From assembly GCA_023265595.1 (NCBI GenBank), contig JAHFSU010000020.1, positions 1 to 39,805 on the forward strand: a stretch of DNA of 39,805 nt, written 5' to 3'. This document shows positions 1-39,805 of this stretch, piece after piece; position 1 is the first letter of the stretch; every line of letters begins with the position of its first letter. The translations under genes and the position numbers were made by a program. The stretch comes from Deltaproteobacteria bacterium. GTDB taxonomy: Bacteria > UBA10199 > SPLOWO2-01-44-7. The notes beneath the pieces are model-generated. The model did not search any database. It worked only from the letters and a program-made list of their open reading frames with translations, and had not been told where the DNA came from.

Positions 1-969
1 ATTCGTGATCTGATTGCCACTGTCCATGAGACATTGGAGAAACAAAAAGTGGTGCGTCACGGCGGCAAAGATTTCGATGCCGTCGGTTTTTACGCCTCAT
101 CCGAAAAAATTGCCTTTTGTGTCTTATTGGTTCGAAAAGGCATTTTGCTCGACAGAAAGAAATTTGTTTTTTTTACGCCCTTTTCCTCTTGCGATGAACT
201 CATCACGGCTTTCCTTCTTCAATATTACGGCACCGTTTTGGATATCCCCCCGACGATTTATATTCCCAATCCGCTTCAAGAGCGGGAGGCCTTTTCGCTG
301 ATCCCCGCTAACATTGTCTCTCCTCAAAAAGGGGAGAAGGCCAAAATGGTTGCTTTAGCGGAGCACAATGCCGAAGAATGGCTGGAGGCCCAAAAAGAAC
401 CGGAAAATGAGGAGACTTTACTCCAGCGTTTGGGTGAAAAATTATCCCTCATGCAACCCCCTCATTGGATTGAATGTGTCGACATCTCTAATTTGCAAGG
501 AGAAGAGGCGGTCGGCTCCCTCGTCTGTTTTTCGGGGAAAAAGCCGCTCAAAAATCGTTATCGAAAATTTAAAATTCGTCTGACGGAGGGCCCGAACGAT
601 TACGCCATGATGGTTGAAGTTCTCTCACGGCGTTTCAAACGGGCTTTGATTGCCGCATCAGAAGAGGAAAAACAAAAATGGTCTCTTCCCGATTTGCTTT
701 TGGTGGATGGGGGGAAAGGGCAGTTACAAATTGCCCTTCGTGTGTTGGCGGATTTGGGGCTACACTCTCTTCCCGTTGTCGCCATTGCGAAGGCAAAAGA
801 AGGGGAAGAGGCCGATAAAATTTTTATTCCCGGAAGAAAAAATCCTCTTTCTTTCCGGTCTGATTCCCCTGAGCTTTTGTATCTGATGCGTATTCGTGAT
901 GAAGCCCACCGTTTTGCAATTACCTACCATCGCCGCCTTCGAGCGTTCCGAGCACTCGCTACCTGGTAG
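1..969 (+). CDS. uvrC: UvrC excinuclease subunit, 5'-partial and lacking its C-terminal HhH domain
   Basis: UvrC makes both incisions beside bulky DNA lesions in UvrABC nucleotide excision repair. The frame is open from base 1, so the N-terminal GIY-YIG nuclease lies outside the window. The visible part covers the UvrC RNase H-like endonuclease domain: DISNLQGEEAVGS, then LLLVDGGKGQLQIA, then the family block RDEAHRFAITYHRRLR. In ordinary UvrC about 60-70 more residues follow, forming a tandem helix-hairpin-helix DNA-binding domain. Here the protein stops after only RAFRALATW, and the TAG stop lies inside a 12-bp perfect palindrome arm. I found no HhH motif in any frame downstream, so the domain looks deleted rather than frameshifted. 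Family identity is secure. Whether 5' incision still works is open, because in E. coli the HhH domain contributes to it. Confidence 0.93.
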   Translation: MRDLIATVHETLEKQKVVRHGGKDFDAVGFYASSEKIAFCVLLVRKGILLDRKKFVFFTPFSSCDELITAFLLQYYGTVLDIPPTIYIPNPLQEREAFSLIPANIVSPQKGEKAKMVALAEHNAEEWLEAQKEPENEETLLQRLGEKLSLMQPPHWIECVDISNLQGEEAVGSLVCFSGKKPLKNRYRKFKIRLTEGPNDYAMMVEVLSRRFKRALIAASEEEKQKWSLPDLLLVDGGKGQLQIALRVLADLGLHSLPVVAIAKAKEGEEADKIFIPGRKNPLSFRSDSPELLYLMRIRDEAHRFAITYHRRLRAFRALATW

Positions 970-994
970 GATAAAGGCTTTCCCTACCAGGTAG
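959..994. repeat. 12-bp palindrome overlapping the uvrC stop
   Basis: CTACCTGGTAGG at 959-970 and its exact reverse complement at 983-994 enclose a 12-nt loop. The stop codon of uvrC (967-969) is within the left arm. No T-run follows on either strand, so it is not a standard intrinsic terminator. It is more likely a small mobile or REP-type palindrome. The preceding CGAGCGTTC-type sequence also resembles the hairpin between gatB and mtnA. Confidence 0.7.
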
Positions 995-1126
995 AGATGT
1001 CGAAAAATTGACGGTTTTCGATCGAGTTAGCGTCAAAAAATACCCCTTTGTCCTTCTTCGCATAAAATCGATCTAAAAATAGTCTGATAAATCAAATAGT
1101 TAAAAAATAATCCTGTCGATGGGATT

Positions 1127-1142
1127 TGGCATTTCGCTTGCA
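1127..1142 (+). promoter_or_regulatory. Sigma-54-type (-24/-12) promoter
   Basis: TGGCATTTCGCTTGCA has the invariant GG and GC exactly ten bases apart, with TGGCA and TTGCA boxes as in the RpoN consensus. The predicted start is near 1153. That is 16 bases before the ATG of the small downstream gene and leaves GGAG as a possible ribosome-binding site. The spacing and position are good, but the call rests on one short site and I cannot see rpoN in this window. Confidence 0.55.
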
Positions 1143-1168
1143 TTCTCAAAGGGCGGAGCTTTTGAAAA

Positions 1169-1423
1169 ATGTCACATTCATTAACCAAATTGATTTTACA
1201 AAGGGCATCCGAAGAGGGACCTGTGGGTCTAAATCCCAAAAATCCCACCGTTTTGAGTTGCGGAGGAATGTATCTGCCGAGACCCAAAATATCTCCCCCT
1301 CCTCGGATGCCCTATGATGTTTTGCATCTGGCCAATCCGAAAGAGCCGATCAAATTGTATGTCGGTCGGCGCGACCTCTTCAATCTTCTGCATCAGGTAT
1401 TGCAAAAAGAGGCAATGAACTAA
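1169..1423 (+). CDS. Small orphan protein (84 aa)
   Basis: I do not recognise this protein. The sequence is proline-rich in its middle (LPRPKISPPPRMPYDVLHL) and ends in a likely amphipathic helix (YVGRRDLFNLLHQVLQKEAM). There is no signal peptide, membrane segment or metal motif. Support for a real gene comes from its surroundings: a sigma-54-like site at 1127-1142, GGAG about 12 bases before the ATG, and a plus-strand intrinsic terminator at 1453-1485 shortly after the stop. It therefore forms a self-contained transcription unit between uvrC and the convergent mtnA. An overlapping minus-strand frame exists but lacks these signals. If the first ATG is not used, the next in-frame ATG (codon 34) would give about 51 residues. 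Confidence 0.5.
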   Translation: MSHSLTKLILQRASEEGPVGLNPKNPTVLSCGGMYLPRPKISPPPRMPYDVLHLANPKEPIKLYVGRRDLFNLLHQVLQKEAMN

Positions 1424-1452
1424 GACAAGTTTCCCTTCCTCTCCTTATCAGG

Positions 1453-1485
1453 GCGGCGTTTTTGGGTGGACGCCGCTCTTTTTTT
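1453..1485 (+). terminator. Intrinsic terminator of the small orphan gene
   Basis: GCGGCGT (1453-1459) pairs with ACGCCGC (1470-1476) and is followed directly by TCTTTTTTT on the plus strand. On the minus strand no T-run follows the stem, so it terminates plus-strand transcription only. The T-run touches the 3' end of the convergent mtnA gene. Confidence 0.8.
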
Positions 1486-2521
1486 ATTTCCAATTTTTTA
1501 GCGCTGTTTCAAAAGGGGCCTTGGCAATTCCTTTTTCTGAAATAATGGCGTGGATCAATGTATGCGGGGTGCAGTCGAAGGCGGGATTTTTGACGGCGAT
1601 GTGGGACGGGGCAATTTGCTGCTCTTTGATGTGGGTCACTTCTTTGGCGTTTCTCTCTTCAATCGGGATTTCGGCGCCAGTCTTGATTTTAGGGTCCATC
1701 GTGGAAGTGGGGGCGGCGACATAAAAAGGGATATTGTGATATTTTGCAAGGACGGCCACAGAATAGGTCCCGATTTTGTTGACCACATCTCCATTGGCGG
1801 CGATCCGATCGGCGCCGACAATCACGCAATCGATCTCTTTTTTGGCCATGAGGCTCGCCGCCATGTTGTCGCAAATAAGCGTTGTTTCCACTCCATGTTT
1901 TTGGAGTTCCCACGTTGTGAGTCTGGCCCCCTGCAGCCACGGTCTTGTCTCATCGACATAGACATGAATCCGCTTTTCCTCTTCTTGCGCGGCATAAATG
2001 ACACCGAGTGCTGTTCCAAAACCGGCGGTGGCCAATGCGCCTGCATTGCAGTGGGTCAGCACACGCATCCCATCTTTCAATAATATGGCTCCATTGCGTC
2101 CGATCATCCGGTTGATTTCGATATCTTCGTGATGCATGCGGATGGCTTCTTCTTTGAGACACTGTTGCAAAGCGGGGATGGGGAGATTTTTGTTTTCAAT
2201 CATCACCCGTTTCATTCTTTCTAACGCCCAAAAAAGATTGACCGCGGTCGGACGCGTTTTGGCAAGGCGTTCACAAATGGCCTCGATTTTTTTATAAAAT
2301 TCGTCGAAGGTTTTGACGGACAACCCTAAGGCCCCTAATGCGACTCCCATGGCCGCTGCTACGCCAATGGCCGGCGCACCGCGAATAACCATATGCTCAA
2401 TCGCCTTCGCGACTGAAAGATAATCGTCATAGGTGACATAAACCTCTTCAAGCGGGAGGAGACGCTGGTCGAGCATCACCACTTTATCGTCACGCCATTC
2501 TATGGTTTTGATCGTATACAT
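1484..2521 (-). CDS. mtnA: S-methyl-5-thioribose-1-phosphate isomerase
   Basis: MtnA converts 5-methylthioribose-1-phosphate to the ribulose form in the methionine salvage pathway. The 345-residue length is normal. Visible family motifs are RGAPAIG (47-53), [12 protein letters not shown] with the catalytic cysteine at 158, and [17 protein letters not shown] with the catalytic aspartate at 238. It is the last gene of a minus-strand run after gatB, separated by 38 bases that contain a hairpin (2533-2558). No Shine-Dalgarno sequence precedes the ATG, so it may depend on coupling or on unfolding of that hairpin. The eIF2B-alpha-like paralogues share this fold, but the combination of RGAPAIG, the cysteine loop and GADRI is specific for MtnA. 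Confidence 0.95.
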
Positions 2522-2532
2522 TTTAGTGCGCT

Positions 2533-2558
2533 CGGACTTTCGAACGCTCGAGAGTCCG
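2533..2558. repeat. Hairpin between gatB and mtnA
   Basis: CGGACTTTCGA (2533-2543) and TCGAGAGTCCG (2548-2558) form an 11-bp stem with one imperfect pair and an ACGC loop. It fills most of the gatB-mtnA gap. No T-run follows on the minus strand, so full termination is unlikely. It may be an attenuating or RNA-stability structure, or another palindromic repeat. Confidence 0.6.
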
Positions 2559-2559
2559 T

Positions 2560-3990
2560 TTAATTCAGTTTCTTTCTCAATATTTCATTTACTATTTTGG
2601 GATTGGCTTTGCCCCCCATCTCTTTCATCACCGCTCCAACGAAAAACCCGAAAACATTGGTTTTGCCTGATTTGTAGCGCTGTACATTTTCGGTTTCTTT
2701 TGCAATAATTTTGTCGATCACAATTTCGATGGTCGAAGTATCGGTCACCTGTTTTAAACCTTTTGCCTCGATGATTTTGTCGGGGTCTGTTCCGGAATTG
2801 AGCATTTCCATGAAAATCGTTTTGCCGATGGCGCCGCTAATCGTTCCATTTTCAATCAATGCCACCATGTGCGCGAGCTGGTTCGGTTTCATTTTGATCT
2901 GCGTGATATCGAGTTCGCGCGATTTCAATTCGCGCATCAGTTCCGCCATGATCCAATTCGCAATTTTTTTGGGAGCATTAAAGCCGACGATACATTCTTC
3001 AAAATAATGGGCCATCGGTTTTTCGGCGGTTAAAACCTGCGCATCCTGTTCTGGAAGACCGTAATCCGAAACAAACCGCTCTGCTTTTGCCTCCGGCAGT
3101 TCCGGAAGGCTCGATTTTATTTTTTCAATCCAGAGAGTGTCGACGACCAACGGCAACAGATCGGGGTCGGGAAAATAGCGATAATCGTGGGCTTCCTCTT
3201 TACTCCGCATCGAAGTGGTCATCTGCTTGGCCTGATTCCAGAGCCGCGTTTCTTGCACCACTTTGCCGCCGCCATCTAAAATTTCGGCCTGACGTTTGAT
3301 TTCATAGGCGATTGCATTTTCGAGAAATTTGAATGAATTGACATTCTTGATTTCAGAGCGGGTTCCGAATGCTTTTGCGCCGATCGGCCGCAAAGAGACA
3401 TTCGCATCGCAGCGGAGGTTTCCCTCTTGCATGTTGCCGTCACAGACCTCCAGATAAACCAGAATATTTCTCAGTTTGCGATAAGTGTCGGCCGCCTCCT
3501 GCGGCGTTGAAAGATCAGGGCCGCTCACAATTTCAATAAGCGGTGTAGAACAACGGTTCAGGTCGACATGGCTAAAATTTTCGTGCCCCGTTTCGTGAAG
3601 CAATTTTCCCGCATCTTCTTCCATGTGAATCCGCTGAATGTGGACCCGCTTTAATTTGCCGTCGGTAACAATGTCGAGATGCCCGTTTAGACAGAGCGGC
3701 TTTTCATATTGTGAAATCTGGTAGCCTTTCGGTAAATCGGGATAAAAATAATTTTTTCGCGCGAAAATGCTTTTTTCCTGAATGGTGCAACCGAGTGCCA
3801 AACCGGACTTGACCGCCATCTCAACCGCCATTTTATTGAGGACCGGAAGTGCGCCGGCCTGTCCGCTGCAAACGGGACAGATATTCGTATTCGGTTTGGC
3901 TCCGAATGCCGTCGAACAGGGACAAAAAAGTTTTGACTTTGTAGCCAGTTGGGCATGCACCTCCAGCCCGATGACCGCTTCATACTTCAT
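2560..3990 (-). CDS. gatB: Asp-tRNA(Asn)/Glu-tRNA(Gln) amidotransferase subunit B
   Basis: GatB binds the misacylated tRNA and phosphorylates its Asp or Glu side chain, so that GatA-derived ammonia can amidate it. I chose the ATG at 3990: it overlaps the gatA stop as ATGA and has GAGGAG nine bases upstream, giving 476 residues, normal for GatB. N-terminal hallmarks are [35 protein letters not shown] with its zinc-type cysteines, and [18 protein letters not shown]. Near residue 140 is HEDAGK-type [10 protein letters not shown]. The C-terminal YqeY-like domain ends in [15 protein letters not shown]. It lies in the gatC-gatA-gatB order. Confidence 0.97.
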
Positions 3991-5432
3991 AACGCCGGTC
4001 TCCTCTTGTGCCATTCCGTTGCCTGTTCGTAGGCAAATCCAATTTGAAACAATTTTTCCTCACCGAGATGCTTCCCGATCAGTTGCATCCCGATCGGGAG
4101 CCCCGCCTTGGAAAAGCCGCATGGAAGCGACAATGCGGGGAGTCCCGCCAGATTTACGGGGATCGTAAAAATGTCGGAGAGATACATTTTCAACGGGTCA
4201 TCCGTTTTTTCGCCGATTTTGAAGGCCGGCGTTGGCGCCGTCGGGGTCAAAATGGCGTCGACCTTTTGGAGGGCCTCGAGAAAATCTTTTTTGATGAGCG
4301 TTCTCACCTTTTGCGCCTTGAGATAATAGGCATCATAATAACCGGTCGACAAAACATAGGTTCCGAGAACGATACGCAACGTGACTTCGGGTCCAAATCC
4401 AAACGTTCGCGATTTTTCATAGAGATCGAGAAGGTCTTCCGGTTTGGGTGTCCTCAATCCAAAACGGACGCCGTCGTAGCGGGCGAGATTGGCGGAGGCT
4501 TCCGCCGGGGCGATAATGTAATAAGCCGGCACCGCATATTTTGTATGGGGGAGCGAGATCGTTTCCACTTTGGCCCCCAGTGTCTCGTATTTTTTTGCGG
4601 CTATTTCGATCGCCTGTTTCACCTCCGAATCAATTCCGTCGATAAAATATTCTTTCGGGATGCCGAGTTTTAATCCGTTGATCGGTTTCGTCAGCGATGC
4701 GGTGTAATCCGGGACAGGAACGTTCAGCGATGTCGAATCCATCGGATCAAAGCCTGCCATCACATTCATCATCAGTGCGGCATCGGTTACATCTTTTGTC
4801 ATCGGCCCAGCCTGATCGAGTGAAGAGGCGAAGGCGATCAAGCCGTAGCGGGTGACACGGCCATACGTCGGTTTGAGGCCAACAATATTGCAAAGGGCCG
4901 CCGGCTGGCGGATCGAGCCGCCAGTGTCGGTGCCGGTGGCGGCGACACAAAGGTCAGCCGCAACCGCTGCCGCCGAGCCGCCCGAAGAACCGCCCGGAAT
5001 GCAATCCAAGTTCCACGGATTTTTGACCGGGCCAAAGGCCGAAAATTCATTCGAGGAGCCCATCGCAAATTCATCCATGTTGAGTTTGCCGAGCAAAACG
5101 GCCCCTGCTTTTTTAAATGCGGCCGCCGTCGTTCCTTCATAAGGGGGATTATAATTTTCCAAAATTTTGGAGGCGCAGGTGGTTTTGACCCCTTCGGTGA
5201 TAAAAATGTCTTTGAGCGCAATCGGTATTCCATCCAGAGGCCCGAGTGTTTTCCCTTTGGATCGCCTTTCATCCGACTCTTTCGCTGTTTTTAGCGCCGA
5301 TTCTTTGCACAAAGTCAGATAGCAATTCAGTTTCGGATTGAGTTTCTCGATTTTTTTGAAATAGCTTTCGGTAATCTCAACCGATGCGATTTCTTTACGG
5401 GCCAATTTTTCAGAAAGTTCTTTAACCTTCAT
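3987..5432 (-). CDS. gatA: Asp-tRNA(Asn)/Glu-tRNA(Gln) amidotransferase subunit A
   Basis: GatA is the amidase subunit that releases ammonia from glutamine or asparagine. The start at 5432 is preferred because AAGGG sits seven bases before it and the protein then begins [10 protein letters not shown], the usual GatA N-terminus; an in-frame start at 5465 would run deeper into gatC. From this start the Ser-cisSer-Lys triad falls at K74 (LKDIF), S149 (GGSSGG) and S173 (TGGSIR), with the spacing expected for the family. The amidase signature [13 protein letters not shown] is intact. Length is 481 residues. It overlaps gatC by 11 bases and gatB by 4, which implies translational coupling of the complex. 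Confidence 0.97.
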
Positions 5433-5706
5433 CAATAACCCTTGGAACTTCAAAAAGATTTTCAAAACTTTTTGGAGCGATCTCTACAATTTTTTTAGGA
5501 TTGGAAAAAGGCGTGGCTGCATCTTCCCGAAACGCATTGACCACTTCGATGGCATGGGAGGTCGGTTCAATATCATCAGTATTCAATTCTTTGAGGCGCT
5601 CGATATATTCCAAAACATGCTCGGTCTTTTTGGTAAGACGGTTCATTTCTTCTTCCGGCAACTTCAGACGGGCCAGCCGGATCATTTTTTCAAGAACCTT
5701 TTTCAT
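5422..5706 (-). CDS. gatC: Asp-tRNA(Asn)/Glu-tRNA(Gln) amidotransferase subunit C
   Basis: GatC is the small belt-like subunit that stabilises the GatA-GatB interface. At 94 residues it has normal length. Family features are the start [20 protein letters not shown], the central [29 protein letters not shown] region, and the extended tail with [14 protein letters not shown] lies just before the ATG. It directly follows the zinc-ribbon gene with a 9-base gap and overlaps gatA. Confidence 0.95.
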
Positions 5707-5715
5707 CCATCTCCT

Positions 5716-6024
5716 TTATTTTTTAAATTGGAAAATTTCGACCACCAGATTTAAAAATTTATTATCTTCTCCACAGAGCCTCTGAAAGGCCTCGGTATTT
5801 AAAAAAGCCCCGCCACAGTGAAAACATTTGTTGACTGAAAATCCTTTAAAAACAAACGGTTCCAAATTGGCGCCACATTCGGGGCAGTGCATAAAATGGG
5901 TCTCGCGCAACGCCTCAACTTCGTGGGTTTTCAGTTCGGCATGTTTTTTTTCAGCCAGTTTTCGTCTTTTTTCAACTTCCAGTTTGGCAAAATATTCCTC
6001 TTCGGCTTCGTGGGGTTTTTGCAT
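5716..6024 (-). CDS. Zinc-ribbon (zf-TFIIB-like) small protein
   Basis: This 102-residue protein has a charged, probably helical N-terminal half (EEEYFAKLEVEKRRKLAEKKHAEL) and a zinc ribbon from about residue 46. The ribbon is HCPECGANLEPFVFKG followed by KCFHCGGAFLNTEA, i.e. CPxC and CxxC pairs with the downstream GG-hydrophobic-D/N pattern of the zf-TFIIB family. Members of this family are common as short bacterial proteins, but their function is poorly known. It is the first gene of the run leading to gatCAB and mtnA, only 9 bases before gatC, so it is probably cotranscribed. The start is not marked by a clear ribosome-binding site. Confidence 0.8.
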   Translation of the reverse strand: MQKPHEAEEEYFAKLEVEKRRKLAEKKHAELKTHEVEALRETHFMHCPECGANLEPFVFKGFSVNKCFHCGGAFLNTEAFQRLCGEDNKFLNLVVEIFQFKK

Positions 6025-6070
6025 AGGGCCGAGTCTCTAACATACCCCCATTACCGCTGCAAATACATTT

Positions 6071-6093
6071 CCCCCTCCCTTTATGGGAGGGGG
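6071..6093. repeat. G/C-rich 9-bp palindrome
   Basis: CCCCCTCCC and GGGAGGGGG pair perfectly around TTTAT. A further TAGGGGGAGG follows, so the plus strand has several G-runs that could also form a quadruplex. It sits in the 129-bp divergent gap between the zinc-ribbon gene and the nuclease-like gene. No T-run follows. It resembles the dispersed G-rich palindromes found in many bacterial intergenic regions. Confidence 0.6.
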
Positions 6094-6153
6094 TAGGGGG
6101 AGGATGACAAAAAAAGGTTTGCAGAACGAGGGGAGGTGTGAAAGGGATGGTAT

Positions 6154-7104
6154 ATGCGTTTGCAGTCACTACTGCCCGTTGCCTTTGCCCCTGTCCCCTA
6201 CACCGCTGTCGAACTGGCTACAACTCCCTACACTGCCATCCAGCTCCAATTTCATGCAGAGGCTCCTTATGCCCCGGATGGAGATTCCATTCGGATGAAG
6301 GCGGTTAATCCTCGTTTGTGGCCGTCAAGAGTCAAACGATCCCCAAGAGATGGCACGGTGCAAAGCCGCATGGAAGGGATCGATGCGCATGAGCTTCATT
6401 TTTACGGATATTCCCAGCATTGGAAATGGGCGGCGGATGAAAGAGATCATCTTTTTAAATTGCTTCAAATCCAAAAAGACAATCTCCCCCCGGATGGAGT
6501 TCCCGGTTGGGCGCTGACAAGGGGGCCTGATCTTTACGGGCGTTGCGTCTCTTTTTTATTTCCAGATGGGGTACCGTTGCAAGATGGGGGAAAATATATG
6601 GTAGGGGATGCTTCCTTTTTGGATCTCATCGGGCAATCGGCCAATGTTCAAATGCTTTCGGCAGGAATGGCCTATCCGATGATTTATGAATATCTTCCTG
6701 ATCCGATGCTTCAACTGTTACAACGAACGGCCGAACAAGCAAGAACAGAGGAAAAAGGTTTTTGGCCTGAAGATAAGACGTTGGAAGGGGCTCGTTTCTT
6801 TACAACTGATGATGCGGAAGAGATTCTTTTCCTCCCGAAGCTTTTTAGGCGCCTTATTCGCTTTTTTGATACCCGTCCCAAAGACTCAGAAAAAAAAGGA
6901 TTGCAAGGTTTTTGGGAATTTTTGGACCTCGATCCCGATCAGCTTCATTTGGCATCAGGTCCCGCGAAGGTCCTTCGGTCCCTCCATGATCCGAATATTT
7001 TGGAGATCGATGAAGTCCATCACCGCCTCCGTCTGCTACAACCACCGGAGAATCTTATTTTCCATGAAAGGGAAGAGCCCAACCCCCGCTTGCCGAGTCA
7101 TTAA
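6154..7104 (+). CDS. Staphylococcal-nuclease-like (TNase) domain protein
   Basis: The first two thirds match the SNase fold. APDGDSIRM gives D44 (equivalent of D21 in the S. aureus enzyme). QSRMEGIDAHELHF gives R72, D77 and E80, with the exact R+5=D, D+3=E spacing of R35, D40 and E43. LYGRCVSFLF supplies R130 (equivalent of R87). The later AGMAYPMIYEYLPDPM...AEQARTEEKGFWPED block matches the closing SNase helix. The catalytic set is therefore complete. The protein (316 aa) has an N-terminal extension of about 35 residues, insertions relative to the 150-residue nuclease, and a C-terminal extension of about 105 residues that I do not recognise. The N-terminus is hydrophobic but not a clear signal peptide. 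AAGGG precedes the ATG. Substrate and cellular role are unknown. Confidence 0.72.
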   Translation: MRLQSLLPVAFAPVPYTAVELATTPYTAIQLQFHAEAPYAPDGDSIRMKAVNPRLWPSRVKRSPRDGTVQSRMEGIDAHELHFYGYSQHWKWAADERDHLFKLLQIQKDNLPPDGVPGWALTRGPDLYGRCVSFLFPDGVPLQDGGKYMVGDASFLDLIGQSANVQMLSAGMAYPMIYEYLPDPMLQLLQRTAEQARTEEKGFWPEDKTLEGARFFTTDDAEEILFLPKLFRRLIRFFDTRPKDSEKKGLQGFWEFLDLDPDQLHLASGPAKVLRSLHDPNILEIDEVHHRLRLLQPPENLIFHEREEPNPRLPSH

Positions 7105-7140
7105 AAATTTGATCATTGGATATTGGCGGTACTTTTGTTA

Positions 7141-7207
7141 TGTCATTCCTGCGAAAGCAGGAATCCAGTGTTGTTTAAGATGGATCCCCGCTTTCGCGGG
7201 GATGACA
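7141..7207. repeat. 67-bp palindromic REP/MITE-like element
   Basis: Two 27-bp arms (7141-7167, 7181-7207) are near-perfect inverted repeats around a 13-nt spacer. Each arm is itself a small hairpin: CCTGCGAAAGCAGG and CCCCGCTTTCGCGGGG. Differences between the arms are paired changes that keep the internal hairpins intact, a sign of selection on structure. The type, beginning TGTCATTCC and ending GATGACA, is a familiar dispersed bacterial repeat. It ends one base before the prepilin peptidase ATG. Confidence 0.9.
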
Positions 7208-7208
7208 T

Positions 7209-7982
7209 ATGTTATTTCTCGCAGGCATTTTTGGCCTTTGCATCGGCAGTTTTTTGAATGTGGTGATTTACCGTTTGCCGCGTGGAGAATCTATTGTAAC
7301 GCCTCGCTCCCGATGTCCTTCATGCGAACATCCCATCGCATGGTACGATAACATCCCCCTCGTGAGCTGGCTTTTGCTGCGGGGCAAGTGCCGGCATTGC
7401 TCCGTCAAAATTTCATTTCGCTACTTTTTGGTGGAACTTTTAGCGGGGGTTTTATCTATTGCCACCTTTTTTTATTTTCAGGATCTCGTTTTGTATTTTG
7501 CCTATTTCTGTTTTTTGATTGCCCCTCTTTTGGCTGTCATTTTCATCGATCTCGATCACCGGATTATCCCTGACAGTATTTCTCTCCCCGGAATTGTGGC
7601 GGGGGTTTTAGTCCACTATTTGACCGCTTTTCCGGGGGAGGGGAGCGGTGCGCTTGTCGATTCCGGCGTCGGCATTTTGGTCGGCGGCGGGTTTCTGTTT
7701 TTAGTCGCCTTTGCTTATGAAAAACTCAAAAAGAGGGAGGGGCTTGGCGGCGGCGATGTAAAACTGGCCGCGATGCTCGGCGCCTTTTTTGGATGGAAGC
7801 AGGTCTTGATGATTTTGCTGATCTCCTCCGTTTTGGGTTCGGTGATCGGCCTTGTGGTCGTGAGCCTCAAAAAAAACTGGCACTATGCGATTCCCTTCGG
7901 CCCCTTTCTCGCCGCCGCCGCCACTCTCCAACTCTTCTTCGGCGAACCGATTTTATATTGGTACCTCTCGCTGTTTCATTAA
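7209..7982 (+). CDS. pilD: Prepilin leader peptidase / N-methyltransferase
   Basis: PilD is an inner-membrane aspartyl protease that cleaves type IV prepilins and type II secretion pseudopilins and methylates the new N-terminus. Visible features: GSFLNVVIYRLPRGESI, the four-cysteine cytoplasmic loop (CPSCEHPIAWYDNIPLVSW with CRHC), the first catalytic aspartate in FIDLDHRIIPD, and the second in GLGGGDVKLAAMLGAFFG. Several hydrophobic segments follow and the length (257 aa) is normal. The ATG comes one base after a palindromic repeat, and the only Shine-Dalgarno-like sequence (GGGG, seven bases upstream) is inside the repeat's right arm. No pilin genes are nearby. The symbol is used generically; it could equally be called gspO. 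Confidence 0.93.
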   Translation: MLFLAGIFGLCIGSFLNVVIYRLPRGESIVTPRSRCPSCEHPIAWYDNIPLVSWLLLRGKCRHCSVKISFRYFLVELLAGVLSIATFFYFQDLVLYFAYFCFLIAPLLAVIFIDLDHRIIPDSISLPGIVAGVLVHYLTAFPGEGSGALVDSGVGILVGGGFLFLVAFAYEKLKKREGLGGGDVKLAAMLGAFFGWKQVLMILLISSVLGSVIGLVVVSLKKNWHYAIPFGPFLAAAATLQLFFGEPILYWYLSLFH

Positions 7983-7986
7983 ACAC

Positions 7987-8013
7987 GCAACTTTTTTTGA
8001 GATTTGCCGATAA
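7987..8013 (+). promoter_or_regulatory. Sigma-28-like promoter
   Basis: GCAACTTT, 11 bases, then GCCGATAA. The -10 box and the spacing are exact for FliA-type promoters (TAAAGTTT-N11-GCCGATAA), while the -35 box matches 5 of 8. An almost identical arrangement precedes the outer-membrane protein gene at 29264. The predicted start is near 8020, 18 bases before the ATG at 8038. Confidence 0.5.
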
Positions 8014-8037
8014 TATATAGGAGAAAGAGGAAACTTT

Positions 8038-9060
8038 ATGACAATCCAAAAATGTGTTGGAAAAACAGCTTCTTATGGGGGTCAAACACTTGCTCCGCCC
8101 GAAGACGACGCGACATCGGTCGATTTGGCTCAAAAGAGGGCCCAATCGAGCTTCGTTGTGGCTCAAGCCAAACCAAACCGTGTCGTGCAAGAGTGTCAAT
8201 TTTCCTCCCAGGTTCCGATCCAGTTATTTGCAAATGGCGAAGCCATCCGAAAAGGTTCTGCCGTCTATGTTGGCCATTATGTTACGACCGTTAATATTCC
8301 GTTCGATGGAAATCCGGTGGAGATAGGTGTCAGAGCAAACGGGTGGAAGCAGACTAAAGAGATTACTCTGACAAGTTGTCCACCGAATGAAATTTGGTCA
8401 GAGCTTAGAGCCGATTTTGGATTTGAGAATTGCAGAGAGCAATCCGACCGGAAACACATCGGAGGCTATGACGATCCGGAAGTAGAGATTGGAGATACCG
8501 TCGTTGTGATGGAAAGGGGAAAAACACCGCGTGAAGTAGATATTCCGGTCACGACCAATGGTTCATGGACAACACCGAAGGCTCTCTTCCCACGAAATGC
8601 CGAGTGGCCTCGCATCTATTTTTCGGTTAAGGCCGTTTCCGACCATTACGAAGTGAATGTTCCAGAGCCGTATGATAGAGATGTTACCGTATATCTTTGC
8701 AAAGGGGATTCGCATTCACCCGAAACAAAAGATAATAAAGGAAAACCTCTCTCAAAAAGCGGTGGGTATCCAATAGCCCCTGCCAAGGTTTGCCAACCAG
8801 CGCTGGGGCAGCTTTGTGCGGTGGTTCCATGGGTATTTCCAGATAGGCCTGCGAGCACAAAGGGTGAGATTCATATCGGTGAGAATTTTTATCCCCAAGG
8901 CAAAAAATGCCTCGGCGTGTATGATTCTTTTGGACGCAAGATTGCCACCTGTTCCAGTACAAGTGAACCAACGGTATTCCGCTATGAAAGTCTGAAACTC
9001 CCGAACGGCAGTATTTGGGAGCCATCGCGGAATCGAGGAGATTACCTCCGTTTCGAGTAG
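8038..9060 (+). CDS. Unrecognised 340-aa protein
   Basis: I do not recognise this protein. It has no signal peptide. The middle and C-terminal parts alternate hydrophobic and polar residues in a beta-rich pattern (VPIQLFANGEAIRKGSAVYVGHYVTTVNIPF; TVVVMERGKTPREVDIPV; DVTVYLCKGDS), which suggests tandem beta-sandwich modules. Around ten cysteines are scattered along it. A good ribosome-binding site (GAGG seven bases upstream) supports the start. A sigma-28-like promoter lies directly upstream and is shared with an outer-membrane protein gene 21 kb away, so envelope or motility-linked regulation is possible. It stands between pilD and aroK on the same strand. Confidence 0.7.
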   Translation: MTIQKCVGKTASYGGQTLAPPEDDATSVDLAQKRAQSSFVVAQAKPNRVVQECQFSSQVPIQLFANGEAIRKGSAVYVGHYVTTVNIPFDGNPVEIGVRANGWKQTKEITLTSCPPNEIWSELRADFGFENCREQSDRKHIGGYDDPEVEIGDTVVVMERGKTPREVDIPVTTNGSWTTPKALFPRNAEWPRIYFSVKAVSDHYEVNVPEPYDRDVTVYLCKGDSHSPETKDNKGKPLSKSGGYPIAPAKVCQPALGQLCAVVPWVFPDRPASTKGEIHIGENFYPQGKKCLGVYDSFGRKIATCSSTSEPTVFRYESLKLPNGSIWEPSRNRGDYLRFE

Positions 9061-9072
9061 ACATCCCCCATC

Positions 9073-9087
9073 AGGTATCGCATACCT
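9073..9087. repeat. Short hairpin before aroK
   Basis: AGGTAT-CGC-ATACCT forms a 6-bp stem with a 3-base loop in the 33-bp gap before aroK. There is no T-run. A looser hairpin with the same GATACCT/AGGTATC core follows the adenosine deaminase gene (30641-30668). Confidence 0.45.
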
Positions 9088-9093
9088 CCTGCC

Positions 9094-9600
9094 ATGAGGC
9101 CCATCTTTCTGACAGGTTTTATGGGTAGCGGAAAATCGACTGTCGGCCGGGCCTTGGCGGCAGAGCTTAACCTTTCTTTTCTCGATGCCGACGATTTTTT
9201 TGCTGCAGAAAGCGGCCTACAACCGACATTCTACATCAAACGATTTGGAATCGATGCCTTTCGAAAAGCGGAAAAACGATTTTTGAAAAAAATTTTGACC
9301 AAAGCCCCCGGCGTTTTGGCAACAGGGGGTGGCGCGGTGATCGATCCCCTAAACCGAAGTCTCCTGCTCCAAAAAGGGTTTGTCGTTTGGATTTATTCCC
9401 CCCTCTTTTGTGTGCTGGCAAGGCTCAATCATCGCCCTTTGCCGCCGATGCTCTCCAAACCGATCACTCCGGAACATCTCCACAAACTTTTTGATTTCAG
9501 GAAACCGTTCTATCAAAGATGCCACCTCAAAGTGACCAATGCTTTTAAAAATCCCAAAGAAGTTGCAAAAGAGATTGCCGCCATTTATAGAAATGGTTAA
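9094..9600 (+). CDS. aroK: Shikimate kinase
   Basis: This enzyme phosphorylates shikimate at O3 with ATP, the fifth step towards chorismate. The 168-residue protein has Walker A GFMGSGKST (8-16), the shikimate-binding DADD, GIDAFRKAEKRFL with the conserved arginine, the GGGAVI loop, and an R-containing lid (LNHRPLPP). The FRKPFYQ region near the C-terminus matches the adenine-side arginine of the family. No Shine-Dalgarno sequence is visible. It is followed 11 bases later by a TPR gene and then aroQ, so two shikimate-pathway enzymes share a transcription unit. Confidence 0.95.
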   Translation: MRPIFLTGFMGSGKSTVGRALAAELNLSFLDADDFFAAESGLQPTFYIKRFGIDAFRKAEKRFLKKILTKAPGVLATGGGAVIDPLNRSLLLQKGFVVWIYSPLFCVLARLNHRPLPPMLSKPITPEHLHKLFDFRKPFYQRCHLKVTNAFKNPKEVAKEIAAIYRNG

Positions 9601-9611
9601 ACTCTATACCT

Positions 9612-10100
9612 ATGCATCCCGATCTTTTGAACAATTCCACATTCCTTAGATATTACAGCCAATGGCAGGAAAACCCGACTTCGATCGTCTTTGCGCCGAT
9701 TGCCGAATATTTTCGTCTCTATGGGATGGTCGATGAAGCCATTCAGACCTGTCAGGTTGGATTAAAACAAAATCCGCAGCTGATCAGCGGCCATCTGGCG
9801 CTTGCCAAGGCCTATCTTGACAAAAAAGAGAATGAAAAAGCGCTCCTCCATCTCGATTTTGTTTTGAAAACCATCCCCAATCATGAAAAAGCGTTAGAGC
9901 TGCTCAAAAATCATTTTGTTCCGCCGCCTCCCGTAAGCCCCCCAAAGAGTGGGGCATGGGAGACCCTTACGATGGCCAAAATTTTTGCGGCACAAGGACA
10001 TGTTGACAAGGCCCGCCATGTTTATGAGGTCATTTTGAAACGGGAGCCGGAAAATCAGGAAGCGAAAAAGGGGCTTCAAAATTTGGGAGAAACCCCATGA
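9612..10100 (+). CDS. TPR-repeat protein
   Basis: A 162-residue soluble protein with about three tetratricopeptide repeats: FAPIAEYFRLYGMVDEAIQTCQVGLKQNP, then SGHLALAKAYLDKKENEKALLHLDFVLKTIP, and a C-terminal one (AKIFAAQGHVDKARHVYEVILKREP) after a proline-rich linker. No signal peptide or enzyme domain is present. Its stop overlaps the aroQ start as ATGA. It shares style with the larger TPR gene two places downstream and may act with it; no partner can be named from sequence. Confidence 0.85.
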   Translation: MHPDLLNNSTFLRYYSQWQENPTSIVFAPIAEYFRLYGMVDEAIQTCQVGLKQNPQLISGHLALAKAYLDKKENEKALLHLDFVLKTIPNHEKALELLKNHFVPPPPVSPPKSGAWETLTMAKIFAAQGHVDKARHVYEVILKREPENQEAKKGLQNLGETP

Positions 10101-10549
10101 CACCGAAATTCGCCGTCGTCAATGGTCCCAACCTCAACTGGCTAGGCAAAAGAGAAAAAGCCGTTTATGGAACCGAAACTTGGCAGGAAATTTGGGAGGG
10201 TTTGCTGGAATGGGCTAAAGAAAAAAGAGTAACACTCGCCTTTTTTCAATCCAATCACGAAGGAGACTTGATCGACCATTTGCAAAAAATCGATACGGAA
10301 GTCGATGGGATTCTTTTCAATCCGGCGGCTTATGGCCATACGAGCATTGCGCTCCGTGATTGTGTTGCGAGTCTCGATATCGCTGTTGTCGAAGTCCATT
10401 TGAGCAAAATTCAAAAGCGGGAACCGTTTCGTCATCATTCCACCATTGCCGATGTTGCGGAAGCATCACTTGCCGGTTTCGGTCCAAAAGGTTATATATT
10501 GGGGCTGGAATTGTTGAAAACAATCTATGACCGTACTCAACAAAGATAA
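10097..10549 (+). CDS. aroQ: Type II 3-dehydroquinate dehydratase
   Basis: Dehydrates 3-dehydroquinate to 3-dehydroshikimate. The 150-residue length is that of the dodecameric type II enzyme, not the type I AroD. Diagnostic motifs: NGPNLNWLGKREKAVYG with catalytic tyrosine 24, FFQSNHEGDLIDHL, NPAAYGHTSIALRD, and EVHLSKIQKREPFRHHS with the catalytic histidine. The usual SNI is SKI here, a conservative change. It overlaps the TPR genes on both sides (4 and 23 bases). Confidence 0.96.
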   Translation: MTPKFAVVNGPNLNWLGKREKAVYGTETWQEIWEGLLEWAKEKRVTLAFFQSNHEGDLIDHLQKIDTEVDGILFNPAAYGHTSIALRDCVASLDIAVVEVHLSKIQKREPFRHHSTIADVAEASLAGFGPKGYILGLELLKTIYDRTQQR

Positions 10550-11909
10550 AATTCTCGAAGCGGCTAAGGAATATATCGTTCAGGGAAAGTTCGACAAGGC
10601 GATCCGCGAGTATGAAAAACTGCTTCAAGCCGATCCCAAAGATATGCGGGTCAAACTCCGCATTGCAGAACTTTTTGCCAAACGGCGGCAGGTCCCTGAG
10701 GCGATCAAGTCCTATCGCGAAGTGGCGGCGGCTTATGCGCAAGAGGGTTTTTATCTGAAGGCCGTTACGGTTTACAAAAATATCCTCCGGTTAAATCCGA
10801 GTCTTCTCGATATCAATCTTGCGTTGGCCCAACTCTACGAAAAAATGGGACTGCATGTCGATGCCGTCCATCAGTACGAAATTTTGGCGCAGGTATATGA
10901 GCAGAAAAATCAGTTTCAGGAGGCGTTGAAAATGCGGGAAAAGTTGGTGGAGCTGGCTCCGCAAGAGGGGGGCCACCGCATTCGGTTGGCCGAGAGCTAT
11001 CAGCGGGAAGAAAAAAAAGAGGAGGCGATTGAACAGTACGAAATTTTGGCCAAACAATATCGGGAACAGAAAAAAGACCCGCAACGTTTGGTGGAATTGT
11101 ATGAGCGGATTCTCCCCTATCGCCCGAAAAATAAAGAGATGCTCGCCGATTTGGTTCGCATTCATTACAACAAAAAAGATTATAAAGCCGCGCTGAAATG
11201 GCTGGAACTCTCAAAACAGCTTGTGGCCGCCGATTCCGATCTGCTCAAAATGCAGGCGGAGATGTATGCGGCGCTGAATCAGATCGATACCGCGCGCGGA
11301 AAATATCAGGAATTGGCAGAGCTGTATCAAAGGGGAGGGGAGTCGCAGAAGGCGCTCGAAGCCTACGGCGAAATTTTGGTCATTTTGCCCGAAGAGACGG
11401 AGACCTTGCGCAAATTGGTGGAGGATATTGATCCCGATGCTTTTCAAAGTCTGTTGGAAAAGGCAAACCGGAAACGCCAGCAGAAAGCGGCGGAGCAGGC
11501 GGCGCAGGAAGAGGAGGTCGAAAAAGAGAAAGAGAGGAAAGAGCAGGAGCGGGAGGCCAAAAAACAGGCAACACAATCCACATCGCCGGAAGTGAAGCCG
11601 ACGATAAAACCGGCAATGCCGGCGGCCCCGCAAAAATCGATGGCCCCATCGGCCAAATCCGCTGATCCGAAGCAGATTGAAAAATGGTTGCATGCGGCAC
11701 AATCGGCATTGAGTTTGGCCAAGGCGTATCAATCGACCGGTCTGGAGACAGAGGCAAAAAAAGAGATCGATCATGCCCACATTGTCTTGAAGCAGATTTT
11801 AGCGGTCGATCCCAATCATCCGCTTGCGAATAAATTATTGGGGATAACGGGCGCGAAAGAGGTCTCCTCCACTCCGCCTAAAGGAAAAAAGAAAATATCT
11901 TTTGTCTAA
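10527..11909 (+). CDS. Large TPR protein with charged coiled-coil region
   Basis: This 460-residue protein carries tandem TPR units over roughly residues 5-310 (for example AKEYIVQGKFDKAIREYEKLLQADP and ALAQLYEKMGLHVDAVHQYEILAQ). A strongly charged helix rich in E, K, R and Q follows (about 318-355), then an Ala/Pro linker and a final helical segment with one more TPR-like unit. It has no signal peptide, so it is probably cytoplasmic or membrane-associated through partners. It overlaps aroQ by 23 bases and is followed immediately by an ExeA-like ATPase. Such TPR-ATPase pairs often belong to pilus, secretion or gliding systems, but this is inference from context. Confidence 0.8.
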   Translation: MTVLNKDKILEAAKEYIVQGKFDKAIREYEKLLQADPKDMRVKLRIAELFAKRRQVPEAIKSYREVAAAYAQEGFYLKAVTVYKNILRLNPSLLDINLALAQLYEKMGLHVDAVHQYEILAQVYEQKNQFQEALKMREKLVELAPQEGGHRIRLAESYQREEKKEEAIEQYEILAKQYREQKKDPQRLVELYERILPYRPKNKEMLADLVRIHYNKKDYKAALKWLELSKQLVAADSDLLKMQAEMYAALNQIDTARGKYQELAELYQRGGESQKALEAYGEILVILPEETETLRKLVEDIDPDAFQSLLEKANRKRQQKAAEQAAQEEEVEKEKERKEQEREAKKQATQSTSPEVKPTIKPAMPAAPQKSMAPSAKSADPKQIEKWLHAAQSALSLAKAYQSTGLETEAKKEIDHAHIVLKQILAVDPNHPLANKLLGITGAKEVSSTPPKGKKKISFV

Positions 11910-11910
11910 A

Positions 11911-12723
11911 ATGGATCACCTTCAATATTATCATCTAAAAGAAGAGCCGTTTTCTATCCTGCCTTTGACCCAGTTTTATTTTCACAGTGAACAGCACGAT
12001 GAAGCGATGACCCGCCTTTTGAACGCCGTCGGCAAAATGAAGGGCCTTGCGGTTTTGATCGGCGAGGCGGGTTTGGGCAAAACGCTGTTGGCGAGGCGTC
12101 TGCTGGAAACGTTGCCGGATAGTGAATACGAGGTTTCTTTGTTGGTGGTGCTCCATCAGGATGTCGATTCGACATGGCTTTTGAAAAGAATTGCGGGCCA
12201 GATCGACATGGAAAATACTTCCGACAAAAAAGTCGATATTTTAACGGCCCTTTTCAAACGCCTTAACGAAATTGCCGAACAGGGGAAAAAAACAGTGGTA
12301 TTGATTGACGAAGCCCACATGCTGGCCGACAAAACGTTGATGGAAGAAATTCGCGGCCTTTTGAATTTGGAAACCCAAACGCAAAAATTGATTTCATTTG
12401 TCCTGTTTGGTTTGCCGGAGCTGGAACAATGTCTCGCCAAAGACCCGCCGTTGGCCCAAAGGGTGGCGATGCGCTTTAATTTAAAACCGTTTCATCTTGA
12501 GGCCACCGAGCGCTACATCGAATATCGTTTGCAACAAGCAGGCGGCGAAGAGGAAATTTTTTCGAGAGAGGCGGTGTGCAAAATTCATGAATTTTCCGGA
12601 GGGATTCCAAGATTAATCAATGTCCTATGCGACAACGCCCTCTTCGAGGGTTTTGTCCGCCGTGCGCCCTTGCCCTTGCCTCAGGAAGTGATCCAAAGTG
12701 TGGCGGAGGATTTGGCTCTTTGA
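11911..12723 (+). CDS. ExeA/GspA-like AAA ATPase
   Basis: An AAA ATPase of the ExeA/GspA/TniB-like group. It starts DHLQYYHLKEEPFSILPLTQFYFHSEQHDEAM, the typical N-terminus of this group. It has Walker A GEAGLGKT, Walker B VVLIDEAH, a sensor-type LFGLPELEQCL, and the C-terminal block EFSGGIPRLINVLCDNAL. There is no peptidoglycan-binding C-terminal domain or membrane helix, so it is the short form (270 aa). I chose the ATG at 11911; a TTG at 11902 is the alternative. It follows the TPR gene closely and precedes hisS. Membership in a secretion or pilus apparatus fits a genome that also has PilD, but is not shown. Confidence 0.85.
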   Translation: MDHLQYYHLKEEPFSILPLTQFYFHSEQHDEAMTRLLNAVGKMKGLAVLIGEAGLGKTLLARRLLETLPDSEYEVSLLVVLHQDVDSTWLLKRIAGQIDMENTSDKKVDILTALFKRLNEIAEQGKKTVVLIDEAHMLADKTLMEEIRGLLNLETQTQKLISFVLFGLPELEQCLAKDPPLAQRVAMRFNLKPFHLEATERYIEYRLQQAGGEEEIFSREAVCKIHEFSGGIPRLINVLCDNALFEGFVRRAPLPLPQEVIQSVAEDLAL

Positions 12724-12748
12724 CACTTTTGCGCCTCTCTGTTAACTT
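12720..12748 (+). promoter_or_regulatory. Sigma-70-type promoter for possibly leaderless hisS
   Basis: TTGACA (12720-12725) overlaps the stop of the ATPase gene. After 17 bases comes TAACTT, a weak -10, and the hisS ATG starts 8 bases later. Transcription would begin almost at the start codon, which agrees with the lack of any ribosome-binding site. Confidence 0.35.
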
Positions 12749-12756
12749 GCGCCTCC

Positions 12757-14004
12757 ATGAAAATCACCGCCATCAAAGGAATGAGCGATATTTTACCGCC
12801 GGAATCCTCCGTTTGGCGCGGGGTGGAAGAGAAGGTACGCCAAATTTTCGACAGCTTTGGCTTTGAAGAAATTCGCACCCCGATTGTGGAACCGACTGAA
12901 CTTTTTGTGAGAAGTGTCGGTGAAACCTCCGCGATCGTCGAAAAAGAGATGTACACTTTTGAAGACAAAAAGGGGGTGTCGCTGACGCTGCGCCCCGAAG
13001 GGACGGCCCCCGTCGTTCGCGCCTATATTGAAAACGGTCTGCAAGCCAAATATCCGGTAGCGAAACTCTGTTATTTTGGCCCGATGTTCCGTTATGAACA
13101 GCCTCAAAAAGGGCGCTCCCGCCAATTTTTTCAGATCGGCGCCGAATTGTTGGGGGCGGAGTCGCCCATGGCCGATGCCGAAATGCTGATCCTCCTCAAA
13201 AATATTTTTTCCGGGTTGGGTATTGAGGATGTCCGCTTTGAAATTAACTCACTCGGTTGCGCCGTCTGCCGGCCGAAATATCTTGAGGCCATTCACGGTT
13301 TCATGAAGGGAAAAGAGAAGAAATTTTGTGACGATTGTCAAAAAAGGGCAAAAAAAAATCCGCTCCGCATTTTGGATTGTAAAAAAGAACCTTGCCGCGA
13401 GTTGACGGAGGCTGTTTCCACCATCAGTGATTTTTGGTGTGAGGCCTGCCGGAAACATTATCGCGAAGTGCGCGGCCTGCTTTTGGCAGGGCATGTCCCG
13501 TTCAAGGAAAATACGAGGATTGTGCGCGGTCTCGATTATTATTGCCGCACCGCCTTTGAAGTTTTGTGCGACCGGCTTGGGGCGCAGAATGCGGTAGCGG
13601 CCGGTGGTCGCTATGATGGTCTGGTCAAGGATTTGGGCGGGCCGGATATTCCCGGCGTCGGTTTTGCGATCGGAATGGAGCGACTGACATTGTTGGCTCC
13701 TTTGATTCACGATTCACGACCCACGATTCACGAGCCGATGTTCTTTGCACTTTTGGGATCCGAAGCGGAGCAGGCGGCCTTGTCGGTCATTCAGGAATTA
13801 AGGGAAAAATCGCTCAGGGTTGAATCGGCCTACGGCGGTTCCCTCAAAAGTCAGCTTCGGCGGGCCGACAAATTAAAAGCGAAATGGGTTGTGATCCTTG
13901 GTGAAAACGAGGTCAAAAAAGGGGTCGCTATTGTCAAAAACATGCATGACGGAAAACAAAACGAGATTTTAATGGGGCGACTGGTCGGAGAATTATCCAA
14001 ATGA
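12757..14004 (+). CDS. hisS: Histidyl-tRNA synthetase
   Basis: Class II synthetase charging tRNA-His. Motif 2 region [24 protein letters not shown], the zinc-type cysteine region ([21 protein letters not shown]), the histidine-specific [12 protein letters not shown], and motif 3 [11 protein letters not shown] are all present. The C-terminal anticodon-binding domain starts around [17 protein letters not shown]. Length is 415 residues. Between motif 3 and this domain lies [12 protein letters not shown] (about residues 315-326), encoded by a small direct-repeat cassette that also occurs at the end of the kinase gene. It probably forms an extended linker. hisS overlaps aspS as ATGA, the common hisS-aspS pairing. 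Confidence 0.97.
13704..13734. repeat. In-frame short repeat inside hisS
   Basis: Overlapping GATTCACGA blocks separated by short spacers, 31 bases in all. The last 23-24 bases match the repeat at 31898-31921 apart from one base. It encodes a linker segment of HisRS without breaking the frame. Confidence 0.65.
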
Positions 14005-15761
14005 AAAAGCGGACGCACACTTGCGGCGCGTTGATCGCCAAAAATGCCGGCAAAAAAGTGGTCCTGATGGGATGGTGCGATGCCCGCCGCGATCACGGAG
14101 GTTTGATTTTTGTCGATTTGCGCGATCGTTTTGGCCGGACGCAAATCGTTTTTGACCCGAAAGTAGCGGAAAAAATAATGCCGTTGGCCAAAGAGATTCG
14201 CTCTGAATATGTGTTGGCCATTGAGGGGATTGTGCGCAAACGTCCTAAGGGGATGGAAAATAAAAAAATGGCCACCGGCGCTATTGAAGTGTTGGTCCAC
14301 GATTGCGCTATTTTGAACCGTTCTCCGGTTCCTCCTTTTGAAATTTCCGATGAAACGACGGTCTCGGAGGATATTCGCCTGAAATACCGTTTTCTCGATT
14401 TGCGCCGCCCCAAAATGCAGCGGACTATGATTTTGCGCCATCTCGCGGCCCAGTCGGTCCGCCGCTCTCTTTCGGAGCAAGGTTTTTTGGAGATCGAGAC
14501 GCCGATGCTGACCCGATCGACTCCCGAAGGGGCGAGAGATTATCTGGTCCCCTCCCGCGTTCAGCCCGGAAAATTTTTTGCGCTGCCGCAATCGCCCCAG
14601 CTTTTCAAACAGCTTTTGATGATCTCCGGTTTTGATAAATATTTTCAGATCGTCAAATGCTTTCGGGATGAAGATTTGCGGGCCGATCGACAGCCGGAAT
14701 TTACCCAAATCGATATCGAAACCTCCTTTTTGGGACGCGACGCTATTTTGGAGATGGTTGAAGAGTTGATGGGCTCTCTTTTTAAAGAGACGTTGGGACA
14801 AAAATTGCCGAAGACGTTTGACCGGATCTCTTTTCACGATGCGATGAATCGGTATGGCTCGGACAAACCCGACCGCCGGATTCCGTGGCAATTGGAAAAT
14901 GTTTCGGAAATTTTTAAAAATTCCCCTTTCAAGATTTTTGCGCAAGCGGTTGCCGATAAAAAAGTGATTCAGGCATTGAAGGTGAGTCCTGCGGCAACGC
15001 TTACCCGAAAAGATTTTGAGGCCTTGGAACAGGAAGCAAAGGGGATGGGGGCGAAAGGACTTGGCTGGGCAAAACAGACACACGAAGGGTGGCAATCGCC
15101 GATCGCCAAAAATTTTTCGGAGGAGGAGAGACAGACCCTCATCAAAAAACTGAAAATAAAAGAGGGGGATGCCATTTTGTTTGCGGCCGATGAATGGGCT
15201 TTGGCCTGTTCGGTTTTGGGGGCGCTTCGTCTCTCCTTGGCAAAAAAACTAAAAGTTTTGGACGAATCCCAAACCGATATTTTTTGGGTTCTCGATTTTC
15301 CCCTGTTTGAATATCGCTTAGAGGAAAAGCGATATGTGAGTGTTCATCATCCCTTTACATCGCCCTTTCCAGAGGATCTTAAATTTTTGACTTCGGACCC
15401 GTCCAAGGTGAGATCACTCGGTTACGATCTGGTTTTAAACGGTTATGAAATCGGAGGCGGTTCGATTCGTATTCACGATCGCGGACTGCAGCAGCAGGTT
15501 TTTGAAATTTTGAATATTTCCTCCGAAGAGGCCCAGCGCCGTTTCGGTTTTTTGCTTTCGGCTTTGGAATATGGTGCGCCTCCCCACGGCGGTATTGCGT
15601 TGGGATTTGACCGATTGATTATGCTGCTCGCCCATTGTGAATCGATTCGTGATGTGATTGCGTTTCCGAAGACCGCCTCGGCGACGTGTCTGATGACGCA
15701 GGCGCCATCCGACGTGGATGCAGAGCAACTCAAGGAATTGCACATCCGGATTACTCCATAG
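14001..15761 (+). CDS. aspS: Aspartyl-tRNA synthetase, probably non-discriminating
   Basis: A bacterial-type AspRS of 586 residues. It has the N-terminal OB-fold anticodon domain ([24 protein letters not shown]), motif 2 [20 protein letters not shown], the bacterial GAD insertion, and motif 3 [13 protein letters not shown]. His32 in RRDHGG occupies the position where histidine marks non-discriminating enzymes and leucine marks discriminating ones such as E. coli AspRS. With GatCAB in the same window, this enzyme probably also charges tRNA-Asn with Asp for later amidation. The 3' end overlaps the convergent gene at 15751 by 11 bases. Confidence 0.96.
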
Positions 15762-16266
15762 TGTATTGTTTGTCGGCCAGTGCTGAAAGAATATCTTCCT
15801 GAACAATTTTGTAGGTGTCCTGTAAAAGACGGCCGGTATGTTCCATCCGTTTCATGAATTTTTCACCGTCGGGACCGGCGAGATTAATTTTTTCGCGGGC
15901 AACTAACTGGCTCTCTTTCGCCCCTTTTTCGACTTTTCTTCCGGTGCCGGTCGGATCTTTCAGATGGATGGTCAGATCGCGCATGATCACACACCCCTTC
16001 AAATTATCATGGATCTGTTTGGAAGAGGGATGCGGCGCGATCTGATTTTTGGTGACAAAAAGATGATGAATGGCTCCGTTGATTTCAATAGGCCGCATCG
16101 GATGTTGATTTTGAAAAATTTTTTCTGCCGGGCCGATCACAATTTGGTAGTGGCCGTAAGAGGCATGGACATTGAAAACATGGACTTCATTCGGAGGGAG
16201 GTTGGGTGAGAGCCGAACCCGCTCCATCAATTTTTCCAAAAATGAGAATAATTCACGATGTTGCAT
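15751..16266 (-). CDS. Unrecognised 171-aa protein with sigma-54-type promoter
   Basis: I do not recognise this protein. The start at 16266 is fixed by AGGAGG four bases upstream. It is soluble, with no signal peptide or membrane segment. The first part is mixed alpha/beta ([25 protein letters not shown]). The middle has several histidines ([19 protein letters not shown]). The C-terminal half is helical and charged ([33 protein letters not shown]). A near-perfect sigma-54 promoter lies 34-50 bases upstream. It overlaps the end of aspS tail to tail. Regulation by RpoN points to conditional expression; the function is unknown. Confidence 0.75.
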
Positions 16267-16299
16267 AATGCCTCCTATAAGATACCTATTCTTAATTCT

Positions 16300-16315
16300 T
16301 GCAATCGTTGTGCCA
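16300..16315 (-). promoter_or_regulatory. Sigma-54 (-24/-12) promoter, near consensus
   Basis: Read on the minus strand, TGGCACAACGATTGCA has the full TGGCAC box, the TTGCA box and correct spacing. The predicted start is near 16290, giving a 24-base leader that contains AGGAGG before the ATG at 16266. This is the best RpoN site in the window. Confidence 0.75.
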
Positions 16316-16437
16316 CAACATTCGGCAAACCCCATTTTATAAGTAATTGATTTTATTAATGTATTATTTAAATTTTTCCAATAGATTGGGAAAATGTCAA
16401 AAAACAGATACCCAGCTGTTGGTAATTTGACGATACA

Positions 16438-16474
16438 AAAAAACCGCCCGCCAAAAAATAGCGGACGGTTTTTT
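16438..16474 (-). terminator. Intrinsic terminator of lipoprotein gene 1
   Basis: Arms at 16438-16451 and 16461-16474 pair over 14 positions with one mismatch, flanked by A-runs and T-runs on both sides, so it can act in both directions. It lies 20 bases after the stop of the lipoprotein gene. The AT-rich stretch 16317-16437 upstream of it holds no gene that I can see. Confidence 0.85.
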
Positions 16475-16493
16475 CATTTTTTGCAGAACGTTT

Positions 16494-18161
16494 TCAATAA
16501 CTACATCTTAAAACATCAAGCAATTTGCAGGAAAGGGGAGGAAGACACTGAGCCGTACTGGTGCATGTTTCCCCGGCGAACTTTTGCGTTGTTCCAGTTG
16601 GAACGACGCAGAAGCCGGTAACGCAAGACAATCCTGTTCCGCAAATGGTGCCCGAGCAGGCTGTTCCGATGGGACAGTTGGCGGTACAAGCCCCTGCACC
16701 CCCCACAGCAGGAACGCATTGATGTTGAGCATTACAGGTAGCCCCTGCGCCACAAGGGTAAGTGGCACTGCAAGGGGTAAAGGCCGTAAAAGTGCCTGTG
16801 GTCCCTCCTGTATTTCCCTGAATAGTGAAGATGTCTTGGGCAGCCGTGGCACCATCGCTGGCGGCATAGACAGCCGGATTGTTAAAAAGTGTGCTACCAA
16901 TACTGGTTGGGTCCTTTAAGACAGAAGCCCTCTCTGCAGGGTTGTCCGTGGCTACAAAATAGTTGCCGATAGCCGCGGCGTGGGTTGCAATATCGCCGGA
17001 ACCAAGGCCACTGAATTTATAGTTTTGTAAAACCTTTTGCATGGCTTCGTAGTCTCCGCCAAATGCTGATGGATCAAAACTTCCTATGAGATTCGACATG
17101 AGTGCCGCGCCATTTGAGTTTTTGAAAAAATTAAAGGCATTGGCATCTCCTGCCACAAATTTGTCGGCACTGTTTTGGCAAAGACCCCGAAAATTTTCGG
17201 GATTCTTTGCGATATTGTCCATATCGGCCTTCTTATAAGTGATGAAGCTCTTGGCAATGGAACTGTAGCCGGCACTGGCCGCCTCCATTTTTTTGAAGGT
17301 CGCATCATCAAAGGTTTTTGCACAAGCCGGGATAAAAGAGGTGAGATGATCTTTCATGGCTGTCGAGAGATCGAGTCCACCGACAAAACCACTCATGGCG
17401 CTTAAAGTGCTTGCATCTCCATTTAAGGCATTTTTAAAGAAATCCGGCGGCTTGTTGTTAGCGAAACTTTCTCTCCATGCATTTCGCATGGCAATCATAG
17501 AAGCCCCAACAGAACTAGAACCGGCCGACACACTGGTATCCGCTAGCATCTCTTTGATTGTTTTGGCCATGGCAATCGGATTCAGTGTTTTTGCTGTAAA
17601 TTTGGAGGCCAATGAGGCGTTATCAAAACCGGCTTCCTTAAAAATCTGTTTGAAGATGAAATCGGTTTCCGGATTGGTGTTGCCGACCGAGACGGTCTCC
17701 CCCGCTTTTTTTCCGTCAACATCGACAATATTAGTCACCTCACCTCCGTCGGCCAATGTACACTTAAGAATAACCTGCGTTTCTCCTTCAGGAATTGTCA
17801 GGTCTGTCTTGCCCGAGGCCTCTGCTGTAGCGGTTGCTAAAACTTTTCCGTCAAGACTGGTGCAGGAACATTTTGCGCCGTTGGCAGCTGTGTTTGCCGT
17901 GGCCTTGGAAACACGAATGATTGGGGCTGATTCTCCCGTGGCAGCTCCTTTGCCGACGCCGACACTTTTGCCCACGCTGGCACCGACACTAATACTGGTG
18001 CTGGGGCTCGAAGAGTCTTGTACGGTGGTACTTAAAGTGATACCGCCTGTAGCCGTTGTTGCTCGATTGCTGGAGTCGGTACCGCCTCCGCAACCAATTC
18101 CGAATAGGAGCCCCGTCATTAATATTGGGCTTAAAAAACGAAACGTTTCACATACTTTCAT
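16494..18161 (-). CDS. Cysteine-rich secreted lipoprotein, paralogue 1
   Basis: A 555-residue exported protein. The start at 18161 is set by AAAAGGGGG before the ATG and by the signal peptide MKVCETFRFLSPILMTGLLFGIGC, whose cysteine 24 in GIGC is a plausible lipidation site. A low-complexity Ser/Gly/Val stretch follows (SISVGASVGKSVGVGKG), then a beta-rich module (KVLATATAEASGKTDLTIPEG), a long helical middle region, and a C-terminal disulfide-type part with many cysteines (CSATYPCGAGATCNAQHQC, CIC-like CSGTICGTGLSCVTGFC). It is clearly paralogous to the gene at 21115-23211 over the signal peptide and the N-terminal module. Function unknown; a cell-surface role with disulfide-stabilised repeats is likely. 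A sigma-54-like site lies directly upstream. Confidence 0.85.
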   Translation of the reverse strand: MKVCETFRFLSPILMTGLLFGIGCGGGTDSSNRATTATGGITLSTTVQDSSSPSTSISVGASVGKSVGVGKGAATGESAPIIRVSKATANTAANGAKCSCTSLDGKVLATATAEASGKTDLTIPEGETQVILKCTLADGGEVTNIVDVDGKKAGETVSVGNTNPETDFIFKQIFKEAGFDNASLASKFTAKTLNPIAMAKTIKEMLADTSVSAGSSSVGASMIAMRNAWRESFANNKPPDFFKNALNGDASTLSAMSGFVGGLDLSTAMKDHLTSFIPACAKTFDDATFKKMEAASAGYSSIAKSFITYKKADMDNIAKNPENFRGLCQNSADKFVAGDANAFNFFKNSNGAALMSNLIGSFDPSAFGGDYEAMQKVLQNYKFSGLGSGDIATHAAAIGNYFVATDNPAERASVLKDPTSIGSTLFNNPAVYAASDGATAAQDIFTIQGNTGGTTGTFTAFTPCSATYPCGAGATCNAQHQCVPAVGGAGACTANCPIGTACSGTICGTGLSCVTGFCVVPTGTTQKFAGETCTSTAQCLPPLSCKLLDVLRCSY

Positions 18162-18190
18162 AGGTTCCCCCTTTTCTTGGTGCATAAACA

Positions 18191-18206
18191 AGCAATTGTC
18201 ATGCCA
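18191..18206 (-). promoter_or_regulatory. Sigma-54-type promoter of lipoprotein gene 1
   Basis: On the minus strand TGGCATGACAATTGCT has GG and GC at the right distance and a TTGCT -12 box. The predicted start is near 18181, 20 bases before the ATG. A related but weaker site precedes the paralogous gene at the same relative place. Confidence 0.6.
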
Positions 18207-18269
18207 ATTTTTTTAAAAAAAAATAATCGCGTAAGCTCTCAGAAAATAAATAATAAAAAGAAAACAAAT

Positions 18270-18354
18270 ATTATATGCAGCAATGCAAAAGAGTCTCTTT
18301 TTACCCGTTTTGCCAAATTTTTGACACCCACTTGCATTTTTATAGGCAGATAAT
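18270..18354. repeat. 85-bp promoter-like element, copy 1
   Basis: Nearly identical to copy 2 (20957-21041) over its whole length; its right half also matches copy 3. The ends are inverted: ATTATATG at the left and CAGATAAT at the right. Each half reads outward as ACT, a TTGCATT core, then C-A-(G/T)-ATAAT, 25 bases in both halves. It lies about 110 bases upstream of lipoprotein gene 1 in an AT-rich spacer. Confidence 0.75.
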
Positions 18355-18372
18355 GCGTAGCACTCACAACTC

Positions 18373-18416
18373 GACCTGACAGTTATCCCGTTTTGTGGGA
18401 TATTTTTTGTCAGGTC
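18373..18416 (+). terminator. Nested hairpin with T-run
   Basis: Inner stem TATCCC/GGGATA (18384-18402) is followed by TTTTTT on the plus strand, as in an intrinsic terminator. Outer arms GACCTGACA and TGTCAGGTC (18373-18381, 18408-18416) enclose the whole. No plus-strand gene ends here, but copy 1 of the 85-bp element points towards it from 20 bases upstream, so it could end a very short RNA. Confidence 0.55.
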
Positions 18417-18630
18417 AAATCCAGTTCAGCCCTTTTTCCTCCCAAATTTTCAATCCATCAAAGAAAATTTCCATCGGTGTGGTAGCCGAATGAAAATGTC
18501 AGACGAAAACACTTGAGGCGCCCTTGATTTTAAAAAGGGCTAACAATTTTTTGGTGTCGAAAGGTTTGCGAAGAATGTGGTCTATTCCCAATTGTTGGAC
18601 CGGTATGCGCACAGCTCTTTGGGTGGCCAT
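18415..18630 (-). pseudogene. Remnant of a response-regulator receiver domain
   Basis: On the minus strand, reading from the ATG at 18630, the frame gives IPVQQLGIDHILRKPFDTKKLLALFKI. This matches the end of a CheY-like receiver, where a conserved Lys-Pro (here RKPF) precedes the last helix. There is a TGA at 18499-18501, after which the same frame continues with MEIFFDGLKIWEEKGLNWI to a second stop at 18415. The phosphoacceptor aspartate and the first three quarters of the domain are absent upstream. It is best read as a decayed fragment in the spacer between the lipoprotein gene and the secreted-protein pair. The spacer from 18631 to 18727 holds only a CTTGAG-ACA-CTCAAG hairpin (18699-18713). 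Confidence 0.5.
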
Positions 18631-18727
18631 GAGGGCCCCCCAATTTTTGGAGCATTTTTAAAATTAAAATCTGCCCTTTTCTTTTATACGGCCTACGGCT
18701 TGAGACACTCAAGACTAAGAAACTAAT

Positions 18728-20146
18728 TCATCGACAGGTGGCATCGCCTGTTGTTAATCCTAAAGTTACATCCGAAGAATAATTAGAAACTTCTAAAGGG
18801 GCACTCAACGTATTGGCCCGGCGCACTTCAAAGAATCCAATAAAATCGTCAGCAACATCGGTAGAACCGATAGCCCCAGTCCGTCGCGCGAAACCTGTTG
18901 ACGCCCCATCTCCTTCCCACAAAAGGACCATGACACACTGTTGATCCGAAGGACGAGTGTCACTATCCCAATCCCAAATACAGAAATTACGATAATTTAC
19001 ACTTTGGTTAGGGGCATGGTATCTTGTATCCAACCATTCGCATTGGTCATAGCCGCTGTTGGCCATGGCCGTTTTCGAAAGAAACGGCCCAGGCAACATG
19101 CCGTGCGCCCTCAACTCCGGGCTTTGATCACCTCTCCCTATTTCATCGAGATTACCTTGTGCGAGATGGAGCAAAAATTGCATGGCCTGATAAGCCTCAT
19201 GCCTCGTATCTCCTTCAGTGCAACGGACACGATTGGCACAACGCATGAGTTGGCTGGCTGCAATCGCCGTCCCCCCCGGTAATCCAGATACGAACCGCTG
19301 GTATTGATTGTGATATTCATTTTTGCAAGGAACCACGGCATAATGGAAATTGGCATAAAGTCCACCGGCTCCAGCCTCCGTTACATCACCTCCAGCAGCG
19401 TCCGTTCCGATGACAATCCGTTCATCTTCCCAGTCAAACCGTGTTGTTGCTTTGTTGATACATAAGACATTGTGACAATCAAAATTCCACGTCCAACCGT
19501 TTTGTAGAATGTCATCAGGAGGTTGGTTTTTTGAATCGAGTGTCCCTTCATACCAATCTTGGTTCGGATCGGAGACCACACTAGGATCAATCCCACGTTG
19601 CAACCCAAGCAAATGACGTGTTGAGGCGAGTCTTGGGCATGTAATAGGGAAGGAGGCAGGGACTGGAAGAATCCCCCCTGCCTCTCTTGAATCAAACTGG
19701 TTAGGGGCCAAATCGGGTGGAACGAGTTCTGCAGTGGGTCCATCGCCGCCGATAATTTTTTCAGGAATACTCAAAGCCGCCAGCAACATATCTCTATTGC
19801 CAGGGACAATCTCTTCACTGACAATCGACCTTTCAATTTTTCCTCCAAGCCTGCCTTCCAGACGAACTGAAAATGTTTGGGGGGTTTGAGAGGCAACGAG
19901 CCAATCGTAGGCTTTGCCTCCTTGATAAAGACGACCTAAATAATCGTTTCGAATATAAACAGGACTTCGTTCCCCCGCAGGTGTGATACCACTTGTTGGA
20001 TCCATAATTTGTGCATGGCCACCGATTGGAACCAACAGGCTTAGCATATGGCACGTCATTCCCGATTGACTTAAAACCGATGTCAAAGGAACCAAAATCA
20101 AACAAGCGACAAAAAAGGACCACCTTATTTTTTGTTTTTGATCCAT
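18728..20146 (-). CDS. Unrecognised secreted protein (472 aa)
   Basis: I do not recognise this protein. It starts with a signal peptide (KIRWSFFVACLILVPLTSVLSQSG), so it is exported. The mature part is rich in Trp, Tyr, Asp and Gly and contains about a dozen cysteines, in keeping with a disulfide-bonded extracellular protein. Segments such as WNFDCHNVLCINKATTRFDWEDERIVIG and NYRNFCIWDWDSDTRPSDQQCVMVLLWEGDG look like beta-strands with acidic loops. The ATG at 20146 has AGGA upstream and lies 22 bases inside the end of the preceding gene, so the two are translationally linked. No catalytic motif stands out. Confidence 0.75.
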   Translation of the reverse strand: MDQKQKIRWSFFVACLILVPLTSVLSQSGMTCHMLSLLVPIGGHAQIMDPTSGITPAGERSPVYIRNDYLGRLYQGGKAYDWLVASQTPQTFSVRLEGRLGGKIERSIVSEEIVPGNRDMLLAALSIPEKIIGGDGPTAELVPPDLAPNQFDSREAGGILPVPASFPITCPRLASTRHLLGLQRGIDPSVVSDPNQDWYEGTLDSKNQPPDDILQNGWTWNFDCHNVLCINKATTRFDWEDERIVIGTDAAGGDVTEAGAGGLYANFHYAVVPCKNEYHNQYQRFVSGLPGGTAIAASQLMRCANRVRCTEGDTRHEAYQAMQFLLHLAQGNLDEIGRGDQSPELRAHGMLPGPFLSKTAMANSGYDQCEWLDTRYHAPNQSVNYRNFCIWDWDSDTRPSDQQCVMVLLWEGDGASTGFARRTGAIGSTDVADDFIGFFEVRRANTLSAPLEVSNYSSDVTLGLTTGDATCR

Positions 20147-20781
20147 ACCGATTTCCTAGCTGCAAACAACTTCTGATCCAAAACATCCATTAGAAATCCG
20201 AGTCCCCTTAGGTAATCTTCCGTATTCATAAACGGAGACCCGCTGGTCCCATGTATCCAAGAGAACTCAAGAAGCCATTCTTCCATCTCAGAGTTATAAT
20301 TTGGATTCTCCCGCCAATGGGGACTTTGCCCTTCACAAAATTGTTTTGCATTTTGACCAAAACACTTTTCAACGGGTGAGAGGAATTCACGACTCGTTGG
20401 TGCCCCTTTGGGAAGCTGGCTTTTATATTCTTCAGGGACTTCCAGTGTGTAGCGATAGGCAAAACCATCATACAAAGCACAATAAAGTTTGGCCGATTTT
20501 TCTTTAGAATTTTTTCTTATAAATTGATCCGCATAGTTTTGAACATATCCTCTAGCTGAAGGAGAGGGCAGGCTTCCCAAACACCTCGAACTCCCTTTTT
20601 CTTTCTCTGACATTTTGGTCTTTAGAAACCTAACAGCGGGTTCGGTTTTAGTGGACTCTATCTTGGGTCGTTCAATCTTTGGGGGTGAAAAAGTCGCCGC
20701 GGCCGCCAGCAAAACTGAAGGGATGAAAACCGCCCATAACAACCCCATTATCTTTAGAGTACGTTTGTTGGCTTGCTCCAT
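20125..20781 (-). CDS. Unrecognised secreted protein (218 aa)
   Basis: Unrecognised. The N-terminus RTLKIMGLLWAVFIPSVLLAAAATFS is a signal peptide or membrane anchor, followed by a Pro/Lys linker (SPPKIERPKIESTKTEP). The folded part has paired cysteines (SSRCLGSL, KLYCALYDG, VEKCFGQNAKQFCEGQ) and many aromatic residues. It overlaps the next gene by 22 bases, so the two probably act together at the cell envelope. Copy 2 of the 85-bp element lies about 180 bases upstream and its left half points at this gene. The start is uncertain: TTAAGAG directly abuts the ATG, which is close for a ribosome-binding site. Confidence 0.7.
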   Translation of the reverse strand: MEQANKRTLKIMGLLWAVFIPSVLLAAAATFSPPKIERPKIESTKTEPAVRFLKTKMSEKEKGSSRCLGSLPSPSARGYVQNYADQFIRKNSKEKSAKLYCALYDGFAYRYTLEVPEEYKSQLPKGAPTSREFLSPVEKCFGQNAKQFCEGQSPHWRENPNYNSEMEEWLLEFSWIHGTSGSPFMNTEDYLRGLGFLMDVLDQKLFAARKSVWIKNKK

Positions 20782-20875
20782 CTCTTAATCGTACAGAAAA
20801 ACGAATGTTCTGGAAATGTCAATGTTTTGACGGGTCACGGATGTCAAAAACAACTTGTTTATTAACTTGATAATT

Positions 20876-20895
20876 CCCCGCGGCTTGCCGCGGGG
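20876..20895. repeat. Perfect 20-bp G/C palindrome
   Basis: CCCCGCGGC-TT-GCCGCGGGG, a fully self-complementary hairpin without a T-run, in the 333-bp gap between the secreted-protein gene and lipoprotein gene 2. It looks like a dispersed palindromic unit. The rest of this gap holds copy 2 of the 85-bp element (20957-21041) and a terminator (21060-21092); I see no gene in it. Confidence 0.7.
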
Positions 20896-20956
20896 AGGTT
20901 CATAAAATTTTTGATCCCGTTAAGTTATTGAAAAATAGAAAAAAAAGAAAATAAAT

Positions 20957-21041
20957 ATTATCTGCAACAATGCAAACGAGTCTCTTTTTACCCGTTTTGC
21001 CAAATTTTTGACACCCACTTGCATTTTTATAGACAGATAAT
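20957..21041. repeat. 85-bp promoter-like element, copy 2
   Basis: Same length and nearly the same sequence as copy 1. Ends ATTATCTG (20957-20964) and CAGATAAT (21034-21041) are perfect inverted repeats. Read leftwards it faces the secreted-protein pair; read rightwards it runs within 20 bases into a terminator (21060-21092). Confidence 0.75.
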
Positions 21042-21059
21042 GTAGTGACGATGGAAAAC

Positions 21060-21092
21060 AAAAACCCTCCACCAATTGGCGGAGGGTTTTTT
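21060..21092 (-). terminator. Bidirectional intrinsic terminator
   Basis: AAAAACCCTCC (21060-21070) pairs with GGAGGGTTTTT (21081-21091), with A- and T-runs on opposite sides, so it works on both strands. On the minus strand it ends lipoprotein gene 2, whose stop is 23 bases upstream. On the plus strand it would end any transcript leaving copy 2 of the 85-bp element. Confidence 0.85.
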
Positions 21093-21114
21093 ATTGTATC
21101 GCAGAAATACAGTT

Positions 21115-23211
21115 TTACAATTTGGTATGGTCGATGGTGCAGCTTCCGGTCAATCCCCCTCCGAAGGCACAAGTCCCTGTAATTCTCGCCCCCGATACCG
21201 TTAACTCGGTAGATCCACCGGCCCCTGTACAGGTGAGAGTCCCTGCTGTGCCGGAGGAGTTAGTCACGGCCACTGCTGTTAAAAACAGAGGTCCTGTTCC
21301 GGTGATATCGAGATTACCTCCATAGAAGGTATTTGATGCGGGGTTGTTTGTATCTGCAGGTTGCACAGAGAACTTAGTAGAACCGGCCGGCCCATCAATT
21401 TGAAACGCAATAGTGCAGGTACAGGTGGTAGTGCACCCTGAGGTTTTTTTGTAAAAGCCCGCAAAGGCGGCGGCACCGGTCTGTCTTGGGTCGGTGGCGC
21501 TTGAACAAACACCGCCGCTACAATTTCCAGAATTGCAATCTCTATTGATCGCGCAGGTTTCCCCCAGATTTTTGAGAACAGCCCCTAAAGGATCGACAGC
21601 AACGCCCCCGATGGTGTTTGCCGAACAAGAGCTATCGGCTCCGCAAAAACCGGATTGGCATTGGCTATTTGTTGAACACTTACTTCCATAAACACAGTTA
21701 CTGGTACAGCTGACAAAGCAGACTCCACCTGTGCTGGTATTAAATAAAGTGCAGACTTGTCCCGTAGGACAATCGGCATCCTTAGTACACACCGCCCCAG
21801 CCGTCGCCGCTGTGGGATTTTGAACCATTGTGATGCCAAATGAGTCCCATGCAGCAGCACCCGCAGAACCACCCCATGCCGACGGATTGTCTGTACATTT
21901 CTTAGCATAGGTTGATGCCTTGGAGGTCCATAAATCAAATTCGGTTGAGCTGTTTCCCGACACCGCCAAAGTACGCCACGATTCTCCCATTTTGGCGAAG
22001 TTCTCCGAACCTGAAAATGTAGAGGCATTCCAGACTTTTTTCAAGGCATCGGCCTTGCCTGATTGGGCCATGTTGGCAACGGTAAGGCCATCCCCAAAGG
22101 AGCCGAAACTCTTCAAAAATGAAGCGTCCGAAAATCGGCTAAAAACAGCGGCACCTTGACCAGAGGCAACGTCAGTAGCGTAAGTCGCCATCATCGTCTT
22201 GTAAACAGCTGGGTTGCCCGCCATGATCCCCATGTTAGCAGGAGGTTGTTTCAGGAAAAAGGCCCCCATCATTTTTTTGAAGGCATCTTCTCCTCCGCTC
22301 AGCAAACTTTTGGCAAATGCCGAGTCGCTGATAATGCCAGATACGGCTGTCGGAAAATTTTTCATTCCGTTGGTTAATGTAGTGTTGTCCAGAGAAAGGC
22401 CCGCCAAGCTTTGGCATTTGCTAATCAGGGAGCTGTTGGATCCCTTTAGCATGTCGATTATTTCTGAGGGAGAGAGATGTACACCGCTGGCCATGCAGCC
22501 GCGAATCATCTCCTGATAGGCTTTTTGTATTCCCCCCTGATCGGCCACTCCGGCGGTTGTCCCGGAGACGTTGTTAATTGTTTTAAAGTAGGCCCTATTT
22601 TTTTCATCCGTGGTTGTACAGGCGGCGCTGGAAGAGCCTCCGCAAGAGAGGAGGAGTTGATCAGCAATGACCGTATCATCTGCGTCAATGGTTCCTGCAT
22701 CTGCGGTTTCTCCGGCCGTTTTACCTGATAAGTCGACAACGGCGCTCAGTTGGAGATCTGTCCCAACCAAAGGCTTGATGAAAATCAACTTGTCCACCTC
22801 TAATTTTGCCGGATCCACATTGCAGCCAATCAACTCCCCCTGATTGTTGCATTTGCAGGTGTCCAGCACTTCTCCAGCGCTATCTGTAATAGTGATTTTT
22901 GCATTTTTGGCCGGGGTATCGGTGGTTGCTTTGGAAACGAGAAAGACCGGTTTTTCGCTGACACTTTCGCTAATCCCTTTATCAACACTTTTGCCGGCCG
23001 TAACTCCTTTGCTGGCAGAGGCCCCGACAGAAATACTCGCGGATGATGTTGTTGGGGTCGCCACACTTCCGGCAATCCCGACCCCTGATCCGCTATTCGT
23101 GGTGTTTATAGCTCTTGCAGCACTATCCGATCCCCCTCCACAACCGTAACCGGCTAAAAACCCTATCATTAATATCGGGCTAAAAAATCGAAGCGTTTTA
23201 CAAATTTTCAT
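21115..23211 (-). CDS. Cysteine-rich secreted lipoprotein, paralogue 2
   Basis: A 698-residue exported protein. The start at 23211 follows GGGGGGAG; the frame is open further upstream but only through regulatory sequence. The signal peptide MKICKTLRFFSPILMIGFLAGYGC places the lipidation cysteine at 24. It is followed by the same Ser/Gly-rich tract and beta-rich module (NAKITITDSAGEVLDTCKCNNQG) as paralogue 1. A long helical region follows, then two dickkopf/EGF-like cysteine clusters (CTKDADCPTGQVC; CSTNSQCQSGFCGADSSC; CAINRDCNSGNCSGGVC), and finally a beta-rich C-terminal domain from about residue 585 (GFYKKTSGCTTTCTCTIAF) that paralogue 1 lacks. The Cys-x-x-D-x-D-C type motifs resemble those of secreted proteins in myxobacteria and relatives. 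Function unknown. Confidence 0.85.
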   Translation of the reverse strand: MKICKTLRFFSPILMIGFLAGYGCGGGSDSAARAINTTNSGSGVGIAGSVATPTTSSASISVGASASKGVTAGKSVDKGISESVSEKPVFLVSKATTDTPAKNAKITITDSAGEVLDTCKCNNQGELIGCNVDPAKLEVDKLIFIKPLVGTDLQLSAVVDLSGKTAGETADAGTIDADDTVIADQLLLSCGGSSSAACTTTDEKNRAYFKTINNVSGTTAGVADQGGIQKAYQEMIRGCMASGVHLSPSEIIDMLKGSNSSLISKCQSLAGLSLDNTTLTNGMKNFPTAVSGIISDSAFAKSLLSGGEDAFKKMMGAFFLKQPPANMGIMAGNPAVYKTMMATYATDVASGQGAAVFSRFSDASFLKSFGSFGDGLTVANMAQSGKADALKKVWNASTFSGSENFAKMGESWRTLAVSGNSSTEFDLWTSKASTYAKKCTDNPSAWGGSAGAAAWDSFGITMVQNPTAATAGAVCTKDADCPTGQVCTLFNTSTGGVCFVSCTSNCVYGSKCSTNSQCQSGFCGADSSCSANTIGGVAVDPLGAVLKNLGETCAINRDCNSGNCSGGVCSSATDPRQTGAAAFAGFYKKTSGCTTTCTCTIAFQIDGPAGSTKFSVQPADTNNPASNTFYGGNLDITGTGPLFLTAVAVTNSSGTAGTLTCTGAGGSTELTVSGARITGTCAFGGGLTGSCTIDHTKL

Positions 23212-23254
23212 AACTCCCCCCTTTCTTGAGTATTGTACTCTTAACACACGAATA

Positions 23255-23270
23255 AACAATTGTTTTGCCA
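23255..23270 (-). promoter_or_regulatory. Weak sigma-54-type promoter of lipoprotein gene 2
   Basis: TGGCAAAACAATTGTT on the minus strand keeps the TGGCA -24 box and the spacing, but the -12 box is TTGT instead of TTGC. It aligns with the better site before paralogue 1 (shared TTGGCA and ACAATTG). A sigma-70 alternative is TTGTTT, 16 bases, TACAAT just downstream. Confidence 0.4.
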
Positions 23271-23316
23271 AATTTTTGACACCCACTTGCATTTTTATAG
23301 ACAGATAATGTAGTGA
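23262..23316. repeat. 85-bp promoter-like element, copy 3 (right half only)
   Basis: About 54 bases identical to the right half of copy 2, from GTTTTGCCAAATTTTTGACA through CAGATAATGTAGTGA. The left half is missing; instead the sequence runs into the promoter region of lipoprotein gene 2. Rightwards it ends about 10 bases before the GTG start of hemW, so it may serve as the hemW promoter. Confidence 0.75.
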
Positions 23317-23322
23317 ATCGTT

Positions 23323-24465
23323 GTGAATTCTTTGGCTCTATACATTCATATTCCCTACTGCTTGGAAAAGTGCCCCTATTGCGATTTTCATTCGATCGCT
23401 GTGGAGAAAAGGGAAATTCCCGATTTGGATTATGCTCAATTGCTCATTTTGCAGTTGAAAGAAGAGGTGGAACGATTGGGTCTCAAAAATCGGCCGCTTG
23501 TCTCCATTTTTTTTGGCGGGGGCACCCCCTCTTTAATGTCGAAAGAATTTTTTGAGAAAATTTTGGCCGCGATAGAGGGGACGTCCCCCTCATGGGGAGC
23601 GTCCCCGCATCCCATTGAAATAACCGTTGAAACAAATCCGGCAACGGCCACAAAAACTGATTTCCAAGAATGGCTAAAACTCGGTATCAATCGAATTTCA
23701 TTTGGTGTCCAATCGTTTCAGGAAAAATTTTTGAGAAAACTGGGCCGCAGTCATTCCTCACACGAGGCGGTAGCGGCCGTTCAGAAGGCGAAAGAGGCTG
23801 GCTTCATCAACGCCAGTCTGGATCTGATTTTCGGCATCGAAGGGCAAACTCCGGATGATCTGAAAAAAGATTTGGCAATGGCTATTTCCATGGGGCTCCC
23901 CCATATTTCCGCCTATCAATTAACTGTGGAATCGGGTACTCCGCTCGATAGCTGGGTAAAGCAAAAAAAATTTCATCTCCCTCCTGAAGAAATTTTAATT
24001 TCCATGCACCGGCTTGTTACCCAAACTTTGGAAGAAGCCGGCCTCAAACGTTATGAAATTTCCAATTATGCAAAGCCCGGTCATGAATCAAATCACAATC
24101 TGCAATATTGGCGTTATGGAGACTATTTAGGGATCGGTTCCGGCGCCGTCTCTTATGTTAAGAATAAAAGATGGCGCACCACACGCAAACTCAAAGAATA
24201 TTTGAAAGGAAACTGGGGATACGAAGACGAAGAAAAAATCGATTGGAAGACCGCCCTCAAGGAAAAATGGATGATGGGAATCAGGTTGACAGAAGGGATG
24301 CTGTTAGACGATGCAAGCCGCCTTTGGATCCCCCAGTTTCTAAATTGGGAAAAAGAGGGGATTTTAAATTTGGATGCAAATAGAGTAAAACTGACCGAAA
24401 AGGGGTTTTTACTTGCGAATTGGGTAACGCAAAATGTTTTTGCCCTCATCGACCAAATGTGCTAG
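23323..24465 (+). CDS. hemW: HemW-type radical SAM heme chaperone
   Basis: Radical SAM protein of the HemN/HemW family. The cluster motif is PYCLEKCPYCDF (CxxxCxxC), followed by FFGGGTPSLM, ETNPAT, and SFGVQSFQEKFLRKLGR. The 380-residue length, the short N-terminus and the CxxxCxxC form without the extra cysteine of HemN favour HemW, now regarded as a heme chaperone rather than a coproporphyrinogen oxidase. The start is GTG at 23323. Around residues 85-95 the segment EGTSPSWGASPHP is encoded by a G/C palindrome not expected in the family, but the frame is kept. It leads the gdhA-aminotransferase-serA cluster. Confidence 0.9.
   Translation: MNSLALYIHIPYCLEKCPYCDFHSIAVEKREIPDLDYAQLLILQLKEEVERLGLKNRPLVSIFFGGGTPSLMSKEFFEKILAAIEGTSPSWGASPHPIEITVETNPATATKTDFQEWLKLGINRISFGVQSFQEKFLRKLGRSHSSHEAVAAVQKAKEAGFINASLDLIFGIEGQTPDDLKKDLAMAISMGLPHISAYQLTVESGTPLDSWVKQKKFHLPPEEILISMHRLVTQTLEEAGLKRYEISNYAKPGHESNHNLQYWRYGDYLGIGSGAVSYVKNKRWRTTRKLKEYLKGNWGYEDEEKIDWKTALKEKWMMGIRLTEGMLLDDASRLWIPQFLNWEKEGILNLDANRVKLTEKGFLLANWVTQNVFALIDQMC
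23577..23606. repeat. In-frame palindrome inside hemW
   Basis: GGGGACG (23577-23583) pairs with CGTCCCC (23600-23606), with an inner TCCCC/GGGGA pair. A related GGGGACGTTCCCC unit lies in the spacer at 29320-29335. It encodes a loop of HemW between the GGGTP region and the ETNP strand. Confidence 0.6.
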
Positions 24466-24480
24466 CTGAAAGACCCGTTT

Positions 24481-25749
24481 ATGCAACATCATCCCGAGTG
24501 GGACAATCCGTTTTTTAAAGAAGTTCAGGCCAATTTCGAGCGCGTGGCGCACGCGATGAATCTGGATGAAAATATTTTCATCCGCCTTCGGGTTCCGGAA
24601 AGGGCCTTGACCGTCAGTGTCCCGTTTCGCCACGACAACGGCAAAGTCGAAGTCGTCACCGGTTATCGTGTCCAACATAACGATACATTGGGCCCTTATA
24701 AAGGGGGCCTCCGCTACAACCCGCATGTGAATATGGGCGAAGTGGCGGCGTTAGCGATGATGATGACTTGGAAGTCGGCCATTGTCGGTTTGCCTTTGGG
24801 TGGCGCAAAAGGAGGTGTGGCGATTGACCCCAATCCGTTGAGCCGTCAGGAATTGCAACGTGTGACTCGCCGCTTTACAATCGAAATTTTGAATTTTATC
24901 GGTCCTGATTCCGATGTCCCCGCTCCCGACATGGGGACCAATGAACAGGTGATGGCTTGGATCATGGATACCTACAGCCAGCAAAAGGGCCATGCGATTC
25001 CGGGGGTGGTGACCGGCAAACCGATCGATATCGGCGGTTCGCTCGGCCGCAAAGAGGCGCCGGGGCGCGGTGTCGTCTATGCGATCATCGCCGCTGCTGA
25101 AAAAATAAAGATGAAGCTCGATTCCAAAACGCGGGTGGCGGTGCAAGGTTTTGGACAGGTCGGCGGCGCCGCCGCGAAAAAAATGGAGAAGATCGGTTGT
25201 AAAATCGTTGCGGCGAGTGACCACACCGGCGGCATCTATAATCCGAAGGGGCTGAAATATGAATCACTCATGGCTTATCTCGCCACGAATAAAGTAATAA
25301 AAGGATACCCTGAAGGGGACCCCATTTCGAATGAAGCGCTTTTAGAGGTGGAATGTGATGTTCTCATTCCGGCGGCCATCGAACGGGTCATTACCAAAGA
25401 GAATGCCAAAAAACTAAAATGCCGCATTTTGGCCGAAGGGGCGAATGGGCCCACTACCAACGAGGCCGATAAAATGATTCGCGATCGAGGCGATATTTTT
25501 GTGATCCCCGATATTTTGGCCAATGCGGGTGGCGTGATCGTCTCCTATTTTGAATGGGTGCAGGATTTGCAAAATCTCTTTTGGAAAGAGAAAGAGATCA
25601 ATCACAAGCTCTGGGAGATGATGTCGGATGCCTTTGAAAAAGTTTACGCCACCGCCCAAAAAGAAAAAGTTGATATGCGAACCGCCGCGTTGATGACCGC
25701 CATTCGCAAAGTTTCTACCGCGATGTTGACACGGGGACTCTATCCATGA
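24481..25749 (+). CDS. gdhA: Glutamate dehydrogenase (Glu/Leu/Phe/Val family)
   Basis: Interconverts glutamate and 2-oxoglutarate plus ammonia. The 422-residue length and sequence match the hexameric catabolic-type family. Substrate-site residues are K74 (GPYKGGLRY), K98 (MTWKSA) and K110 (LPLGGAKGGV); the catalytic aspartate is D150 (PAPDMGTNEQ). The Rossmann motif is VAVQGFGQVGGAAA. The first half is typical of GdhA rather than leucine dehydrogenase. It starts 15 bases after hemW without a clear ribosome-binding site and overlaps the aminotransferase as ATGA. Its product glutamate could be the amino donor for its neighbour, which is inference from context. Confidence 0.93.
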   Translation: MQHHPEWDNPFFKEVQANFERVAHAMNLDENIFIRLRVPERALTVSVPFRHDNGKVEVVTGYRVQHNDTLGPYKGGLRYNPHVNMGEVAALAMMMTWKSAIVGLPLGGAKGGVAIDPNPLSRQELQRVTRRFTIEILNFIGPDSDVPAPDMGTNEQVMAWIMDTYSQQKGHAIPGVVTGKPIDIGGSLGRKEAPGRGVVYAIIAAAEKIKMKLDSKTRVAVQGFGQVGGAAAKKMEKIGCKIVAASDHTGGIYNPKGLKYESLMAYLATNKVIKGYPEGDPISNEALLEVECDVLIPAAIERVITKENAKKLKCRILAEGANGPTTNEADKMIRDRGDIFVIPDILANAGGVIVSYFEWVQDLQNLFWKEKEINHKLWEMMSDAFEKVYATAQKEKVDMRTAALMTAIRKVSTAMLTRGLYP

Positions 25750-26894
25750 AAATCAAAAAAAATTATATTTTGGCGCCGGGGCCGACGCCGGTTCCTCCGG
25801 AAGTGGCCTCCGCAGGGGCTTGGCCATTGATCCATCATAGAACCCCACAGTTTTGCGCTATCATCAAAGAGGTGGCTCAAGGCCTTAAAATGCTTTTTCA
25901 AACCCAACACCCGGTCTATTTCATGGCCTCTTCCGGAACGGGTGTGATGGAAGCGGCCGTTGCCAATCTCATGAGCCCCGGCGAGACGATGATTGTGGCT
26001 CAAGCCGGCAAGTTCGGGGAACGGTGGGGAGAAATCGGCAAATCGTTTGGTTGTCATCTGGTCGAAGTGAAAGCTGAATATGGAAAAGCGGTGCAACCGA
26101 CCCAAGTGGAAGAGGCGTTGAAAAAAAATCCCTCGGCCAAAGCGGTTTTCACGCAACTTTCAGAAACGTCGACCGGTTGCGTGTTTGATATTGAGGCGTT
26201 TGGAAAAGTCGTTGCAAAAACGGATGCCCTTTTGGTCGTCGACGGGATCAGCGGTGTCGGGGCCGAGCCCTGTTTCCCCGACAAGTGGGAAGTCGACTGC
26301 CTATTGACCGGTTCGCAAAAAGGGGTGATGCTCCCTCCGGGCCTCGGTTTTATCTCGATCAGTCCCAAGGCGTGGAAAGCGGTGGACGCCTCCAAATCAC
26401 CCCGATTTTATTTTGATCTTCGTGCCTACAAAAAAGCGCTCGATTCGGATGATTCCCCATACACGCCGGCCATCAGTCTTTTGTTCCAGCTCAAAGAAGC
26501 CTTAAAAATCATTCAAAATGAAACGATGGAGGGGATGTGGGCAAGGCACAGCTGGCTCGCCAAAGCAACGCGCGCGGCTATCAAGGCCCTCAATTTGGAA
26601 CTCTTTGCCGAACGCCCCGGAAATATTTTAACGGCGGTCAAAGTGCCGTCCGGTGTGGATGGTGAAAAAGCGGTTAAAGTGATGCGCGACGATTTAGGTG
26701 TAACGATTGCCGGCGGACAAGGTTCGATGAAAGGGAAAGTGATGCGCATTGCCCATTTGGGTTACATGGATCGTTTTGATATCACCACCGCGATCAGTGC
26801 ATTGGAAATTGCGTTCAAGCGACAGGGTTTTCCGATCAAATTAGGCGCCGGTGTTGCGGCCGCCGAGGATATTTTATGGCAGGATCCCCAGTAA
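25746..26894 (+). CDS. Class V (serine-pyruvate / alanine-glyoxylate type) aminotransferase
   Basis: A PLP enzyme of the class V family. It starts NYILAPGPTPVPPEV, the typical opening of serine-pyruvate, alanine-glyoxylate and related aminotransferases. The cofactor aspartate is in VVDGISGVGAEP (D166) and the PLP lysine is K192 in TGSQKGVMLPPGL. Length is 382 residues. The gene overlaps gdhA and serA, and a serine-kinase-like gene follows. In related clusters this type of enzyme works with SerA to make serine or phosphoserine from 3-phosphohydroxypyruvate. The exact substrate cannot be fixed from sequence; serC-like activity is possible, but the protein is not of the SerC subfamily. Confidence 0.9.
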   Translation: MKIKKNYILAPGPTPVPPEVASAGAWPLIHHRTPQFCAIIKEVAQGLKMLFQTQHPVYFMASSGTGVMEAAVANLMSPGETMIVAQAGKFGERWGEIGKSFGCHLVEVKAEYGKAVQPTQVEEALKKNPSAKAVFTQLSETSTGCVFDIEAFGKVVAKTDALLVVDGISGVGAEPCFPDKWEVDCLLTGSQKGVMLPPGLGFISISPKAWKAVDASKSPRFYFDLRAYKKALDSDDSPYTPAISLLFQLKEALKIIQNETMEGMWARHSWLAKATRAAIKALNLELFAERPGNILTAVKVPSGVDGEKAVKVMRDDLGVTIAGGQGSMKGKVMRIAHLGYMDRFDITTAISALEIAFKRQGFPIKLGAGVAAAEDILWQDPQ

Positions 26895-27814
26895 AAGTTT
26901 TGGTCTGCGACCCCCTTGCCCAGAGTGCCATCGATCAGATGAAACAGGCAGGGCTTGATGTTACGGTGAAAACCGGTTTGAAGCCGCAGGAATTGGCCGA
27001 AATCATCTCCCCATTTCAAATCTTGGCCGTACGCAGCGGCACCAAAGTCACCGCGCAAGTGATTGAAGCCGCAAAAAATCTAAAATTGATTGTTCGTGCC
27101 GGTGTCGGTCTTGATAATGTCGATGCCGAAGCGGCCCGCAAAAAAGGGATCGATGTGCAAAACACGCCGCACGCCACCACCAACACCGTTGCGGAACATA
27201 CGATGGCCTTGATGCTCTCGCTGGTGCGGCATATTCCGCAGGCCCAAGCCTCTTTGAAAAGGGGGGAGTGGGATCGAAAAAATTTTCAGGGCGTTGAATT
27301 GCGCGGAAAAGTGTTGGGGGTAGTGGGGCTTGGGCGGATTGGGCAGGAGGTGGCCAAGCGGGCGAAGGCATTTGGCATGGAGGTGATAGCCCACGATTCG
27401 GTTGTGACTTCAGAAGTGGCCGAAGCCTTGGAGATAGAACTGGTGCCGCTAGTCGACCTCGTCAAACGAGCCGATTTTATCTCTTTGCACCTTCCGTTAA
27501 ACGAGGCCACCCATCATCTTTTCGATAAATCGCTGTTAAGCAAAATGAAAAAGGGGAGTTATCTGATCAACGCCTCCCGCGGCGGTATTGTTGATGAAGG
27601 GGCCTTATTGGAATTATTAAAGAAGGAGCAGATCGCCGGAGCGGCATTAGATGTTTATGAAGAGGAACCGCCGAAGAATAATCCCTTGTTTGAATTGAAA
27701 CAGGTTGTGGCGGTGCCTCACCTTGGCGCCATGACAAAAGAGGGGCAGGAGAGGGCCGGCGCGGAGGCTGCGCATTGCATCATCGAATTTGCAAAGGTGT
27801 CATTGCATGGATGA
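26876..27814 (+). CDS. serA: D-3-phosphoglycerate dehydrogenase, short form without ACT domain
   Basis: Oxidises 3-phosphoglycerate to 3-phosphohydroxypyruvate with NAD, the first step of serine synthesis. NAD-binding motif GLGRIGQEVAKRA (151-163) and the catalytic triad R235 (NASRGGIVDE), E264 and H282 (VPHLGAMT) are intact. RAGVGLDNVD is the expected substrate-domain motif. With 312 residues it ends after the substrate/nucleotide domains, so it lacks the ACT or ASB regulatory domains and should not show classical serine feedback. It overlaps both neighbours. A broader 2-hydroxyacid dehydrogenase role is possible, but the cluster supports SerA. Confidence 0.88.
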   Translation: MAGSPVKVLVCDPLAQSAIDQMKQAGLDVTVKTGLKPQELAEIISPFQILAVRSGTKVTAQVIEAAKNLKLIVRAGVGLDNVDAEAARKKGIDVQNTPHATTNTVAEHTMALMLSLVRHIPQAQASLKRGEWDRKNFQGVELRGKVLGVVGLGRIGQEVAKRAKAFGMEVIAHDSVVTSEVAEALEIELVPLVDLVKRADFISLHLPLNEATHHLFDKSLLSKMKKGSYLINASRGGIVDEGALLELLKKEQIAGAALDVYEEEPPKNNPLFELKQVVAVPHLGAMTKEGQERAGAEAAHCIIEFAKVSLHG

Positions 27815-28655
27815 CATTTATTCCCGCATCAAAATTATTCCGATCGAAAAATGTCTGACCCACGAGGGGATTGTCGAAAAGTGGGTCGACCAGATTGCCG
27901 CCAATATCAAGGATCAGGGAAAAATGAAAAACCCGGTCATCGTCACATGGCACGATCCCTACTTTATTGTGCTCGATGGGATGCATCGCTATGCCGCTAT
28001 GAAAAAGATGGGGGTTCGTGACATTTTGGCCTGTGAGGTCGATTATTTTTCTCCCAAAATTATTTTGGAAGGATGGGATGCCTTTCTTTTTGAAAAAACG
28101 GATATTCGCTCTTTTTTATCGCAACTTTTTGGGGAGGGCGAGGGTTATTGTCTTAAGCCGCTAAAAAATTTGGCCGATGCCAAAAAAGCTGTTTTGGAAC
28201 GCAAGATTCTTTTGGCGATGGCCGACAAAAATGGAGTTATGCTTGGGCTGGAGAAAAAGGGGATGAATCCGAAAAATCTTTTGGAAGAGCTCTGTTTTGC
28301 TACCGATAGAGTCGACCGGACATTGAGCGCCAAAGATACAAAGGTCGTGTATGTTGATAATGAGTTAACCCTCGCTGACTTTAGTGAAACGAATGCCGAT
28401 GCGGTTGTTTTCAGGCCTCAGTTTACCAAACAGGAGGTGGTCGATCGCACCTTGCATAAAAAACCGTTTCCTCCAAAAAGCACGCGGCACTTGATTCCGG
28501 AAAGGCCTTTGCGCATCGATTTGGATTTGTCGCTATTATCTTCGGATATCAATTTGGCGACAAAGAATCGTCTTTTACAGAATCACTTGCAATGGTGCTA
28601 TGAAAATAATCGTGTCCGTTTTTACCCCGAATCGGTCCATATTTTTGCCGATTAA
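27807..28655 (+). CDS. ParB-fold protein, SerK/SbnI-like free serine kinase candidate
   Basis: The N-terminal 90 residues have the ParB/sulfiredoxin-like fold: IKIIPIEKCLTHEGIVEKW, then IAANIKDQGKMKNPVIVTW, then FIVLDGMHRYAAMKKMG. The DGMHR motif and the glutamate at 20 match the active-site pattern of the serine kinases SerK (Thermococcus) and SbnI (Staphylococcus), and the end VRFYPESVHIFAD also resembles theirs. The 282-residue length is slightly longer than those proteins. The start at 27807 has AAGGTG upstream and overlaps the serA stop. Downstream of serA and a class V aminotransferase, conversion of free serine to O-phosphoserine is a sensible role. The family assignment is moderately sure, the activity is inference; a DUF1015-like relative or a ParB-type regulator are alternatives. 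Confidence 0.62.
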   Translation: MDDIYSRIKIIPIEKCLTHEGIVEKWVDQIAANIKDQGKMKNPVIVTWHDPYFIVLDGMHRYAAMKKMGVRDILACEVDYFSPKIILEGWDAFLFEKTDIRSFLSQLFGEGEGYCLKPLKNLADAKKAVLERKILLAMADKNGVMLGLEKKGMNPKNLLEELCFATDRVDRTLSAKDTKVVYVDNELTLADFSETNADAVVFRPQFTKQEVVDRTLHKKPFPPKSTRHLIPERPLRIDLDLSLLSSDINLATKNRLLQNHLQWCYENNRVRFYPESVHIFAD

Positions 28656-29264
28656 TTAAAATCCCACTGTAAATCCGGCCATAATCGGGATGCCGAAGAC
28701 GGATGTCCTCTTTCGCGAAAGATTGTTGCCGAAATAGAGCGTGTATTTTATCGGCACGGAGATGCCAATCGCTATTTTTGGTTTGGTCTGTTTCAGAAAA
28801 TATTGAAAGCCGGGACCAAAATTGAAATTCATGCCGGTGGCGCTAGTTCCGTTTTTATTGCGCCCTTCGGAGACATAACTACCACCCAAGCCACCGAGCC
28901 AGTAAAAATCGGCACCACCTGTTGTTTCAATAATGTGAAAAATAGCGTTGGCATCGACACTCATTACATTCACCAGTTCGGAGCGATTCAATTTTTGGCG
29001 ATTGTAACTGAAGGGGACTTCCACGCCCCAGCGCGAGCCGCAAAAATCGTAACCGACTTTGGCATAAGCCCCCCAACGGGTCCCCCACGTAATTTTTCGG
29101 GAGGTTGTGCCGATGGCAACCAGTTGGTAATCGGGAGAATATTGCAGGAGTTGTTCATAACCGGCTCCCATAAAAAATCCCTCATGCCCGCAAGCCTTTG
29201 CTTCAAAATAGGGTAAAACCGTTATTGCGATCAGAAGACCGACTCCCCATAGAATTTTTTTCAT
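28656..29264 (-). CDS. Small outer-membrane beta-barrel protein
   Basis: A 202-residue protein with signal peptide MKKILWGVGLLIAITVLPYFEAKA, then alternating strands with aromatic girdles (GFFMGAGYEQLLQY, WGAYAKVGYDFCGSRWGVEVPFSY, FYWLGGLGGSYV, MNFNFGPGFQYFL, IKYTLYFG) ending in MAGFTVGF, a C-terminal phenylalanine typical of BAM substrates. It probably makes an 8-stranded barrel. The start at 29264 follows GGAGGG; the frame extends upstream but without a signal. A sigma-28-like promoter precedes it. It ends directly after the convergent serine-kinase-like gene. Specific role unknown. Confidence 0.8.
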   Translation of the reverse strand: MKKILWGVGLLIAITVLPYFEAKACGHEGFFMGAGYEQLLQYSPDYQLVAIGTTSRKITWGTRWGAYAKVGYDFCGSRWGVEVPFSYNRQKLNRSELVNVMSVDANAIFHIIETTGGADFYWLGGLGGSYVSEGRNKNGTSATGMNFNFGPGFQYFLKQTKPKIAIGISVPIKYTLYFGNNLSRKRTSVFGIPIMAGFTVGF

Positions 29265-29283
29265 TTTGCACCCTCCGGTCTTA

Positions 29284-29310
29284 CTATCGGCACCCCTCCA
29301 AAAAAGTTGC
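29284..29310 (-). promoter_or_regulatory. Sigma-28-like promoter of the barrel gene
   Basis: On the minus strand GCAACTTT, 11 bases, then GCCGATAG. The same ACGCAACTTTTTT start, spacing and GCCGATA box precede the gene at 8038. The predicted start is near 29276, 12 bases before the ATG. Confidence 0.5.
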
Positions 29311-29319
29311 GTCAAACTA

Positions 29320-29335
29320 GGGGACGTTCCCCCCC
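29320..29335. repeat. GGGGACGTTCCCC palindromic unit
   Basis: A short G/C palindrome in the divergent spacer between the barrel gene and the adenosine deaminase gene. It is closely related to the in-frame unit in hemW (23577-23606). Confidence 0.45.
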
Positions 29336-29381
29336 GTTTTTTGACGCTGGGGCCAGATATTGCTCAAGCCTTTGAAATAAT

Positions 29382-29409
29382 TTGACTTTTTTAAATATTT
29401 CATTAAAGT
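29382..29409 (+). promoter_or_regulatory. Sigma-70-type promoter for leaderless adenosine deaminase mRNA
   Basis: TTGACT, 16 bases, then TAAAGT (29404-29409). The ATG begins seven bases later, where transcription itself should start, and no ribosome-binding site is present. A weak sigma-54-like GG-N10-GC site (about 29349-29364) lies further upstream. Confidence 0.45.
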
Positions 29410-29415
29410 TCCCAT

Positions 29416-30633
29416 ATGGTGATATCCAAAGAATTTATCAGGGCCATCCCTAAATCAGACCTGCATGTCCATTTGGACGGTTCTTTAAGGCTCAAAACCC
29501 TCATCGATTTGGCCAAACAGCAAAACATCAAAATGCCCTCTTACACCGAAGCAGGTTTGACGGAGCTTGTTTTCAAGCCCCGCTATGCCGATCTCGGCGA
29601 ATATCTTCACGGTTTTAAATACACCTGTGCGGTGCTTCGGGACAAGGAGTCTTTGGAACGTGTCGCGTATGAGCTGGCATGGGATAATTTCAACGAAGGG
29701 GTCCGTTACATCGAACCCCGTTTTGCGCCGCAACTCAATGCCCACCGGCATTTGACTGTGGGTGAAGTCATTGAAAGTGTCGATAAAGGATTGGCCCGTG
29801 CCAAAAAAGAGATTGCGCAAAAATCGGAAATCAAAAAAGGATTGGAGCCTCATTTTGAATACGGGATCATCGGTTGCGCGATGCGGAAATTCGATGAGCG
29901 TTTTTCAGATTACTATCGCGACCTGATGTCGGTCCATCGCTATACACCGCCTAAAGAGCTCTACCCGATTGCTTCGATGGAGGTGGTGCGGAGTTTGGTT
30001 TCGTTGCGGGATAAAAAAGGGCTGACCATTGTCGGCTTTGATATTGCGGGTGAGGAAAAGGGCTATCCGGCCGGGGATCATGTTGAAGCCTATCAATATG
30101 CACAGAAACATTTCCTGAAAAAAACCGTTCATGCCGGCGAGGCCTATGGGCCTCCCTCGATTTTTCAGGCGATCACCGATTGTCATACCGATCGCATTGG
30201 GCACGGCACCCATCTTTTTGCCTACAATTTGATTGAGGGTATGCCGCTGGCGGAAAAGAAAAAATATGCTGAAGACTTGGCACAATATATTGCCGATCAG
30301 AGAATCACCATCGAGGTTTGTCTGACGAGCAATTTGCAGACGATCCCAACGATCAAAAAAATTGGGCAACATCCCTTGGGCAAAATGCTCGATCACAAAC
30401 TGTCGCTGAGTCTTTGTACCGACAACCGGCTTGTCTCCCACACCAACGTTTGTAAAGAGATCGAAATTGCGGTGGCGACCTTTGACATTTCACCGGCCCA
30501 TCTGAAGGACATCATCATTTACGGTTTTAAAAGAAGTTTTTTGGCTACACCGTATCACCAAAAAAGGAATTTCGTCCGTTCCGTGATCGATTATTACGAG
30601 AAAATTGAGAAACAATTCGACATTGCCTTCTGA
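29416..30633 (+). CDS. add: Adenosine deaminase family protein
   Basis: A metal-dependent TIM-barrel hydrolase that deaminates adenosine or a related purine nucleoside. Metal and active-site motifs are DLHVHLDGSLR (H17, H19), VGFDIAGEE, KTVHAGEAYGP, RIGHGTHLF, and SLCTDNRLVSHT with the aspartate pair region. The 405-residue length is somewhat above that of E. coli Add; the extra length is in the helical middle. Methylthioadenosine or aminofutalosine deaminases are close relatives, so substrate is uncertain. MtnA in the same window makes a purine or methylthioadenosine salvage link conceivable. It is an isolated plus-strand gene, probably leaderless. Confidence 0.88.
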   Translation: MVISKEFIRAIPKSDLHVHLDGSLRLKTLIDLAKQQNIKMPSYTEAGLTELVFKPRYADLGEYLHGFKYTCAVLRDKESLERVAYELAWDNFNEGVRYIEPRFAPQLNAHRHLTVGEVIESVDKGLARAKKEIAQKSEIKKGLEPHFEYGIIGCAMRKFDERFSDYYRDLMSVHRYTPPKELYPIASMEVVRSLVSLRDKKGLTIVGFDIAGEEKGYPAGDHVEAYQYAQKHFLKKTVHAGEAYGPPSIFQAITDCHTDRIGHGTHLFAYNLIEGMPLAEKKKYAEDLAQYIADQRITIEVCLTSNLQTIPTIKKIGQHPLGKMLDHKLSLSLCTDNRLVSHTNVCKEIEIAVATFDISPAHLKDIIIYGFKRSFLATPYHQKRNFVRSVIDYYEKIEKQFDIAF

Positions 30634-30640
30634 AAAATCA

Positions 30641-30668
30641 GATACCTTGCGAACTTTCATGAGGTATC
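30641..30668. repeat. Loose hairpin after the adenosine deaminase gene
   Basis: GATACCT (30641-30647) and AGGTATC (30662-30668) pair around a 14-base loop. A C-run, not a T-run, follows. It lies in the convergent spacer before the VKOR-DsbA gene and may weakly terminate transcription. Confidence 0.4.
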
Positions 30669-30711
30669 CCCCCATACAGCGGGCGGGCAGGCGGCTCCTC
30701 GTGAAAACGCA

Positions 30712-31884
30712 TTACTGAGTCCGTTTTATTTCCTCTTTTATGATGGCACGAAATACGTCGGGATCGGTCCAATATTTGACCCGTCTGTTATTCACCAGAA
30801 CGGTCGGCGTGCCGGTGACGTAAATTTTGTTTCCGGCCTCGATATCTTTTTCAACCAGCGCCTTTGTTTCTGGGGCATCGACGCATTTTTCAAACGCGGC
30901 GACATCCCATCCCTCTTCTTTGGCCAATTTAAGAAGGAGTTCGCGGTTTAACGTCTGCTGATTTCTGAAAATGGCGTCGTGGTAATTCCAGAAGTCGCCA
31001 AATTGGGCCGCACAGAGGGCCGCATCGGCGGCCATGCACGATTTATCATGCATCCCTCCCTTGATTTGTGAGTTGCAGGAGGCATCGAGGGGATAATTAT
31101 AAAAATAAAATCGCACCTTATTTTTAAATTCCGACAAAACCGGTTTGATATGAAAAGCGGCGTATTTGCAAAAGGGGCATTGAAAATCGCTGAACTCAAC
31201 AACCGTTACCTTCGCATCCGGATTTCCCCAAACTGGAGCGTTCGGCAACGGTTCAAATTGATATTGCGATTGGCGAAAATGAAACGCGAGAATTTCTTCA
31301 GTGCTGACTGGCAGTTTGGCTTCACGGATAAATTGATCTTGATAATTATTGATGAGTAACCAACCGAGGCCAAAAATGGCCAATGTGGCCGCTCCCAAAG
31401 AGATCCATTTTGGCTTCAAATGCAGACGGGAAAACCGTATCAGTCCTACTTTCAAAGCCCCGTCCCATCCGACAAAGAGCATTAGATTGACTAAATACAT
31501 GGAAGAGCAAATCAGACACAAAACATGGAGTTCCACGATGGAGATGTAAGCCTTGTAGATCGAGAAGAGGACGCCGAAAAGGGTTAGAAGCCATCCGAAA
31601 CCGGCAATGGTTTCTTCATTTGTTTTTTTGAACAAAATCCAGAGGGCCAAAAGAGCGTTCCATAAATAAAATATAAATCCAAGCCAACTGACCGGAACGC
31701 CGAGCAGTTTTGCCTCGCTGGAGGCATAGGCGACATCGCAATTGATAAATTCATTGATGTTGCAGAAACTTTTTGTTTCAAACCCGGTCTGTAAAATCTG
31801 GAAATACTGGTGCGTGGCGATCAAGGAACCGACAATCCCCAAGAGAGAAAATCCGACAATCCACCAAAGGAGCCAACGGCGCAT
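30712..31884 (-). CDS. VKOR-DsbA fusion, disulfide-bond forming membrane protein
   Basis: The N-terminal half is a bacterial vitamin K epoxide reductase homologue with about five membrane helices: the loop cysteines FCNINEFINC, the family motif SSEAKLLGVPVSWLG, and the active-site CLIC. A transmembrane linker (LGAATLAIFGLGWLLINN) leads to a periplasmic thioredoxin-like DsbA domain with FSDFQCPFCKYAAFHIKP and the cis-proline loop VTGTPTVLVNNR. One polypeptide thus combines the DsbB-like and DsbA-like roles: it takes electrons from substrate thiols and passes them to quinone. The start at 31884 has AGGAGGTG directly upstream. Length is 390 residues. It follows the kinase gene 16 bases downstream. 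It could oxidise the cysteine-rich lipoproteins encoded nearby. Confidence 0.93.
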   Translation of the reverse strand: MRRWLLWWIVGFSLLGIVGSLIATHQYFQILQTGFETKSFCNINEFINCDVAYASSEAKLLGVPVSWLGFIFYLWNALLALWILFKKTNEETIAGFGWLLTLFGVLFSIYKAYISIVELHVLCLICSSMYLVNLMLFVGWDGALKVGLIRFSRLHLKPKWISLGAATLAIFGLGWLLINNYQDQFIREAKLPVSTEEILAFHFRQSQYQFEPLPNAPVWGNPDAKVTVVEFSDFQCPFCKYAAFHIKPVLSEFKNKVRFYFYNYPLDASCNSQIKGGMHDKSCMAADAALCAAQFGDFWNYHDAIFRNQQTLNRELLLKLAKEEGWDVAAFEKCVDAPETKALVEKDIEAGNKIYVTGTPTVLVNNRRVKYWTDPDVFRAIIKEEIKRTQ

Positions 31885-31897
31885 ACCCACCTCCTAC

Positions 31898-31921
31898 GAT
31901 TCACGATCCACGATTCACGAG
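31898..31921. repeat. Short repeat forming the 3' end of the kinase gene
   Basis: Two GATTCACGA blocks around a TCC spacer; one base differs from the matching part of the hisS copy (13704-13734). On the minus strand it encodes LVNRGS and the TGA stop of the kinase, so the end of that protein comes from the repeat. Confidence 0.65.
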
Positions 31922-33223
31922 ATTAGTACCACACCATGCGCAAAAATCCCAATAATCTTTTGCTACTCCCCAGCGGCAGGAGGGACAGCGATCGGGCAGG
32001 AATGGTTGTTGCCATGCGCGGGCTACTTTTTTATGGCAATAAGGGCAATAATGCATAAAAGGCATCATCGGTTTTCGGCAGTAGGGATTTGTACAATGTT
32101 CTGTGTAGCGTTTGTCTTTCGATGGAATCAGTTTGATGCGCCGAAATCGCTCGCGATAACACCAAGGGCAAAAACGCCAGTCCAAATGAATGCCGTGTTC
32201 ACAACGGTCGCAGCAGGCAGGAAACGTGGTGATTTTTCGAAAATTATTTTCGGTATCGCCGCACCATGGACAAACCTGCATGAATTCAGAAACCGGCTGT
32301 TCGCATTTGCGACACAAAAAATCGAGACGCAATTTGGTCTGGTTCTGTTTTACGAAGGCTTGGACTTTGTAATCCTGCCAATGCAGTTTTTTCGCCGGTT
32401 TGCGGTGACGTTTGATTTTGCTTAAGCGAAACATTTTCCAATGTTTAACGCTTTTGAGCCATGCCTGTTCCATGACCGTGCAACTGGGGTAGCGCCGGAT
32501 TGGGTTGAAGGCGGTCGCCTTCCGGATGAAATGAAGAAGGGCCACCGGCGTTTTTTTCATGAGTTGTTTGTGTCTGGGGTAGGGCCATTCAAAAGGCCAT
32601 GGCGGCAAAACGCCTGTCAGCATTTGATAGAACAAAATGCCGAGAGAAAAAACATCGGAAGAAAAAGTGGTCTGTCCATAAGCCTGTTCCGGCGCCATGT
32701 ACCCGATCGTCCCGGTCCCTTCCCCCTTGACAAGCGTCCGCTCCACGACCTTGGCGATTCCAAAATCGGTCAGACGGGCGGTTCCATCCGGAAACAGAAT
32801 GACATTTTCCGGCTTGATGTCGCGGTGGATAATTTTATGACGATGGGCATAACTCAAGGCGCTCAAAATTTGTCCCATTACCGAAATGATGAATTTAAAG
32901 GAGCGTGGCCTTTGCAATCGGTCGCTCAATGTCTCTTTGCCGCATTCGGTGACGATGACAAAACGCTTGCCGATCAAATCGGCATTTTTTATTTTCAGGA
33001 TATTATGGTGATCTAATGGAGCGACGAGTCTTACTTCATCCTGAAAGATTTTTTGATGTTCTTTGGTGTTCCAATCCGGCTGTGGGATTTTGAGGGCGAC
33101 GTGAATTCCCTCAACGGCGTCGAGCGACTTCCAGACTTCGCCAAAGGTCCCTTCCCCCAGCTTTTTCAAAAGCCGGTATTTGGCGATCTTCTGACCTTTT
33201 TTAAGTGGTTTTTCCCCGGGCAT
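31901..33223 (-). CDS. Ser/Thr protein kinase with four C-terminal zinc ribbons
   Basis: Hanks-type kinase domain at about residues 13-260: glycine loop GEGTFGEV (23-30), ATP lysine K45, helix-C glutamate E63, catalytic HRDIKPEN (133-140), DFG (153-155), APE (177-179). All catalytic residues are present. There is no membrane helix or PASTA domain. After a basic linker come four cysteine ribbons: C304/C307-C318/C321, C337 or C338/C341-C352/C355, C377/C382-C393/C396, C413/C416-C428/C431. Each second pair has a CPWC/CPYC/CAWC form. The kinase is therefore cytoplasmic, with a metal-bound array likely to bind protein or nucleic acid. It lies 24 bases after rpoD on the same strand and without a clear ribosome-binding site. 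Its last six codons and stop come from a short repeat. Confidence 0.92.
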   Translation of the reverse strand: MPGEKPLKKGQKIAKYRLLKKLGEGTFGEVWKSLDAVEGIHVALKIPQPDWNTKEHQKIFQDEVRLVAPLDHHNILKIKNADLIGKRFVIVTECGKETLSDRLQRPRSFKFIISVMGQILSALSYAHRHKIIHRDIKPENVILFPDGTARLTDFGIAKVVERTLVKGEGTGTIGYMAPEQAYGQTTFSSDVFSLGILFYQMLTGVLPPWPFEWPYPRHKQLMKKTPVALLHFIRKATAFNPIRRYPSCTVMEQAWLKSVKHWKMFRLSKIKRHRKPAKKLHWQDYKVQAFVKQNQTKLRLDFLCRKCEQPVSEFMQVCPWCGDTENNFRKITTFPACCDRCEHGIHLDWRFCPWCYRERFRRIKLIPSKDKRYTEHCTNPYCRKPMMPFMHYCPYCHKKVARAWQQPFLPDRCPSCRWGVAKDYWDFCAWCGTNLVNRGS

Positions 33224-33247
33224 AAGGGAAAATTAGCATGGCCATTC

Positions 33248-35032
33248 TCACCAGTCCACAAAGCTTTTGAGCTTTTTAGAGCGGCTCGGATGACGGAGTT
33301 TGCGCAAGGCCTTGGCTTCGATTTGCCGGATACGCTCTCTCGTCACCGAGAAATCTTTGCCGACCTCTTCGAGTGTATGGTCCGATTTTTCACCGATACC
33401 GAAACGCATTCTCAAAACCTTTTCTTCGCGCGGGGTGAGGGTGGCCAACACGCGGCGGGTTTGATCGGCAAGACTCACGTTGGTGACCGACTCATCCGGT
33501 GGTGTGATCGTTTTATCTTCGATAAAATCGCCCAAATGGGAATCCTCTTCCTCACCAATCGGCGTTTCCAAAGAAATCGGTTCTTTGGCAATGCGCAAAA
33601 CTTTCCGAACTTTTTCGAGCGGCAATTCCATTTTAAGCGCAATTTCTTCCGGCAACGGTTCGCGCCCGAGTTCTTGCACCAGATAACGGGAGGTTCGAAC
33701 CAGTTTGTTAATTGTTTCAATCATGTGAACCGGAATGCGGATGGTTCTGGCCTGATCGGCAATGGCGCGCGTGATGGCCTGACGGATCCACCATGTGGCA
33801 TAGGTCGAAAATTTGTAGCCGCGGCGGTATTCAAACTTGTCGACCGCTTTCATGAGACCGATGTTGCCTTCCTGAATCAGATCGAGAAATTGCAAACCGC
33901 GGTTGGTATATTTTTTGGCAATGGAGACAACGAGGCGCAAATTGGCCTCGACCAATTCATTTTTAGCCCGTTCCGCAAAGGCTTGCGCCGCGAGAATATC
34001 ATTATGAGTCCGCTTTATTTCTTCAAGCGTTTGGCCCGATTCTCTTTGCAATCTGGAAATCTCTTTTTCTGTCTTCAAAAAATCATCAACAATTTTTTCA
34101 AGGTCTTCCCGATGCAAACCCGATTCCTTCAACAGTTTTCTCTGCTGGTAATCATTTTTACGGTATTTGTGGACCGCCTCCTTGAGCTCGTCCCCTTCCA
34201 GTTTTAGTTTGCGGCGGTAGGATTTCAGCAATTTTTCACTTTCTTCAATGGTTCGGATGGTCTGTTGGATATGTTCGATGATGCCTAGTGACGCCTTTTG
34301 ATTTAATTTCATCTCGCGCACCGTTGCGAGCATCTGGTTGCGGAGTTCATTTAGCTTGATATTCGCAATTTTTTTACTGGATTCCTTAAGACGCGGATTA
34401 TTAAGATGCGAAACATAGTGTTGCGCTTTTTTGTCGAGATTCCTTATTTTAGACATCAGTTTCAAAACTCTTAAACGTGCGGCCCCTTCATCAAAACCTG
34501 CCCCTTCTTCTTCCGTCTCCACCTCTTCCACATCTTTTACAATTTCGGAGATCCGCATTCTATTTTTGGAAGCCTTCTCTCCCAAATCGAGCAGTGCCTT
34601 CACACCAATCGGGGCGGCAAGCAGGATACTTAAAACTTTATTTTCCCCCTCTTCAATTCTTTTGGCGATTTCCACTTCCCCTTCGCGGGTTAGAAGCGCC
34701 ACCTGTCCCATTTTTCTCAGATACATCCGGACCGGATCGGTGCTACGAAGCCCGGCAGAAGCCTCTTCTTCCGAGATCAACACCTCTTTTTCCTCTTCTT
34801 TTTCTTTCGGGGTTTTAGAGCCGGCTTTTTGTTTTGCCTTTCCCTCTTCTTCTGTATCGACGATGTCGATGTCGAGATCGTCGAGCATCGTCAGCATCGT
34901 GTCGAGCTCATCGGGAGAGACCACGTCAGAAGGGAGCGCTTCGTTGACCTCTTCGTAGGTCAGAAAGCCCTTCTCCTTTCCGCGATCGATCAGCTTTTGA
35001 ACCTCTTTTGTGTCGGCTTCTATTTTGCTCAT
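33248..35032 (-). CDS. rpoD: RNA polymerase primary sigma factor RpoD
   Basis: The housekeeping sigma factor. The start at 35032 overlaps the dnaG stop as ATGA and has AGAGG upstream; an open extension to 35188 lies inside dnaG. The 594-residue protein begins with region 1.1 ([29 protein letters not shown]). Region 1.2 follows ([32 protein letters not shown]), then a charged non-conserved region. Region 2 is [28 protein letters not shown]...[17 protein letters not shown]. Regions 3 and 4 end in the helix-turn-helix [30 protein letters not shown]. It is the third enzyme of the rpsU-dnaG-rpoD macromolecular synthesis operon. Confidence 0.98.
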
Positions 35033-36771
35033 GGTAAAGACCTCTTTTTTGACTCCATTAATTTTGTTTTTTCCTGCAACAAATTTAAAAGTGTTGCCTC
35101 GTTTTGTTCCGATTCGGCTTGGGCAATCTCTGCGTTCAGCTCGTTCAGCCTGACACCGAGATTTTTTGCGCTCATTTTTGAGAGACAATCCTCAACCGCT
35201 TTTTCCCAGAGTGCGTCTTCCTCTTCTACCAGCGCCATTTCCCGAATCCACTTGGCCAGCGATTCCGGAAGTCTGCTTTGCAGACCGGCCAGCGAACTCA
35301 CCCTTTCTTCGGCAGGGGTTTCAAAAAGTTGCTTGCCATATTCCTTTAATTCCGGGTCGGTAAAAACCTCGCCAAAACCCTGAATCCTATCAATAAGTTT
35401 CGGCTTTAGCAACATTGCAGTGAAAAGCAACTGCTCTTCTTTGGGGAACCGCCTCTCTTCCCCTGTTTTTTTGGTTGTCGGCGTTATTTTGTGATGTAGC
35501 CATTTTTCATCGAGCTTCAATTTTTGCGCGATCTGTTTTTTGTAAATCTCTTTTTCGAGCGTCCCTTTCACTTTTTCGAGCATCGGCCTTAGTTTTTCCC
35601 ATGCGGCCACCGTCCCTTGTGTCCCTTTTGGGGATTGGCGAAGGGTTTCTTCCACAAAAAATTCAAATAGAGTCTCGGAGCGATTCTTCAAAGTCTCCCA
35701 TTTTGCCGGACCTTCTGTTCGAATAAAACTGTCGGGGTCTTGGCCGGCGGGGAGTGTTAATGCTTTTGGGACAAATCCCAATTCAAGAAAATGGGGGAGG
35801 GCGCGGATGGCCGCGGCAATCCCCGCTTTGTCGCCATCAAAGGCGACCACAAAATTTTTGGTGTAACGGGAGAGGAGTTTCAAATGATCGAAGGTCAATG
35901 CGGTCCCCAACGGGGCCACGACATTTTCGATGCCGGATTGTCTCAAAGAGAGACAATCGAGATTCCCCTCAACGAGAATAATTTCATCTTTTGTTCGGAT
36001 TGCCTCTTTGGCCCAATAAAGTCCAAAAGCCGTCTTCGATTTGTTGTAGAGAATGGAATCGGGTGAATTAAGATATTTGGCGGTGTCCACATCGGTGCCC
36101 AATGTCCTTCCACTGAATCCGACGACGTTGCCGCGGGTATCCAAAATGGGAAACATCAGACGATCCCGAAAGAAATCGTAATGACCTGTTTTATGGTCGC
36201 GCTCGCGAACAAGTCCCAGCTCATTGGCCAGTTTCATCGGCACATTGGCGGCGGCCAGTGTATTGGTGAGGAGGTCCCAGCTGTCAGGGGCATAACCCAA
36301 ACCGTGTCCTTCAGTTGTTTGTGAATCGATCCCGCGCGATTCCAGATATTTTCGGCTTTTCAACCCGATATTTTTATCCCGCAAATTTTTGATGAAAAAA
36401 TCGTGTGCCATTTTGTTGAGCCGAAGACTCCATTGTTTGCGTCGTTCCCATTCCGCGTCGGCATCGTTCGAATTTTTTGTTTCCTCGGGAAGCCGGACGC
36501 CGGCCCTTTTTGCAAGGTCTTGAAGTGCCTCTCTGAATTCGAGGCCGTCGATTTTCATCAGAAACGTGAAAATATCGCCCCCCGCGCTGCAACCAAAACA
36601 GTGGAAGATCTGTTTATCATCGCTGACCATAAAGGAGGGGGTTTTTTCCTGATGAAAGGGGCAAAGGCCTTTGAAATTGCGCCCGCTTTTTTTGAGAGGG
36701 ACACGCTCGCCAATCAGCGAAACAATGGAGACACGGTTTCGGATTTCTTCCAGAATCTCTTTGGAAGCCAT
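35029..36771 (-). CDS. dnaG: DNA primase
   Basis: Makes RNA primers for replication. Residues: CHC2-type zinc site C37, H40, C58, C61 ([11 protein letters not shown]...FHCFGC). The N-terminal core has [25 protein letters not shown]. The Toprim domain has [29 protein letters not shown] and [14 protein letters not shown] with the metal-binding acidic residues. The C-terminal part is the DnaB-interacting region. Length 580 is normal. It lies 15 bases after yqeY and overlaps rpoD. Confidence 0.98.
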
Positions 36772-36786
36772 AAATGGGAAAAACGC

Positions 36787-37233
36787 TTACGCAGTTAATT
36801 TTTTTAAGACGATCGCGTTGATTCTTTTGCCATCGGCGCGGCCGGCAATCTTGGGCATGACCGCCTTCATCACTTTGCCCACCTCTTTGGGATCTTTGGC
36901 GCCGGTTGCGGCAATGGCCCTCACAACAAACTCTTCGAGCTCTTTTTCGGAAAGTTGTTTGGGGAGATAGCCTTCAATGACGGCCAGTTCGGACTCTTCT
37001 TGTCGAACCAGATCGTCTCTCCCCCCCTTTTTGAACTGTTCGATCGATTCTTTGCGCTGTTTGGCAAATGTCGATAAAATGACGATAACCTGATTGTCAT
37101 CCAAGATTCCCCGCACATCGATCTCTTTATTTTTAATGGATGCTTTGACAAGACGGAGACAGGAAACCTTGACCGTTTCTTTGGCCTTCATCGCCTCTTT
37201 CAAATCGCTTTCGATTTTTTCTTTAAGCGACAT
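36787..37233 (-). CDS. yqeY: GatB/YqeY-domain protein
   Basis: A 148-residue YqeY homologue: SLKEKIESDLKEAMKAKETVKVSCLRLVKASIKNKEID at the start and VGKVMKAVMPKIAGRADGKRINAIVLKKL at the end. The fold corresponds to the tRNA-binding tail domain of GatB, here as a stand-alone protein. It is commonly inserted between rpsU and dnaG, exactly as here. GAGGTG lies eight bases before the ATG. The biochemical function of YqeY is not firmly established; tRNA interaction is plausible. Confidence 0.95.
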   Translation of the reverse strand: MSLKEKIESDLKEAMKAKETVKVSCLRLVKASIKNKEIDVRGILDDNQVIVILSTFAKQRKESIEQFKKGGRDDLVRQEESELAVIEGYLPKQLSEKELEEFVVRAIAATGAKDPKEVGKVMKAVMPKIAGRADGKRINAIVLKKLTA

Positions 37234-37257
37234 GGATCAAACACCTCGTTTGGCCGC

Positions 37258-37455
37258 TTAATAATGCGGTGTGCGGGTTTTTCTCAAGGCCCTTTTTCTG
37301 GCCTGAATCGATTTTTTTTTGAGTCGGACGGAGGGTTTTTCATAGAACTCCCGTTTTCTGAGTTCCGTCAAAATGCCCGATTTTTCGCATTGCTTTTTGA
37401 ACCGGCGCAAGGCCGATTCGAAACTCTCCCCGTCTTTCAGAATAATAGTCGCCAT
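37258..37455 (-). CDS. rpsU: 30S ribosomal protein S21
   Basis: Small basic protein near the anti-Shine-Dalgarno end of 16S rRNA. It has 65 residues: [48 protein letters not shown], the standard S21 sequence. The ATG at 37455 is preferred over a TTG four codons upstream because the family begins at MATI. No Shine-Dalgarno sequence precedes it, and a promoter-like pair sits so close that the mRNA may be leaderless. First gene of the rpsU-yqeY-dnaG-rpoD operon. Confidence 0.96.
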
Positions 37456-37464
37456 AAGAGGGGA

Positions 37465-37494
37465 CAACTACTTGAATTTTCTTATTTTTGTCAA
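37465..37494 (-). promoter_or_regulatory. Sigma-70-type promoter of the rpsU-dnaG-rpoD operon
   Basis: TTGACA (37494-37489) directly after the methyltransferase stop, then 18 bases and TAGTTG (37470-37465). The -10 box is weak. Transcription would start near 37458, about three bases before the rpsU ATG. Confidence 0.4.
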
Positions 37495-38655
37495 CTAAAT
37501 AATCGAGGTGATTAAGTTTAAGGATTCGATGTGATAACTTTGTGGAAACATATCGATCGGTTGCGTTTGCACCAATTGATAACCGGCAAAGTCTTTAAGA
37601 AACTTTAAATCTCTAGCCAGCGTTTCCGGATTGCAGGAGAGATAGAGGATATTTTTCGGTTTTGTTTTGATCACCCCTTCCACCACACCGGCGGCGCCGT
37701 CACGCGGCGGGTCCAAAACCAAAAGATCGAGAGGTTTCTCCGGTTTATATTGGGAAAAAAATTTGATGGAATCGGTGCAGAGAAATTGTGGATTGCATGG
37801 TTCGACAGGCTCACCATGAACGGTCTTCAGATGCTCACCATGAACGGTCTTCAGATGCTCACCATGAACGGTCTTCAGATGCTCACCATGAACGGTCTTC
37901 AGATGCTCACCATGAACGGTGCTCGAGATGGCGGTCCGGTCGGAATCGACCGCAATGCAATTTTTGGCCAGTGGGCTCAATACTTCCGTCAAGTTACCAC
38001 TGCCGCAAAAAAGTTCGACAATGGTTTCATGGGGGAGCTTTTCCGCCCAACTTTTTAGCAGATTTTTCAAATTTTCATTTTGTTCGGGGTTAACCTGCGT
38101 AAAACCTTTTTTTCCGCTGACGTTGATTTCGTAATCTCTTTTTGTAATCCGATTTTTTCTCAGTTCCGTCAGTTGTTCATTCACACGTTCTTCGGCAATC
38201 AGACATTTTTCGATATCGACCACGGAGTAGGAATTGGGTCTATAAAATCCGAGAAGGCCCCGTTCATTGCCGTGCAGTGTCACTCGGCTTCGCCAGCCGA
38301 ATGTCTTGGGAGAGGGGATCGTTGCAAGGACTTTTGGATTTTCAATCTTGGCAACCCTCTTTAATGTCTTTTCCAGAATTTTTTGTTTCCATTCGAGTTG
38401 TGTTTCATAACGCAAGTGCTGCCACTGACAGCCGCCGCATTCGCCGTAATAAGGGCAGGGGGGATCGGTTCTTTCCGGCGCCGCCTCCACAACCTTTACC
38501 AATTTTGCTTCCAGATATTGGCGGTGGCGACGGGTGATTTCAATCTCCACCGTCTCTCCGGCCGCAACATAAGGGACGAAGACCGGTTTGCCATCGAGCA
38601 ACCCCATCCCTTTCCCTTCGTAGACTAATTTTTCGATTTTAATTCTGTTTGTCAT
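37495..38655 (-). CDS. rlmD: 23S rRNA (uracil-5-)-methyltransferase, RlmD type, with tandem repeat insert
   Basis: Transfers a methyl group from SAM to C5 of a uridine in 23S rRNA. It has an N-terminal TRAM domain (KIEKLVYEGKGMGLLDGKPVFVPYV). The iron-sulfur cluster cysteines are C67, C73, C76 and C151 (PCPYYGECGGCQWQH). SAM motif I is VELFCGSGNLTEVL (213-226), the acidic residue is in CIAVDSD, motif IV is VLDPPRDGA, and the catalytic cysteine is in YLSCNPETLARDL. Between the acidic strand and the next strand lies a repeat of TVHGEHLK four times followed by TVHGEPVEPC (residues 246-287), encoded by 24-bp DNA repeats. It replaces the usual helix after motif II. The enzyme could be RlmD or a relative such as RlmCD/RumA-type. 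It is upstream of rpsU on the same strand. Confidence 0.92.
   Translation of the reverse strand: MTNRIKIEKLVYEGKGMGLLDGKPVFVPYVAAGETVEIEITRRHRQYLEAKLVKVVEAAPERTDPPCPYYGECGGCQWQHLRYETQLEWKQKILEKTLKRVAKIENPKVLATIPSPKTFGWRSRVTLHGNERGLLGFYRPNSYSVVDIEKCLIAEERVNEQLTELRKNRITKRDYEINVSGKKGFTQVNPEQNENLKNLLKSWAEKLPHETIVELFCGSGNLTEVLSPLAKNCIAVDSDRTAISSTVHGEHLKTVHGEHLKTVHGEHLKTVHGEHLKTVHGEPVEPCNPQFLCTDSIKFFSQYKPEKPLDLLVLDPPRDGAAGVVEGVIKTKPKNILYLSCNPETLARDLKFLKDFAGYQLVQTQPIDMFPQSYHIESLNLITSII
37799..37920. repeat. Dispersed REP unit amplified into a 24-bp tandem repeat
   Basis: From GGTTCGACAGG at 37799 the sequence matches a common bacterial dispersed repeat (GTTCGACAGGCTCACCATGA type). From 37810 a 24-bp unit, beginning CTCACCATGAACGG, occurs four times without any mismatch (37810-37905), followed by a 15-base partial unit. 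The unit length is a multiple of three, so copy-number changes keep the rlmD frame. Confidence 0.95.
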
Positions 38656-38667
38656 TTGAATAATTGC

Positions 38668-39805
38668 CTAACACCCATGTTCTGACATGACATTCAGAAT
38701 AGAGGCTCTATCTGAGTTAAAGACTCCGAGGTTTTCTCCCTCTCTCCAAATGGAACAGGCGGTGCTCTCATTACCAAGGGTTGCTTCAATGCGACCCCAG
38801 TAGAGAAATAGAAAAGGGAGGTTTACTGTCGGAATGGTCCCCGATCGGACCAAATTTTCAAAAATGTCATTCAATGACCAGAGTAACGATTGGTCGAATG
38901 GATTGGACGCAAAAACTTCCCCCAAAAAATTGTCCATTTGTATGATAATGTTGTCGCGAATTCCTGCTGTCGATTCCAGTCGTTCCTCCAGAGGGACACC
39001 ATAAAAAAGACGGTAAGCCCCCAAAAAAATGGCGATGCTCTCTTTTTGAAGTGCCAATTGACAATTTTCTCCCTCTTGTTCGCAATACAGCTTTTGAACC
39101 GATGTCTCTGCCGCCAGCCTTTCTTGCAAAAAGATGCGTCCCAACTGGGAATAGGCCAAATAGCGCGAGGGCTGGAAAAGGGGAGAATTGGGTAAGTCGC
39201 CCAACAAGTGTAAGTGGGTATTGGCTACTTCCAAAGCCTCGCCTTTTTCCTCCGATACTGCATGGGAAACCAACGATGAAAAGTCGACCAATCCAAATCC
39301 CACACTAGAAATACTTTGGGTGCCATCTTCTTCTTTGAAAATGGTGTAGCTTTCCGGAAAGGGTGTGCCGGGGGGATCAGAAAGGGCGTGTGCCAGTAAG
39401 GCCTCTGTCTGTAATCTGTCCCATTGAGAATTTCCCAAGCGAAGCCGTGTCGGATTCTTGGCAAAATAGTCATCAATCCATGGGGCTAATTGAGGGGGGA
39501 TTGCGGAGATCACTCCTGTCTGACTAGAAACGGAGTGGGCGATAAAATAACTAGTGGCCTGCCGCAAGGCATTTTCAATAATGTCTGTTTGATTTGCACT
39601 GTGGGTCAAATGTTTCATGGCCAGTTTCAGATAGGACAGAGCAGCAGTCTCCATTTCAGGGGTGTTCTCTTTCCAAAGGTCCTTAATTTTTCCTTGTGCC
39701 AACCAGCCGGCAATGGCCCCCAGACGTATTTGCAATATGGATCGGATATCGGCTGTCTTTGTGTTTGTTACCAAGCTGTCCCACTCTATCAGAAGTGGCT
39801 CCAAA
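38668..39805 (-). CDS. Unrecognised, largely helical protein, 5'-partial
   Basis: The frame is open to the window edge, so the N-terminus is missing; at least 378 residues are present. It is rich in Leu, Ala and Glu in amphipathic segments (ETAALSYLKLAMKHLTHSANQTDIIENALRQATSYFIAH; LAYSQLGRIFLQERLAAETSVQKLY; SIAIFLGAYRLFYG), compatible with an alpha-helical repeat such as TPR. The last part, LFLYWGRIEATLGNESTACSIWREGENLGVF, looks like a TPR-type hairpin. Few cysteines, no membrane helix in the visible part. It stands just upstream of the rRNA methyltransferase on the same strand with a 12-base gap. Function unknown. Confidence 0.7.
   Translation of the reverse strand, partial: LEPLLIEWDSLVTNTKTADIRSILQIRLGAIAGWLAQGKIKDLWKENTPEMETAALSYLKLAMKHLTHSANQTDIIENALRQATSYFIAHSVSSQTGVISAIPPQLAPWIDDYFAKNPTRLRLGNSQWDRLQTEALLAHALSDPPGTPFPESYTIFKEEDGTQSISSVGFGLVDFSSLVSHAVSEEKGEALEVANTHLHLLGDLPNSPLFQPSRYLAYSQLGRIFLQERLAAETSVQKLYCEQEGENCQLALQKESIAIFLGAYRLFYGVPLEERLESTAGIRDNIIIQMDNFLGEVFASNPFDQSLLWSLNDIFENLVRSGTIPTVNLPFLFLYWGRIEATLGNESTACSIWREGENLGVFNSDRASILNVMSEHGC

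Follow-up and report, generated by a model that had tools for sequence, protein, structure and literature searches.

Introduction

Intragenic REPs tagged with GTAG or CGTC are short palindromic repeats, often arranged as dimers, which lie inside ORFs that code for conserved proteins (uvrA and tRNA synthetases among them), and some grouped intragenic REPs encode 43-82 aa (BMC Genomics 2013, PMC3733652). The Rickettsia palindromic elements (RPE), with a length of 105-146 bp, are inserted in frame in many conserved genes, and an RPE-bearing guanylate kinase has been shown to be active, with an altered substrate affinity (reviewed in PMC2229807). In the systems formed by REPINs and RAYT transposases, inverted REP pairs are scattered over the genome, and the REPs are mostly extragenic (PLoS Genet. 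2011, PMC3116915). Heptameric tandem repeats are built from a 7-bp unit (e.g. PMC4692102). Here, we describe a tandem array inside the rlmD gene in a window of 39,805 nucleotides (the whole stretch of DNA that was analyzed). The array strikingly illustrates a process that is already known and is not a special switch in one enzyme.

Results

The rlmD gene and its tandem array

The ORF at 37495..38655 on the (-) strand codes for a protein of 386 aa, insert included, of the rlmD family (23S rRNA m5U1939 methyltransferase), with a TRAM domain (PF01938) and a methyltransferase domain (PF05958). Its match to the TIGR00479 profile (264.7 bits, cutoff 183.55) makes it a member of the RlmD/RumA family, and the best solved relative of the product is RumA (1uwv). 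The SAM-binding motif I (ELFCGSGN) and the acidic motif II (AVDSD), located upstream of the insert at 37939..38016 (-), are both intact, as are the catalytic motifs LDPPRDG, LSCNPETLARD (with the nucleophile Cys), and YHIESL, located downstream of it at 37519..37716 (-). The initial annotation had claimed that the catalytic motifs are intact despite the insert; this is borne out, and all four Cys of the Fe-S site and the family-invariant residues are likewise retained. RlmD is dispensable in E. coli, so damage to the gene could be tolerated, and the insert might then be a sign of lost function in a decaying pseudogene. However, the frame is open at full length, the catalytic and Fe-S residues are all kept, and identity to the sister species (G001) is 80% upstream of the insert and 86% downstream, which together make decay extremely improbable.

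The whole in-frame insert (37798..37920, (-) strand) follows directly after motif II and reads (TVHGEHLK)4 TVHGEPVEP, with the four TVHGEHLK copies at residues 246-277 and TVHGEPVEP at residues 278-286. On the (+) strand, a complete type-A REP-like unit, GTTCGACAGGCTCACCATGAACGG, is located at 37800..37823; it consists of the head GTTCGACAG and the arm GCTCACCATGAACGG and is the single full copy in the window. The tandem array spans 37809..37920 (+) and contains 4.7 identical copies of the 24-bp unit GCTCACCATGAACGGTCTTCAGAT (TRF score 224, 100% matches), which makes it by far the strongest tandem array of the window. The arms are separated by the 9-nt linker TCTTCAGAT (37824..37832, (+)), which recurs at 37848, 37872, and 37896. 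The longest exact lag-24 run in the array was 88 bases; in 200 mononucleotide shuffles, it never exceeded 11. Thus, both TRF and the lag-24 shuffle test confirmed the earlier observation that rlmD holds, in frame, four identical units of 24 bp and one partial unit, and the identity of the units suggests a recent expansion. A strong DNA hairpin formed by the array was considered and rejected, as the folding energy of the array DNA was no more stable than that of shuffled sequences.

Comparison with relatives and predicted structure of the insert

The RlmD matches in relatives break off at the position of the insert. By alignment, the two closest rlmD orthologues (G001 and G004) are without it, and carry the loops DLATSSFFSI or EQAQKSFPAV in its place, so that the net gain in rlmD between conserved anchors is +108 nt. 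An insert common to the rlmD genes of relatives was looked for by matches and by alignment, and none was found; the case that the initial annotation had set against its own reading, an unchanged unit number in relatives, is not what is seen. Unit numbers do differ at other orthologous sites. In lysA, the insert of the sister species occupies the same position and shares the right junction exactly, but has three 24-bp-spaced arms and a different linker, and an FG-GAP-like protein has two sites with 2 units in the genome of the window (G000) and 1 in the sister species. Orthologous sites thus do not keep a constant unit number over species time. The sister genome also has 24-bp-spaced arms of its own in the linker segment of an E2 gene (dihydrolipoamide acyltransferase; G001, C157), where the arms use the CACCACGA variant, which frees that frame of the TGA stop.

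An AlphaFold model of RlmD with the insert (33 sequences) had a mean pLDDT of 90 and a pTM of 0.88. The blocks over residues about 251-280 had a pLDDT of 42-60, a low value that is expected regardless, as no homologue covers the insert, and the surrounding fold was mostly above 90. The model thus fits a peptide that is looped out of the confidently predicted RlmD fold, which is the most likely arrangement of the repeat.

A dispersed REP-like family

The genome of the window is a draft of 1.87 Mb in 70 contigs, 97% complete. The head TTCGACARGCTCA has 68 exact 13-mer copies in it, while the reversed-pattern control had 0, and the 24-mer unit was found within 3 mismatches at 33 places, with no match for its reversed-pattern control. 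About 55 REP clusters were counted in the stretches of G000 that were read around family matches. The rlmD array belongs to this REP-like palindromic repeat family. Full units fall into two subtypes, and the loop and tail bases are complementary in 48/48 (TGG with CC, or TCC/CCC with GG); this complementarity could stem from one double change between two subfamilies and not from many compensating events. Heads often form inverted pairs with a neighbour no more than 80 bp away, as in REPINs (14 pairs in one orientation and 8 in the other). The core head motif is present in 33/46 genomes of the phylum, but type-A tandem arrays were found only in the two genomes of this genus.

The terminal GTAG or CGTC tag, which marks two described super-families, is absent from the unit. 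G000 has five Y1 transposase genes (PF01797), and no copy of this REP was found within about 1.5 kb of any of the five; a transposase gene flanked by the family was accordingly rejected. A literature search on the sequence of the repeat found no paper.

Tandem arrays, linkers, and the reading-frame rule

About 20 clusters have a tandem array of their own, built from a common 15-nt arm and a locus-specific linker of 9-10 nt that is nearly uniform inside each array. The linkers of 14 loci matched the inverted head TTGTCGAAGG at 6.36/10 positions, compared with 3.05 for shuffled linkers (0 of 20000) and 4.43 for the same linkers against the forward head. The rlmD linker alone matches the inverted head at only 5/10 positions, and the inverted-head reading rests on the whole class. 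Since the linkers match the inverted head above both the shuffled linkers and the forward head, the repeated unit appears to be the arm plus a degenerate inverted head. Captured target DNA was rejected as the main source of the linkers, because those of independent loci resemble one another and the inverted head. The initial annotation had proposed that a REP unit was amplified: a REP-type insertion after the motif II strand and its in-frame amplification hold, but the amplified part is arm plus linker, not a whole REP.

The array period was divisible by 3 in 13/13 coding arrays and in 2/8 non-coding arrays (Fisher p=5e-4), a test in which the coding or non-coding call leans partly on open frames. 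All coding periods (n=13) were 24, 21, or 42, whereas the non-coding periods (n=8) were 22, 22, 23, 23, 23, 24, 24, and 26. In sucC, the element lies at the very end of the gene and the frame stops within the repeat; the array past the stop has a 22-bp period. Selection is thus visible on a short mobile repeat, which grows by 21 or 24 bases within genes and mostly by 22, 23, or 26 outside them. Additionally, non-coding DNA of G000 holds 83-bp tandem arrays of alternating type-A and type-B REP units (G000:C21:41184-41441 and C44:31846-32140).

The array length might also come from wrongly stacked or collapsed reads, as the initial annotation had cautioned. The genome is an unfinished draft, and the arrays in prmC and rnr hold N-gaps, the prmC gap with duplicated flanks. 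However, the rlmD array is only 112 bp long, shorter than common sequencing reads, about 20 loci have arrays whose linkers differ from locus to locus, and the separately assembled sister genome also has such arrays. An array length that is an assembly artefact is therefore very unlikely, and pure invention of the array by the assembly is unlikely, but the exact count of 4.7 units is uncertain, given the N-gaps in the prmC and rnr arrays, a warning that array lengths in this draft may be wrong. In prmC (G000:C57:52177-52465), the identical flanks on either side of the N-run inside the REP array are probably a scaffolding error.

Insertion in conserved genes

In total, 24 in-gene sites were aligned to orthologues, and both flanks were conserved at the protein level in 22 of them. 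The remaining two sites (nth and xseA) are N-terminal and may precede the true start. Genes with in-frame clusters include uvrA, rnr, priA, valS, nadC, smc, prmC, and lysA. A status special to rlmD is not supported, as the same kind of insert is found in more than 20 conserved genes of G000.

This bears on the proposal of a phase-variable switch, in which slippage would make cells differ in how many TVHGEHLK units they have and would thereby tune RlmD activity. It gains from the identical units and the recent expansion they imply, from the unit numbers that differ between species at other sites, and from the position of the insert behind motif II, near the SAM pocket. Nevertheless, every in-gene unit keeps the frame, which leaves no on/off switching, the presence of the same element in more than 20 unrelated genes argues against an RlmD-specific role, and the predicted structure is a loop excursion with an intact fold. 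We consider such a switch highly improbable, and the tuning of RlmD by copy number, suggested in the initial annotation, is unsupported.

Other repeats in the same loops

Tandem repeats of heptamers, scored as a lag-7 run of at least 12, were found in 10/49 loop windows in relatives and in 1% of background windows (p=5e-11); the background windows were drawn from the same loci, and the match is imperfect, as the loops are variable regions. Examples of heptamer-filled loops are those of rnr and prmC in G001 and valS in G004. In G004, rnr and a response-regulator-like gene carry a similar element encoding ASFVKSEAPTRYASRDTSD in loops that hold REPs in G000. Within the window, an in-frame heptamer array, GATTCAC (4.3 copies), is located at 13704-13733 in a hisS-like ORF. 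A second heptamer array, ACGATTC (3.6 copies), lies at 31896-31920, where a protein-kinase-like ORF meets the gene that follows. Between two genes at 7141-7209 lies a palindromic repeat, gtcattcctgcgaaagcaggaatcca ... tggatccccgctttcgcggggatgac, apparently of a further repeat family.

Discussion

Proposed origin of the rlmD array

Taken together, the array is very probably an intragenic element of the REP/REPIN type that entered rlmD, expanded in frame, and encodes a peptide that is looped out and tolerated, the same process having acted in more than 20 other genes. A type-A unit of the dispersed TTCGAC-headed family would have entered rlmD after the split from the sister species, mobilized perhaps by a Y1 (REP-type) transposase, and would have displaced part of the variable loop behind motif II. 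The arm-plus-linker part may then have multiplied head to tail, most simply because identical arms slipped or recombined unequally, with survival only of length changes in multiples of three bases. The effect on the RlmD enzyme is presumably near-neutral; tolerance has its best precedent in the RPE-bearing guanylate kinase, which stayed active (PMC2229807). Loops in over 20 further conserved genes of G000 would have been filled in the same way.

A broader reading, which we offer tentatively and regard as unlikely, is that permissive loops of housekeeping proteins in this bacterial family are landing sites used repeatedly, with unrelated short repeats (REP arrays, heptamers, and other palindromes) taking one another's place there, and that arm units may be added head to tail by the REP machinery itself instead of by plain slippage. 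If the landing-site reading were true, repeats would be a main source of loop-length evolution here. The filling of the same loops by unrelated repeats in related species is a natural experiment on loop-length gain. For annotation, segments of the HGEPVEP-, FDKLRxxG-, and LRQAQ-type are best annotated as repeat-derived and should not be taken as domains.

Comparison with known systems

Intragenic insertion of REPs and RPEs has already been published, and what is new here is that the tandem arrays are filtered by the reading frame and that different repeat families reuse the same loops. Similar to the GTAG/CGTC REPs, the repeats of G000 are short palindromes within conserved ORFs, uvrA among them (PMC3733652). 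However, the G000 family is headed by TTCGAC, is without a terminal GTAG or CGTC, and forms regular head-to-tail arrays of 21-26 bp with locus-specific linkers. As with RPE, the palindromic elements are inserted in frame in conserved ORFs and are absent from orthologues (22 sites, both flanks conserved), but the units are about 24 bp instead of 105-146 bp, are tandemly amplified, and occur in a different bacterial lineage. G000 shares with REPIN/RAYT systems the inverted unit pairs genome-wide and the Y1 transposase genes. It differs from them in that REPs there lie mostly outside genes, and in that none of its transposase genes was found to be flanked by the repeat. The heptameric repeats (PMC4692102) are likewise tandem and short, and in related species some of these protein loops are filled by heptamers, whereas the REP array of G000 does not have a 7-bp unit and is unrelated to them in sequence.
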